Part shown: one piece after another, positions 1-57,491 of the stretch
Layout of the letters: the number at the start of each line of letters is the position of its first letter
Numbering within the stretch: the stretch's first letter is position 1
From: Deltaproteobacteria bacterium
Lineage (GTDB): Bacteria; Desulfobacterota; Desulfobaccia; Desulfobaccales; Desulfobaccaceae
Direction: 5' to 3'
Assembly: GCA_019309545.1 (NCBI GenBank)
Contig: JAFDGA010000011.1
Coordinates: forward strand, 1 to 57,491
Length of the DNA: 57,491 nucleotides
Notes under the pieces: generated by a model
What the model was told of the DNA's origin: nothing
Seen by the model: the letters and a program-made list of their open reading frames with translations, nothing else
Databases searched by the model: none
Program-made: the position numbers and the translations under genes

Positions 1-20
1 TTGGCAACGAGAAGCTGTCT

Positions 21-48
21 AAAAGAAAAGGGCCGGGCAGCCGAGCCC
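21..48 (-). terminator. Rho-independent terminator of the tRNA transcript
   Basis: Read on the minus strand, a GC-rich hairpin (GGGC...GCCC with an inner CGG/CCG) is followed by TTTTCTTTT. It lies just downstream of the two minus-strand tRNAs and would end their transcript. Confidence 0.55.
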
Positions 49-65
49 AACCCCTTGATTTACTT

Positions 66-143
66 TGGCGTCCCCAACCGGATTTGAACCGGTGTTGCCG
101 GCGTGAAAGGCCGGTGTCCTGGACCAGGCTAGACGATGGGGAC
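66..143 (-). tRNA. tRNA-Glu (anticodon TTC)
   Basis: The minus strand gives a cloverleaf with acceptor arms GTCCCCA and TGGGGAC. The anticodon loop CTTTCAC is closed by a CCGGC/GCCGG stem, giving anticodon TTC, and the T-loop TTCAAAT is present. The 3' CCA is encoded (66-68). It lies 12 nt downstream of tRNA-Lys and probably shares its transcript. Confidence 0.95.
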
Positions 144-155
144 GCAACTTGTAAA

Positions 156-228
156 TGGGCCGTGCTGGACTCGAACCAGCGACTCTCTGCTTAAAAGGCA
201 GATACTCTACCGACTGAGTTAACGGCCC
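156..228 (-). tRNA. tRNA-Lys (anticodon TTT)
   Basis: The minus strand folds as a 73-nt cloverleaf: acceptor GGGCCGT/ACGGCCC with discriminator A, D-arm with GTCGGTAGAG, anticodon loop CTTTTAA in a TCTGC/GCAGA stem (TTT), and T-loop TTCGAGT. CCA is not encoded here, unlike the tRNA-Glu beside it. Confidence 0.95.
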
Positions 229-238
229 GCAATGTTTA

Positions 239-267
239 TACATAAACTTTGCAAACTAGTTTGTCAA
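239..267 (-). promoter_or_regulatory. sigma70-type promoter for tRNA-Lys/tRNA-Glu
   Basis: On the minus strand a perfect -35 TTGACA (262-267) is followed after 17 nt by TATGTA (239-244). The start site would lie a few bases before the tRNA-Lys 5' end at 228. The -35 is strong and the -10 is only partial. Confidence 0.5.
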
Positions 268-331
268 GGGAGTCTAAAGGCTGTTCGGCTCTTTTTACCG
301 GCCGGTTATTGCTGCGGCTGCCAGGTTTAAG

Positions 332-475
332 TTGCTCGGGGAAACAGATTTAGATAAATTAGTGCTGGACTCGATCCTGAAGCGACAAGTCAGGCTCATT
401 GACCCACGGCAACAAAAGGTGGGCAGGCTTCTGAATATCCACCTGGATTTTATAAGAGGCTGGCTGGCGGAATAA
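332..475 (+). CDS. possible small protein or gene remnant without an ATG
   Basis: The frame is open from 278 to the TAA at 473-475 but contains no ATG. A TTG at 332, preceded by CCAGG, would give 47 residues rich in Leu, Asp and Arg (for example VLDSILKRQVRLIDP). It ends 17 nt before the ArsC-like gene, so it could be its upstream operon partner or the tail of a lost gene. I recognise no family. Gene status is doubtful. Confidence 0.2.
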   Translation: MLGETDLDKLVLDSILKRQVRLIDPRQQKVGRLLNIHLDFIRGWLAE

Positions 476-492
476 ACTGGGATAACCTAGTC

Positions 493-933
493 ATGAAACG
501 TTTCCTGTTTATTTGCACTCAGAACAGTGCTCGCAGCCTGATGGCCGAAGGACTGGCTAATCACTATCTGAAAGGTCAGGTTGAGGCACAATCGGCCGGT
601 ATTGCTCCGGCCGGAGTCAATCCTTTTGCTACTCAGGTCATGGCGGAAATTAGAATTGGCATCTCTGGCCGCCGATCCAAGTACCTGGCTGAACTGGCTG
701 GCCAGGAATTTGATTACGTGATCTCTTTGTGTTCCGGTGCCCAGCAGTGCCCTTTCTATTTCGGTCCCGGTCACCGACTACACCGGGAATTTCCTGACCT
801 CGCGGCTCAGGAAGGTAGTGAGGCCGGCAACATTGCGATTTTTCGGCAGGTCCGGGATGCCCAGCATCAAGAGCTGATTCCCGAACTGGAACAGCTTAGC
901 TCCTCTGCTGAAGAGCCTCAATCCGGGGTATGA
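493..933 (+). CDS. arsenate reductase / low-molecular-weight phosphatase family protein (ArsC type)
   Basis: This 146-residue protein has the N-terminal CX5R P-loop of the low-molecular-weight tyrosine phosphatase fold (C8-TQNSA-R14, then S15). It also has a Cys pair at C80 and C86 in the position of the redox cysteines of thioredoxin-coupled ArsC, and an Asp (D102, in FPDLA) where the family has its general acid. Thioredoxin-coupled ArsC reduces arsenate to arsenite using such a cysteine relay. Relatives without the relay are phosphatases, so arsenate reduction is likely but not certain. No arsenite exporter or ArsR regulator lies nearby. Its stop codon overlaps the start of the next gene (ATGA), which implies translational coupling. 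Confidence 0.75.
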   Translation: MKRFLFICTQNSARSLMAEGLANHYLKGQVEAQSAGIAPAGVNPFATQVMAEIRIGISGRRSKYLAELAGQEFDYVISLCSGAQQCPFYFGPGHRLHREFPDLAAQEGSEAGNIAIFRQVRDAQHQELIPELEQLSSSAEEPQSGV

Positions 934-1715
934 AACCGGTCTGGCGCCTGTTAGACCACGGCCCGGGTCCGGCCGACTGGAATATGGCCGTGGACGAGGC
1001 CTTGCTGGTAGCGCATGTCGAAGATTGCGGCCCTGCCAGCCTGCGGTTTTATCACTGGTCAGCCCCGACCTTATCTCTGGGAGCGGGGCAGGAATGGCCA
1101 GCTCACCTTTGTGACCAGATCCTCCAGGCATTGGGGCTGGACCTAGTCCGGCGGCCGACCGGCGGCCGGGCGGTACTCCACGGCGGCGACCTGACCTATT
1201 GCCTGGTGGCCGGAACACGGGATGGGTTCCCAGTTTCGACCACCGCAATCTACCGGCGTCTGGGACTGGCCCTTAAGGCCGGTTTGAAAAAACTGGGCAT
1301 TGTCGTCGAGTCGGGGGCGGCCTCCCGGTCCGCGCCCTCCTTTGCCTGTTTTGCCCGGGCTACCCCGGCTGACCTCACTTGGCAGGGGAGGAAATTTATC
1401 GGCAGCGCTCAGCTTTGGCGAGGCCAATCTTTTCTGCAACACGGCTCCATTATCCTGGAATCCCAGGAAGAAATCTGGCGGCGGCTGCTCTCCTACTGCC
1501 GAGCCGGGTCTTTTCAACTCTGGCCCATGGTCTCTTTAGCGGAAATCTTGAAACATCCCGTTTCTCTTGCGGCTCTTAAGACCGCCTTGCTTGAGGGATT
1601 TCAGGAAGTTCTGGGGGTAGAATTTAGAGCCGGGGAACTGTCCGAGCGAGAGGAAATCCGGGCGGCGGCCAGATGTTCCCGGATCAGGCTCGAGTTCTCA
1701 CAAACATTGGCATAA
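930..1715 (+). CDS. lipoate-protein ligase A / octanoyltransferase (LipM-like) family
   Basis: The 261-residue protein has the biotin/lipoate protein-ligase fold. The signature RRPTGGRAVLH is at residues 74-84, followed by GDLTY, then DLTWQGRKFIGSAQ with the conserved Lys near 155, and QHGSIIL. A Cys at 140, just before the Lys motif, matches the acyl-accepting Cys of LipM-type octanoyl-ACP:protein transferases, so it may move octanoate rather than salvage free lipoate. It would act in the cytoplasm on GcvH or 2-oxoacid dehydrogenase E2 lipoyl domains. The start overlaps the upstream ArsC-like gene by 4 nt. LipM and LplA cannot be separated with confidence by eye. Confidence 0.8.
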   Translation: MKPVWRLLDHGPGPADWNMAVDEALLVAHVEDCGPASLRFYHWSAPTLSLGAGQEWPAHLCDQILQALGLDLVRRPTGGRAVLHGGDLTYCLVAGTRDGFPVSTTAIYRRLGLALKAGLKKLGIVVESGAASRSAPSFACFARATPADLTWQGRKFIGSAQLWRGQSFLQHGSIILESQEEIWRRLLSYCRAGSFQLWPMVSLAEILKHPVSLAALKTALLEGFQEVLGVEFRAGELSEREEIRAAARCSRIRLEFSQTLA

Positions 1716-1749
1716 ATTAGTAAGACTGACCGGCTAGGGGAGGGTACCA

Positions 1750-2469
1750 TCATTCGGATTGCCGCGGCCCGCTTAACTTGCGGAGCCAGCGATAGAGCTT
1801 TTCCCGGTAAATATACATCGGGAGGGCTACAGCGATGATCAGCGCCAGGATAATCACCGAGCCATAATAATTCCCTTGGAAGACCTGGGCTCCCTGCAGC
1901 GACAGCATCAGGGTGCCGGGCATCCGCCCGAGCGTGACGATGATCAGGAAGACCTTGATCGGCATCGGGCTCAGACCCAGGATCAGACAAAGATAGTCCT
2001 TGGGGAAGCCGGGAAACAGAAAGAGCAGAAAGGCGACCAGGGTGCCTTGCCGTTCGATGATAAAGTCAAATTTTTCCAGGGTCTCGGGGCTGACGATTTT
2101 GGCCACCACATGCACTTCCAGCCAGCGGCCGATCAGAAAGGCCAGGGTCGAGCCCAAGGTAAGGCCGATGGTGGAATAGAGGAAGCCGGGGAAGACACCG
2201 AACAGGAACCCGCCCAGAAAGCCAGTGGCCTCCCCCGGTATCGGCGCCGCCACTACCTGGAAGGTCTGAATCAGGATGAAAACCACCGGCGCCAGCGGCC
2301 CGAACGAGGCGACAAAGTCCTTGATTTTTTCCTTGCAACTCAGGAAATCGTAGCATGCATGGAGGTAGGGCGACAGGGTGGGCCACCCGGCATAGACCAG
2401 CGCTCCGAGGACAACCATAAAAGTTAGGGCCAGCAGGGCAATCGATAGAGGTCGTCGGGTATTAATCAC
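1750..2469 (-). CDS. VTT-domain (TVP38/TMEM64, DedA-like) membrane protein
   Basis: This 239-residue polytopic inner-membrane protein has an N-terminal membrane helix. The family core includes GEATGFLGGFLFG, a second Gly-rich helix pair (GLTLGSTLAFLIGRWLE), and a late FPGFPKDYLCLILGLSPM segment. This is the SNARE-associated/VTT domain, several members of which are linked to lipid scrambling. The C terminus is basic and cytoplasmic. The start appears to be GTG at 2469. It is the last gene of a minus-strand run (rsmE, radical SAM, VTT), 37 nt after the radical SAM gene. Substrate unknown. Confidence 0.85.
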   Translation of the reverse strand: MINTRRPLSIALLALTFMVVLGALVYAGWPTLSPYLHACYDFLSCKEKIKDFVASFGPLAPVVFILIQTFQVVAAPIPGEATGFLGGFLFGVFPGFLYSTIGLTLGSTLAFLIGRWLEVHVVAKIVSPETLEKFDFIIERQGTLVAFLLFLFPGFPKDYLCLILGLSPMPIKVFLIIVTLGRMPGTLMLSLQGAQVFQGNYYGSVIILALIIAVALPMYIYREKLYRWLRKLSGPRQSE

Positions 2470-2506
2470 TCAACCACTCCGGTCGGGCAATGACGTCTGG
2501 CCAGGG

Positions 2507-3472
2507 TCAAGAAGCCAGGATTGATGAAGACCTTGCATTTTCCGGGTGCCAGAGCTTCCCCTGATAACTCCGGCGGGCGGCAAAGGTTTGCCGGATGCCC
2601 TCCAGGACCCCCGCCTTATGCAGGCACCAGGTCGGGGCCACCAATTCTTCCCGGTGGGGGTCGCCAGTGAGCCGATGGATGACCATCTGCGGCGGCAGGC
2701 GTTCCAGGAAGTCCACCACCAGCGACACATATTTATCTTCAGTGAGCGGCTGATAGTCGCCGCGGCGATAGAGGTGCTCCAGCCGGGTGCCGCGGATGAT
2801 GTAGAGCAGGTGAATTTTTACCCCCATCAGGGGCCGAGCGGCTAAGTAATCGGCAGTAGCTAAGATCTCGGCCCGGCCCTCGCCGGGCAGCCCCAGGATG
2901 ACATGGGCCAGGAGATGCAGCCCGCGCCCCGCCGCCTGCTCCACCGCCCGGCTAAAACAGGCGACATCGTGACCGCGGTTGATCCGCCGCAGAGTTGCAT
3001 CATGGGCCGATTGCAGACCCAGTTCCAGCCACACCAGGTGAGTGCGGGCATAATGGGCTAACAATTCCAGAATCTCTTCTGACAGGCAATCGGGGCGGGT
3101 GCCGATACTCAAACCGACGACTTCGGGGAAGGCCAGGGCTTCCTCATACAAGCTTTTAAGCTGGTCCAGCGGCGCATAGGTATTGCAAAAACTCTGGAAA
3201 TAGGCAATGAATTTTTTGGCCTGATAGCGCCTCCCCAGCCGCGCCAGGCCTTCCTGAAGCTGAGTCGTGATGCTTTTGCCTTGAACCCAAGCGCCGGTGC
3301 CGGAGCCGCGCGGATTACAATAGATACAGCCGCCGGTGCCTACCCGGCCATCGCGGTTGGGGCAGGTCAACCCGGCATCGAGGGTGATTTTCTGCACCCG
3401 TTCGCCGAATTGCGATAACAGGTAAGAGTTCAGGTCGCGATAGGGTTTAGTGGGATGGGGTAAAGCAGTCAT
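2507..3472 (-). CDS. YhcC-type radical SAM protein (TIGR01212 family)
   Basis: The chosen ATG at 3472 gives 321 residues and an ATGA overlap with the rsmE stop. The frame stays open further upstream, but that part lies inside rsmE. The cluster ligands are C37, C49 and C52 (CPNRDGRVGTGGCIYC spacing), as in the YhcC/TIGR01212 family rather than the classic CX3CX2C spacing. Downstream are SIGTRPDCL and the LELGLQSAHDATLRRINRGHD and HVILGLPGE stretches typical of Elp3-like radical SAM TIM barrels. It is expected to bind one [4Fe-4S] cluster and cleave S-adenosylmethionine. The substrate is not established for the family. Confidence 0.9.
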   Translation of the reverse strand: MTALPHPTKPYRDLNSYLLSQFGERVQKITLDAGLTCPNRDGRVGTGGCIYCNPRGSGTGAWVQGKSITTQLQEGLARLGRRYQAKKFIAYFQSFCNTYAPLDQLKSLYEEALAFPEVVGLSIGTRPDCLSEEILELLAHYARTHLVWLELGLQSAHDATLRRINRGHDVACFSRAVEQAAGRGLHLLAHVILGLPGEGRAEILATADYLAARPLMGVKIHLLYIIRGTRLEHLYRRGDYQPLTEDKYVSLVVDFLERLPPQMVIHRLTGDPHREELVAPTWCLHKAGVLEGIRQTFAARRSYQGKLWHPENARSSSILAS

Positions 3473-4248
3473 CCGGCCAGATCTCCCCAGGCATATTGAA
3501 TAATGGCCAGGGCGGCCAGGGCCGCGGTCTCCACTTTCAGCCGCCAAGGCCCCAGACCGAGCAGCGCGAAACCCGCGGCCTGGGCCTGCTCGGCCTCGGC
3601 CGCGGTAAAACCGCCTTCCGGGCCGATCAGCAGGCGCACGGACGCCGGGGCCGGGGTCATTCTGAGCAGCATTCCAGGGGCTTGCGAGCGCTTCTCCTCC
3701 CAAAACATAATTTTCACCGCTTCCGGGCATTGCAGCACTTCCGCAAAACTTTGGGGCGAGTGGATTTCTGGCAGGCGGGAGCGCTGGCACGATTTCAGGG
3801 TTTCCAGGGCCAGCCGCTGCCAGCGCTGCTGGCGAGAGGGCTGCCGAACTGCCGGATTAACCAGGGAGCGCTCACAGTAAAAAGGAATCAGCCGGGTGAC
3901 CCCCATTTCAGTGGCTTGCCTTACTGCCAGGTCAAAGGTTTCGGCGCGGGCCAGGGCCAGCCCCAGAGTCAGAGATAGCGAAGCAACGGCCCGGTCGGGT
4001 AGTTTCTGGATAATCTGTAAACGAGCTTCCTCGGCTTCCAGAGCCATGACCTCAGCCTCATATTCCTGTCCCTGGCCATCAAAAATTTCTACCCGGGTCC
4101 CGACGCCGAGCCGCAGGACGCGGGCCAGGTGGTGGGTTTCGGAAGCCGACAGCCGGATTTCGGAGCCGGTGATCTGGTCCGGAGGGGCAAAAAACCGCCG
4201 CCGTCCGGCCTGGTGAGATAGCGGTTGATGGTTATTGTTAGAGATCAA
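3469..4248 (-). CDS. rsmE: 16S rRNA (uracil-1498-N3)-methyltransferase RsmE
   Basis: The 259-residue protein has an N-terminal PUA-like RNA-binding part (RRRFFAPPDQ, then HHLARVLRLGVG) and a C-terminal SPOUT knot. GPEGGF lies near residue 209 and the knot helix GLGPWRLKVETAAL near 231-244. The family usually has RILR before ETA; here it is RLKVETA, a mild divergence. It methylates N3 of U1498 in the 16S rRNA decoding region. The best start is TTG at 4248, since no ATG or GTG lies between it and the conserved RRFF motif. The stop overlaps the YhcC-type gene. Confidence 0.92.
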   Translation of the reverse strand: MISNNNHQPLSHQAGRRRFFAPPDQITGSEIRLSASETHHLARVLRLGVGTRVEIFDGQGQEYEAEVMALEAEEARLQIIQKLPDRAVASLSLTLGLALARAETFDLAVRQATEMGVTRLIPFYCERSLVNPAVRQPSRQQRWQRLALETLKSCQRSRLPEIHSPQSFAEVLQCPEAVKIMFWEEKRSQAPGMLLRMTPAPASVRLLIGPEGGFTAAEAEQAQAAGFALLGLGPWRLKVETAALAALAIIQYAWGDLAG

Positions 4249-4270
4249 GATTAAGTAACCATGAGCATTT

Positions 4271-4370
4271 AAAAGTTAATTTGAGGGGATGGCCGGAGGA
4301 CCGCTGGCCCCCCGCCCTCCCCTCAAGCTCCCCTCCCAACCCCCCTTAAGGGGTTGGGGGAGTGGGTTTG
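4271..4370. repeat. GC-rich interspersed intergenic repeat, copy A
   Basis: The left half (4271-4326) aligns closely with 53950-54006 and, inverted, partly with 21489-21535; the shared core is GGAGGACCGCTG. The right half is an inverted repeat of C-runs and G-runs around TTAA (CCAACCCCCCTTAAGGGG and onward) that resembles 50701-50765. It fills the gap between rsmE and prmA. Confidence 0.65.
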
Positions 4371-4410
4371 AAAAATTATTAATTTATAACCCTAATTCAT
4401 TTTTATGACC

Positions 4411-5322
4411 TTAGTAATAATATCTGTTAAAGACCAAAGCCACCCAATCTTCCTGGCTATAGGTGTGGGTCAGCGCTAAACCTTGCGTGGCGAATTGGGT
4501 CAGCAGCCGGGGGACATCGTCTTGGAGGAAGCCGGAGACGATCAGCCAACCGCCGGGCTGCACCCGTCCGGCCAGCGATTCGGCCAGAGATTGCAGATCA
4601 ACCGCGGTGAGATTGGCAAGGATCAGCCCGAAGCGCTGTCGGATAGAGTCTAGCGTCAGGTCCTCGGCCCGGACCCGATCCTGAAGCTGATTGAGGAGGA
4701 TATTTTTCCGGGTAGCGGCGACTGCCTCGGGGTCAATATCGATGGCCAGGACCCGGGCGCCGAAGCGAGCTGCGGCCAGGGCCAAAATGCCGGTACCGGT
4801 GCCCACATCCAGGGCCTGCCACCAGCCTGGCGTCCCCGGGCTAGGCCATTGTTCCAGAATCTCTTCCAGGGCCTGGAGGCATAACCTGGTAGTGGGATGG
4901 CGGCCGGTGCCAAAAGCCATGCCAGGATAGATGGTCAGCACGATTTCTTCCGGGGCGGGCTGATAATCCTCCCAGGGCGGGCGGATGACAATGCGCCGGG
5001 TGAGTTTGCGGGGCTTGAAGTGCGCCTGCCAGGCATGGGCCCAATCCTCTTCCACCAGGTAGCGCCGGACTACCGGGCCGATCTGGTAGCCATGCGACTC
5101 CAGGCGCTGCAGATATTGCTGCAACTCCATTTCCTGGAGCGGACCGAATTCCTCGGCGGGAAAATAAACCTTAATGCCCATTCTGGCGGCTGGTCTGGAT
5201 GCCAAAGGGTCGTCCTCCAGAATAACCCCACGGCCGCTCCATTCGGTCAGGAATAAAGACACCTCTTCCTGAATCCGCTCCGGGATTTCTATGCGAATCT
5301 CTAGCCACTGCGGCGTTGACAT
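4411..5322 (-). CDS. prmA: ribosomal protein L11 methyltransferase PrmA
   Basis: The 303-residue protein has the PrmA arrangement. An N-terminal substrate-recognition domain comes first (about 1-110). It is followed by the linker signature GMAFGTGRHPTT (134-145), SAM motif I DVGTGTGILAL (172-182), acidic motif II AIDIDPEAV, and the catalytic-loop motif ILANLTA (234-240). PrmA trimethylates ribosomal protein L11. The ATG at 5322 follows AAAAAAGGAAAAAAATT, a usable ribosome-binding site. It is separated from rsmE by an intergenic repeat. A second PrmA-like gene lies at 8283-9101. This copy keeps the canonical motifs, so it is the likely housekeeping enzyme. Confidence 0.93.
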   Translation of the reverse strand: MSTPQWLEIRIEIPERIQEEVSLFLTEWSGRGVILEDDPLASRPAARMGIKVYFPAEEFGPLQEMELQQYLQRLESHGYQIGPVVRRYLVEEDWAHAWQAHFKPRKLTRRIVIRPPWEDYQPAPEEIVLTIYPGMAFGTGRHPTTRLCLQALEEILEQWPSPGTPGWWQALDVGTGTGILALAAARFGARVLAIDIDPEAVAATRKNILLNQLQDRVRAEDLTLDSIRQRFGLILANLTAVDLQSLAESLAGRVQPGGWLIVSGFLQDDVPRLLTQFATQGLALTHTYSQEDWVALVFNRYYY

Positions 5323-5514
5323 AATTTTTTTCCTTTTTTATTCTGGTTATTATAATCTTAATAATTTGCACAATGAAATCAAGCCTACGTTTTTAATACT
5401 ATTTAATGTTTTGCTTTTAAGGCAAGATATGATAATTCAGAATTTGGCTCTGCAACCGAGTCATAAATCAACCTGAAGCTAATTGGGTTTACTGCGTTAG
5501 AAAGGAAGATACCG

Positions 5515-6831
5515 TTGGATTTGCTTGCTAAAATCAGGAATAAACAGGCGTTGGTGGGTATTATCGGTTTAGGCTATGTGGGCCTGCCCCTGGTATTGCG
5601 TTTCGCCGAGGTCGGCTTCCGGGTATTAGGTTTTGATAATGACGCCGAGAAAGTAGACTTTTTGAATCAGGGCAAATCCTATATAAAGCATATTCCGGGC
5701 CGCGGATTGGCGGAACTGATTCAACCCCGGGATGGTGTACGGCGATTCGAGGCCACCCAGGAGATGAGCCGCCTGGGAGAGCCGGATGTCCTGATTATCT
5801 GCGTTCCTACTCCCTTAACCGCCAAACGGGAGCCGGATCTGCGGTTTGTCGATCAAACCACCAGGTTTATCGCGGCCAGTCTGCGTCCAAACCAACTGAT
5901 TTCCTTAGAATCCACTACCTATCCGGGCACTACCGAGGAACTGCTGCTGCCCCTACTGAGTAGCAAACTTAAGGTCGGCCAGGATTTTTATCTGGTGTTC
6001 TCACCGGAACGGGAAGATCCTGGCAATCCGCAATATCAGGTCAGCACCATTCCCAAAGTAGTCGGCGGGGTGACCCCGGCCTGTCTGGAACGCGGGGTCG
6101 CCCTCTATGCCCAGGTAGTGGAGCGGGTCATTCCGGTGTCTTCGACCCAGGCCGCGGAAATGAGCAAGCTATTGGAAAACATTTACCGGGCGGTAAATAT
6201 TGCTCTGGTCAACGAACTCAAGATGCTCTGTCTGCGCATGGGGCTGGATCTCTTTGAGGTTATTGAGGCCTCCCAAACCAAGCCTTTCGGCTTCCAGGCG
6301 TTCTATCCGGGGCCGGGTCTGGGCGGTCATTGCATTCCTATTGATCCTTTTTACCTGACCTGGAAGGCCCGGGAATACGATTTTTCGACCCGCTTTATTG
6401 AACTGGCGGGGGAAATAAACAGCTATATGCCCTACTTTGTGGTGCAGAGGGTGGCGGAAGCCCTGAACCACCATGGCAAGCCCCTAAAAGGGGCGGAGAT
6501 TCTGGTGTTGGGGATGGCCTACAAAAAGGATGTCGATGATAACCGCGAGTCGCCGGCCATTAAGATCATCCATCTTTTGCAGCGGGAGGGGGCGGTGGTG
6601 AACTATAATGATCCCCATATTTCCCGCTGCACCGGAATGCGTAATTATCCCGGTTTCGATATGTCCTCAGTGCCTTTAAGCGAGGCTGTCTTGCAACGGG
6701 CTGATTGCATTTTATTGGTAACCGATCACTCGGACTACGATTACCACTGGATTGCCTCTCAGGCGCGCCTGATTGTTGACACCCGGAATGCTTTTAAGGG
6801 CCATAGCGGGGGCCACATCTTCAAAGCCTGA
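5515..6831 (+). CDS. nucleotide-sugar dehydrogenase, WbpA/WbpO type (UDP-HexNAc 6-dehydrogenase)
   Basis: The 438-residue protein has an N-terminal Rossmann fold (IIGLGYVGLP, 16-25), the motif VPTP, a central dimerisation region with KLLENIYRAVNIAL, and the catalytic GGHCIPIDPFYL with Cys273. A C-terminal UDP-binding domain carries LGMAYKKDVDDNRESP. Members oxidise the C6 hydroxyl of UDP-GlcNAc or UDP-ManNAc (or UDP-Glc) to the uronate with two NAD+. The start is TTG at 5515, preceded by AAAGGAAG with good spacing. With the aminotransferase that follows, it points to a 2,3-diamino-uronic acid sugar for surface polysaccharide. Other pathway genes are not adjacent. Exact substrate is inferred. 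Confidence 0.88.
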   Translation: MDLLAKIRNKQALVGIIGLGYVGLPLVLRFAEVGFRVLGFDNDAEKVDFLNQGKSYIKHIPGRGLAELIQPRDGVRRFEATQEMSRLGEPDVLIICVPTPLTAKREPDLRFVDQTTRFIAASLRPNQLISLESTTYPGTTEELLLPLLSSKLKVGQDFYLVFSPEREDPGNPQYQVSTIPKVVGGVTPACLERGVALYAQVVERVIPVSSTQAAEMSKLLENIYRAVNIALVNELKMLCLRMGLDLFEVIEASQTKPFGFQAFYPGPGLGGHCIPIDPFYLTWKAREYDFSTRFIELAGEINSYMPYFVVQRVAEALNHHGKPLKGAEILVLGMAYKKDVDDNRESPAIKIIHLLQREGAVVNYNDPHISRCTGMRNYPGFDMSSVPLSEAVLQRADCILLVTDHSDYDYHWIASQARLIVDTRNAFKGHSGGHIFKA

Positions 6832-6885
6832 CCTTTGCCGCTGCCAGGATATCCTATTTGCCGAACAGAGTAAGGTAACACAGTT

Positions 6886-8061
6886 ATGCACGTGCCACTG
6901 CTTGACCTCAAGGCCCAATATCAGGCCATTAAGGAAGAATTACAGGCCGCCCTGACCGAAGTATTGGAGAGTCAGCAGTTCATTCTGGGTCCCAAGGTAG
7001 AAGAGCTGGAAAATCAGATTGCCGCTTACAGTGGCTGCCGGTATGGCGTCGGAGTATCCTCCGGTACTGATGCCCTGTTGATCTCTCTGATGGCCCTAAA
7101 TATCGGCCCGGGTGATGAAGTGGTCACTACCCCTTACACCTTCTTTGCTACCGCCGGGGCTATTGCCCGGGTGGGGGCCAGACCGGTGTTCGTCGACATT
7201 GACCCGGTAACCTTTAATATCGACCCGGATAAACTAGCCCAGCTTCTGGCTCAGGTGCGCAATCAGGGCGAGTGGCGGGTAAAGGCTTTGTTGCCGGTGC
7301 ATCTTTTCGGTCAGTGTGCTGACATGCAGCCCATTATGGCCCTGGCTCAGGACTATGGGCTCAAGGTTATCGAGGACGCGGCCCAGGCCATTGGGGCCGA
7401 GTACCCCTGGCCGCAGTCGGACGGCACCGTGGTGGTAAAACGTGCCGGATCCATGGGTGATGCCGGCTGCTTTAGTTTTTTCCCTTCTAAAAATCTGGGT
7501 GGGCTGGGAGATGGAGGGATGGTGGTGACCAATGACCCTGATCTCTATGAAAAATTAAAGATTCTCCGGGTGCATGGATCGCAGCCCAAGTATTATCATA
7601 AGATCATCGGCGGCAATTTTCGCCTGGATGCCCTCCAGGCCGCGGCCCTGCTGGTCAAATTGAGATATCTGGATGGCTGGACCGCCAGCCGTCAGGCCAA
7701 TGCCCGACGCTACAATGAGCTGTTAGAGGGCCAGGAAGTCATAACTCCGACGGCAGTTTATCAGCATTTCGGCAAAAAATTACCTCATTATCACATTTAT
7801 AACCAATATGTGGTGCGCCTAGACCGGCGTGATGAGGTTAAAGCGCAATTAGCCAAAGCAGGGATTGGCACCGAAATCTATTACCCGGTCCCCTTGAATA
7901 AGCAGGAATGTTTTGCCTATCTGGGCTGCAAGGACGAGGATTTTCCCGAAGCTCACCAGGCCGCGGGGCGCACTTTGGCCTTACCGATCTATCCAGAGGT
8001 TGCCGCCGAGGCACTGGAGAAGGTGGCCGAGGTCGCGATCGAGGCAATAGGCCGCTGCTAA
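6886..8061 (+). CDS. DegT/DnrJ/EryC1/StrS aminotransferase (WbpE-like)
   Basis: This 391-residue PLP-dependent sugar aminotransferase begins VPLLDLKAQY, as WbpE-type enzymes do. It continues with GVSSGTDALL (phosphate site), TPYTFFATAGAI, EDAAQAIGA (Asp contacting the PLP ring nitrogen) and SFFPSKNLGGLGDGG with the Schiff-base Lys202. WbpE-like enzymes aminate the 3-keto intermediate of UDP-GlcNAcA, and the 6-dehydrogenase directly upstream (54 nt) fits that pathway. A strong terminator follows at 8142-8163, closing a two-gene transcript. The 3-dehydrogenase (WbpB) and N-acetyltransferase (WbpD) expected for a full pathway are not in the window. Confidence 0.88.
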   Translation: MHVPLLDLKAQYQAIKEELQAALTEVLESQQFILGPKVEELENQIAAYSGCRYGVGVSSGTDALLISLMALNIGPGDEVVTTPYTFFATAGAIARVGARPVFVDIDPVTFNIDPDKLAQLLAQVRNQGEWRVKALLPVHLFGQCADMQPIMALAQDYGLKVIEDAAQAIGAEYPWPQSDGTVVVKRAGSMGDAGCFSFFPSKNLGGLGDGGMVVTNDPDLYEKLKILRVHGSQPKYYHKIIGGNFRLDALQAAALLVKLRYLDGWTASRQANARRYNELLEGQEVITPTAVYQHFGKKLPHYHIYNQYVVRLDRRDEVKAQLAKAGIGTEIYYPVPLNKQECFAYLGCKDEDFPEAHQAAGRTLALPIYPEVAAEALEKVAEVAIEAIGRC

Positions 8062-8141
8062 TCATGATGTTTTTGAGTAATCCATATTCCGGCAAAGAAC
8101 ACAAGGTCTTGGGTAAATCAGGCCATACCTAGAGGTCAAGG

Positions 8142-8163
8142 GTGCCGCGGCCGGGCACTTTTT
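8142..8163 (+). terminator. Rho-independent terminator after the sugar aminotransferase
   Basis: GTGCC (8142-8146) pairs with GGCAC (8154-8158) around a GC-rich loop and is followed by five T residues. It ends the wbpA/wbpE-like unit. The rest of the gap up to 8282 is AT-rich and shows no gene. Confidence 0.7.
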
Positions 8164-8282
8164 ATCATAAGAACAATTTACATAACCCTAATTAAAGGTA
8201 TATATATCTAAAAAGTGCGATTAATGGAAACTCATTGATGTAGTTTGATGACTGCCTTTAAAATCTCCGAAAGGACAGCGCT

Positions 8283-9101
8283 TTGAGTGGCAATCCTTAT
8301 CAATATCTGTTCATTTACGAAATTGCTGGTGAGATCGCTTTAGGGCCCCCGTTAGACCTGAAAAACTATTTGGGCTGCTGGCGGGAAGGGACCTGTTCAT
8401 ATCTATTTTTTACCAGTAAAAAGGAAGTCGAGCTGAAAGCATTTTTAGGAGAAGAGCAATCCCAGCGCTATCTTTCCGAAACAGTGATCAACTACGAGGA
8501 TTGGGAAGCGGGCTATCCGCTGAAACCCCGGAGCATCGGCGGATTTTATCTGTGCCCGACTTGGGAGACGGGTTCCCCACCCCCGGGGGAACAACTGATC
8601 TGGATCGATCCAGGGGTAGCCTTTGGTTCCGGGTTCCATCCCACTACCAAGATGTGTCTGGAGTTGATCAATGAGGTTTACGCCCGAGAGGATTTGCCCA
8701 AGGTGCTGGATTTGGGCACCGGCACCGGCATTCTGGCCTTGGCCTGTGTGGCCCTGGGAGCGCTGCAGGTTCTGGCGGTAGATCATAATAATCTGGCTAT
8801 TGGCACTGCCATCAAAAATGTCCAGCATAATCGGCAAGAACACCGCATTACCCTGATCTGTGATGATGTTATGAAGTATTGCGGGACGCCCGCTGATTTG
8901 GCGCTGGCCAACATTTACTATGGGGTGCTACGGGACCTCCTGGCCCAAGAAAATTTTTTAGATAAAAAATGGTACATCTTCTCCGGCCTTATGGGTACCG
9001 AAGTCGACAAACTGCTGACCCAGATGGAGCCGTTGCCTCTTGGGCCGGAAAAGATTCTGGATGACAACTTCTGGTTTGCAGTCTTAGCCCGCCATCTCTA
9101 A
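8283..9101 (+). CDS. second PrmA-like protein methyltransferase
   Basis: The 272-residue protein keeps the PrmA core: PGVAFGSGFHPTT (110-122), LDLGTGTGIL (142-151), AVDHNN and ALANIYYG (207-214). The catalytic-loop NLT of true PrmA is NIY here, and the N-terminal domain differs from that of the prmA at 4411-5322. It is probably a protein or small-molecule methyltransferase derived from PrmA with a different target. The TTG start at 8283 follows AAAGGACAG. It is 4 nt from ogt, so the run ...-ogt-recO may be one operon. Target unknown. Confidence 0.75.
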   Translation: MSGNPYQYLFIYEIAGEIALGPPLDLKNYLGCWREGTCSYLFFTSKKEVELKAFLGEEQSQRYLSETVINYEDWEAGYPLKPRSIGGFYLCPTWETGSPPPGEQLIWIDPGVAFGSGFHPTTKMCLELINEVYAREDLPKVLDLGTGTGILALACVALGALQVLAVDHNNLAIGTAIKNVQHNRQEHRITLICDDVMKYCGTPADLALANIYYGVLRDLLAQENFLDKKWYIFSGLMGTEVDKLLTQMEPLPLGPEKILDDNFWFAVLARHL

Positions 9102-9105
9102 GGGG

Positions 9106-9666
9106 ATGTCCATGGCAATTGCGGTAAAACGAGCATCACCGCCCGAGATTCGGGGAACCTTTTTGGAGACTCCAATGGGACGCCTGGAGGTAGTTTTCAG
9201 TCCCCAGGGGGTGCAACAGGTGATAATTTCCCCCAAAACTGATAATATCAGCCCAAGTGGGCAGGGTTCTTGGAATAACTGGAAAACTGAGGTGATTCAG
9301 GGCTTGCGAGATTATTTTGCCGGCCGCCTTCAGAATTTTGATCACCTGAGACTCGATCTCCAGGGGACGCCATTTCAACTTCGGGTCTGGGAAGCCGTAC
9401 GGCGGGTACCTTTCGGAGCTACGGTATCATACGGGGAACTGGCCCGTAACCTGGGCCTTCGTAAGGGGGCCCGGGCCATTGGCGGGGCCTTGCGCGCCAA
9501 TCCGCTGCCGATCCTCATCCCCTGTCACCGGATCATCAGCGCTGATGGCTCCTTATGTGGGTTCAGCGCCAGCCTTAACAGGAAACGCTGGCTCCTGGAT
9601 CATGAACAGTCCGTTCGGCGCCGCGGCCCCGAAGAGTTGCCCTCAGTCTATAAAGAAACAAACTAG
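9106..9666 (+). CDS. ogt: methylated-DNA--protein-cysteine S-methyltransferase
   Basis: The 186-residue suicide repair protein has the acceptor motif PCHRII with Cys140. Upstream are the helix-turn-helix segment (VPFGATVSYGELA) and the arginine-finger region (RAIGGALRANPLPILI). It transfers methyl groups from O6-methylguanine or O4-methylthymine to its Cys. There is no Ada-type N-terminal Cys domain, so it is a plain Ogt. Starts at ATG 9106 and 9112 are both possible. It is tightly packed between the PrmA-like gene and recO (2-nt gap). Confidence 0.93.
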   Translation: MSMAIAVKRASPPEIRGTFLETPMGRLEVVFSPQGVQQVIISPKTDNISPSGQGSWNNWKTEVIQGLRDYFAGRLQNFDHLRLDLQGTPFQLRVWEAVRRVPFGATVSYGELARNLGLRKGARAIGGALRANPLPILIPCHRIISADGSLCGFSASLNRKRWLLDHEQSVRRRGPEELPSVYKETN

Positions 9667-9668
9667 CC

Positions 9669-10430
9669 GTGCCGGCTCGCAAAACCGCAGCTATTGTCAT
9701 TAGATCTCGGGACTATGGGGAAGCCGATCGCATCGTCACCTTTTTAAGCCCCGAGGTCGGCCGCCTGACTGCTCTGGCCAAAGGGGCTCGCAAAAGCAAA
9801 CGTCGGTTTTTGAACAGTCTGGAGTCCTTTTCCCGGGTCAGCCTGATCTATACCGAACGCCGGAACCGGGACCTTGGGTGGGTTGACAGCTGCGAGTTGG
9901 TCGGCTTCTATCCCGGCTTACGGCAGGATCTGAACCGCTTGGGAGTGGCGGCCTGTCTGAGCGAACTGGCCGGAGAAATCGTCGGTATTCAGGAGAATGT
10001 GCCGGAGACTTTTGCCACCCTGGAACTTGCCTTGAATCTGTTGGACCAGGGGCTGCCGCCCGAGTCCCTGTTATGCAGTTTTCTGATCCGTCTCTTGGTC
10101 CTGGCCGGTTATGGTCCTCGCTGGCAGACTTGCCTGAAGTGTCAGCAAGTGCCCCAAGGACAGCTCTGGTTCAGCATCGACCAGGGCGGCATCATCTGCG
10201 CTCAATGCACCGCCAAGGCCGGCGGTCGTCTTTACCATCTGCAGGCCGGAACCTGGAAACTGCTGCGGCTGGCCCAGAGCCTGCCTTTGGAAAAACTTTC
10301 CCGACTGCGGTTCCCCCCCCTGGCTCAGAAGCAATGTCTTGACCTGGTGCAAGGCTTCATCCGTCATCATGGGATCCGAGAGCTGCGGTCTTTTAAATTT
10401 TTGGAGAAGATCAGCCCATCTGAACCCTGA
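9669..10430 (+). CDS. recO: DNA repair protein RecO
   Basis: The 253-residue protein has an N-terminal OB-fold (RDYGEADRIVTFLSPEVG, then AKGARKSKRRF), an alpha-helical middle, and a zinc finger with C155, C158, C177 and C180. RecO anneals SSB-coated single strands and, with RecR, loads RecA in the RecFOR pathway. The start is GTG at 9669, two bases after the ogt stop. It is the third repair gene in the window with ogt and recN. Confidence 0.93.
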   Translation: MPARKTAAIVIRSRDYGEADRIVTFLSPEVGRLTALAKGARKSKRRFLNSLESFSRVSLIYTERRNRDLGWVDSCELVGFYPGLRQDLNRLGVAACLSELAGEIVGIQENVPETFATLELALNLLDQGLPPESLLCSFLIRLLVLAGYGPRWQTCLKCQQVPQGQLWFSIDQGGIICAQCTAKAGGRLYHLQAGTWKLLRLAQSLPLEKLSRLRFPPLAQKQCLDLVQGFIRHHGIRELRSFKFLEKISPSEP

Positions 10431-10525
10431 AATCCGCCGGTTCTTTCAACTTTATGAGAGAAGGGGTTTGGGTGTGGTGGAAAATGATTTCTATCCCGGG
10501 AGCAAGATTAAGTTTGGATAAACAC

Positions 10526-10554
10526 TTGACATACTTTGCTGACCATGCTATCAA
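10526..10554 (+). promoter_or_regulatory. promoter of the fluoride riboswitch / antiporter transcript
   Basis: A perfect TTGACA (10526-10531) is followed after exactly 17 nt by TATCAA (10549-10554). Transcription would start near 10561, a few bases before the aptamer. Confidence 0.7.
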
Positions 10555-10565
10555 GGCTAGCAACT

Positions 10566-10630
10566 AATGGCGATGAGGTCCGCCTCTAACCGCCTGTAGC
10601 TGGAGCCAACAGGCTGATGACTTCTATTGG
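10566..10630 (+). promoter_or_regulatory. fluoride riboswitch (crcB motif) aptamer
   Basis: The sequence carries the hallmark crcB-motif elements in order: GGCGATGAGG, TCCGCC, AACCGCC with a variable hairpin, GGCTGATGAC and TTCTATTGG. These correspond to the conserved GGCGATGAGGCCCGCC and GCTGATGGCCTCTACTG blocks of the structurally known fluoride aptamer. The 3' part (from 10620) also forms the 5' arm of a terminator, so fluoride binding should favour read-through (an ON switch). It sits directly upstream of an antiporter with its own ribosome-binding site. Confidence 0.9.
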
Positions 10631-10665
10631 ATATCAATGGTGCAATCCGGTAGAAGTTTTTTTTT
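10620..10665 (+). terminator. intrinsic terminator (expression platform of the fluoride riboswitch)
   Basis: A 13-bp stem (10620-10632 with 10645-10657, including two G-T pairs) with a 12-nt loop is followed by nine T residues (10657-10665). The 5' arm overlaps the last aptamer block, so terminator and aptamer are mutually exclusive. GAGGAG, the ribosome-binding site of the antiporter, starts at the next base. Confidence 0.88.
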
Positions 10666-10680
10666 GAGGAGAAATCGCGC

Positions 10681-12147
10681 ATGGCTTTCAGTCTCGCTGT
10701 AATCATTGTCTTGGGATTGGCTGCTGATTATCTGTTCCGCAAGATCAAGCTGCCCGGCCTAGTGGGCATGCTGATTGTTGGCATCCTGTCCGGACCTTAT
10801 GTGTTCAATCTTCTTGACCCGGCCATGATGGCGGTGTCGGCGGATTTTCGCAAACTGGCGCTGATTGTCATTCTGTTGCGGGCCGGTTTTGAACTGCGCC
10901 GCGATACCCTGCATCGTACTGCCCGCCCGGCCTTGCTGATGTCGGCAGTGCCGGCCCTGTTTGAGATTTTCGCGGTGATTATCTTGGCTCCGACTTTGCT
11001 GGAATTGAACTGGTTGGAAGCCGCCATTTTGGGAACAATCCTGGGTGCCGTGTCTCCGGCCGTCGTCGTGCCTCTGATGATTAATTTTATGGAACGCGGC
11101 AAGGGGGACAAAAAAGGCATTCCCACTCTCATTCTGGCCGCCTCTTCCATTGATGATGTCTTTGTGATTGTGATCTTTACCATTCTGCTGGGCGTGTACG
11201 GCGGCCAACAAATCAATCTGGCCTGGCAACTGGCCGGTATTCCAATCTCCATTGTCCTGGGGATCATCGTCGGCCTGATTCCCGGCTATATTTTGTATAA
11301 ACTCTTTCTCAGATACGAGTTGGCGCCCCCCCGGAAGACCATTCTGATCATGGGGGTAGCCATTGTCCTGACGTGGATTGAGGATCTGGCCCATCGTTAT
11401 CTGCCCATCGCCAGCCTTCTGGGGGTCATGGCCATCGGCTTCATTATTCTCGAAAAAGAGGAGGCCATTGCTCACATCATCTCCCAGAAACTCAAAAAGC
11501 TCTGGGTATTCGCCGAATTGTTGCTGTTTGTCCTCGTCGGGGCCGAGGTTAATATTCACGTTGCCTGGGACGCGGGCCTGGCGGGCCTGGCCGTTATTGG
11601 TTTTGGCCTGGTCTTTCGCTCTGTCGCTACCTACCTCTGCGTGCTGGGCGCCGGCCTCAACTGGAAAGAAAAACTATTCTGTGTAGTTTCTTATATTCCC
11701 AAGGCCACGGTGCAGGCGGCGATCGGGGCCATTCCCTTGGAGGCCGGAGTGGCTGGAGGCGAGGTGATCCTGGCGGTGGCGGTGCTGTCTATTCTGGTTA
11801 CCGCGCCCATCGGGGCTATCGGCATTATGCTGATGGGAGAGCCGATCCTGGAGGTTGAGGAAAAATCGATTTATCGCTTCAAACCACTGCGGGAAAAGCT
11901 GCAATTGCCCCGGGTCGGCCAACGGGTGCGACATAAAAAGCATGGCACGATCTGGAAGATCATTGAGGAAAAAGAGATCTGGCTCGAGGAACAGACTGAC
12001 CGCGGTTTCCACCTGATCCCGGCCATAAACCTAAGATTTTGGAAACCCCGGGAGGGACAGCGGCTGGGGAAGGGCCGAACCATGAGCCATAATTATACGG
12101 CCAACGGTCCTTCTTTTCACGAACACTGGGAAATCATGCCTGATTAA
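10681..12147 (+). CDS. cation:proton antiporter (NhaP/CPA family), fluoride-regulated
   Basis: The 488-residue protein has about 12 hydrophobic segments over residues 1-390 and the antiporter core SSIDDVFVIVIF with the adjacent Asp158-Asp159 pair, as in Na+/H+ exchangers. GTILGAVSPAVVVP lies ahead of it in the unwound-helix region. A soluble tail of about 100 residues follows (RVRHKKHGTIWKI..., a KOW/SH3-like short beta stretch). The fluoride riboswitch upstream says it is needed in fluoride stress. Sodium/proton antiporters of several types are known crcB-motif targets, and a role in restoring pH or expelling the ion is inferred. The start is firm: ATG at 10681 with GAGGAG nine bases upstream. 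Confidence 0.85.
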   Translation: MAFSLAVIIVLGLAADYLFRKIKLPGLVGMLIVGILSGPYVFNLLDPAMMAVSADFRKLALIVILLRAGFELRRDTLHRTARPALLMSAVPALFEIFAVIILAPTLLELNWLEAAILGTILGAVSPAVVVPLMINFMERGKGDKKGIPTLILAASSIDDVFVIVIFTILLGVYGGQQINLAWQLAGIPISIVLGIIVGLIPGYILYKLFLRYELAPPRKTILIMGVAIVLTWIEDLAHRYLPIASLLGVMAIGFIILEKEEAIAHIISQKLKKLWVFAELLLFVLVGAEVNIHVAWDAGLAGLAVIGFGLVFRSVATYLCVLGAGLNWKEKLFCVVSYIPKATVQAAIGAIPLEAGVAGGEVILAVAVLSILVTAPIGAIGIMLMGEPILEVEEKSIYRFKPLREKLQLPRVGQRVRHKKHGTIWKIIEEKEIWLEEQTDRGFHLIPAINLRFWKPREGQRLGKGRTMSHNYTANGPSFHEHWEIMPD

Positions 12148-12201
12148 GGTATATATCGGGCGGAAAAGGTGCCAAAATATCAAGACAAGGAACATAACCG
12201 G

Positions 12202-12294
12202 ATGAAACTATTCCAGGCGGAATACATCGGCATCATCCATTCACCGTTTAAGACCCTGGAAAACATGCCGATTCAGCCGGTGGGAGTTGGATAA
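12202..12294 (+). pseudogene. truncated 5' end of a TrmO/TsaA-like gene
   Basis: ATG at 12202 after AAGGAACATAACC opens a 30-residue frame (YIGIIHSPFKTLENMP then IQPVGVG, stop). This matches the beginning of the TrmO/TsaA (tRNA-threonylcarbamoyladenosine methyltransferase) family and then stops abruptly at 12292. The rest of the roughly 150-residue protein is absent. It is a remnant left by a deletion or rearrangement. Confidence 0.6.
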
Positions 12295-12313
12295 TTTCCA
12301 TGTAATCTTTCAT
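12248..12313 (-). pseudogene. truncated gene start with a strong ribosome-binding site
   Basis: On the minus strand GAGGAGGTCCAA precedes ATG at 12313, an excellent ribosome-binding site for a frame that ends after 21 codons (MKDYMEIIQ...). The last dozen codons read antisense through the TrmO-like remnant, so the real gene was probably cut near 12290. Family not recognisable from the few remaining residues. Confidence 0.35.
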
Positions 12314-12420
12314 TTGGACCTCCTCGGGTAAGAACCCAATCGCATTAAATTTGCGTTAATTGTTAGAAGTATTGGCTTGTTATTTAAAACGCGCCTTATA
12401 TCACCCCCCTAAACTAATTT

Positions 12421-12450
12421 TTAACTAATCATTGGCTGTGGATTAGTCAA
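12421..12450. promoter_or_regulatory. palindrome upstream of the Cys-rich gene
   Basis: TTAACTAATC (12421-12430) and GATTAGTCAA (12441-12450) are inverted repeats matching at 9 of 10 positions with a 10-nt spacer. There is no T-run on the plus strand. It could be an operator for a dimeric regulator or part of an RNA leader. Confidence 0.3.
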
Positions 12451-12508
12451 CGCTGCCCAGTGGGAGGGTTTGGTAAGGGTCGAGAACGTGTTGGCCTGCC
12501 CGGAATCC

Positions 12509-12531
12509 AGGGGTTGCGATCACCCCTTTTT
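12509..12531 (+). terminator. terminator hairpin in the leader of the Cys-rich gene
   Basis: AGGGGT (12509-12514) pairs with ACCCCT (12522-12527) and is followed by five T residues. It lies only 34 nt before the ATG at 12565, so it either ends an upstream transcript or acts as an attenuator. Confidence 0.5.
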
Positions 12532-12564
12532 GTTGCTATAGTTACTCAAAAGGAGGGAAAAGAA

Positions 12565-12744
12565 ATGGCTTTATATGTGCATTGCGCCTGTGAGCAATGC
12601 TACCCCTATCCTGACTGCGTCATTGTCGAAGACATGAATTCCTTGCCGGAGGATTGTATCATCACTCAGGAGGAGTATGACCAGCTCCCCGAGGAAGAGA
12701 AGAAACTGTGGCAGCCCATCTGTGAGTCGGCCTGCAGGATCTAG
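12565..12744 (+). CDS. small Cys-rich acidic protein (59 residues), unknown function
   Basis: ATG at 12565 follows a near-perfect AAAGGAGGGAAAAG ribosome-binding site. The frame is open further upstream but the site fixes this start. The product is 59 residues with seven cysteines: HCACEQC near the N terminus, then YPDC, EDC and a C-terminal ICESAC. Many acidic residues lie between them (EEYDQLPEEEKK). The spacing could bind a metal or an Fe-S cluster. I do not recognise the family. The leader contains a terminator-like hairpin, and a strong terminator at 12848-12881 follows. It stands alone between a gene remnant and insertion-sequence debris but looks intact. Confidence 0.7.
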   Translation: MALYVHCACEQCYPYPDCVIVEDMNSLPEDCIITQEEYDQLPEEEKKLWQPICESACRI

Positions 12745-12847
12745 CTAGTTGCCTCCAAGGGATAAAAAGCCCTCCTCTACTAGATCACCTTAATCCCGGG
12801 GGAGGACGGTTTTGTCTTGCTAACCTATAGATAATGATAGAGTAATT

Positions 12848-12881
12848 ACCACGGAAGCCCGGCGGCTTGCCGTGGTTTTTT
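12848..12881 (+). terminator. Rho-independent terminator
   Basis: ACCACGG (12848-12854) plus AAGCC pair with GGCTT plus CCGTGGT (12870-12876) in a long stem followed by six T residues. It terminates transcription from the small Cys-rich gene before the insertion-sequence remnants. Confidence 0.8.
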
Positions 12882-12900
12882 ATGTCCCGAGGCGGCTTAA

Positions 12901-13336
12901 CCGGCTGTTGAAAAACTCGTTACTTGAGAGCGCCAAAAAGTGTGGTCATTAAAGCCTAAAAACTGTTATAGATAATGACAACAATACCTTATCCGGAGGC
13001 GGCGACCAGGCGCGATGACGTTGTCCAGCAGCAAACGATATTCAGCGATCTTTGCCCCGAAGCCCGAGTGCACCAGGACCATCCCCTCCGGCCGATCCGC
13101 AAAATGGTGAATCAAGCCCTGGCCGAACTGGATGGCGAGTTCGAGCCCGTGTATCCCCGAGAGGGACACCCGTCTATCCCCCCAGAAAATCGGATTTGGC
13201 GGCGGCCTTTTTTGCCCGGATCTTGGCGCAGGCGGCCCAAGCCGGACTGCTGTCGGACGAGCATTTCACCGTGGACGGCACCCTGATTGAGGCCTGGGTT
13301 GCTCTGAATAGTTTCCGGCTTGAAGATATACACTGA
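12901..13336 (+). mobile_element. degenerate IS5/IS1182-like insertion sequence with broken transposase
   Basis: GGCTGTTGAAAAACTCG near 12902 looks like a terminal inverted repeat. From 12975 one frame encodes the DUF772-like N terminus of an IS5/IS1182 transposase (DHPLRPIRKMVNQAL...HPSIPPE). At about 13190 the homology jumps to another frame (AAFFARILAQAAQAGLL, then SDEHFTVDGTLIEAW), which carries the first catalytic Asp region. The whole central part between SIPPE and AFFARIL is missing and the C-terminal half is gone. The element is dead: an internal deletion plus frameshift plus 3' truncation where the next element begins. Confidence 0.75.
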
Positions 13337-13681
13337 AAACTGAGCCACCTGGGTAATAATGCCGAGGACCAGTTATGGCCTCGGAGGAACAGGAAGGTGA
13401 TTTCAATGGAAGTATGGCATACCATCCAAGTATTCCAGCGGCAGGGTCGATCGATGCGGTCGATAGCCCGGGAGTTGGGCATTTCCAGAAATACCATCAA
13501 GCGTTATTGGGATAATCAGATCCCGCCCCGCTATGTGCGGCGGTCCATTGATTGGCTGATCAAGCGTCTGATCAAAGTTGGGGCCAGAATTTCTTATCAT
13601 GCCCGGAGATGGTACGTCCATGTGGCCTCCGCCTTTCCTCTGGCTCACCACTACCGCGCGGTGCTGGCCTGTGGCACATAG
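13334..13681 (+). pseudogene. chimeric transposase remnant: IS21 IstA N terminus joined to an IS1380-like C terminus
   Basis: From about 13334, CTGAAAACTGAGCCACCTGG resembles an IS21 end. The frame from ATG 13406 (GTG 13397 also possible) begins with an IstA-type helix-turn-helix (VWHTIQVFQRQGRSMRSIA, then RELGISRNTIKRYW). Around 13545 the same frame turns into the last 45 residues of another DDE transposase, probably IS1380-like (LIKVGARISYHARRW, then VHVASAFPLAHHYRAV). The frame is fused by chance with no stop at the joint. Neither element is complete. The family of the C-terminal part is less certain than the IS21 part. Confidence 0.65.
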
Positions 13682-13765
13682 GCTGACACACAGCCTGAAT
13701 CTGCAAGCCAAGGGGGTGGTCTGCCACTAAAGACTGGTTGCTAACAGTGCTGAGGTTTATGAAGA

Positions 13766-14112
13766 TGGTGGAGGCGGCGGGAATCGAACCCGCGTCCGCA
13801 AATAGTCCCTAAAAGCGTCTACATGCTTAGCCAGTGTATTTCTTTCACCTATCAGGCCTTCCGCCGGCAGAATGCCCGATACGCTAGCCCACTAAGGTTT
13901 CGATCACTAGAGCGCAGACATCAGTAGTGATCTAGCCGGAATGCCGTCACCTGAAGAATCCTCCCGGCTAGCTTCTTCAGGCGTTAGCCTTAAGCGGCTA
14001 AAGCGTAGCCGTAATTGTCGGCAGTTGTATAGTCCCTACCTGTTTTACGAGCAGACAGGACCTCGGCATGCAACTTTTAGTTCCCTACCCACGTCGAAGC
14101 CAGTACGCCCCC
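13766..14112 (-). ncRNA. ssrA: transfer-messenger RNA (tmRNA)
   Basis: On the minus strand the 347-nt RNA begins GGGGGCGTACTGGCTTCGAC and ends with a T-arm (GGGTTCGATTCCCGC), the acceptor strand CGCCTCC and A-CCA. The seven acceptor pairs close. The tag reading frame (13990-14022 on the minus strand) encodes ADNYGYALAA followed by TAA, the usual ALAA degradation signal. Pseudoknot-like stems follow on both sides. It rescues stalled ribosomes together with SmpB (not in the window). Confidence 0.95.
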
Positions 14113-14123
14113 TTTCAATTTTT

Positions 14124-14152
14124 ATTATAATTATGATTAGTCTTTTTTGCAA
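14124..14152 (-). promoter_or_regulatory. promoter of the tmRNA gene
   Basis: On the minus strand TTGCAA (14147-14152) and a perfect TATAAT (14124-14129) are separated by 17 nt. The start falls a few bases before the mature tmRNA 5' end at 14112. Confidence 0.7.
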
Positions 14153-14212
14153 GTCCTTTGTTAGACTTTGCTAAGCGCCAGCTTCGACCAAAGAATTTCG
14201 GCAGTTAATAGT

Positions 14213-15940
14213 TCAACGGCATGGTTGGCTTTGCCGGGCCAGGGCCAATAATTCCTGGGCATGGGCCAGGGTAGTATCGGTAATTTGGGTCCCACCCAGC
14301 ATCCGGGCGATCTCCTTCAGCCTCTCGGTGGCGGTGAGCTTAGTGACCGTGGTTACCGTGCGGCCGTCCTGGACCTGTTTCTCGACCCGGAAGTGGCAAT
14401 CACCGAAACAAGCAATCTGGGGTAAATGGGTAATACAGATGATCTGGTGCTTTTTGGCCAGATTGTGGAGTTTTTGTCCTACCACTTGAGCCACTGCGCC
14501 GCCAATACCGGTATCCACTTCATCAAAGACCACGGTTTCCACTCCAGCCTCCTGGGCCAGAATATTTTTCAGGCCCAACACCAGGCGCGACAGTTCCCCG
14601 CCCGAAGCAATGCGGGCCAGTGGTTTAGGAGGCTCACCGGGATTGGGGGCCAGATAGAACTCCACCCGATCACAGCCGGTGGCGGTCACCGGTTGGCCGC
14701 CGACGGTGGGGGAGAACTCATACGCTCCCGGAGCTTCAACCGACGATTTCTGGAAGAAGACCGTAAACCGGGCCTGAGGCATGGCCAGGCTGTGGATTTC
14801 GGTTTCTACCGCCGCCGCCAGCCGCTGCGCCACTGCCTGGCGGCACTGGGAAAGTTCCTGGGCTTTCTGGCTAAGTTCCTGTCCGGCCGCCACTAGTTGT
14901 TCTTTCAGAGCCTGGAGATGAGAGTCAAAATCATCCAGCCGGGCTACCTCCTGGCGAGCCCAGTCCTGAAAAGCCAGCACCTCTTGCAGAGTCGGGCCGT
15001 ATTTGCGTTTCAATCGTTCCAGCAGGGCCAGGCGGTGGTCGACTTCCTGAAGCCGCTGGGGGTCCATCTGCACGGTGCGGAGATAATCCCTGAGGGCCAG
15101 GGCCAGATCTTCCAGTTGATAGTGGATATTTTCCAACTCTGCCAGCCTGGTTTGCCAGGCCGGGTCAATCCGGTTAATAAAATTAAGAGAGTTCTGAATT
15201 TCGCTCAGCATTCCCAACAGTGCCGTTTTTCCGGCATAGAGGCGGTCATAGCTGTTCCGGGTCTCTTCAAAGAGCTGGGAGGCATGCCGCAGGCGTTCCC
15301 GTTCCCGGGCCAGGGTCTCATCTTCTGCTGGCGCTATTTGGGCCTGTTCCAACTCCTGAAGCTGGAAAGCAAGTAACTCCTGGCTGGCGGTTAACTCTTG
15401 TTGCTTGCTTAGGGTCTGCTGCCAGTCCCGTTTAAGCTGTTGCCAGTCCTGATACCGGCTGCGGAAATGCCCTACCTGGTCGTTGAGGCCGCCGTAAGCA
15501 TCCAGAATGGCCAGGTGGTTTTCGGGGGCCAAAAGCACCTGATATTCGTGCTGGCCGGATAAGCTCAATAATTCCCGGCCGATATTAGTCAAATATTTCA
15601 GGGTCACCGCCTGATCATTTAAATAGCCGCGACTGCGGCCGCTGCGGTTAACGAGGCGGCGGAGCAAGACCTCGCCGTCGGCTGCCTCAGCCATTTCCGC
15701 CAGCCCAGGTTTCCCCTGGTCGTCTGGAGGCACCCAGAACCGGGCTTCGATTTCAGCCTCCTGAGCGCCGTTGCGGATCAGTTCTTCGCTGCCCCGGGCT
15801 CCGAGCAGCAAATGAACGGCCTGGATAATCATGGACTTGCCGGCCCCGGTTTCCCCGGACAGGATATTTAATCCCGGCTCCAGCTCCAGTTTGACCTGGT
15901 CCAGGATAGCCAGATTCTTGATCCGCAGTTCGGTCAGCAT
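14213..15940 (-). CDS. recN: DNA repair protein RecN
   Basis: The SMC-like ATPase has Walker A GETGAGKS (29-36), a long central coiled coil rich in Gln, Glu and Leu, and a C-terminal ABC half with LARIASGGELSRLVLGLK (signature) and TVVFDEVDTGIGG (Walker B). RecN acts in double-strand break repair and recombination. I chose ATG at 15940 (575 residues, starting MLTELRIKNLAILD as in the family). The frame extends to a TTG at 16015 that overlaps the upstream gene and has no ribosome-binding site. Confidence 0.93.
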   Translation of the reverse strand: MLTELRIKNLAILDQVKLELEPGLNILSGETGAGKSMIIQAVHLLLGARGSEELIRNGAQEAEIEARFWVPPDDQGKPGLAEMAEAADGEVLLRRLVNRSGRSRGYLNDQAVTLKYLTNIGRELLSLSGQHEYQVLLAPENHLAILDAYGGLNDQVGHFRSRYQDWQQLKRDWQQTLSKQQELTASQELLAFQLQELEQAQIAPAEDETLARERERLRHASQLFEETRNSYDRLYAGKTALLGMLSEIQNSLNFINRIDPAWQTRLAELENIHYQLEDLALALRDYLRTVQMDPQRLQEVDHRLALLERLKRKYGPTLQEVLAFQDWARQEVARLDDFDSHLQALKEQLVAAGQELSQKAQELSQCRQAVAQRLAAAVETEIHSLAMPQARFTVFFQKSSVEAPGAYEFSPTVGGQPVTATGCDRVEFYLAPNPGEPPKPLARIASGGELSRLVLGLKNILAQEAGVETVVFDEVDTGIGGAVAQVVGQKLHNLAKKHQIICITHLPQIACFGDCHFRVEKQVQDGRTVTTVTKLTATERLKEIARMLGGTQITDTTLAHAQELLALARQSQPCR

Positions 15941-15986
15941 CGGCAGCACCAGACTAACGATAAAATCTTCGGAGCGATCAGGTGAT

Positions 15987-16646
15987 TTAAGTTTGCAATT
16001 TTCGGGCTGCGCCAAACAGCCGGTAAACGGAAAACCCGGATAGGGCGGCGATGTCCTCGGTCGGCAGGTGGGTCACAATGCTTTCATCGTAAAGGATATT
16101 GACTTCGGGCTGAAACTCGTCATCCCCTTTCCAGAGCACATGAGTAATGGGGACCAGGGGAAAGGCCTGATATGTGGCAGCCACATCACCCAACTCGATC
16201 CGGGTGCCTCCCATCATTTCGGCAACCTTCTGGTATAGATCCAGGTCATGCCCGAAAACCTTGAGCAGGGGCACTCGGGCCCGCTGCACAAAGGCGTGGT
16301 GGTAGAATTCTCCGGCGGGCACTTGGCGGAAGTCAATGCTTTTGCCGGTCAAGGGTTTCCCCTGGGTGGTGGTCAGATAATGGAGCATGAGAATCTGCTC
16401 CTGAATATTTACCTCACCCTCCTCCTCAAGATAAGCCACCTTAATCTCGGGCCAGCTGATCCAATGCGGACGGCCAAAATATGCCAGGATGAGGCCCTCC
16501 TGGCCGTCTCCCCGAACCTCATAACGGGCCTGGCTGCGGGCCGCAACCTCTTGGGGTGGAGCCAGTTTAAGTTCTTCCACGGCCAGGGCCAAGGATTGTT
16601 TATAGTCATCAATGCGAGGCACTCGTTTCTCCTTTTCGCTGAGCAA
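15987..16646 (-). CDS. DUF3786 domain protein
   Basis: The 219-residue cytoplasmic protein has the features of DUF3786. These are an ILMLHYLTTTQGKPLTGKSI block, then DFRQVPAGEFYHHAF, and a C-terminal AFPLVPITHVLWKGDDEF, then ILYDESIVTHLPTEDIAAL. The family is common in anaerobic Desulfobacterota and Clostridia and has no established function; proximity to corrinoid proteins has been noted for some members, but nothing of that kind is adjacent here. It sits 46 nt upstream of recN on the same strand. The product has no signal peptide or membrane helix. Confidence 0.8.
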   Translation of the reverse strand: MLSEKEKRVPRIDDYKQSLALAVEELKLAPPQEVAARSQARYEVRGDGQEGLILAYFGRPHWISWPEIKVAYLEEEGEVNIQEQILMLHYLTTTQGKPLTGKSIDFRQVPAGEFYHHAFVQRARVPLLKVFGHDLDLYQKVAEMMGGTRIELGDVAATYQAFPLVPITHVLWKGDDEFQPEVNILYDESIVTHLPTEDIAALSGFSVYRLFGAARKLQT

Positions 16647-16719
16647 ACACTAGTACGTAACTCTTTACAGTAGTTGCAAGCCTATCTGGAACACGCCCAC
16701 CTGAAACTGGGATGCGTCT

Positions 16720-16965
16720 TCATGGCCGGGGAATGCGAATATAGATGCCTTCAATCAGGTCTTTTTCGTCCAGGGGCAGGGGTTTTTTGTCCAGGTGCAG
16801 ACTTTCCAGATATTGCAAGGCCGCGTCTTTGATACTGGCCTCGGCTTCGGCAAAGGTCTCACCGACAGCGCTCAGACCTTTCAATCCTGGAATCCGGGCC
16901 GTAAACAGTCCTTTCTGCGGATCATAACTGAATTCAATTTTGTAATGTAAGCTTTTGGTTTCCAT
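16720..16965 (-). CDS. HicB-like antitoxin-family protein (no HicA partner)
   Basis: The 81-residue protein has the HicB partial RNase H fold: a beta strand pair (YKIEFSYDPQKGLFTARI), then PGLKGLSAVGETFAEAEASI, then an amphipathic helix (KDAALQYLESLHLD). It ends IYIRIPRP. In complete modules a HicA toxin of about 60 residues lies beside it, but no such frame is present in 16647-16719 or 16966-17088. There is no C-terminal DNA-binding domain. It may be an orphan antitoxin or a stand-alone HicB-fold protein. Confidence 0.75.
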   Translation of the reverse strand: METKSLHYKIEFSYDPQKGLFTARIPGLKGLSAVGETFAEAEASIKDAALQYLESLHLDKKPLPLDEKDLIEGIYIRIPRP

Positions 16966-17088
16966 AAATTTAATTTTTTACTTAGCGCTTATCTGTAATT
17001 AGTAATTCATGAAGTTGACGGCTATCTTTAGTATAGTCATTTATTAACAGTTTAAAATTTATTTGTCAAAACCCCGGGGAAAAAGAAC

Positions 17089-19152
17089 TTAATCTAAGTT
17101 ACGATAAAAATTCATAACTGTAGAATGGCCAGAAATTTTTCCTCTGACTAATTGCCGGATCATCGCCGGCACCTCCTTGGTCGGGATGCCACTCTGGGTC
17201 AGATCGATAATAAAATGGCCGATTCCTCCGGCCTGGAGTTCAGCATAGGCCTTTCCCAAGAAATAGGGGATCACCGGATAGAGAAGGGTCAAATCGTTTT
17301 GCGGTATTAGCCGGAAATTTTCGCGGTGGGGGCTTTGCAGGCGCCAGCTCTTTTTGTCTTTTGGCAGTGGCACCCGGGAAATCATCAGGGGCAGGTAAGC
17401 AAAGAGATAGCTGACCAGATGGTTGCCGGACACACGGTTTAATAATTGCTTTAGGGTCTGGCGGTCAGCCTCCACCGACAAGGTGACGGTAGCCACCCCC
17501 AGTTCCGAGGCGGCCTGAACGGCCCAGGAATTAAGGCAATGCAACGGATAATCGGAAAATATGGTGACTTTTCGCCCCGCCAACAGCGGCAAATGACCCA
17601 GGTTGCTGATCATAAAGTGGCTGCAACCAGCATCCCCTAGGGTAGCCATGGCCTGCCGGTAGCGGGGCACGGCAGTCTCCGGGATGATCGGTGGTAGTCG
17701 CCAGATCAGCTGCCGCGGCAATTTTCCGCGGCGGTAGTGGGTGAGATAATCATTATAACTGGCCTCGTCCAGATCGACAATCAGCCCGGTCCTAACCTGA
17801 CGGCTGAGGGCCACCGCCTCTGGAAGCGACCGGAGGCGGACATACAGGCGGGGCCGACCCGCAGCCGGATTGTGTTTCTGGGATTTTGGTCGGTTGAAAG
17901 CCTTAAGCGCCATAGGAAGCTGAACCGGACCGGTGAACGTCGGAGGAGCCAGTCTGAACAGCTGTTCTTGCCACTTGCGGTGGGAACGGCTTCCGGTGGT
18001 GGTGGTCTCACCGACTTTAAATACCAGGTCTCCGGGGTGGGCTGGGAAAGGCAGACTGATCCGGACTTCCCGCCCGGAACAGGCTTGTGAGACTGGCCAC
18101 TCCTGGTATTCCAGTTTTTTCAGGGTAAAGGCGCGGCGGTCCCCGCTGGCGGCGTCCTGAACCCGCAAGCGGTCTCCTAAGGCCAGATCATGCTCCAGGG
18201 TCAGGGTTCCCTGTTCCCCCTGCACATTCTGTAAAGTTCCCAGCAATTCGCCAATGTTGCCGGTATCCTGGGGAGCCAACAGATTATCAGGGACCGCAGC
18301 GCGCAAAAACCCGGTGGTGGTTCGACGGCTATAGGTTTTGGTTAAAAGCTCCCGGGCTTCGGCCAGGGTCTGCGGCCGTTCGGCCGGAGCCGCATCCAGG
18401 ACCCGCCGGTAGGCCTGAACGACCCAGCCGACATAATCACCGCTCTTCATCCGCCCTTCGATTTTAATGGCGTTTATTCCCAACGCCGCCAGTTGAGGGA
18501 CCATTTCCAGGGCCGACAGGTCGCTGATGGACAACAGATAGCCAGAACCACCATCATAGCGATAGGCGCGGCGGCAAGGTTGCGTGCACCGGCCCCGGGT
18601 CGCAGCCCTGCCTCCCAGAAAACTGCTGAACAGGCAAAGTCCCGAAAAGCTGAAGCACAGTGCCCCATGTACAAAGACTTCCAGTTCGATCCGGGTTTGG
18701 CGGCGAATAGCGGCCAGTTCCTTCAGGGTCAATTCTCGGGCCAGTACCACCCGTTTGAATCCCATGGCCGCAGCCTGCTCCACCCCCAGGGAATTATGAA
18801 TAGTCATCAGGGTGCTGGCATGCAGCGGCAGTCTCGGGAAATGATGGCGCACCAGGTAATGGACCCCCAGATCCTGAATGATCAGGGCATCCGGCCGGAT
18901 GTCGTTCAAGGCGGCCAGGGTATCCAGCAGTTCAGCCCGTTCCCCTTCCTTGACCAGGGAATTCAAGGCGACATAGAGCTTTCGACCCTGTTGCCGACAA
19001 ATAGTCACCAGGGAAGAAAGCTCCTTTAGAGTAAAATTGGTGGCATAGGCCCGGGCGCTGAGGGCTTTGAGGCCGACGTAAACCGCGTCCGCGCCCTGTT
19101 CCAAGGCGGCAAAAAAAGATTCCAGATTCCCGGCCGGGGCCAAGAGTTCCAT
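17089..19152 (-). CDS. U32 family peptidase
   Basis: The 687-residue protein begins with the U32 TIM-barrel signature (ELLAPAGNLESFFAALEQGA, then DAVYVGLKALSARAYATNF). The Fe-S cysteine cluster follows (EVFVHGALCFSFSGLC, then RGRCTQPCRRAY: C166, C173, C189, C193) and then IKIEGRMKSGDYVG. The C-terminal half contains further U32-type barrel elements, as in the long COG0826 proteins. U32 proteins include RlhA and TrhP, which act in RNA hydroxylation, as well as proteins annotated as collagenases; the precise role here is unknown. It is divergent from the macA-like operon with a 295-nt gap. Confidence 0.88.
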   Translation of the reverse strand: MELLAPAGNLESFFAALEQGADAVYVGLKALSARAYATNFTLKELSSLVTICRQQGRKLYVALNSLVKEGERAELLDTLAALNDIRPDALIIQDLGVHYLVRHHFPRLPLHASTLMTIHNSLGVEQAAAMGFKRVVLARELTLKELAAIRRQTRIELEVFVHGALCFSFSGLCLFSSFLGGRAATRGRCTQPCRRAYRYDGGSGYLLSISDLSALEMVPQLAALGINAIKIEGRMKSGDYVGWVVQAYRRVLDAAPAERPQTLAEARELLTKTYSRRTTTGFLRAAVPDNLLAPQDTGNIGELLGTLQNVQGEQGTLTLEHDLALGDRLRVQDAASGDRRAFTLKKLEYQEWPVSQACSGREVRISLPFPAHPGDLVFKVGETTTTGSRSHRKWQEQLFRLAPPTFTGPVQLPMALKAFNRPKSQKHNPAAGRPRLYVRLRSLPEAVALSRQVRTGLIVDLDEASYNDYLTHYRRGKLPRQLIWRLPPIIPETAVPRYRQAMATLGDAGCSHFMISNLGHLPLLAGRKVTIFSDYPLHCLNSWAVQAASELGVATVTLSVEADRQTLKQLLNRVSGNHLVSYLFAYLPLMISRVPLPKDKKSWRLQSPHRENFRLIPQNDLTLLYPVIPYFLGKAYAELQAGGIGHFIIDLTQSGIPTKEVPAMIRQLVRGKISGHSTVMNFYRNLD

Positions 19153-19255
19153 AAGATTAAAAGATCCAGTTTAACAAGTTTTTAGAAATCAGTAGCTGAG
19201 GAAATTTTACGACTGTTAGATTTTATCAGAGGCATGCGGGGAGAACAACCAAGGA

Positions 19256-19280
19256 CCTGGCCGTCTCTATACCGGCCAGG
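19256..19280. other. hairpin in the intergenic region before the exporter operon
   Basis: CCTGGCCG (19256-19263) and CGGCCAGG (19273-19280) form a perfect 8-bp stem with a 9-nt loop and no T-run. The region 19153-19447 otherwise holds only AT-rich sequence that must contain the divergent promoters. I see no further gene in it. Confidence 0.4.
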
Positions 19281-19447
19281 GAGCTTGAGTTAGGCAGACA
19301 TACAATTGGCGAAAAAATGATCCCCATCCAGGAGCACTGATGGTAAGGTCTTGCTAAGCTAAGCCTATGGTATTATTTTTAAAAAAATGTAAAATAATCG
19401 AATATCAAAACCAAGGCTGTTACTGACCGGTAACCTGGAGTCTGTCA

Positions 19448-20689
19448 TTGGAAAAAGAAAAAAAATCCTTGGATCTAAAATCTCTGCGTATTAAGCGGGG
19501 TGCTGACGACGCCAGTCTGTTACGGCCACAACGCCGTTTCCGAGTCGTTATCGCCGCGGTGCTGCTGTCAACCTTCCTCCTCATTCTGGTCGTTCTGTAT
19601 GCCGCGGGCCTGTTGTCTTTGGCCCGGGAAGTGGAAGTGGCCACAGTGGTCAAGATCTATCCGGCTCAGGCCTTTACTTTGCTTAATGCCAGTGGCTATG
19701 TAGTGGCCCAGCGCAAGGCCGCGGTCTCTTCCAAAAGCACGGGTCGGCTGGCCTACCTGGGGGTTGAAGAAGGCAGCCGGATCAGAAAAAATGAGGTCAT
19801 TGCCAGTCTGGAGAATCAGGACCTAATTGCGGCCCGGGATCAGTGGGCCTCCAATGTCAAGGTGGCAGAAGCCAACCGGTTAGAAGCAGAAGCCGAGTTA
19901 GAGGATGCCGCAGTCAATTATAGACGTTTTAAAGAACTGGTGGCCGCCGACCTGGTATCTCGCCAGGATTTCGATGCCGCCGAGGCTCGGTATAAAAAAG
20001 CACAGGCGGCCGTAACCGCTGCGACCGCTAATATAAAGGCAGCTAAGGCAGCGCTGGCCAAGGCCCAGACCGAGTTGGAATACACCCTGATCCGGGGGCC
20101 TTTCGATGGTCTGGTGCTGACCAAAAACGCCGAAGTGGGTGAAGTGGTGGCCCCGTTCGGGGCCGCAACCAATGCCCGGGCCGCGGTAGTGACCATGGCC
20201 GACATGGACTCTTTAATGGTAGAGGCCGATGTTTCGGAATCCAACATCGGCCAGGTCAGAGTGGGACAACCCTGTGAAATTCAGTTGGATGCCATACCTG
20301 GTGAGCGTTTTCAGGGCGAAGTCCACATGATTGTGCCCACCGCCGACCGCTCCAAGGCCACTGTCCTTACCAAGGTTAAATTCTTGGCTCTTGACTCCCG
20401 CATTTTGCCGGAGATGAGCGCCAAGGTAGCCTTTCTGTCCCGGCCCCTCCAGCCCGGGGAGGAGGAACCGCGCTTAGCGGTCCCCACTAAGGCCCTGGTT
20501 GAGCACCAGAACAGAAAAATCGCCTTCGTGGTTCAAGGGAACCAGGTCAAGACGGTGCCAGTGGCAACCGGAGCTCGGTTGGGCGATATGATGGAAATCA
20601 AGGCTGGCCTTAAAGATGGAGACAAGGTGGTAATTGCGCCGCCGGCCGACCTGGAGGACGGCGACAAAGTCAAAGTAAAGGAAGTTTGA
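19448..20689 (+). CDS. periplasmic adaptor (MacA/HlyD family) of an ABC exporter
   Basis: The 413-residue protein has one N-terminal membrane helix (residues 37-58, VIAAVLLSTFLLILVVLY) and the adaptor layout. Paired half-lipoyl motifs (VVAQRKAAVSSKSTGRL and LIRGPFDGLVLTKNAEVGE) flank an alpha-helical hairpin rich in Ala, and beta-barrel and membrane-proximal domains end with PADLEDGDKVKV. It links the inner-membrane transporter to an outer-membrane channel. The start is TTG at 19448 with CTGGAG eight bases upstream. It abuts the ATPase gene (TGA then ATG). Confidence 0.88.
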   Translation: MEKEKKSLDLKSLRIKRGADDASLLRPQRRFRVVIAAVLLSTFLLILVVLYAAGLLSLAREVEVATVVKIYPAQAFTLLNASGYVVAQRKAAVSSKSTGRLAYLGVEEGSRIRKNEVIASLENQDLIAARDQWASNVKVAEANRLEAEAELEDAAVNYRRFKELVAADLVSRQDFDAAEARYKKAQAAVTAATANIKAAKAALAKAQTELEYTLIRGPFDGLVLTKNAEVGEVVAPFGAATNARAAVVTMADMDSLMVEADVSESNIGQVRVGQPCEIQLDAIPGERFQGEVHMIVPTADRSKATVLTKVKFLALDSRILPEMSAKVAFLSRPLQPGEEEPRLAVPTKALVEHQNRKIAFVVQGNQVKTVPVATGARLGDMMEIKAGLKDGDKVVIAPPADLEDGDKVKVKEV

Positions 20690-21430
20690 ATGACAGTAAG
20701 GGAATGTTCTGAAGATATAAGTAGTAACGGCGGTCTGGTGGAGATTCGCCATCTGTACAAATCCTATCGTCGGGGCAGCCAAACCATCCCGGTCCTCAAT
20801 GATGTTTGCCTGTCCATCCCGGAGGGGGAGTTTCTGGCCCTGATGGGGCCGTCCGGCTCCGGCAAGACGACACTGCTCAACCTGATCGCCGGAATTGACC
20901 ACCCGGATGAGGGAATTCTCCGGGTAAACGGCATTGATATCCACAGTCTGTCCGAGTCCGCCCTGGCGGTGTGGCGCTCCCGGCATGTGGGCTTTATCTT
21001 TCAGTTTTATAATCTCATCCCGGTGCTGACCGCCTTTGAGAATGTTGAATTGCCGCTGCTGTTAACCGATTTATCCCGCCTGGAGCGCCGCCAGCATGTG
21101 GAGGTGGCGCTTGGCCTGGTGGGACTGGAAGACCGCATGCACCATTATCCCCGGCAACTCTCCGGCGGACAACAGCAACGGGTAGCCATTGCCCGGGCCT
21201 TGATTACCGATCCGACCATTATCGCCGCTGACGAACCGACCGGAGATCTCGATAAGGTTTCGGCGGAAGAGATTCTCGATCTGCTGACCGGCCTGCATCA
21301 AGAATTTCAGAAGACCATCATTATGGTCACCCATGACCCCCGGGCCGCGTCCCGGGCCTCCTGGGTACGGCATCTAGACAAGGGGGTCTTAAACTCTAAA
21401 GACCAGCCCTATGAAACACCGGAACTTTAA
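20690..21430 (+). CDS. ABC transporter ATPase, MacB/LolD type
   Basis: The 246-residue nucleotide-binding subunit has Walker A GPSGSGKT (53-60), the Q-loop [10 protein letters not shown], signature LSGGQQQR (157-164), Walker B with [12 protein letters not shown] (177-188) and the H-loop VTHD. The [17 protein letters not shown] segment is typical of the MacB/LolD/FtsE branch. It pairs with the two permeases downstream and the adaptor upstream, so the four genes would build a tripartite exporter or lipoprotein-type extractor that couples ATP use to periplasmic movement. Confidence 0.93.
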
Positions 21431-21488
21431 ACCAGGTACTTTATCAGGAGGCACCGGCATCTTGTCCGGGCAGATAAAAACTGATCCT

Positions 21489-21535
21489 GGGAGCGGGGGG
21501 GGCAGGGTCAGCGGTCCTCCAGTCCTTCCCTTAAA
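21489..21535 (-). repeat. GC-rich interspersed intergenic repeat, copy C (inverted)
   Basis: The reverse complement reads GGACTGGAGGACCGCTGACC and onward to a C-run, matching the GGAGGACCGCTG core of copies at 4271 and 53950. It lies inside the exporter operon, in the 144-nt gap between the ATPase and the first permease. Confidence 0.55.
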
Positions 21536-21574
21536 TAAATCTTTTAATTGCTCCGACTAATAAGACTTAGGTTC

Positions 21575-22729
21575 ATGGTTTTTAAAATTATTTTCCGAAA
21601 TATCCTCCGCCACCGGCTGCGGACGTTTTTAACCATCACTGGCATGGCGGTGGCCATCCTCTCTTTCGGACTGCTGCGTACCGTGGTAGGCGCCTGGTAT
21701 GCCGGGGTAGAGAGTTCCTCCGCCTATCGGCTGGTGACCCGCAACGCCGTCTCTTTGATCTATCGCCTGCCGGTAGCATATCTGAACAAGATCAGGGCAG
21801 TTCCCGGCGTGAGCGAAGTCTCCTACAGCAGCTGGTTCGGTGGCATCTACATCGACGAAAAAAATTTCTTCCCCCAATTTGCGGTGGAAGCCCGGCATTA
21901 TCTGGACCTCTATCCTGAGTTCATCATCCCTCAGGACCAGAAACTGGCCTTCTTAAAGGAGCGCAATGCAGCCATTGCCGGGCGCCAATTGGCAGAAAAA
22001 TATGATTGGCAGCTAGGGGATATCATTCCGATTCGAGGCAGAATCTACCCGGTCAACCTGGAGTTTGTGTTGCGGGGCATCTATACCGGGGCAGAAAAAA
22101 GCACCGATGAAGGCCGTTTCTTTTTTCACTGGGATTACCTTAACGAAACCCTGGAAAAAAATGCCCCAGCTCTGGCTAATCATGTGGGGGTATTTATCAG
22201 CCGGGTCGATGACCCCGACCAGGCTGCGCCGGTGGCCGGCCGGATCGACGCCCTGTTCAAAAATTCCCTAGCCGAGACCCTGACTGAAACCGAAAAGGCC
22301 TTTCATCTGGGCTTTGTGGCCATGACCGAAGCCATCCTGATGTCTATCCAGGTGGTCTCTTTTCTGGTCATCGGGGTCATCCTGGTGGTGCTGGCCAATA
22401 CCATGGCCATGACTGCCCGGGAACGGATAAATGAATATGCCACCTTCAAGACCTTGGGGTTTCAGCCCTGGCACTTGGTGGGGCTGATCAGTGGGGAGTC
22501 CATCGCCATCGCCCTTGTTGGGGGGATAATCGGGCTGGCCTTGAGCTTTCCCGCCGCCCATGTCTTCCGTACCGCATTGTCGCAGTACTTTCGAATCTTT
22601 AACATTAGTTCGGTTACTTTAATCGCCGGACTGTTGACTTCACTGGGGGTGGGAGTGGTCTCGGCCATCATCCCGGCCTGGCAGGCCGCCCGGCTGAGCA
22701 TCGCCGAGGGTCTGCGGCGGTTGGGATAG
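21575..22729 (+). CDS. FtsX-like permease 1 of the MacB-type exporter
   Basis: The 384-residue protein (start ATG 21575; the frame also allows TTG 21548) has one N-terminal membrane helix (FRNILRHRLRTFLTITGMAV context). A large periplasmic MacB_PCD-like domain follows, then three C-terminal helices in the FtsX arrangement. The first C-terminal helix runs into a MTARERINEYATFKTLGF coupling loop and the last ends GVGVVSAIIPAWQAARL. This is the MacB/LolCE topology of four helices without a fused ATPase. It works with the ATPase just upstream and the second permease 16 nt downstream. Confidence 0.88.
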   Translation: MVFKIIFRNILRHRLRTFLTITGMAVAILSFGLLRTVVGAWYAGVESSSAYRLVTRNAVSLIYRLPVAYLNKIRAVPGVSEVSYSSWFGGIYIDEKNFFPQFAVEARHYLDLYPEFIIPQDQKLAFLKERNAAIAGRQLAEKYDWQLGDIIPIRGRIYPVNLEFVLRGIYTGAEKSTDEGRFFFHWDYLNETLEKNAPALANHVGVFISRVDDPDQAAPVAGRIDALFKNSLAETLTETEKAFHLGFVAMTEAILMSIQVVSFLVIGVILVVLANTMAMTARERINEYATFKTLGFQPWHLVGLISGESIAIALVGGIIGLALSFPAAHVFRTALSQYFRIFNISSVTLIAGLLTSLGVGVVSAIIPAWQAARLSIAEGLRRLG

Positions 22730-22745
22730 TTAATTCAACCAGGTA

Positions 22746-23912
22746 ATGAAGATTCCGCTGAGCTATAGTTTCCGCAATCTCTGGACCCGGCGGCTGACCA
22801 CCATACTCACCGCCGGGGGCATGAGCCTGGTGGTCTTTGTTTTTGCTTCGGTGTTGATGTTGGCCGAAGGGCTCAGGCAGACCCTGGTGGCGACCGGCTC
22901 CTACGACAATGCTCTGGTTCTGAGGTCCTCAGCCGAATCCGAGGTGCAAAGCGTTATCGACCGGGATCAGGCGGCGATTGTTGCTTCCCAGCCGGAAATC
23001 GCTCTCAACCCCCAGGGAATGCCACTGGTTTCCCCGGAGGTGGTGGTGCTCATCAACCTGCCCAAACAGAGCACCGGCCAACGCAGTAATGTCACCATCC
23101 GGGGAGTCAAGCCGATATCCCTGGAGATGCGACCGGAAATTAAACTGGCGGCGGGGCGCTTTTTCCGGCCCGGGTCCACCGAAATCGTCGTGGGGGAGAG
23201 CGTGGCCCGCCGTTTTGCCGACAGCGGTCTGGGTCAGACCTTGCGCTTTGCCATGCGCAACTGGAATATCGTCGGCATCTTAGACGCCGGTAATACCGGT
23301 TTCAGTTCCGAGATCTGGGGTGATGTTGATCAACTGATGCAGGCCTTTCGGCGCCCGGCCTATTCCGATGTGGTGCTCAAATTGAGGAATCCCGGTGATT
23401 TTAAGGCCTTGCGGGAGCGCCTGGAGAGCGATCCCCGGCTGACCGTCCAGGTCAAGCGGGAGGTGATTTTTTATGAGGAGCAGTCCGAGCGCCTGGCCGA
23501 GTTCATCCGCCTGCTGGGCATGGTCCTGACCAGCATCTTTAGCGTCGGCGCGGTGTTGAGTGCGATGATCACTATGTACGCGGCGGTGGCCAGCCGCACC
23601 GTGGAGATTGGCACCCTGCGGGCTTTGGGGTTTAGCCGGGGCAATATCTTGACCGCCATTCTAATCGAATCCTTGCTGATCGGTCTGATCGGCGGCCTGG
23701 GCGGTCTGGGAGCGGCCTCCTTTCTGCAATTTATCAATATTTCCACCACGAATTGGCAGACCTTCTCGGAAATTGCCTTTAATTTTGCCCTGTCCCAGGC
23801 AATTTTCATCAAAAGCCTGCTTTTTGCCCTGGGTATGGGGTTGGTTGGAGGACTGTTACCGGCCCTGCGCGCTGCCCGGATGAATATTGTCACTGCCCTG
23901 CGGGCGGCCTAG
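22746..23912 (+). CDS. FtsX-like permease 2 of the MacB-type exporter
   Basis: The 388-residue paralogue of the preceding gene has the same four-helix topology. An N-terminal helix (TTILTAGGMSLVVFVFASVL) is followed by a periplasmic domain with RGVKPISLEMRPEIKLAAGR and VVGESVARRF (MacB_PCD), then three C-terminal helices with the ASRTVEIGTLRALGFSRG coupling loop. Two different permeases and one ATPase suggest a heterodimeric transporter, as in LolCDE or YknYZ-type systems. It ends the operon. A new promoter follows 50 nt later. Confidence 0.88.
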   Translation: MKIPLSYSFRNLWTRRLTTILTAGGMSLVVFVFASVLMLAEGLRQTLVATGSYDNALVLRSSAESEVQSVIDRDQAAIVASQPEIALNPQGMPLVSPEVVVLINLPKQSTGQRSNVTIRGVKPISLEMRPEIKLAAGRFFRPGSTEIVVGESVARRFADSGLGQTLRFAMRNWNIVGILDAGNTGFSSEIWGDVDQLMQAFRRPAYSDVVLKLRNPGDFKALRERLESDPRLTVQVKREVIFYEEQSERLAEFIRLLGMVLTSIFSVGAVLSAMITMYAAVASRTVEIGTLRALGFSRGNILTAILIESLLIGLIGGLGGLGAASFLQFINISTTNWQTFSEIAFNFALSQAIFIKSLLFALGMGLVGGLLPALRAARMNIVTALRAA

Positions 23913-23960
23913 CAGCAGGATTTTATAAACTTGAGTTTGTTAAAGCCCTCCACAAAAGCC

Positions 23961-23989
23961 TTGACACTTTCTATTCTGAGCTTTAAAAT
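23961..23989 (+). promoter_or_regulatory. promoter of the histidine-rich protein gene
   Basis: A perfect TTGACA (23961-23966) is followed after 17 nt by TAAAAT (23984-23989), with transcription starting about 50 nt before the coding region. A short inverted repeat (AGTCC...GGACT) lies in the leader near 24000-24016. Confidence 0.75.
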
Positions 23990-24044
23990 ATATGTAACTC
24001 AGTCCATGAAGGACTGGAACATCCTATGAAGGGAGGAGAACGCA

Positions 24045-24305
24045 ATGCAAGGCACCCATGAACATCGGCACCTACATGCTCATGAGCACACGCATGTGCA
24101 TACCCATGAGCATCGGCATGGGGATTTGGTTCATTCGCATGAGCATTCCCATACCCATGTGCATGAACATGTGCACGAACACTCCCATCCCCATCAGCAT
24201 GCCGGGGATATCCACGTGCACGACCATGAGCACCCCGGCGAGCATGGCTCTCATGAGCATGAACATCCGGCTCATGAAGCCGAAGTCCACGATCATGAGC
24301 ACTAA
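24045..24305 (+). CDS. histidine-rich protein, probable metal (nickel/zinc/copper) binding
   Basis: The 86-residue protein has 35 histidines (41%), mostly alternating with other residues as HxHxH through its whole length, plus Glu and Asp. It has no Cys and no signal peptide. Such composition is known from nickel-storage proteins of the Hpn type and from His-rich tails of metallochaperones (HypB, SlyD, UreE), so storage or buffering of a divalent metal is the natural inference. The ATG at 24045 follows GGGAGGAGAACGCA, a strong ribosome-binding site, and its own good promoter lies upstream. The repetitive CAT-codon composition makes neighbouring frames open as well; the promoter, ribosome-binding site and terminator mark this one as real. 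Confidence 0.8.
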   Translation: MQGTHEHRHLHAHEHTHVHTHEHRHGDLVHSHEHSHTHVHEHVHEHSHPHQHAGDIHVHDHEHPGEHGSHEHEHPAHEAEVHDHEH

Positions 24306-24330
24306 CTAGCTCAGCGGACAATACCTCCGA

Positions 24331-24357
24331 AAGGCGAACCTGAGGGTTCGCCTTTGG
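24331..24357. terminator. hairpin terminator between convergent genes
   Basis: AAGGCGAACC (24331-24340) pairs perfectly with GGTTCGCCTT (24345-24354) around a 4-nt loop. Short A and T runs flank both sides, so it may stop both the His-rich transcript and the opposing CBS transcript. Confidence 0.6.
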
Positions 24358-24420
24358 CGTTAGGCCAGATAAAAGGCGGCATGGCGGAGAAAGCCAGTCC
24401 CCGCCTTCCAATTTAAAGAG

Positions 24421-24846
24421 CTATTTTCCCGCCAACTTCCACAGGTCCAGGATGCCGACATTGGCGATAATGCGGCCCTGATCATCCACAATGGGGATTT
24501 CTTTGATATTAGCCCCCGCCATCCGGTCAATAGCTTTATCCAGAGCATCGCTTTTCCGGGCATAGATCACATGCTTGTCCATAATGTCGGCTACTTTCTG
24601 GCAAGTAAGGCGGGTCAACAACGAGCGGACGAAAAAGCTGGGTTTATTACGCGCTTCGATAACATGGCGGATCAAGGCTCCTAAAGAGATGGTCCCCTGC
24701 AGCCGCCCCTGCTCATCCACCACATAAATTCCACGCACCTGCCGCAGATCGGTTATTTTATCAGCTACCTGCTCAAGAGTCGCGTCACCGCTGACCGCCA
24801 GATAGGGCAGGTTGTCGAGTTTATCCAGGACCTCGCCGATCTTCAT
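24421..24846 (-). CDS. CBS-domain pair protein (downstream partner of the antiporter)
   Basis: The 141-residue protein is made almost only of two CBS motifs. The first ends IYVVDEQGRLQGTISLGAL and the second ends EIPIVDDQGRIIANVGILDL, with a helical linker between them. CBS pairs bind adenine nucleotides, SAM or c-di-AMP and gate partner proteins, often ion transporters. Its ATG shares a base with the antiporter stop (TAATG), so it is translationally coupled. It resembles the CBS protein at the other end of the operon and lies opposite the His-rich gene. Confidence 0.88.
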   Translation of the reverse strand: MKIGEVLDKLDNLPYLAVSGDATLEQVADKITDLRQVRGIYVVDEQGRLQGTISLGALIRHVIEARNKPSFFVRSLLTRLTCQKVADIMDKHVIYARKSDALDKAIDRMAGANIKEIPIVDDQGRIIANVGILDLWKLAGK

Positions 24847-26099
24847 TAGCCCTCCTGTGATAGGGGTTTACTGGTATGGGAAATTTCATCAGCCCGGAGT
24901 AGAGCATATTTGACCAGGGGTGGAGCGATCAGCTCATTAATGATTACCGAGCCGATCACCGCGCCCACTAAGATACTGGCCACCAGAGGTTGGGGAAAGA
25001 TCTCCCGGGCCGCCAGCACCAGACCGACCGTCACTCCGGCTTTGGGGAACAGGGCCAGTCCTAAATATTTTTTGATCACTTTTGGGGCGCGGGAGATTTG
25101 CCCTCCGACCCAGGCCCCCAATTCTTTGCCACTGATACGACAGATGATAATGGTTAGGGCCAGCAATCCGGCCGACTTGAATACCCCCAGGTCCAGATGG
25201 GCTCCGGCCAGCCCAAAAAAGAGGCCAAACAGCGGCTCTTCGATCTGTTCGATTACCATAAAAAAATCATGGTGCCGCCGCTCCAGGTTGACAATAATAA
25301 AGCCTACGACCATATTAGCCAGTAAGGGCGAGAGTCTTAATAAGATCGCCACTCCGCTGGTACTGAATAAAACACCCAGTATCACCATGAACAACGCTTC
25401 CCGCCGACGAACCAGGCGAGCCATAAATTTCAGACCCATGCCAGCCAATCCCCCCAGCAGCAGGGAGAAGCCTATCTCTCGTACTGGACTTACTATCATC
25501 CTGAGCCATGAAACTGCCTCGGGATTAATTAAGACATGAGCAGCAGTCTCGGCCAGGGCAAAAAAGATAATCGCTAAGCCGTCATCTAGGGCAATGACTC
25601 CCAGTAAGGTAGTAGTGAAGGGACCGCTGGCCCGCAGCTCAGCGATTATAGCCAGTACCGCTCCGGGAGCGGTGGCTACTGAGATGGCTCCGATTATCAG
25701 GGCCATGGGCAGGTAAGTAGCAAACAGTTGATAATCTGGCCCTCGAAGACCGGTTAACCAGGGCAAAGCCGGGGTCAGCAGAACCGCAGTGACCAGGAAG
25801 GCCCCGACCGCCTGGGAGACGGAGATCCATAGTATAATTTTTCCTAAACGCTTAAGGCGTTCGTAAACCAGACTGCCCCCGATGGAATAAGCGATAATAC
25901 CCAGGGCGATTTCGGTGATGATATAAAGATCTTCATCGATTACCCGACGCGACAAGATATTGGAAAAAGAGGGGCTAAGCAGCATGCCCGCCACCAGATA
26001 GCCGCTGATCCGGGGCAGATTGATGGCGTTAGCGGCCCGGCCTCCCCAATAACCTAGAATCAGCAATAGACCTACCGCCAGTAAGGGATGGCTGATCAT
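24846..26099 (-). CDS. cation:proton antiporter (CPA2/Kef-like membrane domain)
   Basis: The 417-residue protein has about 12 membrane segments. Typical features are the N-terminal GYWGGRAANAINLPRISGYL, then VAGMLLSP, a core helix with IGAISVATAPGAVLAII, and a second with LLGVIALDDGLAIIFFALAE holding the conserved Asp pair. I chose ATG at 26099, which overlaps the upstream CBS stop by 4 nt (ATGA); the frame is open to 26129. It lacks the RCK/TrkA regulatory domains of Kef, and separate CBS proteins flank it. Probable monovalent cation/H+ exchange. Confidence 0.87.
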   Translation of the reverse strand: MISHPLLAVGLLLILGYWGGRAANAINLPRISGYLVAGMLLSPSFSNILSRRVIDEDLYIITEIALGIIAYSIGGSLVYERLKRLGKIILWISVSQAVGAFLVTAVLLTPALPWLTGLRGPDYQLFATYLPMALIIGAISVATAPGAVLAIIAELRASGPFTTTLLGVIALDDGLAIIFFALAETAAHVLINPEAVSWLRMIVSPVREIGFSLLLGGLAGMGLKFMARLVRRREALFMVILGVLFSTSGVAILLRLSPLLANMVVGFIIVNLERRHHDFFMVIEQIEEPLFGLFFGLAGAHLDLGVFKSAGLLALTIIICRISGKELGAWVGGQISRAPKVIKKYLGLALFPKAGVTVGLVLAAREIFPQPLVASILVGAVIGSVIINELIAPPLVKYALLRADEISHTSKPLSQEG

Positions 26100-26569
26100 T
26101 GAAGCGCCTTTTCTCTCTTCTTGAGCCACAACTCCAAGAGGTCCAGGATATCGAGGTCAGCAATGACCCGGCCCTGCTGATCCAGGACCGGCAAGTCCCG
26201 GATATTACGTTCAATCATTCGGGCTAACACCTCGTGGAGGGTTTCCTGCTCCTGACAGCTGCTGATGTCGGGGTCCATTACATCTTCGGCCTTTTCCGAG
26301 GTGAAAAGTTCGGTAATATGTTCACTGACTACCATGATGTCACTGACTCGATCGGACAGATAAAATCGGAAGATCACATCCTTAAGCACATCCAATGATA
26401 TCGCACCTATGAGCTTCCCCTCCCCATCAACTACATAGACCATCCGCCGCCGGTGCCCTTTGACCATGGCCCGGACTACATCCTTCAAGGAAGCTCCTGG
26501 TGTGACTACCCCAAGTTGGGCCTGATGACCCAAAGAACTCAGAAATTCCCTGACCGTTATCCGTTCCAC
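26096..26569 (-). CDS. CBS-domain pair protein (upstream partner of the antiporter)
   Basis: The 157-residue protein has two CBS motifs (MVYVVDGEGKLIGAISLDVL and DLPVLDQQGRVIADLDILDL) linked by a helical stretch. An acidic segment (EDVMDPDISSCQEQE) precedes the second. It is the first gene of the three-gene minus-strand operon and is coupled by ATGA to the antiporter. It is a paralogue of the CBS gene at 24421. The two could form a heteromeric sensor on the cytoplasmic face of the exchanger. Confidence 0.88.
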   Translation of the reverse strand: MERITVREFLSSLGHQAQLGVVTPGASLKDVVRAMVKGHRRRMVYVVDGEGKLIGAISLDVLKDVIFRFYLSDRVSDIMVVSEHITELFTSEKAEDVMDPDISSCQEQETLHEVLARMIERNIRDLPVLDQQGRVIADLDILDLLELWLKKREKALQ

Positions 26570-26639
26570 TCGCTCTCCCCCGTCAAATGATCATATCCGC
26601 CATCCTGGCTCGGAGACAAATCAGCTTTTTTTTTATACA

Positions 26640-26849
26640 CTAAATCCGCTGTTGGTGCCTAACACATTTTAGCAACCGGCTGGACGCTGGGGTTCTTCTA
26701 TCCTGGTCTCTAAGGTGGCAAGCCGGAAGGTTATCCTCCACGTCATCAAAGTTCCTAAAGGCCTTATTGGCCAAATGTTTTTTCCGCAGGGCTTCCGAGA
26801 TATGTTCGGCAGGATTTAACTAGGGCTGCGGAGCGCAAGTTTGATCAGT
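26640..26849 (-). pseudogene. C-terminal remnant of an IS630-like transposase
   Basis: The minus strand from about 26837 encodes APQP, an in-frame stop, then LNPAEHISEALRKKHLANKAF and RNFDDVEDNLPA, the characteristic end of IS630/Tc1-type DDE transposases (LNPxE). Beyond that the homology shifts frame (LETRIEEPQR). There are thus at least one stop and one frameshift, and no upstream catalytic part. It lies between the CBS operon and the fur-like gene. Confidence 0.55.
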
Positions 26850-26939
26850 CTTAGGTTTTCCGGAACCTGCAATTTCTGGGAAACGTGCCAACCTACTCGT
26901 TGCTCCTCAGCTGCAAAGATATTATCTTCCCAGAATCTC

Positions 26940-26969
26940 TTGACAGAATCCCCCGTTGTCCTTTATATT
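26940..26969 (+). promoter_or_regulatory. promoter of the Fur-family gene
   Basis: A perfect TTGACA (26940-26945) is followed after 18 nt by TATATT (26964-26969), about 30 nt before the chosen ATG. AT-rich sequence around the -10 could hold a Fur-type operator, but I see no clean consensus box. Confidence 0.65.
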
Positions 26970-27001
26970 TGTATCTGAATCTCAATAAATTAAAAATTCA
27001 T

Positions 27002-27454
27002 ATGAAATCTGAGTTGGAAATCTTCAAGGAGTACATCCGGGGACGGGGGTTGCGGCAAACCCCGGAGCGGGAAAAGATCCTGCAGGAAATCGCCGCTATC
27101 CAGGGACATTTTGATGTGGATGGCCTGTATCTTCGCCTCCGGCGTCAGGGGATCAAGGTTTCCAAGGCCTCTATTTATCGAACCCTGCCGCTGCTGTTGG
27201 ATTGCGGATTGATCCGCGAAGTCGATTTCACCGATGGTCATTGGCATTATGAGTCCATCTATGGTCAGCCCCATCATTGCCACCTGCGCTGTCTGAATTG
27301 CGGGGCTATTGTCGAATTCGAGGATCCCTTGCTCACCTGTGTGGAGCAGAAACTGGCCTGGCGGTTCGGCTACCATATCAAAACCCACAACCTGGAGGTT
27401 CAAGGTATTTGCCCCAAGTGTCAGGAAAAGTGGATAACCGGCAATGACGGCTAA
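27002..27454 (+). CDS. Fur-family metalloregulator (Fur/PerR/Zur)
   Basis: Starting at ATG 27002 the protein has 150 residues. A winged helix spans about 10-80 (RGLRQTPEREKILQEI, then VSKASIYRTLPLLLDCGL), and a metal-binding dimerisation domain contains the HHCHLRCLNCG site (H91-C100) and a second CPKC (137-140). The two CxxC pairs form the structural zinc site of the family. Which metal or signal it senses cannot be told from sequence alone. The frame is open upstream to 26885, but the promoter at 26940-26969 rules that out. Confidence 0.9.
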   Translation: MKSELEIFKEYIRGRGLRQTPEREKILQEIAAIQGHFDVDGLYLRLRRQGIKVSKASIYRTLPLLLDCGLIREVDFTDGHWHYESIYGQPHHCHLRCLNCGAIVEFEDPLLTCVEQKLAWRFGYHIKTHNLEVQGICPKCQEKWITGNDG

Positions 27455-27470
27455 TGATTAGAGAACCCGA

Positions 27471-27506
27471 ACCGAAGCGGAGCAGATTTTAAGCAACCGC
27501 TTCGGT
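27471..27506. other. perfect 10-bp inverted repeat after the fur-like gene
   Basis: ACCGAAGCGG (27471-27480) and CCGCTTCGGT (27497-27506) are exact inverted repeats with a 16-nt loop and no T-run. It may be a Rho-dependent or 3'-end-stabilising hairpin. Confidence 0.5.
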
Positions 27507-27576
27507 CCTGTCGAAAGGCGGCCGATATATTTATTAGTTGAGCGTTTTCCTTAGGCAATTAGATAGAAACTTGTTG

Positions 27577-27602
27577 AGCAGGGAGTCCTCCCTGCTTTTT
27601 TA
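27577..27602 (+). terminator. Rho-independent terminator
   Basis: AGCAGGGAG (27577-27585) pairs with CTCCCTGCT (27588-27596) and is followed by six T residues. It ends transcription before the recD2 gene. Between it and 27731 I see no gene. Confidence 0.8.
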
Positions 27603-27731
27603 TGCCCCAAACCTGGTGACCGGGGCTAAAAAGTTCAAAGGCGGCTGCCGGGCGGCAATCTTCTCTTCTGGAAATTGTCGAATTCTGCTATCATGGAAGA
27701 AATACTCTATTTGCTTGGCTAGGCTATCGCG

Positions 27732-29939
27732 GTGACGTCAACTTTCCCGGAACCCTCGGATCATCATGATTTAGCCACTTTGACCGGACAGGTGGAGCGG
27801 ATCAGTTATACGCATCCGGTAAGCCACTTTACCGTGGCCCGCCTCAAGACCAGGGACCGTCCGGACTTGGTTACGGTGGTAGGGCGGCTTACCGGCATCC
27901 AGGCAGGGGAACAGGTGCGCCTCAAGGGTCGTTGGGTCTTTCACCCCCGCTTTGGTGAGCAGTTTCAGGTAGTCTGGTGGACCTCGGTGGTTCCGGCGAC
28001 CGCTACCGGAATACAAAAATATTTGGCCTCGGGCTTTATTCACGGCATCGGGCCAGAGCTGGCCAGGCGTCTGGTCAAACACTTCGGCGACCAGACCCTC
28101 GAGGTCATCGATAATGCCCCCCAACGATTACAGGAAGTAGAGGGTATTGGCAGCAAACGGGCCGCCCAGATCCAGGCGGCCTGGGAAACCCAAAAAGACA
28201 TCCGCGAGGTTATGCTGTTTCTCCAGGAGCATGGGGTGGGGGTGGCCTATGCCACTAAGATCTACAAACAATATGGTTCTCAGGCCATTCAGGTGGTCAG
28301 TGCCAACCCCTATCAATTGGCTACCGACGTTTATGGCATCGGCTTTCTCACTGCTGATCGTCTTGCCGCCCGCCTCAACATCGATCGCCAGTCCCCGCTC
28401 CGCTTGGCTGCCGGTCTCATCTATACCCTGGACCAACTGGCTTTGCAGGGGCATGTCTATGCTCCCCGCCAACTTTTGATTGATAAGGCCCAAGAGTTAT
28501 TGGAAGCCGAAGCTCCGCCCCTGGAGGCAGCCTTGGAAAGCCAGGCGCAAACAGGCCACCTGGTGATTGAGTCTTGGGAAGGTGGAGAGGAACGCATCTA
28601 CCGCAGACCCTTTTTTGTGGCCGAAACCGGCATTGCCCATTTGCTGGCCCGGCTGCAGCAGGGACCTGGCTTAGAGCGGCCGCTGGCCCTGGATCAGGCC
28701 CTGGAATGGGCGCAAAATCGCCGCCGCCTGGAGTTATCAGCGGAGCAAGCTCAGGCAGTGACCAGTGCCCTGACCGAAAAGGTGCTGGTGATTACTGGAG
28801 GGCCGGGAACCGGCAAGACCACCATTATCAGCTGTATCCGGGATATCTACCGGTCCCTGGGGGCCCGGGTGACCCTATTGGCCCCTACCGGCCGGGCCGC
28901 CAAGCGGTTGTCTGAGGCTACTGGCGGCGAGGCCTCGACCATCCATCGCTGCCTGGAATTTTCGCCCCAGACCGGCGGCTTCCGTCATAATGCCGCCCAG
29001 CCTTTGAAGACCGATGTGGTCATTGTCGACGAGGTTTCTATGGTGGATACTATCCTGATGTACCATCTGTTGAAGGCCTTGCCGGTCGCCGCTCGTGTCA
29101 TTCTGGTCGGCGACGCCCACCAATTGCCCTCGGTAGGTCCGGGTAATGTCCTCAAAGATCTTATCGATTCGCGGGTCATCCCGGTCGCTCAGTTGCGAGA
29201 AATCTATCGGCAGGCCCGCCAGAGTCTGATTGTCATAAATGCCCACCGAATAAACCAGGGGCATTTCCCGATTTTCCCTTGTCAGTCCCAACATGCTGAT
29301 TTCTTTTTCCTGGAGATTGACGATCCGGAAGTGCTCCGGGACCGGCTGCTGGAGGTGGTGGTAAAGAGGCTCCCCCGACAGTATGGTTTTGATCCGGTGA
29401 AGGATATTCAAGTCCTGACCCCCATGCATCGGGGGGTGGTCGGGGTTCAAAATCTTAACCAGGAATTACAAAAGCAACTCAATCGTATTGCCCCGGCCTG
29501 GGAACGGGGCGGTCGGACATTTAAATTACATGATAAAGTCATGCAATTGCGCAATAACTATGATAAAGAGGTATTCAACGGGGATATCGGCCGGGTGAGC
29601 GGCTTTGATGCCGTCAACAACTTGCTCAGGGTTGATTTTGAGGGTCGGGAAGTGGTTTACGAGCCGGCGGAATGGGATGAAATTACCCTGGCCTACGCCA
29701 TCTCGATCCATAAAGCTCAGGGAAACGAGTTCCCGGCGGTGGCCATTGCCCTTACCACTCAACATTATCTGATGCTCCAACGGAATCTGCTTTACACCGC
29801 GGTTACCCGAGGGAAACAGCTGGTAATCCTATTGGGTAGTAAAAAAGCCTTGAGCATGGCCATCAGGAATGATCGGCCTTTAAAACGCTATTCTGGCCTG
29901 GCGGCTCGTCTGCGTCAGAGCCTGACCGGACCGGTTTAA
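27732..29939 (+). CDS. recD2: RecD-like ATP-dependent DNA helicase (RecD2, SF1B)
   Basis: The 735-residue protein has an N-terminal OB-like domain (LTGQVERISYTHPVSHFTVA). Tandem helix-hairpin-helix motifs follow (GFIHGIGPELARRLVKHFG; VEGIGSKRAAQIQAAW). The SF1B motor then shows Walker A GGPGTGKTT (Lys362), VDEVSMVDT, VGDAHQLPSVGPGNVLKDL and the C-terminal AYAISIHKAQGNEFP (motif V/VI region). This is the RecD2 architecture of bacteria that use RecD outside a RecBCD complex, and no recB or recC is nearby. Start GTG 27732. Confidence 0.92.
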   Translation: MTSTFPEPSDHHDLATLTGQVERISYTHPVSHFTVARLKTRDRPDLVTVVGRLTGIQAGEQVRLKGRWVFHPRFGEQFQVVWWTSVVPATATGIQKYLASGFIHGIGPELARRLVKHFGDQTLEVIDNAPQRLQEVEGIGSKRAAQIQAAWETQKDIREVMLFLQEHGVGVAYATKIYKQYGSQAIQVVSANPYQLATDVYGIGFLTADRLAARLNIDRQSPLRLAAGLIYTLDQLALQGHVYAPRQLLIDKAQELLEAEAPPLEAALESQAQTGHLVIESWEGGEERIYRRPFFVAETGIAHLLARLQQGPGLERPLALDQALEWAQNRRRLELSAEQAQAVTSALTEKVLVITGGPGTGKTTIISCIRDIYRSLGARVTLLAPTGRAAKRLSEATGGEASTIHRCLEFSPQTGGFRHNAAQPLKTDVVIVDEVSMVDTILMYHLLKALPVAARVILVGDAHQLPSVGPGNVLKDLIDSRVIPVAQLREIYRQARQSLIVINAHRINQGHFPIFPCQSQHADFFFLEIDDPEVLRDRLLEVVVKRLPRQYGFDPVKDIQVLTPMHRGVVGVQNLNQELQKQLNRIAPAWERGGRTFKLHDKVMQLRNNYDKEVFNGDIGRVSGFDAVNNLLRVDFEGREVVYEPAEWDEITLAYAISIHKAQGNEFPAVAIALTTQHYLMLQRNLLYTAVTRGKQLVILLGSKKALSMAIRNDRPLKRYSGLAARLRQSLTGPV

Positions 29940-29945
29940 AAGTCC

Positions 29946-29973
29946 TTGACATTTTATCCTCATGGAATAAAAT
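29946..29973 (+). promoter_or_regulatory. promoter of the zapB-like / zapA / 6S RNA unit
   Basis: A perfect TTGACA (29946-29951) is followed after 16 nt by TAAAAT (29968-29973), 31 nt before the GTG of the zapB-like gene. It lies only a few bases after the recD2 stop. Confidence 0.7.
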
Positions 29974-30003
29974 CAAACCATACAAATTAAAGGGGAAGCG
30001 AGA

Positions 30004-30240
30004 GTGTCCATAGAGCTCTTTGAAGTCTTGGAGAATAGACTGGAACAGATCCTCACTCAGTATCAGACCTTGAAATCGGATAATGCCTCTCTACTCAAAT
30101 CTCTACAGGAAAAGGAGCAGGCTCTCAAGGAAAGTCAGGAAACCCTGGAAAAAATGGGCCGAGAGCGGGAGCTGGTACGGCAGCGCATAGATCAGCTCTT
30201 GGCTAAATTAGGCAGCCTCGGCGCCGAAGCACAGGAGTAA
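30004..30240 (+). CDS. small coiled-coil protein, ZapB-like
   Basis: The 78-residue protein is predicted to be one long coiled coil: heptad-like Leu, Ile and Val throughout (LENRLEQILTQYQTLKSDNA, then SLLKSLQEKEQALKESQETL), with no Cys and no membrane helix. ZapB, a Z-ring-associated coiled coil, has this length and composition, and the gene sits 10 nt before zapA, so a division role is likely. The start is GTG at 30004 after AAAGGGGAAGCGAGA. Sequence identity to true ZapB cannot be judged by eye. Confidence 0.7.
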   Translation: MSIELFEVLENRLEQILTQYQTLKSDNASLLKSLQEKEQALKESQETLEKMGRERELVRQRIDQLLAKLGSLGAEAQE

Positions 30241-30250
30241 TTATTTACTG

Positions 30251-30550
30251 GTGCCGGAAACAATAAAAATCGAGATACTGGGACGGCCTATCACCCTGAA
30301 AAGCGACGCGCCCCCCGCCCGGGTGGAGCTCATTACCCAAATGGTGGACGACAAGATTAAAGAAATCAGGCAGGCCTTGCCCTCTATATCTCCCCTAGAG
30401 GTAGCCATTATGGCTGCCCTCAATCTGGCTTATGAATATCTAGAAACCAAGGAGGAATACCAGCAACTCCAAAGGGAAGTCGAAACTAAATCACAACGTT
30501 TAATTAAATTAATCGAGACGCGCAGTTCGCTTCCCCTGCAGTGCTCGTGA
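30251..30550 (+). CDS. zapA: cell division protein ZapA
   Basis: The 99-residue protein begins IKIEILGRPITLKSDAP, the beta-hairpin head of ZapA. MVDDKIKEIRQAL and a C-terminal coiled coil (ALNLAYEYLETKEEYQQLQR and onward) follow. ZapA crosslinks FtsZ filaments in the Z ring. The start is GTG 30251. The 6S RNA gene follows 10-20 nt after its stop, the common arrangement in proteobacteria and some other phyla. Confidence 0.88.
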   Translation: MPETIKIEILGRPITLKSDAPPARVELITQMVDDKIKEIRQALPSISPLEVAIMAALNLAYEYLETKEEYQQLQREVETKSQRLIKLIETRSSLPLQCS

Positions 30551-30560
30551 TTAACAGATT

Positions 30561-30740
30561 AGTTGTTGTTCCAACACTACCAAACCGGGTTTCGGGTGGA
30601 CTCCGGTGTGCACGACCCGAGAGGGAAAGCCTAAAGGAGCAACCATAGAGACCCACTTGAACTTTAGAGGTTCAAAACTTCCTGTTAACACGGCATCAAT
30701 GGTGGGGGAAGCGAAATTATTTAGGCCAGGTCGGACTAGT
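30561..30740 (+). ncRNA. ssrS: 6S RNA
   Basis: The region directly after zapA has the 6S features. The 5' half contains GGTGGACTCCGGTGTGCACG and CGAGAGGGAAAGCCTAAA. The 3' half has CCACTTGAACTTTAGAGGTT, then CAAAACTTCC and CGGCATC, matching the conserved stretch of proteobacterial 6S RNAs (GAAGCCTTAAA, then CACCTTGAAC...GGGTTCAAG and GGCGGCATC). TTCC near 30569 and GGAA near 30707 can close the terminal stem. It would bind the housekeeping RNA polymerase. The boundaries are approximate. Confidence 0.7.
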
Positions 30741-31217
30741 ATTATCTAAGTGGAAGCCGAGACTGGAAAAACGGGATTTGAAGTGCCCGGGGGCGGTTTG
30801 GAGAACAATCTGGCCCCGACAGACCAGTTATTCTATTACCACCTGCGGGGATGGTTCAAAATACCTAATAAGATCTTGTGGAGGTAAAAACCTCACCCGG
30901 GTTGAGGGATACTATCCTCACCCAGGCAAGGTCAGGCTTAAGAAAGGAGGGAAATAAGAGTCTGTACCGCGCCGGGGTATCATTTACCTCGAGCAATATC
31001 TTCGTGCAGTTCATAGACCCGAGTTAATTTTAACTATGAGCGGTGAACCGCTTGTCTATTTAATTACCCGCCCCTGTTAGCCAGCCTCGCGCGGCTTTCT
31101 ATCGCGTCTATCCCTTCTCTTAAATTCATAATAAAAAGTTTTGAAATAAATTTCACATAATCTGTCCTCAAGACTTGCTGAGGAGCAGTAGTAATAATCA
31201 AGGAGGGAAGAAATCTT
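30741..31217 (+). other. structured non-coding region between 6S RNA and rny
   Basis: No convincing ORF occurs in about 480 nt. Several hairpins stand out: GGGGC...GCCCC near 30789-30817, GGAGGT...ACCTC near 30880-30894, GGGTTGAGG...CCTCACCC near 30899-30924, and a three-way-junction-like element at 31014-31058. In that element TAGAC/GTCTA encloses AGTTAA/TTAACT and GCGG-TGAA-CCGC. TCCTCA/TGAGGA at 31165-31184 lies just before the rny ribosome-binding site. It may be a long rny leader or a separate RNA. No known riboswitch class is recognised. Confidence 0.45.
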
Positions 31218-32789
31218 ATGGGTTGGCCGGTGGCATCGACCACACTGCTCTTTTTAGTAGTGGCTGGAGGCTTGGGTCTGCTGGCCGGCTTCTACCTCCG
31301 CAAAATTATCCTGGAATCCCGGATCAAATCTGTGGAGAGCCTGGCTAAAAAAATGTTGGACGAGGCCAGGAAAGAGGCCGATGGTATTCGGAAGGAAGCC
31401 AGTCTTCAGGCAAAAGACCAGCTTTACCAATTAAAAGTTGATTTCGACAAGGAGGCTCGGGAACGTCGACTGGAACTTAATATCTTGGAAAAGCGGCTTC
31501 TGCAAAAGGAAGAGCACCTGGAACGCAAAACCGCTACCCTGGACAGCAAAGACTCAGAATTGGCCAAGCGAGAAAAAGCGGTGGCCAAAATCGAGAAGGC
31601 GCTCCAGGACCAGGAGAACCGATATCAACAATTAATTCAGGAACAAAAAAACCAGTTGGAGCGGCTGGCCGGCATCAGTTCGGAAGAGGCCCGCAGTCTT
31701 TTACTTCAGGCTTTGGAACGGGAAGTGCGCAGCGATGCCGCTCGCCTAGTCAAAAGAATCGAGGCTGAGGCCCGGGAACTGGCGGATAAAAAAGCCAAAG
31801 AGATTATTGCCTTGGCCATTAAACGCTATGCCGGTGATTATGTGGCCGAACAGACGGTGTCGGTGGTGAATCTGCCCAATGAGGAAATGAAAGGACGCAT
31901 CATCGGTCGGGAAGGCCGCAATATCCGGGCTATCGAAGCTGCCACTGGCATTGACGTTATCATTGACGATACCCCGGAGGCGGTAATCCTCTCGGGGTTC
32001 AACCCGGTCCGTCGGGAAGTAGCCCGTCTGTCTTTAGAACGACTGATTTTTGATGGTCGCATCCATCCTGCCCGCATTGAAGAAATCGTCGAAAAGGTAA
32101 CCCAGGAGATGGAGGTCAATGTGCGGGAAGCCGGGGAGGAAGCGGCTTTCGACGTCGGGGTGCACGGTCTTCATCCGGAATTGATCAAATTACTGGGTAA
32201 ATTGAAATATCGCACCAGTTTTGCTCAAAATGTCCTGCAGCATTCCAAGGAGGTGGCCTTTCTGTGCGGCATCATGGCCGCCGAACTGGGAGTTAATGTC
32301 AAGCAGGCCAAACGGGCCGGACTGCTGCATGATGTGGGAAAGGCGGTGGATCATGAAATCGAAGGGCCACATGCCCTGATTGGGGCCGAACTGGCGAAAC
32401 GCTATGGCGAATCTGCCAAGGTGGTGCACGCCATCGCCGCTCACCACGAGGATACCCCTCCCGAAAGTCTGTTGGCTGTCTTGGTGCAGGCCGCCGACAC
32501 TCTGTCCGGGGCCCGTCCTGGAGCACGGCGGGAAATGTTAGAGTCTTATGTCAAGCGCCTGGAGGACCTGGAGAAGATCGCCCGGTCGTTTAACGGGGTC
32601 AGTAAGACTTATGCCATCCAGGCGGGCCGGGAAGTCCGCCTGATCGTCGACAGCGACCAGCTCAGCGATGAGGAGGCGGTCTTGTTGAGCCGCGAAGTGG
32701 CCAAAGAAATCGAGAAGAAGCTGACCTATCCCGGCCAGATCAAGGTCACGGTCATCCGCGAGACCCGGGCCGTGGAATATGCCCGTTAA
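31218..32789 (+). CDS. rny: ribonuclease Y
   Basis: The 523-residue endoribonuclease has the Rny layout. One N-terminal membrane helix (about 6-26) is followed by a long coiled coil rich in Lys and Glu (about 30-200), a KH domain ([20 protein letters not shown]), an HD domain ([12 protein letters not shown], His371-Asp372) and a C-terminal domain. It initiates mRNA decay at the membrane. The ATG at 31218 is preceded by AAGGAGGGAAG. It is followed by ymdB, its usual neighbour. Confidence 0.94.
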
Positions 32790-32866
32790 GGAGTTTTTGA
32801 TTGTTAGTTTTGGTTATTTCCTTTAAAACTTTGAACTAAAAACTTTAAACTGAGCCGTGCCCTTTT

Positions 32867-33646
32867 ATGAAAATCTTTTTTATCGGCGATATCATGGGAG
32901 CGCCGGGACGGCGGGCCATTGCCCAGCTGCTCCACAAAGTGGTTGACCGATATCAGATTGATCTGGTAGTGGCCAATGGTGAAAATGTGGCCGGTGGCAT
33001 CGGCATTACTCCGGTGCTGGCGGACCAACTGCTGGGGCAAGGCATTGATATCCTGACCAGCGGTAATCATCTCTGGAAGCATAAAGAAATACTCCCGTAT
33101 CTGGCCGCCAATAACCGACTGTTGCGGCCGGCCAATTATCCTCCGGGAACCCCGGGAGAGGGATTAACCGTCGTCGAAACCGCCGCGGGAGAACCGGCGG
33201 CCATCATCAATCTGGAAGGCCGGGTCTTTATGAGCGCCCTGGATTGCCCCTTTCGCTGCGCGGACCAGGTGCTGGCCACTCTCCCCCCACAGGTCCGGGT
33301 TATTCTGGTGGATATGCATGCCGAAGCCACCAGCGAAAAGCAGGCCTTGGGATGGTATCTGGATGGCCGGGTCAGTGCCGTAATCGGCACTCATACCCAC
33401 GTCCAGACCGCGGATGAGCGTATTTTACCACGAGGCACCGGATACCTCACTGATGCGGGTTTTACCGGTTCCTGCGATTCGGTGATCGGCATGAAGAGAG
33501 AAGTTATTATCGAACGCTTCTTGACTCAACGCCCCCAACAATTTAAAGTAGCCACTCAAAATATTCAGTTACAGGGGGTGGTTTTAACCATCAGTCCCGA
33601 GGGGCGATGCCTTGATTTGACCAGGATTCAGTTACCCCTGGACTGA
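32867..33646 (+). CDS. ymdB: YmdB-family metallophosphoesterase (TIGR00282)
   Basis: The 259-residue enzyme has the dimetal phosphoesterase motifs of YmdB: FIGDIMGAPGRRA (Asp8), NGENVAGGIGIT, LTSGNHLWKHKE, DMHAEATSEKQALGW and GTHTHVQTADERILP. The B. subtilis enzyme hydrolyses 2',3'-cyclic nucleotides and affects motility and biofilm mRNA levels. It lies 77 nt after rny. The gap contains only low-complexity T-rich and A-rich sequence. Confidence 0.92.
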   Translation: MKIFFIGDIMGAPGRRAIAQLLHKVVDRYQIDLVVANGENVAGGIGITPVLADQLLGQGIDILTSGNHLWKHKEILPYLAANNRLLRPANYPPGTPGEGLTVVETAAGEPAAIINLEGRVFMSALDCPFRCADQVLATLPPQVRVILVDMHAEATSEKQALGWYLDGRVSAVIGTHTHVQTADERILPRGTGYLTDAGFTGSCDSVIGMKREVIIERFLTQRPQQFKVATQNIQLQGVVLTISPEGRCLDLTRIQLPLD

Positions 33647-33681
33647 TAAATATTTTAAAGGGAATCGCCGGAGTAATTAAA

Positions 33682-34404
33682 ATGAAAAAACCCTTGATTG
33701 TTTGGCTTCTGATCACTGCCCTGGTCATTATGAGCTGTGCCACCTATCAGCCCCGGGTGACTCCGTTTAAGTTGCCCCAGGCTTACCCCAACGTGCAGCA
33801 AATTAATGGTACCTTTGTCGCCGCCCGGGCCTGGAATCAGGAGGAAGAAGCCCGGGCCGCCTTTGGCTTCAACATCATTAAGGCCGGGCTGTTGCCGGTG
33901 CAAGTGGTTTTTGACAACCAGGGTACCCAAACTTTGCAGATCAATCCTGGCCAGACTTTTTTAGTTAATAATTATAATGAATTATTCCCGGTACTGGAGG
34001 ACCAGATTGCTTATGATCGGGTCAGCCAGGCTACTGACTTCCCGGAAGCGGTACGCGGTTTTACCAAAGGGGCATTATTAGGTGGGGCTGCTGGCGCTCT
34101 CATCGGCGCGGCTGTTGGTGTGGTGGCCGGACGTGAGGCGGGAGAATACGCCATGCGCGGGGCAGTGGCCGGGGCCGCTTCTGGCGCGGTCCTGGGAGCC
34201 GGGGCCGGGGGCAGCTCAGAACTAGGCCGCACCATAACCGAGGACCTTTATAACCGTACCCTTTCCAACAACCCTATCAAGCCGCAGGAAGTGGCCCAAG
34301 GCATTATCCTGTTTCCGGCCGAAGCCGGCCGTCCGGAGATCCTGAGATTGCAACTGAAAGAAAAAGAGACCGAGAAAACCTATAATCTCAACCTGATCCT
34401 TTAA
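33682..34404 (+). CDS. lipoprotein with glycine-zipper region
   Basis: The 240-residue protein has a lipoprotein signal: positively charged start (MKKPL), hydrophobic core and lipobox VIMSC with Cys19. Residues 130-180 are a Gly/Ala zipper (GALLGGAAGALIGAAVGVVA, then GAVAGAASGAVLGAGAGG) that could form membrane-embedded helices. A C-terminal beta-rich segment ends LRLQLKEKETEKTYNLNLIL. It should be anchored to the outer or inner membrane. Family function unknown. GGAG eight bases before the ATG supports the start. Confidence 0.75.
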   Translation: MKKPLIVWLLITALVIMSCATYQPRVTPFKLPQAYPNVQQINGTFVAARAWNQEEEARAAFGFNIIKAGLLPVQVVFDNQGTQTLQINPGQTFLVNNYNELFPVLEDQIAYDRVSQATDFPEAVRGFTKGALLGGAAGALIGAAVGVVAGREAGEYAMRGAVAGAASGAVLGAGAGGSSELGRTITEDLYNRTLSNNPIKPQEVAQGIILFPAEAGRPEILRLQLKEKETEKTYNLNLIL

Positions 34405-34445
34405 CCTTGACTATTGGGGGGTCGGTCCGCTAACTGTGAGATGAC

Positions 34446-34637
34446 ATGCCATTTACGCAAGTTATTGATATGACGCGGCTGAAAGAGGATTTTATCAAAG
34501 AGAACATGAAATTAATCCCCCCGGAATTCCAGCCCTATGCCGATGCCTGGAAAGTTTCCGCGGCCCATTTTGTGGATCTGTTTTTGGAGTATCTGGATCG
34601 ACAGGGACTGGAAATTTCCTTTAAACAGCGCCTCTGA
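34446..34637 (+). CDS. small hypothetical protein (63 residues)
   Basis: A short helical protein, MPFTQVIDMTRLKEDF..., with an aromatic-rich middle (FQPYADAWKVSAAHFVDLFL). It is 41 nt after the lipoprotein on the same strand. I do not recognise a family. Codon use resembles its neighbours, which supports it as a real gene. The 134 nt after it (34638-34771) carry no gene. Confidence 0.5.
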   Translation: MPFTQVIDMTRLKEDFIKENMKLIPPEFQPYADAWKVSAAHFVDLFLEYLDRQGLEISFKQRL

Positions 34638-34771
34638 GGCGAATTACCGCGTTTTACCGGGGCTCGGTGCTAAGGCCAATTTCAGGTCGGCGCCGTTAGT
34701 AGCTCTGAATAAAGGGAAATTTTTGTAATTTTGTTCACTAAACGGAAACCCGCAGGGGGAGACGATTAAGC

Positions 34772-35932
<1,161 letters not shown>

Positions 35933-35989
35933 CCGGTGTCGTGGGGCGCATTCTCTAACGACTATTGGATAAGAGCAGAAGGCGACAAA

Positions 35990-36862
35990 ATGAGCGTTTT
36001 GGTAGATAAAGATACTCGACTGGTGGTGCAAGGGATTACCGGCAAGGAAGGGTCGTTTCATACCCGGCAGTGTGTGGAATATGGCACGAACGTGGTGGCC
36101 GGGGTGACGCCGGGCAAAGGCGGCCAGCAGATGGACGACATCCCGGTTTTTAATACCGTGAAGCAGGCGGTGGCCCAGACCGGGGCCAATACTTCGATGA
36201 TTTTTGTGCCGCCGGCCTTTGCCGCTGACGCCATCCTGGAGGCGGCGGAGGCCGGGATCAGGGTAATTGTCTGCATTACCGAGGGCATTCCCACCCTGGA
36301 CATGGTAAAGGTGGCCCGCTATCTGGAGGGCACCGATATTCGGCTGATCGGCCCCAACTGCCCGGGGATCATCTCTCCGGGTCAGGCCAAGGTCGGCATC
36401 ATGCCCGGTCCGATCCATCAACCGGGCCCCATCGGGTTGGTCTCCCGCAGCGGCACCCTGACCTATGAGGCGGTTTATCAGTTGACTTTGCAGGGGCTGG
36501 GGCAATCTACCTGCGTGGGCATCGGCGGCGATCCGATCATCGGCACCAGCTTTATTGATATGCTTCGATTGTTTCAGGCCGATCCCCAGACCACGGGCAT
36601 TGTCTTAATCGGCGAGATCGGCGGCACGGCCGAGGAAGAGGCCGCGGCCTTAATCCAGACGCAGGTCACCAAGCCGGTGGTGGCCTTCATTGCCGGGCAG
36701 ACCGCACCGCCGGGGAAACGCATGGGCCACGCCGGGGCCATCATTTCCGGAGGCAGCGGCAAGGCCGCGGATAAAATTGCCGCCCTGGAAGCCGCCGGGG
36801 TTAGCGTAGTCCGCAATATCGGCGAACTAGGGGCTATCTGCAAGAAGGTAATGGGCACCTGA
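35990..36862 (+). CDS. sucD: succinate--CoA ligase (ADP-forming) subunit alpha
   Basis: From ATG 35990 (AGAAGGCGAC upstream) the protein has 290 residues; the open frame begins at 35936, but the extra 18 residues are not family-like. The CoA-binding Rossmann domain starts [20 protein letters not shown]. The phosphorylated histidine lies in [11 protein letters not shown] at His247, near the known position in E. coli SucD. Pairs with sucC 57 nt upstream. It supplies substrate-level ATP in the tricarboxylic acid cycle or in a reversed cycle branch. Confidence 0.96.
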
Positions 36863-36869
36863 CCGCTGC

Positions 36870-37454
36870 ATGAAAATTCTTTTACACATCTGTTGCGCGC
36901 CGTGCGCCCTTTACCCGCAGCAGGTGCTCAGCGCCGCCGGGATGGGGGTGCACGGCTATTTTTATAACCCTAACATTCAGCCTTATCAGGAGTTTGAGCG
37001 GCGACTGAAAGCTCTGGAAGATTACGCGATGTCTTCGCATCTGCCCCTGATCGTTGATCGGCGTTATGATCTGGAGGAATTTCTGCGCCTCATGGTTTTC
37101 CGGGAACACCAGCGCTGCCGGATCTGTTACCATTTGCGACTCAAGGGTACTGCCCACATTGCCCGGCATGGCAAGTTCGATGCCTTTACCACCACCCTGC
37201 TCTATAGCAAACAGCAGCAACATGAGCTGATCCGGGAGATCGGCGAACAGGTCGGCCAAGAATTGGGGGTGCCCTTTTACTATCAGGATTTTCGACCGGG
37301 CTGGAAGCAAGGCATAGAGGAATCTAAGCGACTCGGGCTTTATCGCCAGAGTTACTGTGGTTGTATTTACAGCGAACGGGATCGGTACTATCATCCCGAA
37401 AGGATAGTTTCACGCCGAGACGCCAAGTCGCAAAGATGCCATGAGGAGAAGTGA
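36870..37454 (+). CDS. queH: epoxyqueuosine reductase QueH
   Basis: The 194-residue protein begins with the Cys motif HICCAPC (C8, C9, C12) and carries CRICYHLRL and, near the end, SYCGCIYSE, the cysteine pairs of QueH (DUF208), plus KQQQHELI. QueH reduces epoxyqueuosine to queuosine in tRNA and replaces the cobalamin enzyme QueG. The last 15 residues (VSRRDAKSQRCHEEK) are encoded by an intergenic repeat, so the native protein probably ended near the SERDRYY segment. Confidence 0.9.
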   Translation: MKILLHICCAPCALYPQQVLSAAGMGVHGYFYNPNIQPYQEFERRLKALEDYAMSSHLPLIVDRRYDLEEFLRLMVFREHQRCRICYHLRLKGTAHIARHGKFDAFTTTLLYSKQQQHELIREIGEQVGQELGVPFYYQDFRPGWKQGIEESKRLGLYRQSYCGCIYSERDRYYHPERIVSRRDAKSQRCHEEK

Positions 37455-37483
37455 TTCTAACCCCCTTGGCGTGTTAGCGTAAG
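37409..37483. repeat. imperfect inverted repeat overlapping the 3' end of queH
   Basis: TTCACGCCGAGACGCCAAG on the left and CTTGGCGTGTTAGCGTAAG on the right are imperfect inverted copies. They flank CGCAAAGATGCCATGAGG, the type of sequence seen in dispersed repeats of many bacteria. It supplies the queH stop codon and lies between queH and the cobA-hemD fusion. Confidence 0.6.
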
Positions 37484-37488
37484 CGGAA

Positions 37489-39027
37489 ATGACCGAACAC
37501 ACTAAAGGCATAGTCTATCTGGTGGGCGCTGGTCCGGGCGATCCGGGGCTGATTACCCGGCGGGGGCTAGAGGTGCTGCAGCAGGCCGACTGTGTGGTTT
37601 ATGATTATCTGGCCAACGAGGGCCTGCTTGCGGCCGCGCCTGTCGAGGCTGAAATCATCTTTGTCGGCAAGCGCGGCGGCGATCATACCCGGAGCCAGAA
37701 CGAAATCAACCAGTTATTGGTGGAAAAGGCTCGGGCTGGTATGAAAGTCGTGCGCCTCAAGGGCGGCGATCCCTATATTTTTGGCCGCGGGGGAGAAGAA
37801 GCCGAGGAGTTGGCTCAACACCGCATCCCTTTTGAAGTGGTGCCGGGAATCAGCTCAGCCGTAGCGGTACCGGCTTACGCCGGCATTCCCCTGACTCACC
37901 GGCGCTATGCCTCTTTAGTATCTTTTATTACCGGCCACGAAGACCCCGCCAAACCGGAAAGCGCCATCCCCTGGGAGGTTCTGGCCCAAAGCCCCGGCAC
38001 CCTGGTCTTTCTGATGGGAGTAAAAAACCTGGCGGAAATTACCCGGCAATTACAAACCAGGGGCAAATCGGCCCAGACCCCGGCCGCGGTGATTCAGCGA
38101 GGTACGACACCGGCGCAACGCACGGTAACCGGCACGCTTGAAGACATCGCCAACCTAGTACAGGCCGCGGGCCTGGCGCCCCCGGCCATTCTGGTGGTCG
38201 GCGAGGTAGTGCAGTTGCGGCCGCAACTTAACTGGTTCGAAACGCGGCCGCTGTGGGGCAAGCGCATCGTGGTGACCCGCTCCCGGGACCAGGCCAGCGC
38301 CTTTGTCAAACTCCTGGCGGAACAGGGAGCAACCTGCCTGGAGGTCCCCACCATCCAGATTCAACCCCCGGATAGCTATGCCGACCTGGATCAGGCCTTG
38401 CGTCAGCTAAGCCGCTATGACTGGCTGATTCTGACCAGCACCAACGGGGTCAAGGCCTTTATGGTCCGCCTGTTCCAGTCCGGACAGGATGTCCGGGCTT
38501 TAGGCAGCCTGAAAATCGCTGCCATCGGCGCGGCTACGGCCCAGGCTTTAAGGGAATATGGGCTGATAGCGGATTGTGTGCCCACTGATTATCGGGCTGA
38601 GGGTCTGGTAGAAAGCCTGACCCCCCAGATTCGCCCTGGCAGTATGATCGTGCTGCCGCGGGCCCAGGTAGCCCGGGAACTATTGCCTCAGGAACTGGAG
38701 AAACGGGGGGTGCTGGTACATGTGGTGCCAGCCTATAAAACCGTTCCAGCGCCGGGTTTACCTCCCGAAGCCGAGGTCCTGTTTCAGCAAAGCCAGGTGG
38801 ACGTTTTGACCTTTACCAGTTCGTCAACGGTGACCCACTTTGCCGCCCTGGTCGGAGAGGCGCGTTTTCCCGAACTGGCGGCGGATACGATAATCGCGGC
38901 AATCGGTCCGATCACCGCCCAGACTCTGGAAAGATATGGTCTGCATGCTCAGATTCAGCCCCAGAACTACACCATTCCGGACCTGACCAGGGCGATCGTC
39001 GCCTATTTTCAAAATGGCCAGGGATGA
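37489..39027 (+). CDS. cobA-hemD: uroporphyrinogen-III C-methyltransferase / uroporphyrinogen-III synthase fusion (CobA-HemD)
   Basis: The 512-residue bifunctional enzyme has residues 1-245 as the SAM-dependent methyltransferase (VGAGPGDPGLITRRGLEVL; KRGGDHTRSQNEIN; RLKGGDPYIFGRGGEE; VPGISSAVAVPAYAGIPLTH). Residues 255-512 form the HemD synthase (GKRIVVTRSRDQASAFVKLL to TFTSSSTVTHF). It makes precorrin-2 from hydroxymethylbilane, feeding siroheme, heme d1 or cobalamin. This fusion is common in anaerobes. The stop overlaps the helicase start (ATGA). Confidence 0.95.
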   Translation: MTEHTKGIVYLVGAGPGDPGLITRRGLEVLQQADCVVYDYLANEGLLAAAPVEAEIIFVGKRGGDHTRSQNEINQLLVEKARAGMKVVRLKGGDPYIFGRGGEEAEELAQHRIPFEVVPGISSAVAVPAYAGIPLTHRRYASLVSFITGHEDPAKPESAIPWEVLAQSPGTLVFLMGVKNLAEITRQLQTRGKSAQTPAAVIQRGTTPAQRTVTGTLEDIANLVQAAGLAPPAILVVGEVVQLRPQLNWFETRPLWGKRIVVTRSRDQASAFVKLLAEQGATCLEVPTIQIQPPDSYADLDQALRQLSRYDWLILTSTNGVKAFMVRLFQSGQDVRALGSLKIAAIGAATAQALREYGLIADCVPTDYRAEGLVESLTPQIRPGSMIVLPRAQVARELLPQELEKRGVLVHVVPAYKTVPAPGLPPEAEVLFQQSQVDVLTFTSSSTVTHFAALVGEARFPELAADTIIAAIGPITAQTLERYGLHAQIQPQNYTIPDLTRAIVAYFQNGQG

Positions 39028-41006
39028 AACACCTTAAGTCTTTGAGTAATAGAGGTAACCAGCCTGGCCCAATCATTGGGCCGTCTCCTCCCCATATCGA
39101 TTATCGCCGGGAGCTGAACCCGGCTCAATTTGAGGCGGTGACCACTTTGGAAGGGCCGGTTTTGGTGATTGCCGGTGCCGGCAGCGGCAAGACCCGGACC
39201 CTGGTATACCGCTTGGCTTATCTGGTGGAGTCGGGCGTGCCCCCCGGGGCGATTCTCTTGCTCACTTTTACCCGCAAGGCTTCTCAAGAAATGCTGGCTC
39301 GAGCCGCGCAGTTGATTGACCGGCCGCTTCACGAGGTGGCAGGCGGCACCTTCCACTCGGTCTGTCATCGTTGGCTGCGGCGCTATGGGACACGGCTGGG
39401 CTATGACTCCGGCTTTACCATTTTAGACCGCAGCGACCAGGGCGACCTGCTGCAACTGCTGCGGGAGCCATTAAAAATTAAGGCCGGTCCCGGCCAGTTT
39501 CCCCGTAAAGAGACCATTGCCGAACTGTTCGGGGCCATGGTCAATAAAAATCTTCCTTTAGAAACCCTGTTGGCTCAGAATTATCCTCAGTTTTTGCATC
39601 TGGCCGAGCCCTTACAACAACTGCAGGAATTATATCGGCGTCATAAACGGGAACATCAGCTATTGGATTACGATGATCTATTGGTGGAAGGCAAGCGCCT
39701 GCTGGAAGCGCATCCCGACCTGCGCCAGAGGTTATCGGAACGTTATCGCTACATCATGGTTGATGAATATCAGGACACCAACCACCTGCAAGCCGAACTG
39801 GTGCGGTTGGTCGCCTTTAGCCACGATAATGTCATGGCGGTGGGTGACGACTCCCAGTCGATTTATTCCTTCCGGGGGGCAAACTTTAGGAATATCATGG
39901 AATTCCCGCGCCTGTTTCCCGGCACCCAGATCATCAAATTGGAGGAAAATTATCGCAGTACCCAGCCGATTCTGGATCTGGCCAATACCATCATCGCCCA
40001 GGCGCATGAGAAATATACCAAGTGCCTGTTCACCCAGAAGAAAGAAGGTCCCAAACCGTACCTGTTAAGGGCGGGCAGCGAAAACGAGCAGTCCCAACAG
40101 GTCTGCAACTTAGTTACCGAACTGCTGGACCAGGGCCTGTCGCTGAGCCAGATGGCAGTGCTGTTTCGGGCCGCTTATCATTCCTTTGATCTGGAGATCG
40201 AACTGTTGCGCCATCAGGTGCCGTTCATGAAGTTCGGCGGCTTTAAGTTCATGGAAAGCGCCCATATCAAAGATCTCCTGTCCTATCTGCGGGTGGTGGC
40301 CAACCCCCGCGACCCCATCAGCTGGAATCGCCTGTTGCAACTGGTCCCGGGGGTAGGCAAAAAAACCAGCCAGAAATTGCTGACCCTGCTGAAGCAGGAG
40401 GATTTTACCCTACTCTCCGCCCTAGCCTGGTTGAATGCCCAGAAAGGTTCCAGGCAGGGTCTTAAATCATTGGCCGAACTTTTGGCCCAGTTGAACGAGC
40501 CGACGCTCAGCCCGGCTACCCAGCTCAACCTGGCCCTCGCCCATTATGAGCCGATTCTCAAGAGCCGTTTTGACGATTATCCCAAGCGTTTCCGAGACCT
40601 GGAACATCTGGTGACCATTACCGCCCGATATCGGCAACTGGGTAATCTGTTAAACGACCTTACCCTGGAGCCGCCCACCAGCCTGGCCGATGTTACTCAG
40701 GAACGGGGGGACTATTTAAACCTGTCCACCATCCATTCCGCCAAGGGCCTGGAGTGGGAGGCGGTATTAATCATCTGGGCCGCGGAAGGACGTTTCCCGT
40801 CCAGCTATTCACAGGATAATGAGGAAGACCTGGAGGAGGAACGGCGGCTGATGTATGTCGCCGCCACTCGGGCCCGCACGTACCTATTTATCATTTTCCC
40901 CGCGGTTAGTTATAATAGATATTTGGGGACCACCTATAACGAGGTCTCCCGCTTTGTCCAGGACTTGCCGGATTGGATTCTGACCAAGATGAGGATAGAT
41001 CCATGA
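39024..41006 (+). CDS. UvrD/Rep-family (PcrA-like) ATP-dependent DNA helicase
   Basis: The 660-residue SF1A helicase has a Q motif (LNPAQFEAVTTLEGPVLVIA), Walker A AGAGSGKT (50-57) and motif Ia LTFTRKASQEML. Motif II is VDEYQDTNHLQ, motif III VGDDSQSIYSFRGA, motif IV KLEENYRST, and LSTIHSAKGLEWEAV with MYVAATRAR are motifs V and VI. It has the length of PcrA/Rep and no nuclease domain. Role in replication restart or repair. ATGA overlaps on both sides bind it to cobA-hemD and the radical SAM gene in one operon. Confidence 0.92.
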   Translation: MKHLKSLSNRGNQPGPIIGPSPPHIDYRRELNPAQFEAVTTLEGPVLVIAGAGSGKTRTLVYRLAYLVESGVPPGAILLLTFTRKASQEMLARAAQLIDRPLHEVAGGTFHSVCHRWLRRYGTRLGYDSGFTILDRSDQGDLLQLLREPLKIKAGPGQFPRKETIAELFGAMVNKNLPLETLLAQNYPQFLHLAEPLQQLQELYRRHKREHQLLDYDDLLVEGKRLLEAHPDLRQRLSERYRYIMVDEYQDTNHLQAELVRLVAFSHDNVMAVGDDSQSIYSFRGANFRNIMEFPRLFPGTQIIKLEENYRSTQPILDLANTIIAQAHEKYTKCLFTQKKEGPKPYLLRAGSENEQSQQVCNLVTELLDQGLSLSQMAVLFRAAYHSFDLEIELLRHQVPFMKFGGFKFMESAHIKDLLSYLRVVANPRDPISWNRLLQLVPGVGKKTSQKLLTLLKQEDFTLLSALAWLNAQKGSRQGLKSLAELLAQLNEPTLSPATQLNLALAHYEPILKSRFDDYPKRFRDLEHLVTITARYRQLGNLLNDLTLEPPTSLADVTQERGDYLNLSTIHSAKGLEWEAVLIIWAAEGRFPSSYSQDNEEDLEEERRLMYVAATRARTYLFIIFPAVSYNRYLGTTYNEVSRFVQDLPDWILTKMRIDP

Positions 41007-41938
41007 ACAACTGGGAACCTGCCTACTTGGAGACCTATCGCCGGGGCATCCTGGAGCAGCGCATTAGTGCCGCGTATGAGATCATGTCCCAGTGCGAGAT
41101 CTGCCCGCATCAGTGCCATGTGGACCGGTTGCACGGCGAGCTGGGCCTTTGCAAAACCGGGGATAAGCCCATTATCGCCAGCTATGGGCCGCATTTTGGC
41201 GAGGAAGACCCGCTGGTCGGCAAAAACGGGTCAGGGACGATTTTCTTCACTAACTGCAATTTATACTGCATTTTCTGCCAGAATTGGGAAATCAGCCATG
41301 GCGGCGAGGGAACCGAGATCTCGGTGGAGAATCTGGCGGCGATTATGCTTGCCCTGCAAAAGCGGGGCTGCCATAATATAAATTTCGTAACCCCCTCCCA
41401 CCAGGTGCCGATGATTCTGGCGGCGCTGCCTGCGGCTATCCGGGGAGGCTTGCACGTCCCTCTGGTCTATAACTCGGGCGGCTACGACGCAGTGCCTACT
41501 CTGAAACTCCTGGATGGGGTTATTGACATTTATATGCCTGACTTCAAATTCTGGGATGCGAAGATTGCCGCGCAACTGACCTCGGCGCCGGATTATCCGG
41601 AAGTGGCGAGGGCGGCCTTAAAAGAGATGCATCGCCAGGTCGGGGATCTGGTGATGGACGAGGAGGGTATAGCCTACCGGGGTCTATTGGTGCGGCATCT
41701 GGTGCTGCCGGATGGCCTGGCCGGGACCCGAGAGATCATGAAGTTTTTGGCGGAGGAAATTTCTCCCAACACCTATATCAATGTCATGGGCCAGTATCGC
41801 CCTTGTGGTCGGGCCCATGAACATCCCTCGTTGAATCGCTTTATTACCGGACTGGAGCACCTCGAAGCCCAAAAAATCGCTCGGGAAGCCGGGCTGACCC
41901 GGTTAGATCAGCGGGAAAAGCTGTTCCGCTGGCTCTAG
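41003..41938 (+). CDS. radical SAM protein, PflX / pyruvate formate-lyase-activase-like (COG1313)
   Basis: ATG at 41003 overlaps the helicase stop and gives 311 residues; the frame is open a little upstream. The cluster motif is NCNLYCIFCQNW (CX3CX2C: C85, C89, C92). An N-terminal Cys set at C31, C34, C38 and C50 (CEICPHQCHV...GLC) may hold an auxiliary metal or cluster. PFL-activase-like features include YNSGGYDAV and MGQYRPCG. COG1313 proteins are named for similarity to Pfl activases, but their substrates are not known. Confidence 0.85.
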   Translation: MNNWEPAYLETYRRGILEQRISAAYEIMSQCEICPHQCHVDRLHGELGLCKTGDKPIIASYGPHFGEEDPLVGKNGSGTIFFTNCNLYCIFCQNWEISHGGEGTEISVENLAAIMLALQKRGCHNINFVTPSHQVPMILAALPAAIRGGLHVPLVYNSGGYDAVPTLKLLDGVIDIYMPDFKFWDAKIAAQLTSAPDYPEVARAALKEMHRQVGDLVMDEEGIAYRGLLVRHLVLPDGLAGTREIMKFLAEEISPNTYINVMGQYRPCGRAHEHPSLNRFITGLEHLEAQKIAREAGLTRLDQREKLFRWL

Positions 41939-41947
41939 GAACGCAAA

Positions 41948-42592
41948 GTGTCTCAAATATATGTCATTGGCGACATTCATGGTTGCCTGGGACCCCTGAA
42001 ACGTCTGATGGCCAAAGTTAAACCGGATCTCGATCACCACAAGCTAATCTTTATCGGCGATTATATTGACCGCGGTCCTGACTCGCGCCGCGTGATCGAT
42101 TACATCATCCATCTGAAGAAACACTATCCCCCGGAAAATATCATCTGTCTGATGGGCAACCACGAGCGCATGTTTTTGGATTTTCTAAATGGTGACAACC
42201 AACTGCTGTTTCTTATCAACGGGGGAAGAGCAACGCTGGAGAGTTATTGGGGGGAGAATTGGGAAAACCAACCCCGGCAATTGCCCTCTGAGCATTGGGA
42301 ATTTTTCCAGCAACTTAAGTTAATCTATGAAACAGAAGATTATATCTTTGTGCATGGCGGTCTCAAGCCCGGGATTCCCCTGGCCGAGCAGCAGGAAGAG
42401 GATGTCCTCTGGATCCGCGAGGAATTTCTGATTTGTTTGGATGACTTCGGTAAACGGGTGATCTTTGGCCATACGCCGTTTCCTAAGCCCTTTGTCTGGC
42501 CCAATAAAATCGGCATTGATACCGGGGCCGTTTATGGCAATTACTTGACCTGCTTAAAACTGCCGGAAGAGATCTTTTACTGGTCTCGTTAG
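41948..42592 (+). CDS. PPP-type serine/threonine phosphatase / metallophosphoesterase
   Basis: The 214-residue protein has the phosphoesterase signature: IYVIGDIHGCLGPL (D-x-H), FIGDYIDRGPDSRRV (GDxxDRG), LMGNHERMF (GNHE), then VHGG and IFGHTPFPKP. This resembles bacterial PPP phosphatases of the PrpA/PphA type; a diadenosine-tetraphosphatase (ApaH-like) role is an alternative. The GTG start at 41948 follows AGGAACGC. It is 10 nt downstream of the radical SAM gene. Confidence 0.88.
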   Translation: MSQIYVIGDIHGCLGPLKRLMAKVKPDLDHHKLIFIGDYIDRGPDSRRVIDYIIHLKKHYPPENIICLMGNHERMFLDFLNGDNQLLFLINGGRATLESYWGENWENQPRQLPSEHWEFFQQLKLIYETEDYIFVHGGLKPGIPLAEQQEEDVLWIREEFLICLDDFGKRVIFGHTPFPKPFVWPNKIGIDTGAVYGNYLTCLKLPEEIFYWSR

Positions 42593-42634
42593 ACCCCGCA
42601 AAGACCCGGGAAATTCGACTCAGGAGTCCATAAA

Positions 42635-45304
42635 ATGTTGAGAAAAATCCGTCTCAAGTTCTTATTGTTATTAACTCTGACTTTGGTTTCGATAGCCTTT
42701 GTATTGCCTTCCTTTACCAGCCGGTTGCCGGGATGGTGGGAAACTTACGTGGGCAGGGGTCTAAACCTGGGGCTTGATTTAAAAGGCGGCATGCATCTCA
42801 TCCTGCAAGTGGATGTGGAGCAGGCGGTGCAGAATTTTCTGTCCATGAGTTCTCAGGACCTGAAAGAACTCGGTGAAAAACGGGGCTTAAGTCTGCAGAT
42901 CGGGGCAGTCTCCCCGGAGACTCTGGCGGTTACCCTCCTGAATAAAGATGAACAGGCGGTTTTTAACCGCTTGCTCAAAGAGGAGTTCAGTCAACTAGAG
43001 GTCAAAAGCACCGAGCGGGAAGGGACCAGCGTCAAATATCTGCTAGCCATGCGGGAAAGCGCCCGGGAAGAATTGGAAAAGCGCACCCAGGCCCAGAGCC
43101 TGGAGGTGCTGCGCAACCGTATTGACCAATTCGGGGTCCGGGAGCCGGTGATTGCCCCGCAGACTATCCTGGGGGCCTATCAGATCGTGGTCCAGCTCCC
43201 TGGCATCCAGGACCCGCAGCGGGCCATGGACCTGATTGGCAAGACCGCCCAACTGGAATTTAAACTGGTCGATGATCAGGCTCAGGTTAATTTAGAAGAA
43301 TTGGTTGAGCAGGCTCTGGCCGACGGCCGCTTAAAGCCAGGCTATAGCAGCGACGAACTTAACCGAGTCTTAGCAGATAAGATTCCCCCTGGCGATGAAA
43401 TCTACAAATGGAAACGCATCGATCGCCAGACCGGCAGCATTAAATGGACCCCGCTGTTGCTGGAAAAGAAAGTGCTGCTCACCGGGGCCGCCATTAAAGG
43501 GGCCCGGGTGCGCTATGGCGAGTATAATGAGCCGGAAGTCTTAGTCGATTTTAACCGTCAGGGAGCCCGGCGGTTCGATCAGATTACTGGGGCCAATGTC
43601 AAACGCCGGTTAGCCATCATCCTGGATGACGTAGTGCAATCGGCCCCGGTAATCCAGGAAAGAATCTCCGGTGGTACCTGTCAGATCACCGGCTCCTTTA
43701 CGCCCGAAGAGGCTTCTGACCTGGCCATCGTGCTGCGCGCCGGGGCCTTGCCGGCCAGCGTCAAGATCGTCCAGGATATCACCGTTGGCCCCACCTTAGG
43801 GTTGGACTCCATCCACAAAGGGATTTTCTCTGGGCTTTTAGGAACCTTTCTGGTGGTATTGTTCATGTTTATTTATTACCGGATATCCGGTCTGGTGGCC
43901 AACTATGCCCTGATCCTGAACCTGATCATGATCTTGGGTGCCCTATCCCTGTTTAATGCCACCCTGACCCTGCCTGGCATTGCCGGGATCATCCTTTCGG
44001 TGGGCATGGCGGTGGACTCCAACGTGCTCATCTATGAACGTATGCGAGAGGAGTTTCACGCCGGCAAGCCTTTAAAGTCCGGGATTGACGGGGGTTATGA
44101 CAAGGCCTTTTGGACCATTATCGACTCCCATGTTACCACTCTGATTACCGCCCTGGCGCTGTTTTTGTTTGGCACCGGGCCTATCAAAGGCTTCGCCGTC
44201 ACCCTCAGCCTCGGCGTCACCCTCAACCTGTTTACCGCACTGTTCGGCACCCGGGTGGTCTATGACTACCTGCTGATCAAACGTTGGCTCCAAAAACTAT
44301 ATTTTATGGAATTTTTCAAACGACCGCATATCAATTTTCTTGGCTATCGGAAATTTGCCTTTGGGTTTTCCGCCTTGATCTGTTTATTGGGTCTGTTTGC
44401 CTTTGTCCAGCTTTGCCGTGGGCACGGCAATCTGGGAGTCGATTTCGCGGGCGGGGCCATGGTGCAGTTTAAAGCTCAAAAGCCCTTTACGGTGAGTGAA
44501 GTGCGCCAGGCCATGGACCAAAAAGGCTGGGGACAGGCGGAGATTCAGTCCATCGAGGGCGGCCGCGGCCTGATGGTCAAGTTAAAAAAATCTAACGAGT
44601 CGGTAGGCCGGATGGCTGAGGATATCGGCGCGGTACTCAACCAGAGTCTGCCCGGCAATAATTTCAAGATCGAAGGCACTTCCGAGATCGGGGCTTCGGT
44701 CAGCAAATATTTACGCAATCGGGCGCTATTGGCCATTGGCATTTCCCTGATCGGCATCATCCTTTATCTGGCCTGGCGTTTTGAATTAATCTTCGGGATC
44801 GCCGCGGCCATCGCTACTTTTCATGATGTCCTGGCCGTATTAGGGATTTTTTACCTATTAAATAAAGAGATTTCCCTCTTGGTGGTCACTGCGCTGCTTA
44901 CCCTGGGCGGTTACTCCCTCACCGACACCGTGGTGGTCTTTGATCGCATCCGGGAAAACCTGGCCCGGCGGCGGGAAAATTTGTATAATACCATTAATAA
45001 CAGCATCAACGAGGTCTTAAGCCGGACTATCATCACCTCCCTTACTGTTATTCTGGTGCTGGTAGCCCTGCTCTTCTTCGGGGGCGTGGTAATCCACGAT
45101 TTTGCCCTGGCGCTGTTGATCGGCGTGATCGTCGGCTCCTATTCCTCGGTCTTTGTAGCCAGCCCGATCATCTATGGCTGGCGCCAGGAAAGCAAGAAGG
45201 TGACAGTCAAAAAGGAAAAGGTCATCGAACTGGCGGCCCAGAAACAGAAAAAGGCCCAGAAGCGGGAAACCGCCAACCGCCGTAAGAAAGGCTCACGGCG
45301 TTAG
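42635..45304 (+). CDS. secDF: fused protein translocase subunit SecDF
   Basis: The 889-residue protein joins SecD (about 1-550) and SecF (from about Met558). The SecD half has the membrane helix, GLDLKGGMHLILQVDV (D1 motif), a long periplasmic domain and six-helix RND motifs (AILDDVVQSAPVI; ISGGTCQITGSFTPEEASDL; AVDSNVLIYERMREE). The SecF half begins FKRPHINFLGYRK and has VDFAGGAMVQFK, RFELIFGIAAAIATFHDVL and SLTDTVVVFDRIREN. It uses proton motive force to complete Sec export. The linker is LIKRWLQKLYFMEFFKRPHI. A Lys-rich tail follows. Confidence 0.95.
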   Translation: MLRKIRLKFLLLLTLTLVSIAFVLPSFTSRLPGWWETYVGRGLNLGLDLKGGMHLILQVDVEQAVQNFLSMSSQDLKELGEKRGLSLQIGAVSPETLAVTLLNKDEQAVFNRLLKEEFSQLEVKSTEREGTSVKYLLAMRESAREELEKRTQAQSLEVLRNRIDQFGVREPVIAPQTILGAYQIVVQLPGIQDPQRAMDLIGKTAQLEFKLVDDQAQVNLEELVEQALADGRLKPGYSSDELNRVLADKIPPGDEIYKWKRIDRQTGSIKWTPLLLEKKVLLTGAAIKGARVRYGEYNEPEVLVDFNRQGARRFDQITGANVKRRLAIILDDVVQSAPVIQERISGGTCQITGSFTPEEASDLAIVLRAGALPASVKIVQDITVGPTLGLDSIHKGIFSGLLGTFLVVLFMFIYYRISGLVANYALILNLIMILGALSLFNATLTLPGIAGIILSVGMAVDSNVLIYERMREEFHAGKPLKSGIDGGYDKAFWTIIDSHVTTLITALALFLFGTGPIKGFAVTLSLGVTLNLFTALFGTRVVYDYLLIKRWLQKLYFMEFFKRPHINFLGYRKFAFGFSALICLLGLFAFVQLCRGHGNLGVDFAGGAMVQFKAQKPFTVSEVRQAMDQKGWGQAEIQSIEGGRGLMVKLKKSNESVGRMAEDIGAVLNQSLPGNNFKIEGTSEIGASVSKYLRNRALLAIGISLIGIILYLAWRFELIFGIAAAIATFHDVLAVLGIFYLLNKEISLLVVTALLTLGGYSLTDTVVVFDRIRENLARRRENLYNTINNSINEVLSRTIITSLTVILVLVALLFFGGVVIHDFALALLIGVIVGSYSSVFVASPIIYGWRQESKKVTVKKEKVIELAAQKQKKAQKRETANRRKKGSRR

Positions 45305-45308
45305 ACCG

Positions 45309-46142
45309 ATGTCACCTGTCAAAGCGCTGGTCCTCTATGGCTACGGCTTGAACTGTGATTATGAGACCCAGTTTGCCCTGGCCCAGGCCGGGGCCGAGGC
45401 CATACGGGTGCATGTCAACGAACTGGTATCCGGCGAGGCGCGGCTCACTGATTTTCATCTACTGGCCTTGGTGGGCGGCTTTAGCTGGGGCGATGATCAC
45501 GGCGCCGGGGTCATTCTGGGGCTGCGGCTGAAGCTGGCCTTACAATCCGAGGTGGTTGACTTCATTCAGGCCGGGAAACTGATCCTGGGCATCTGCAACG
45601 GTTTCCAGGTGCTGGTCAACATGGGCTTGCTGCCCGGCTTGGGCGGACGCTACGATCAGCGCCAGGTAGCTTTTATTCCCAACGATTGCGGCAACTTCCG
45701 GGATGCTTGGGTGCATCTCCGGGTCAACCCCGAGCGTTCGGTGTTTACCCGTGGCATCAATCATCTGGAATTGCCGGTGCGCCACGGCGAGGGCAAGTTT
45801 TTTGCTCCCTCGGATATTCTGGCCGAACTATTTGCCGGGGAACTAGTAGTCTTGCAATATGCAAACCGGGCGGGTGAACTGGCCCACGGACGCTTTCCGG
45901 ACAATCCCAATGGCTCCCTGGGCGATATCGCCGGCATCTGCGATCCCACCGGCCGGGTCCTGGGTCTGATGCCTCACCCTGAGGCCCATATCAGCTTCGT
46001 CCAACATCCGACCTGGACCCGCCAGAAAGAAACTTGGCGGCGGCAGCATCAACCCCCTCCCCATCTGGAAGGGGCCGGCATGCAATTATTCCGCAACGCG
46101 GTTAATTATCTGGAGGAAACCTTTACCGCCTCCCCGGCCTGA
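45309..46142 (+). CDS. purQ: phosphoribosylformylglycinamidine synthase, glutaminase subunit PurQ
   Basis: The 277-residue class I glutamine amidotransferase has the nucleophile in LILGICNGFQ (Cys96), GGFSWGDDHGAG, and the catalytic His-Glu in MPHPEAH. PurQ supplies ammonia to PurL for the fourth step of purine synthesis. The N-terminal LVLYGYGLNCDYET is typical. PurL and PurS are not in the window. It follows secDF by 4 nt. The downstream gap (46143-46230) separates it from the convergent apgM gene. Confidence 0.94.
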   Translation: MSPVKALVLYGYGLNCDYETQFALAQAGAEAIRVHVNELVSGEARLTDFHLLALVGGFSWGDDHGAGVILGLRLKLALQSEVVDFIQAGKLILGICNGFQVLVNMGLLPGLGGRYDQRQVAFIPNDCGNFRDAWVHLRVNPERSVFTRGINHLELPVRHGEGKFFAPSDILAELFAGELVVLQYANRAGELAHGRFPDNPNGSLGDIAGICDPTGRVLGLMPHPEAHISFVQHPTWTRQKETWRRQHQPPPHLEGAGMQLFRNAVNYLEETFTASPA

Positions 46143-46183
46143 TCTCATCGATAAGGCTCGTCCTACCCACCGTTAATGCCCTT

Positions 46184-46201
46184 ATACCGATTAGCTTTCA
46201 A
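46184..46201. repeat. 18-bp repeat ATACCGATTAGCTTTCAA, copy 1
   Basis: The 18-mer ATACCGATTAGCTTTCAA occurs here and again exactly at 50664-50681. The flanks differ. Both copies lie between genes. Confidence 0.6.
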
Positions 46202-46230
46202 TGCTTAATAAAAAGGGGGGGGAACCTGCC

Positions 46231-47439
46231 CTAAGATTTTTGGACGACCAAGCGTTCCAGCAGGATCTCGGCCCGATCGAGAAACAGGCCGGTAGCTTGG
46301 GCGCTGAATTCATCAAAGCCCCGGGGCTGACTGCTTCGGGCCTGACGGGAGTCATAGATGGTAAAGGGCACCGGCTCGGTGGTATGGGTCCGCACCCGGA
46401 CGGGAGTGCGATGGTCGGGGAGCAGCAGAATCCGATGCACCCCCAAGGAGGCCAGTCCTGCCCGCATGGGGCCCACCACCTGGCGGTCGAAGTCTTCAAT
46501 GGCCTTGAGCTTATCGGTCAATTCCCCGCTATGGCCGGCTTCATCCGGAGCCTCGACATGCAAATAAACCAGATCCAGAGTTTCCAAGGCCTGTAAGGCC
46601 GCGGCTACCTTGCCGGCGTAATTGGTATCCAGGTAGCCGGTGGCCCCAGGGACCTGAACCGGACGCAAGCCAGCATAGATGCCCAGGCCGCGCATTAGAT
46701 CCACCGCAGAAATGACTGCGCCCTGGAGACCGAAACGTTCCTTCAAAGTGGGCATTTGTGGGGCTTGCCCCTGCCCCCAGAGCCAGATCGAGTTGCCAGG
46801 CTTCAGACCCCGTTCCTGACGCTGACGATTGATGGGATGCTCCGCCAATAACGGCCACGAGGCCTTGACCAGATCCAGCACTGGCTTCTCTGGCCCTTTG
46901 CCGGCCAGATAGTCCCGGACGCTCTGGCCGGTGAGATCGTGGGGCGGATAAGTGCGCCAGTTATCCTGTCCTCCCTGCCAGACCAGCAGATGACGATAGC
47001 TCACCCCCGGGTAAAAGCGCCGGGTGGTATTCCCCAGATGTTGATTGATGGTGACGATCAGCTCCCGGGCCTCTTCGCTGCTGATATGCCCGGCGCTATA
47101 ATCCTCCATCAAGATGTCGCCGCCCGGGGCATGGCGCAGGGTGACCAAGTTGCAGCGAAAGGCCACCTCCTCCGGTTTCAGATAGACCCCCATACTGGCT
47201 GCTTCAAGGGGGGCCCGGCCGGTATGGTAGCGGCCTGGATCATAGCCCATGATGGCCATATTGGCTACATCGCTGCCGGGTTCCATTCCTGGCGGGATGG
47301 TGCGCACCAGTCCCAGTTCGCCATGGGTGGCCAAAAAATCCATATTCGGGGTCGGCGCTGCCTGCAGCGGAGTTTGCCCCTCTAATTCCGGCAGGGGATA
47401 ATCCCCCATACCGTCGCCGATCAGGATTACATATTTCAT
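46231..47439 (-). CDS. 2,3-bisphosphoglycerate-independent phosphoglycerate mutase-like protein (proposed homoserine kinase type)
   Basis: The 402-residue alkaline-phosphatase-superfamily protein has IGDGMGDYPLPELEGQTPLQ (metal Asp9), PGSDVANMAIMGYDP (Ser56 nucleophile) and HVEAPDEAGHSG, with LPDHRTPVRVRTHT near the C terminus. The apgM family is aPGM in archaea; a branch has been proposed as homoserine kinase where it lies with homoserine dehydrogenase. Here hom is the adjacent minus-strand gene, which favours homoserine phosphorylation, although no thrB or thrC is seen. The RBS GAGGG lies before ATG 47439. Confidence 0.82.
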   Translation of the reverse strand: MKYVILIGDGMGDYPLPELEGQTPLQAAPTPNMDFLATHGELGLVRTIPPGMEPGSDVANMAIMGYDPGRYHTGRAPLEAASMGVYLKPEEVAFRCNLVTLRHAPGGDILMEDYSAGHISSEEARELIVTINQHLGNTTRRFYPGVSYRHLLVWQGGQDNWRTYPPHDLTGQSVRDYLAGKGPEKPVLDLVKASWPLLAEHPINRQRQERGLKPGNSIWLWGQGQAPQMPTLKERFGLQGAVISAVDLMRGLGIYAGLRPVQVPGATGYLDTNYAGKVAAALQALETLDLVYLHVEAPDEAGHSGELTDKLKAIEDFDRQVVGPMRAGLASLGVHRILLLPDHRTPVRVRTHTTEPVPFTIYDSRQARSSQPRGFDEFSAQATGLFLDRAEILLERLVVQKS

Positions 47440-47545
47440 TTAACCCTCAGGTCACGATTAGCTCTGGTTGGTGATTTGGTTTAAGTCATCCTGTTATTTC
47501 ATTGGCAGCGCGCTTTTTTATGAATGTTTCGGTGCCACCAAAGGC

Positions 47546-47653
47546 TCAGTTAAAATTATCAGGGACTTTTTCCATTATTTCATCTACCGTAACTTTCTTT
47601 GCATCAAGCCCTTGGGTAAAATTATCAATCTTGCGGGCAGCTAGCAAAGGCTC
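47546..47653 (-). pseudogene. possible gene remnant between apgM and hom
   Basis: On the minus strand a 35-codon frame ([20 protein letters not shown], then VTVDEIMEKVPDNFN, stop 47546) has protein-like composition but no good start and begins inside the hom stop. It looks like the tail of a small gene, perhaps an antitoxin, but I cannot name it. Confidence 0.25.
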
Positions 47654-48977
47654 AGATCTGGGCGGAATCAAGACCAGGATCTTCAATCCGTAAGAGCACG
47701 GTCTTTTGACTGATCTCGGGCAGTTGGTCAATTTCGGCTAAGGCCTGGTTGACATCGGCTTCGCGGGCCTCATGAGTAATCATCACGATCGGCACCGATT
47801 CCTGCAACCCTCGACCCTTTTGAATCACGGCGGCAATGCTGATCTGGTTTTTACCCAATATTCCAGATACTTGGGAAAGAACCCCGGGGCGGTCCTGGGC
47901 CGCAAAGCGAAAATAGTAATTGGTGACCAGATCGTCCAGGGGTTTGATCACCCGTCTTCTCTGGCTGAAATTTTCAATGCCCAAAGGCGGCATGCGCCTC
48001 TTAATGCCGTGGGTCAGATTGCGGGCCAGCTCAATCAGATCAGCGACTACAGCACTGGCAGTGGACATCATCCCGGCCCCTTGCCCATAGAGCAGAATGG
48101 GACCGACAGCATCCCCGATGATGTATACGGCGTTGTAAGGGCCGTTGACATTGGCCAGGATATGATCCACCGGAATCATGGTGGGATGAACCCGGGCCTC
48201 CACACGCTGGCCATCATCTCGGGTAATAGCCAATAGCTTGATCTGATAGCCGAACTCTCGGGCAAACTGCAGATCCACCAACTCAAGTTCAGAAATGCCC
48301 TCTACGGCAATGGCGGTAAAATCGATCGGAGCCCCATAAGCGAGAGCCATCAGAATGGCCAGTTTATGGGCGGTATCAATACCTTCGACATCCAGAGTGG
48401 GATCGGCTTCGGCATAACCTTGATCTTGCGCCTCTTGTAGGGCCTGCTGAAAGGAGGCGGCCTCGGTCGACATGCGAGTCAGGATATAATTGGCGGTGCC
48501 ATTTAAGATGCCAAACATTTCCTTAATGCGATTGGCCGCCAGTCCCTGGCGCAGAGAAAGAATCATCGGGATCCCCCCGCCGACACTGCCCTCGAAGGCC
48601 ACCTCCACCCCGGCCTGGGCCGCGGCCTGGAAAATCTCGTTGCCATGCAAGGCCAACAGGTGTTTGTTGGCAGTGACCACGTGTTTACCCCGGGCAATAG
48701 CGGCCATCACCAGTTCCCGGGCCGCGTCAACGCCGCCGATTAGTTCAACCACGATATCAATCTCGGGATCATCGAGGATGTCCCGAACCTGGCTAGTCAA
48801 AAGCCGGGGATCAAGCTGAACCGGTCGGGGTCTCTCGAGGTCCAGATCTGCCACTTTCCTCAGGATCAGCGGGGCCCCCAGACGCTGGTGGAAGCGATTG
48901 CCACTTTCGGTGAGCAGACGCGCCACTCCACACCCGACCGTGCCCAAGCCAATAATCCCCACCTGGACGGGTTTCAC
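47652..48977 (-). CDS. hom: homoserine dehydrogenase
   Basis: The 441-residue protein has an N-terminal NAD(P)-binding fold ([17 protein letters not shown]), the catalytic domain with [11 protein letters not shown] and [18 protein letters not shown], and a C-terminal ACT domain ([20 protein letters not shown]). The ACT domain is the usual site for threonine feedback. It reduces aspartate semialdehyde to homoserine for threonine and methionine synthesis. Its start overlaps the stop of the aminotransferase gene (ATGA), and apgM lies downstream. Confidence 0.95.
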
Positions 48978-50155
48978 TGCTTTTTCCCTTGCAAAACCTT
49001 TCTGAGACCACGAATCGCCTGGTTGATCCGGTGGACGTTTTCGACCAGGGCAAAGCGGACGTAGTCATCACCATATTCGCCGAACCCCAGGCCGGGAGAG
49101 ACGGCCACTTTGGCCTCCTGGATCAACATTTTACAAAATTCTACCGATTTCAGGTCCCGAAATTTCTTGGGAATCTTGGCCCAGACAAACATGGTCCCTT
49201 TGGGGGACTCCACCCGCCAGCCGATACGCTGTAGACCCCGGCACAGAGCATCACGTCGTTCTTTGTAAACATTGACGATCTCCTGGACCGGCTCATAGGG
49301 ACCGTTTAAGGCGATGATTCCGGCGATCTGGATGGGCTGAAAGACGCCATAATCCAGGTAGCTTTTGATGCGGGTCAAGGCATGCACCATCTTGGGGTTG
49401 CCCACAGTGAAGCCTAAACGCCAGCCCGGCATGCTGTAACTTTTGGAAAGCGAAAACAGTTCCACCCCGACTTCCTTGGCTCCTGGAATTTCCAGAAAAC
49501 TGGGGGCCACATAGCCGTCAAAGACCAGATCGGCATAAGCGAAGTCGTGGACGATCATAACATTGTATTCTTGCGCGTAAGCCACTACTTTTTCGAAAAA
49601 CTCCCGCTCGACCACCGCGGTAGTCGGATTATGGGGAAAAGAGATGATCAGCATCTTGGGCCGGGGCCGGATCAGCCGGGTGATGGTCACCAGATCCTCA
49701 AAGAAATCCCGTTCCGGATCGAGGGGGATGCTCACCAGGTCCCCGCCCGATATGACCACCGAATAAGCATGGATCGGATAGGTGGGGTTGGGCACCAAAA
49801 CCACCTCGCCAGGGCTGATAGTGGCCAATACCAAATGAGATAGCCCCTCCTTGGCCCCGATGGTGGCGATGGCTTCGGTTTCCGGGTCAATATCGACATT
49901 AAAGCGGCGTTTATACCAATCAGCAATGGCCCCCCGGAGTTTGGTAATGCCCCGGGAGGCCGAGTAACGATGGTTGTGAGCTTTTTGCGCCGCCTCGATC
50001 AGCTTGTCAACAATATGCTGGGGAGTGGGGAGATCAGGGTTGCCCATGCCCAGGTCGACGATGTCTTCCTGCCGCCGCCGGGCCTCCATTTTCAAAGCAT
50101 TGACGGTGGCGAAAACATACTCAGGCAACCGTTGCATGCGGGGAAATTCTTCCAT
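48974..50155 (-). CDS. class I aminotransferase (AlaC-like)
   Basis: The 393-residue fold-type-I PLP enzyme has [39 protein letters not shown] (Asn), and the Schiff-base Lys in [18 protein letters not shown]. The closest group is AlaC/YfdZ glutamate-pyruvate aminotransferases. In delta-type bacteria such a gene often precedes hom. AGGA before ATG 50155 supports the start. It is the first gene of the aminotransferase - hom - apgM operon. Confidence 0.88.
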
Positions 50156-50400
50156 TGCGTTGTCCTTTAGGGCCGTCAGCGGCCGCCATAATTTTTTTGA
50201 ATTAATAATAATTACATCAAAAAACCCCGATTTGTCAAACTCATTGCTGGCTGCAATAAAATGTTAAACTTTTAGATAAGAAGAGAGGAAAATTTCCATG
50301 GCTGGATCAAATGACGGGTGAGGCTCAAAGTTGGCAGTGAGCCTGGAAATCTGGGCCGGATCGTATATCGACCCGGCCTAGACAGAATTAGAGGATGGCT

Positions 50401-50551
50401 CTAGTCCATTTCCAACATCTTCTTACCGCAGCACTCAGGTCGGGGCTCGCCTTTTTTTGGTTTCCTTATAGGCATTACACTGCGGGCAGTAATAGCGCAG
50501 GGTTTCCTCGTTCTTATCTGGTTGTTTCATTTTACAACCGCATTCACACAT
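50401..50551 (-). pseudogene. small zinc-ribbon protein gene with an A7 frameshift
   Basis: Minus strand, ATG 50551 with AGGA upstream. The frame encodes MCECGCKMKQPDK then YYCPQCNAYKET and KK, and stops after 38 codons at 50435. Skipping one base at the run of seven A (plus-strand T7, 50452-50458) opens the natural continuation GEPRPECCGKKMLEMD to a TAG at 50401. The product would be a four-plus-Cys zinc-ribbon protein of about 49 residues. Either a one-base insertion in the run, slippage at the run, or a sequencing error explains it. Confidence 0.6.
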
Positions 50552-50663
50552 GGGTTTTCCTGCTGAGCGGATTTTGGATGAGTAATAAATATATTATTAT
50601 TACAAACTGGTAATCAATAGGCTCCCAAGAAAAATTTTCCGGTTTTCTCTAGAATGGTCTCTA

Positions 50664-50681
50664 ATACCGATTAGCTTTCAA
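50664..50681. repeat. 18-bp repeat ATACCGATTAGCTTTCAA, copy 2
   Basis: Exact second copy of the 18-mer at 46184-46201. It lies 20 nt before a C-rich/G-rich inverted repeat of copy D. The gap 50156-50823 holds this, the zinc-ribbon gene, and no other gene. Confidence 0.6.
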
Positions 50682-50700
50682 ATGAGTAATTTTATCCTTT

Positions 50701-50765
50701 ATCCCCTCTCCCCCATTTGAGGGGTTGGGGATGCGGCAGGGGCTATCAGTCCCGGCCCCTCCCCA
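50701..50765. repeat. GC-rich intergenic repeat, copy D (right-half type)
   Basis: CCCCTCTCCCCCATTTGAGG and GGTTGGGGATG form an imperfect C/G inverted repeat like the right half of copy A (4326-4370). GGCCCCTCCCC follows. Confidence 0.4.
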
Positions 50766-50823
50766 ATTTGTCATTAATTTTGCTATCGAGAAGATTTTGG
50801 CAGCGATAGGGGGCTGGACAAGG

Positions 50824-51756
50824 TTAAGTAGCTAGTTCCAGCTGGAAAATTCCGTTTGGCGTCATACTGGCCTTAATGCCCAGCTGACCCAGAAGCTGGC
50901 TTAGCGACCGCCCCAACAACAATTCGGTGGCCGCAGCCGGGACCTCCCAGTCGTCGATTAACATCTGACGCAGATAATGATCGAAATGGAGAAGGTCAAA
51001 CAGAGTTTTGTGTACCTCTTCGCCGCCCTGCGGGAGTTCCCGCACCGCAGTCTCAAACAGGTCATAGGCACAACGCTGTTCGTGGGCTTCAATCAGTTCC
51101 CATAACTCAGGGAGATCTCCAAATAGCTGTTGGCGGCTGAGTGGAGTTTCCGACCGCGCCGGCTGTTCCTCTTCCTTCAGCCAACAGGCCTGGTCCCGAC
51201 ACTGTTGGGGGCGCTGATCATAGATCAGGCAGCGGTTCGGTTCTTCGCGATAGAACTGACACTGGCGAGTGCCGGGCAGGTGCCGGATCTTGAGGCGTTC
51301 CTCGGGCAGGGCGAACACCTCACCGCTCCGGGGCGAGGACACCCTTTCCCCTTTCCTCAAGGTATAAACATCCGTCCAGGTCAAGACATTGTTCTGAAAG
51401 AGATACAGATCGCTGGACATCAAGGTAGGGGTATGCCGCTGGCAACATTCGCCGCAACGGACGCACAGGCCCTCAGTGTTGCGTTTATGTTTTTTAGTGA
51501 TCTCCAGTAATTGATACCAACGGAAGCTTCTTTCAGGAACCCGCAGGTCATTCCACTCCCGGTATAAGCGTTGAAAATTGGCTTCCTGCTTAATCCGTGC
51601 CTCCAACTCTCGAAAACGCCCCGACTTGGGTTCCATCCCCAACAGCTCGGTAAAATATTCCTTCCAGAGACTGGCCATCACCTCACAACTACCCCGCTCC
51701 AACGCAGTAATGGGATTATCTCGGATTTTACCGGTGAATTTTCTGGTTTTTTCCAT
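50824..51756 (-). CDS. YkgJ-family cysteine cluster protein
   Basis: The 310-residue protein has the cysteine cluster LCVRCGECCQRH (C98, C101, C104, C105) and further cysteines (RQCQFY, NRCLIYDQRPQQCRDQAC), as in UPF0153/YkgJ proteins. These are thought to bind zinc or an Fe-S cluster; no function is established. The N-terminal helical part and C-terminal extension (DLLHFDHYLRQML...) are longer than in minimal YkgJ proteins. It lies downstream of glyS. The gap between them is a low-complexity T/G-rich stretch. Confidence 0.8.
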   Translation of the reverse strand: MEKTRKFTGKIRDNPITALERGSCEVMASLWKEYFTELLGMEPKSGRFRELEARIKQEANFQRLYREWNDLRVPERSFRWYQLLEITKKHKRNTEGLCVRCGECCQRHTPTLMSSDLYLFQNNVLTWTDVYTLRKGERVSSPRSGEVFALPEERLKIRHLPGTRQCQFYREEPNRCLIYDQRPQQCRDQACWLKEEEQPARSETPLSRQQLFGDLPELWELIEAHEQRCAYDLFETAVRELPQGGEEVHKTLFDLLHFDHYLRQMLIDDWEVPAAATELLLGRSLSQLLGQLGIKASMTPNGIFQLELAT

Positions 51757-51846
51757 CCAAATCCTCTTTCAGAAGTTGTTGGTTTTCGTTGGTGGTTTTG
51801 GTTGTTGGTTTTTTTCTATAGAAAACCGCAAGCCGAAAACTATCAT

Positions 51847-53919
51847 TCAGATAGTAATCCGGGAAAAATCGGCCATTTTCAAGAAAGTCTGGCTGATGCG
51901 CACCAGCAGCGCCAGCCGATTATGCCGCCGGGGTAGGTCTTCGGTCATCACCAAGACATCATCAAAAAACCGGTCCACCGGCGTCTTGAGCGCGGCTAAG
52001 GCCTGGCAGACCTGAGGATAATCGCGGGCCGGCAAGGCCTGGCTGACGGTCGCTTCCATCTGTTCGGTGGCCGCCAGCAAGTCATGTTCCGCCGGGTGTT
52101 CGAACAGGGCGGCATCTACCGGGCCGGGTGCAGTGCCCCGCGAAATATTGATCACCCGTTTGAAGGCTACCGCCAGGGCCGGGAAATCCGCGCTGCGGCG
52201 CACTTCCTCCAGAGCCCGGACCTTCTCCATGGCCTCCACCACATCAGTAAAGGCGGTGGATAACACTGCATCGACTACCTCGAAGCTGTAGCCTTCCCCG
52301 GTCAGCAGATGCTGCAGACGGGTGCGGAAGAACTCCAGTACTTCTTCTAAAGTTTGGTCAGCCGGTTCAGTCAACTTGTCTTTCAAAAGGGCGAGGCTGT
52401 AGCCAATGGCCCCGAACAGATCTAAATAGAATTTTTTATTCACCAAAATATTGATGATGGCCAGGGCTTGACGCCGCAAACCATAAGGATCGGCGGCCCC
52501 CGTGGGGATCAGCCCCACCCCAAAGCAGCCACAGATGGTATCCAGGCGATCGGCCAGGCCCACCATCGCTCCGACCAGATTGTCCGGCAGCCGATCCCCG
52601 GCATGACGGGGCAAATAGTGGTCAAAAATCGCCTCTGCCACCTCTGGAGACTCGCCAGCCCGAAGCGCGTATTCTCGCCCCATGATTCCCTGCAGGCTGG
52701 GAAATTCCCCCACCATGCCGCTGACCAGATCGGCCTTGCACAAGGTCGCGGCACGGGCCACCTGCTCCACTTTATCGGGCAGCAAATGTTCGGCCAGATA
52801 GCGGGCCAAGGCCCGAAAACGGTCCATTTTCTCATAGGAAGTGCCCAGCAAAGAATGGAACACAACCCCTTTAAGCTCTTCCACCCAGTTATCCAAGGGG
52901 ACTTTCGAGTCTTCCTGGAAAAAAAACATGGCATCACTGAGACGGGCCCGCAGCACCCGCTCATGTCCCTGTTGCACCACCTGGGGATCTCGGGCCAGGG
53001 TATTGTTGATGGCAATAAAATGCGGCAGCAGTTTCCCAGAGGCATTTCGCAAAGAAAAATAACGCTGATGCTCCCGCATGGCGGTAATTAAAACCTCATC
53101 GGGAAGCTCCAAGAATTTTTCCTCAAAATTGCCGCAGGAGGTAGAAGGATATTCGACCAAAAAGGTATTTTCCTGTATTAAATCCGGGTCCGGGACCACC
53201 TGACCATTAACCTGGGCCGCGGCGCGTTCCAGTCCCTCGACTAATTTTCCCTGACGCAACGCTGGGTCGACCAGCACATACGCCTGTTGGAGGGCGTTGA
53301 CATAAGACTCAAGACCCGCATCCGCTAAGGTAATGGCCTGCGGGGCCAGGAAACGGTGGCCATAAGTTACGGCACCACTGGCAACCCCACCCAGGGTAAA
53401 AGGGATTACTTCATCCCCCAGCAGGGCGACAATCCAGTGAATGGGGCGGGCAAAGGTGATGGTCTCCGAGCCCCAGCGCATAGATTTGGGAAAAGACAGG
53501 CTCAGAATCCATTCGGGCAAAATCTCTGGTAAACGGTCCCGGGTAAGCTGGCCCCGAGTGCGTTTCTTTACCGCCATATAGGGACCGCGGTCCGTAGCTA
53601 CCGTTACCAAATCCTCCACTGCCACCCCTTGGGCCCGGGCAAATCCCTGAGCTGCCTGGGTAGGCCGTCCCTCGGCATCGAAGGCCACTGCTTGCGGCGG
53701 GCCGATAATCTCGGCGGTAAATTCCTCCTGCCTTTCTGCCAGGTCTTGGACCACCACAGTTAACCGACGGGGAGTGGCCATGGTGGTTATCTCTCCCCCC
53801 TTAAGGCGTTCCTGCTCCAGGCGTTTGCGGAGAGAAGATTTCATTTCTTCCAGGACCGGCGGAATAAAACCGGCTGGTATTTCTTCGGTGCCAATCTCTA
53901 CTAGCAGTCGCGTCGCCAT
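51847..53919 (-). CDS. glyS: glycyl-tRNA synthetase beta subunit
   Basis: The 690-residue subunit of the bacterial alpha2beta2 glycyl-tRNA synthetase has RLLVEIGTEEIPAGFIPPVL at the N terminus, TPRRLTVVV, YPSTSCGNFEEKFLELPDEV, MREHQRYFSLRNASG, the HD-like segment AEHLLPDKVEQVARAATLCK then ADLVSGMVGEFP, and a C-terminal anticodon-binding-like domain (RLALLVRISQTFLKMADF). It recognises tRNA-Gly. ATG 53919 follows AAGAGAGGCAAG. A repeat separates it from glyQ. Confidence 0.96.
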   Translation of the reverse strand: MATRLLVEIGTEEIPAGFIPPVLEEMKSSLRKRLEQERLKGGEITTMATPRRLTVVVQDLAERQEEFTAEIIGPPQAVAFDAEGRPTQAAQGFARAQGVAVEDLVTVATDRGPYMAVKKRTRGQLTRDRLPEILPEWILSLSFPKSMRWGSETITFARPIHWIVALLGDEVIPFTLGGVASGAVTYGHRFLAPQAITLADAGLESYVNALQQAYVLVDPALRQGKLVEGLERAAAQVNGQVVPDPDLIQENTFLVEYPSTSCGNFEEKFLELPDEVLITAMREHQRYFSLRNASGKLLPHFIAINNTLARDPQVVQQGHERVLRARLSDAMFFFQEDSKVPLDNWVEELKGVVFHSLLGTSYEKMDRFRALARYLAEHLLPDKVEQVARAATLCKADLVSGMVGEFPSLQGIMGREYALRAGESPEVAEAIFDHYLPRHAGDRLPDNLVGAMVGLADRLDTICGCFGVGLIPTGAADPYGLRRQALAIINILVNKKFYLDLFGAIGYSLALLKDKLTEPADQTLEEVLEFFRTRLQHLLTGEGYSFEVVDAVLSTAFTDVVEAMEKVRALEEVRRSADFPALAVAFKRVINISRGTAPGPVDAALFEHPAEHDLLAATEQMEATVSQALPARDYPQVCQALAALKTPVDRFFDDVLVMTEDLPRRHNRLALLVRISQTFLKMADFSRITI

Positions 53920-53949
53920 CTTGCCTCTCTTTTATTACTCCGAGCCTTT

Positions 53950-54006
53950 AAAAGTTTAATCAGAGGGGAGAGCCGGGGGACCGCCAGCCACCCGCCATTC
54001 CCCAAG
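53950..54006. repeat. GC-rich interspersed intergenic repeat, copy B
   Basis: AAAAGTTTAATCAGAGGGGA and onward to CCCCAAG aligns with 4271-4326, with most differences being single bases. It lies in the 143-nt gap between glyQ and glyS. Confidence 0.7.
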
Positions 54007-54062
54007 ATCGGTTTTTATCTGCTTCTAATTCAGTTATTTTATGAACAGCGCAATATCTCTGG

Positions 54063-54938
54063 TCAAGCTGCCCTCTTCAGCAAAGGGAAGCCCATCTCTT
54101 GGCGCTGTTTTAAATAACCCTCGGCGCACAGCCGGGCCAGATTTCTAACCCGCCCGATCAGGCGGTGACGTTCGGCCACGCTGATCGCCCCGCGGGCATC
54201 CAACAGATTGAAGGTGTGGGAACACTTTAGACAATAGTCATAGGCCGGCAATACCAACCCTAAACCAATGATGCGCTCGGATTCTTTTTCATACTGGTCA
54301 AAAAGATTGAACAACATCTCCACGTCGGCCTGTTCGAAATTATAGATTGAAAACTCCACCTCCCCGCGGTGGTGAATATCGCCATAACAGATGCCTTCGG
54401 TCCAGACCAGATCAAAGACATTGTCAATACCCTGGAGATACATGGCGATCCGTTCCGGCCCATAGGTAAGTTCGACACTTACCGGACTCAGGTCAATGCC
54501 ACCGGCCTGCTGGAAATAGGTGAACTGGGTGATCTCCATGCCATCCAGCCATACCTCCCAGCCCAGGCCCCAGGCCCCCAGGGTGGGGGATTCCCAGTCA
54601 TCCTCCACAAAGCGAATATCGTGCGCCAAAGGATCGATCCCCAGCGCCTCCAGGCTCTGCAAATAGAGGTCCTGGATATTATGGGGTGAGGGTTTCATAA
54701 TCACCTGGTATTGATAGTAATGCTGCAGGCGGTTGGGATTCTCTCCATAGCGGCCATCGGTAGGGCGGCGGGAAGGCTCCACATAAGCGACATTCCAGGG
54801 TTCGGGACCCAGCGCCCGTAACAGGGTAGCCGGATTAAAAGTCCCGGCCCCGACCTCCAGATCGTAGGGTTGCTGGATCACACAGCCCTGATTCGCCCAG
54901 TAGCGTTCCAGGGTCATCAACAATTCCTGAAATGTCAT
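54063..54938 (-). CDS. glyQ: glycyl-tRNA synthetase alpha subunit
   Basis: The 291-residue catalytic subunit begins [20 protein letters not shown] and then [17 protein letters not shown]. It continues with [20 protein letters not shown], then [14 protein letters not shown], and [19 protein letters not shown]. These are the class II active-site motifs of the GlyQ family. It forms alpha2beta2 with GlyS. ATG 54938 is preceded by CAGGAGGGCAGAG. A TTGACA promoter lies upstream. Conserved length. Confidence 0.96.
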
Positions 54939-55156
54939 CTCTGCCCTCCTGTAGCCCTCGGCCAGGGTTATAAAAAAATTTTACGAAGGTGAGGTAGGCG
55001 GCCCGCCGGGTCGCTTCTACCCAAAAATTCCGGTTATGAAGATAAAGTTGGCCCAGCCATACTAAGCAAGGGCAACAAACTTATGGCAAGCATTATAATC
55101 AACTCACTTTTTTGCTCTTGACCGGTCAGCCGCGTATATTTCTATAAAATCAATAA

Positions 55157-55185
55157 TTTTTAACAATCCGCTTAATCGCTGTCAA
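55157..55185 (-). promoter_or_regulatory. promoter of glyQS
   Basis: On the minus strand a perfect TTGACA (55180-55185) is followed after 17 nt by TAAAAA (55157-55162). A second TATAAT (GATTATAATGC) lies nearer to glyQ, around 55095-55100, with a weak -35. The 308-nt gap 54939-55246 otherwise shows nothing. Confidence 0.5.
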
Positions 55186-55246
55186 GTTGTTTTAATGGGG
55201 AGGGGCGGCAAATCTGCCTGGCGGGAAATATCAGATGAAATTTAGG

Positions 55247-56539
55247 TCAATTTTTCGCGCTCAGGGACCGGGAAAGATATTCCTTGGCTTCGCCGACCGT
55301 AAACAACGACCCGGTAATTAACACCAAATCATCTGGATGGGCCAGCTTGCGGGCCTGGTCGATGGCGGCCTCCAGTTCAGGAATAACCTGTTTTTCCAGG
55401 GAAAAGCCATCAGCCCACCGGGCCAAAACCTCCGGAGAGGCCGCCCGGGGATAACGCGGACGGGTAAAGATGGCCACTTGGGCCAGGGGTAAGAGGTGAT
55501 GCAGGATGGCACCAATATCTTTATCGGCCATGATCCCCAGCACCAGCAGCAGCCGCCGGAACTTCAGCCCCGACTTCAGGACCTGAGCCAGAGCCGCAGC
55601 CGCGGCCGGGTTATGGGCCCCGTCCAACATTATCTGGGGGCGCTGGCCCATAACCTCCAAGCGCCCTGGCCAGTAGGTGCGCTGTAATCCTCTCTGGATT
55701 GCTTCTTCCCGGATTTCAAATCCCTGGGCCTGTAACAGTTCAATGACCGCCAGAGCTACCGCGGCATTGCGATACTGATACCGGCCGCTCAGGTTCATGA
55801 CCAGATGATTCCGGCGGACCGACCAGCCCTGATACTGGAACCGGCCCTGGCCCTGGCCTCGGACCCGAAAATCGACGCCGCCGATATAAATCGGCGCACC
55901 CAGTTCCTGGGCACGGGTCTTGAATAGGGCCAACACCCGTTTTTGCCGGGCGTAAGTGATTAATGGCACCCCGGGTTTGATGATCCCGGCCTTTTCAAAG
56001 GCAATGCTCTTCAGGTTGGTGCCCAGGTGTTCCTGGTGCTCCATAGCGATATTGGTGATCACCGTCAGGAGGGGCTGGACAATGTTGGTGGCATCCAGCC
56101 GCCCGCCCATGCCGGTTTCCAGAATTATCGGATCGGCCTGGGACTCGGCAAAGTAAAGCAGCGCCATGGCGGTGACGAACTCAAAAAAGGTCGGCAACTC
56201 CTGCTCATCGACCACCTGCCTTACCCGGTTGATCAACTCCAGCAGCCGTTTATGTGATATCTCCTGGTCCCGCAAGCGGAAACGTTCGGCAAAGTCGATC
56301 AGATGCGGCGAGGTGTAAAGTCCGACCGGATAACCGGCCTGGGTTAAAATAGCCGACAACATTGCTGCCACCGAGCCTTTGCCGTTAGTCCCGGCAATGT
56401 GCAGGAAGCGTCGGCCCAGATGCGGATTGCCCAAACCGGCGAGCAATTGCTGGGTCGAAGACAGCCCGAACTTGATGCCGAATTTTTGCAAATCAAAGGC
56501 CCAGGCCGTAGCCTCGGCTAGGGAAGAAAAATATTGCAT
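55247..56539 (-). CDS. folC: bifunctional folylpolyglutamate / dihydrofolate synthase
   Basis: From ATG 56539 the enzyme has 430 residues; the frame extends to 56635, but the family start MQYFSSLAEATAWAF fits here. The Mur-ligase-type ATP-binding motif is HIAGTNGKGSV (47-57). YTSPHLIDFAERF, ETGMGGRLDATNIV and DGAHNPAA follow. It ligates glutamate to folates or dihydropteroate. The last gene of the minus-strand group. AT-rich sequence before it holds divergent promoters with the nuclease-like gene. Confidence 0.93.
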   Translation of the reverse strand: MQYFSSLAEATAWAFDLQKFGIKFGLSSTQQLLAGLGNPHLGRRFLHIAGTNGKGSVAAMLSAILTQAGYPVGLYTSPHLIDFAERFRLRDQEISHKRLLELINRVRQVVDEQELPTFFEFVTAMALLYFAESQADPIILETGMGGRLDATNIVQPLLTVITNIAMEHQEHLGTNLKSIAFEKAGIIKPGVPLITYARQKRVLALFKTRAQELGAPIYIGGVDFRVRGQGQGRFQYQGWSVRRNHLVMNLSGRYQYRNAAVALAVIELLQAQGFEIREEAIQRGLQRTYWPGRLEVMGQRPQIMLDGAHNPAAAAALAQVLKSGLKFRRLLLVLGIMADKDIGAILHHLLPLAQVAIFTRPRYPRAASPEVLARWADGFSLEKQVIPELEAAIDQARKLAHPDDLVLITGSLFTVGEAKEYLSRSLSAKN

Positions 56540-56622
56540 AGGTGCGATCTCAGGAAGATTTTTGTCTTGACCTAACCATACTACTTTTACAATATTTGAA
56601 CTTAATAAAGATTTTGGGATTC

Positions 56623-56651
56623 TTGACATTACCACTCGATCATGCTATTTT
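56623..56651 (+). promoter_or_regulatory. promoter of the PD-(D/E)XK-like gene
   Basis: A perfect TTGACA (56623-56628) and TATTTT (56646-56651) with a 17-nt spacer lie about 56 nt before the coding start. The folC promoter must lie in the same AT-rich gap, in the opposite direction. Confidence 0.65.
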
Positions 56652-56706
56652 TGTATCTAACGCCGAAGAGTAAAATCCAATTGAGAAACTATTTCAGGCA
56701 CTTAAT

Positions 56707-57312
56707 ATGGATATAATCCCTGTAGAATATAACAGAGGTGATAAACCTTTTATGCTCAAGGGTACTCCCACTAAGTACACGTTGTTAGACTTTTGGGCCT
56801 GGGCCTTTTCAGACGTTTTAACTAATATAACCCGTGGAATTGTTGCTGAATTTATTATTGCTACGGCCATAGGTATTGACATCAAGCAACCACGTGAAGC
56901 CTGGTCAAAATTTGACCTAACCTATAGAAGTCATGGGATTGAGGTAAAATCAGCATCTTATCATCAGAGATGGTACCAAAAAAGTTTATCAAAAATTTCA
57001 TTTACTGTTCCAAAGCGTAAGGGCTGGGATGCAGATACCAATAAGCTTGACACAGTGTCAAAAAGACAAGCGGATATCTACATATTAAGCCTCTTGGCTG
57101 AAAAAGACCGCAAAAAAATAGATCCTTTAAATATTGATCAATGGCAATTTTGGGTTGTAGACACATCATTCTTTGATAATAGAGCTAGAAGCCAGCATTC
57201 GATCACTTATAATTCTTTGTGCAAAGAAATCGGTAAGCCAATTTCTTATAGTCAACTCAGGATAGCCGTTGATAAATTGATTGACCAAAAAACTGGTCTG
57301 AAATTTTGCTGA
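56707..57312 (+). CDS. PD-(D/E)XK-like nuclease-fold protein, unknown, AT-rich
   Basis: The 201-residue protein has an arrangement typical of the PD-(D/E)XK nuclease fold: RGIVAEFII (Glu48), FDLTY (Asp70) and IEVKSASY (Glu79, Lys81), then a basic region (FTVPKRKGWDADTNKLD). Such proteins include restriction and repair enzymes, but without a partner gene the role is open. Base composition is distinctly more AT-rich than every neighbour, which suggests recent transfer. There is no methyltransferase gene beside it in the window, although the window ends soon after. Confidence 0.6.
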   Translation: MDIIPVEYNRGDKPFMLKGTPTKYTLLDFWAWAFSDVLTNITRGIVAEFIIATAIGIDIKQPREAWSKFDLTYRSHGIEVKSASYHQRWYQKSLSKISFTVPKRKGWDADTNKLDTVSKRQADIYILSLLAEKDRKKIDPLNIDQWQFWVVDTSFFDNRARSQHSITYNSLCKEIGKPISYSQLRIAVDKLIDQKTGLKFC

Positions 57313-57376
57313 AATCGAACATGAAATACGCTGACTAGTTTCGAAAGGCAGAATGGGCACTATCTACCTCTCCGGT

Positions 57377-57491
57377 CTACCCTCCCAATGCCTCCTCCAT
57401 AAAGGCCACTAACGCGGCCAGTTTTTCCTCTCGATAATTCATATCAGAGGTAGCTTCGCACCAGGCCTCGATCAGGGCCAGGGTAAAGGTC
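57377..57491 (-). CDS. C-terminal part of a gene running off the window
   Basis: The minus-strand frame ending at TAG (57377-57379) is open to the window edge and encodes TFTLALIEAWCEATSDMNYR, then EEKLAALVAFMEEALGG. Codon use and GC match the housekeeping genes rather than the AT-rich neighbour. Too short for a family call. Confidence 0.55.
   Translation of the reverse strand, partial: TFTLALIEAWCEATSDMNYREEKLAALVAFMEEALGG

Follow-up and report, generated by a model that had tools for sequence, protein, structure and literature searches.

Three genes that lie in a row on the minus strand of the window (the whole analysed stretch of 57,491 nucleotides from a Deltaproteobacteria bacterium of the Desulfobacterota, contig JAFDGA010000011.1) encode a stand-alone CBS-pair protein, a CPA2 cation/proton antiporter, and a second stand-alone CBS-pair protein. 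We consider it probable that they form one membrane system, a NapA-type antiporter with cytosolic CBS regulatory subunits encoded in cis; a physical complex, its gating, and the transported ion are what we infer for this system. The antiporter (P0002) would export Na+, possibly Li+ or K+, in exchange for H+ and is predicted to be electrogenic. The CBS pairs would dock on the antiporter dimer at its cytoplasmic side, where binding of a small cytosolic ligand would change antiporter activity, much as KhtT (RCK_C) does for KhtU. The CBS protein encoded downstream (P0001) would be the general subunit, and the one encoded upstream (P0003) its paralogue, an additional subunit that became fixed in a single clade.

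Operon layout and identity of the antiporter

The open reading frames, overlaps, and domains predicted originally were all recovered, and the genes are joined by ATGA and TAATG as first described (Table 1). Pfam places CBS domains in P0003 and P0001 (E-values 5.2e-18 and 1.9e-16) on either side of the Na_H_Exchanger domain of P0002 (9.2e-30). P0001 and P0003 each carry two tandem CBS motifs (PF00571) and are thus CBS-pair (Bateman module) proteins. At the second joint, AGGAGGGCTAATGAAG, antiporter and P0001 overlap by 1 nt in TAATG, with a strong Shine-Dalgarno sequence (AGGAGG) ahead. A GTG at 26129 was rejected as the antiporter start; relatives begin at the position matching the ATG at 26099.

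Table 1 Features of the CBS-antiporter-CBS operon, in positions of the window.
Feature	Position	Strand	Detail
P0003, first gene, stand-alone CBS pair, 157 aa	26569-26096	-	GTG start, GGGAG just 5'
ATGA 4-nt overlap, CBS-1 stop/antiporter start (translational coupling joint)	26096..26099	-	CTTCAATGATC
P0002, second gene, NapA-like CPA2 cation/proton antiporter, 417 aa	26099-24846	-	ATG start; Pfam PF00999
Shine-Dalgarno and TAATG 1-nt stop/start overlap, antiporter/CBS-2	24846..24856	-	AGGAGGGCTAATG
P0001, third gene, stand-alone CBS pair, 141 aa	24846-24421	-	ATG start

The operon is bordered in the window by a Fur-family gene and a MacB/FtsX-type ABC export cluster. These outer neighbours differ from those of two other loci with the same three-gene arrangement, and the unit is therefore the three genes themselves. 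A search against a defence-system library gave no match. Just outside the triad, on the plus strand (24045-24305), lies an 86-aa open reading frame that is extremely histidine-rich (HEH/HVH repeats) and has no Pfam match; it is possibly a metal-storage peptide. Elsewhere in the window (10560-12147, plus) a fluoride riboswitch sits directly 5' of a gene for a further CPA-type antiporter (488 aa).

P0002 had been described as a CPA2-type antiporter lacking the cytoplasmic RCK domain of Kef proteins. Both points were borne out, and its placement within CPA2 can now be refined to NapA-like, with a D-D...K signature, as opposed to Kef-like. Among solved sequences, NapA is the best match to the P0002 family profile (E 6.7e-11). 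The predicted structure (pLDDT 85) matches the NapA fold with a Z score of 38.6 and an rmsd of 3.5 over 375 aligned residues, against a Z score of about 25 for KefC. Core residues of P0002 are A142-T-A-P145, D172-D173, and K325, of which D172, D173, and K325 align with the aspartate pair and TM10 lysine of NapA; the combination of ATAP, DD, and K occurs together in 84 of the 96 sequences of our motif census. The polar Q or N that replaces the first aspartate of the TM5 pair in Kef-type proteins is absent from P0002. No C-terminal RCK/TrkA-N (KTN) domain was found in it, Pfam reporting PF00999 alone, and in the predicted model the last helix spans residues 371-402 of 417, so that the chain ends about 15 residues later and carries no fused regulatory domain. 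Kef-like identity was rejected on the missing RCK domain, the intact DD core, and the fold ranking.

An acidic residue at position 6 of the CPA motif together with D7 and K8 marks the electrogenic CPA2 clades, and K+ selectivity is indicated by Ser or Thr at position 1 or 4 (PMC6181914). Positions 1 and 4 of P0002 are A and P which, with the D-D...K core, predict a Na+-type, probably electrogenic antiporter. This prediction does not extend to every relative. Three antiporters in the window's clade, one of them inside a complete triad, have no DD pair (L133, 4137-5378; L019, 1498-2736; and L021), with ALDD changed to AISY or ALSY and ATAP to ATAS, while the TM10 lysine and the CBS partners are kept. 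Antiport is therefore not universal in the clade, and these proteins may transport without coupling, form channels, or serve purely as sensors. Genome G346 also has a second CBS-antiporter locus with the DD pair intact.

Association of the antiporter with CBS genes across genomes

In a first genome scan a single-protein query returned no matches and a family alignment was needed; with it, a profile scan of one genome per species (84,980 species) yielded 224 relatives, the best 80 of which were fetched with their flanks. A CBS-pair gene adjoins the antiporter on the same strand, or a CBS pair is fused to it, in 78 of 86 non-redundant close relatives. This linkage recurs in Desulfobacterota, Chloroflexota, Actinomycetota, Aerophobetes, Elusimicrobiota, Planctomycetota, methanogen/ANME archaea, and Thermoproteota. 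The usual form among relatives is an antiporter with one CBS gene. Orthologues of P0001 lie directly 3' of the antiporter in most relatives. The antiporter precedes the CBS gene in most Desulfobacterota, in Actinomycetota and ANME-1, and in one Thermoproteota archaeon, and follows it in Aerophobetes, many Dehalococcoidia, Methanosarcinales, and Elusimicrobia. Overlaps of 4 or 11 nt between antiporter and CBS genes are found in many relatives.

The association also holds when read from the CBS side. CBS profiles searched against 395 genomes of the window's phylum gave 33 matches above a score gap between 75 and 57 bits, and all 33 adjoin an antiporter of the P0002 family; CBS genes of this kind were thus not found to occur mostly apart from it. 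The apparent exception, G404, is an assembly in which a gap cuts the antiporter, and the 3' end of the gene is present beside the CBS gene. Some relative of the antiporter is present in 87 of the 395 genomes.

Natural fusions add to this picture. In five open reading frames antiporter and CBS pair form a single polypeptide: in Planctomycetota (L083, with one, and L094, with two) and in the window's own phylum (L137 and L153). In farther relatives a universal stress protein (USP) or PTS EIIA_2 domain is fused at the same end as CBS (L036, L038, and L152; L032, L033, L035, and L037 carry such domains after the antiporter); those of them that were in the motif census have DN, DS, or GD in the core, not DD. 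Since CBS, USP, and EIIA_2 modules are all fused past the last helix, this site has been used repeatedly for regulatory modules. When the L083 fusion was folded along with 21 antiporter relatives, the antiporter part was good, and the CBS part had a pLDDT below 50, at which its placement is unreadable. The fusions are, short of biochemistry, the best evidence that the stand-alone CBS proteins would act on the antiporter. Among distant relatives (L142 and L145-L150), two different antiporter genes stand in tandem, often overlapping, an arrangement that suggests heterodimeric antiporters.

The association is not absolute. Eight of the 86 close relatives have no adjacent or fused CBS, and while two of these are cut by contig ends, six have room on both sides; several relatives at 30-36% identity are likewise free of CBS. 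The antiporter can therefore work without CBS. The six close relatives, along with a gap of more than 50 nt between antiporter and CBS gene in about a third of loci, could be taken to mean that the genes are simply co-transcribed, the CBS proteins acting in general stress without any contact with the antiporter. The exclusive association in the 395 genomes, the recurrence of both gene orders across phyla, and the gene fusions all speak against such a reading, and we regard it as very improbable. A chance operon was rejected, because the linkage recurs across phyla, natural fusions exist, and the triad is complete in five further genomes. That the CBS proteins are dedicated partners of the antiporter, as first proposed, is thus upheld by linkage, exclusivity, and fusions for the pairing in general, while the form with two CBS genes is confined to a small clade.

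The antiporter family was not found in the other 28 genomes of the window's order, and the operon may therefore have been acquired horizontally. Plasmid records contained only four distant antiporters, all below 34% identity.

The second CBS gene and candidate ligands

Complete triads occur in six genomes: the window, L010/L040, L011/L041, L012/L039, L042/L129, and L133 (slash-joined names denote one genome present in two collections). A seventh triad locus, L047, is cut at a contig end. The 4-nt ATGA joint is also seen in L039, L041, L047, and L133. As originally predicted, P0003 and P0001 are paralogues (35% identity, E 1.6e-15). In a CBS tree that took in the six upstream copies then collected, these form one clade (support 100/99) apart from all downstream copies, which points to the second CBS gene being an old addition of single origin as opposed to a recent tandem duplication. 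With the P0003 profile, scores above 200 bits were reached in triads only. The antiporter tree places the triads, together with single-CBS operons, in one 20-row clade and does not resolve the branching within that clade. The triad is a small, clade-specific variant of a widespread antiporter-CBS pairing.

What the upstream protein contributes can be approached from this distribution. The downstream CBS protein might gate the antiporter alone, with the upstream one accessory to it (in assembly, stability, or tuning within the clade), like the third gene of KhtTUS/CpeABC. The downstream type is indeed the general partner and the P0003 type restricted to one clade, single-CBS operons are the norm, and a small third gene is also present in Kht/Cpe operons (PMC10117811). 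Other lineages, however, pair the antiporter with an upstream CBS gene alone, so the upstream position is compatible with full function. An accessory P0003 is possible, though on balance doubtful.

CBS pairs usually dimerise, and the two paralogous pairs are always co-encoded in triads. Both facts would suit an obligate heteromer of P0001 and P0003 gating the exchanger in response to an adenine nucleotide. In nucleotide-binding CBS modules the [ST]xxD motif touches phosphate and ribose. The motif halves of P0001 are ISLGA and VGILD (SxxA and GxxD) and those of P0003 are ISLDV and LDILD (SxxV and DxxD), so that neither protein has a complete [ST]xxD in either half. This runs counter to the nucleotide sensing originally proposed for the two proteins. 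Of the other downstream partners, 43 of 54 keep the motif complete in at least one half, which favours a nucleotide, and all 15 of the other upstream partners do so. In the window's group, by contrast, none of the 7 downstream proteins does, and among triad upstream proteins 2 of 6 do; not one of 13 CBS2 motifs in the triad group is complete. The GxxD of CBS2 also occurs in single-CBS relatives and therefore either predates the triad or is independent of it. Its presence in relatives lacking a second CBS gene further means that the change is not tied to heteromer formation, a point against the heteromer. On motif evidence, then, a nucleotide ligand is plausible for the antiporter-linked CBS family and is not supported for the P0001/P0003 pair, and we judge an obligate nucleotide-sensing heteromer unlikely. 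Equally improbable is a version with a non-canonical site, composed of GxxD from one paralogue and DxxD from the other, by which their obligate heteromer would gate an electrogenic Na+/H+ antiporter. If true, a heteromeric CBS sensor with such a site would be a new mode of CPA2 regulation.

A different kind of signal has also to be weighed. In OpuA or MgtE the CBS modules respond to ionic strength or to an ion, and MgtE is among the closest solved CBS sequences. The nucleotide motif is degenerate in the window's clade, and an ion sensor would be useful to an ion exchanger. Most relatives outside that clade nevertheless keep the nucleotide-type motif, and sensing of ionic strength or an ion in place of a nucleotide strikes us as somewhat unlikely. 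The organism's own genome encodes a c-di-AMP cyclase (DAC) domain, but so do 354 of the phylum's 395 genomes, and so nearly universal a cyclase does not discriminate for or against c-di-AMP as the ligand.

Comparison with known systems and significance

A cytosolic CBS regulator of a NapA-type antiporter, the reading we favour, has parallels in several transporters. The original prediction knew of no described system of this form. A literature search found no paper describing a CBS-CPA2 operon, most subscription journals being outside its reach, and databases must contain CBS-CPA2 gene pairs and fusions that have gone unnoticed. The claim was nonetheless too strong, since KhtTU(S) and CpeAB(C) are comparable systems that use RCK_C.

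The antiporter of KhtTU(S) in Bacillus subtilis, like that of the homologous CpeAB(C) in Streptomyces, is of CPA2 type and shares its operon with the gene of a separate cytosolic protein, an RCK_C regulator to which c-di-AMP binds, and with a small third gene; regulation there comes about through a ligand bound by the soluble subunit (PMC10117811). Like the triad, these systems co-encode a stand-alone cytosolic regulator and a CPA2 antiporter in a short operon; they differ in that the regulator is RCK_C, whereas here it is CBS pairs combined with a NapA-like DD-K core. By this analogy the triad would work like KhtTU, its closest working parallel, and is a non-member of that group because its regulator belongs to a different family.

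NapA of Thermus thermophilus and the electrogenic CPA2 clades are closest to P0002 in solved sequence and fold and share D-D on TM5 and K on TM10, although positions 1-4 of the CPA motif read ATAP in P0002. We know of no CBS partner for NapA. The glutathione-gated K+/H+ antiporters KefB and KefC share the CPA2 fold and are ligand-gated by a cytosolic part; their first aspartate is replaced by a polar residue and an RCK/KTN domain is fused on, neither of which is true of P0002. CBS-pair control of transport is itself a feature of CLC, MgtE, and OpuA/OpuC, and in eukaryotic CLC exchangers (PMC7271328) and OpuC (PMC5919688) the CBS pair adjusts transport activity to a cytosolic ligand. Those systems have other transporter folds, with CBS fused to the transporter or its ATPase; in the antiporter system described here CBS stands alone and is fused in some distant relatives only.

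Judged from gene context and sequence, the CBS proteins are very probably cytosolic regulators of the antiporter. The pairing points to a large group of CPA2 antiporters under CBS control, apparently not described before, among anaerobic bacteria and methanotrophic and methanogenic archaea. CBS gating would stand parallel to the RCK (Kef), RCK_C (KhtT), USP-, and PTS EIIA-linked relatives. Fused, one-subunit, and two-subunit forms can be compared directly, so that how a CBS module gates an exchanger of the NhaA fold becomes testable. The answer bears on the cytosolic signal by which energy-limited anaerobes throttle a transporter that costs them proton motive force.
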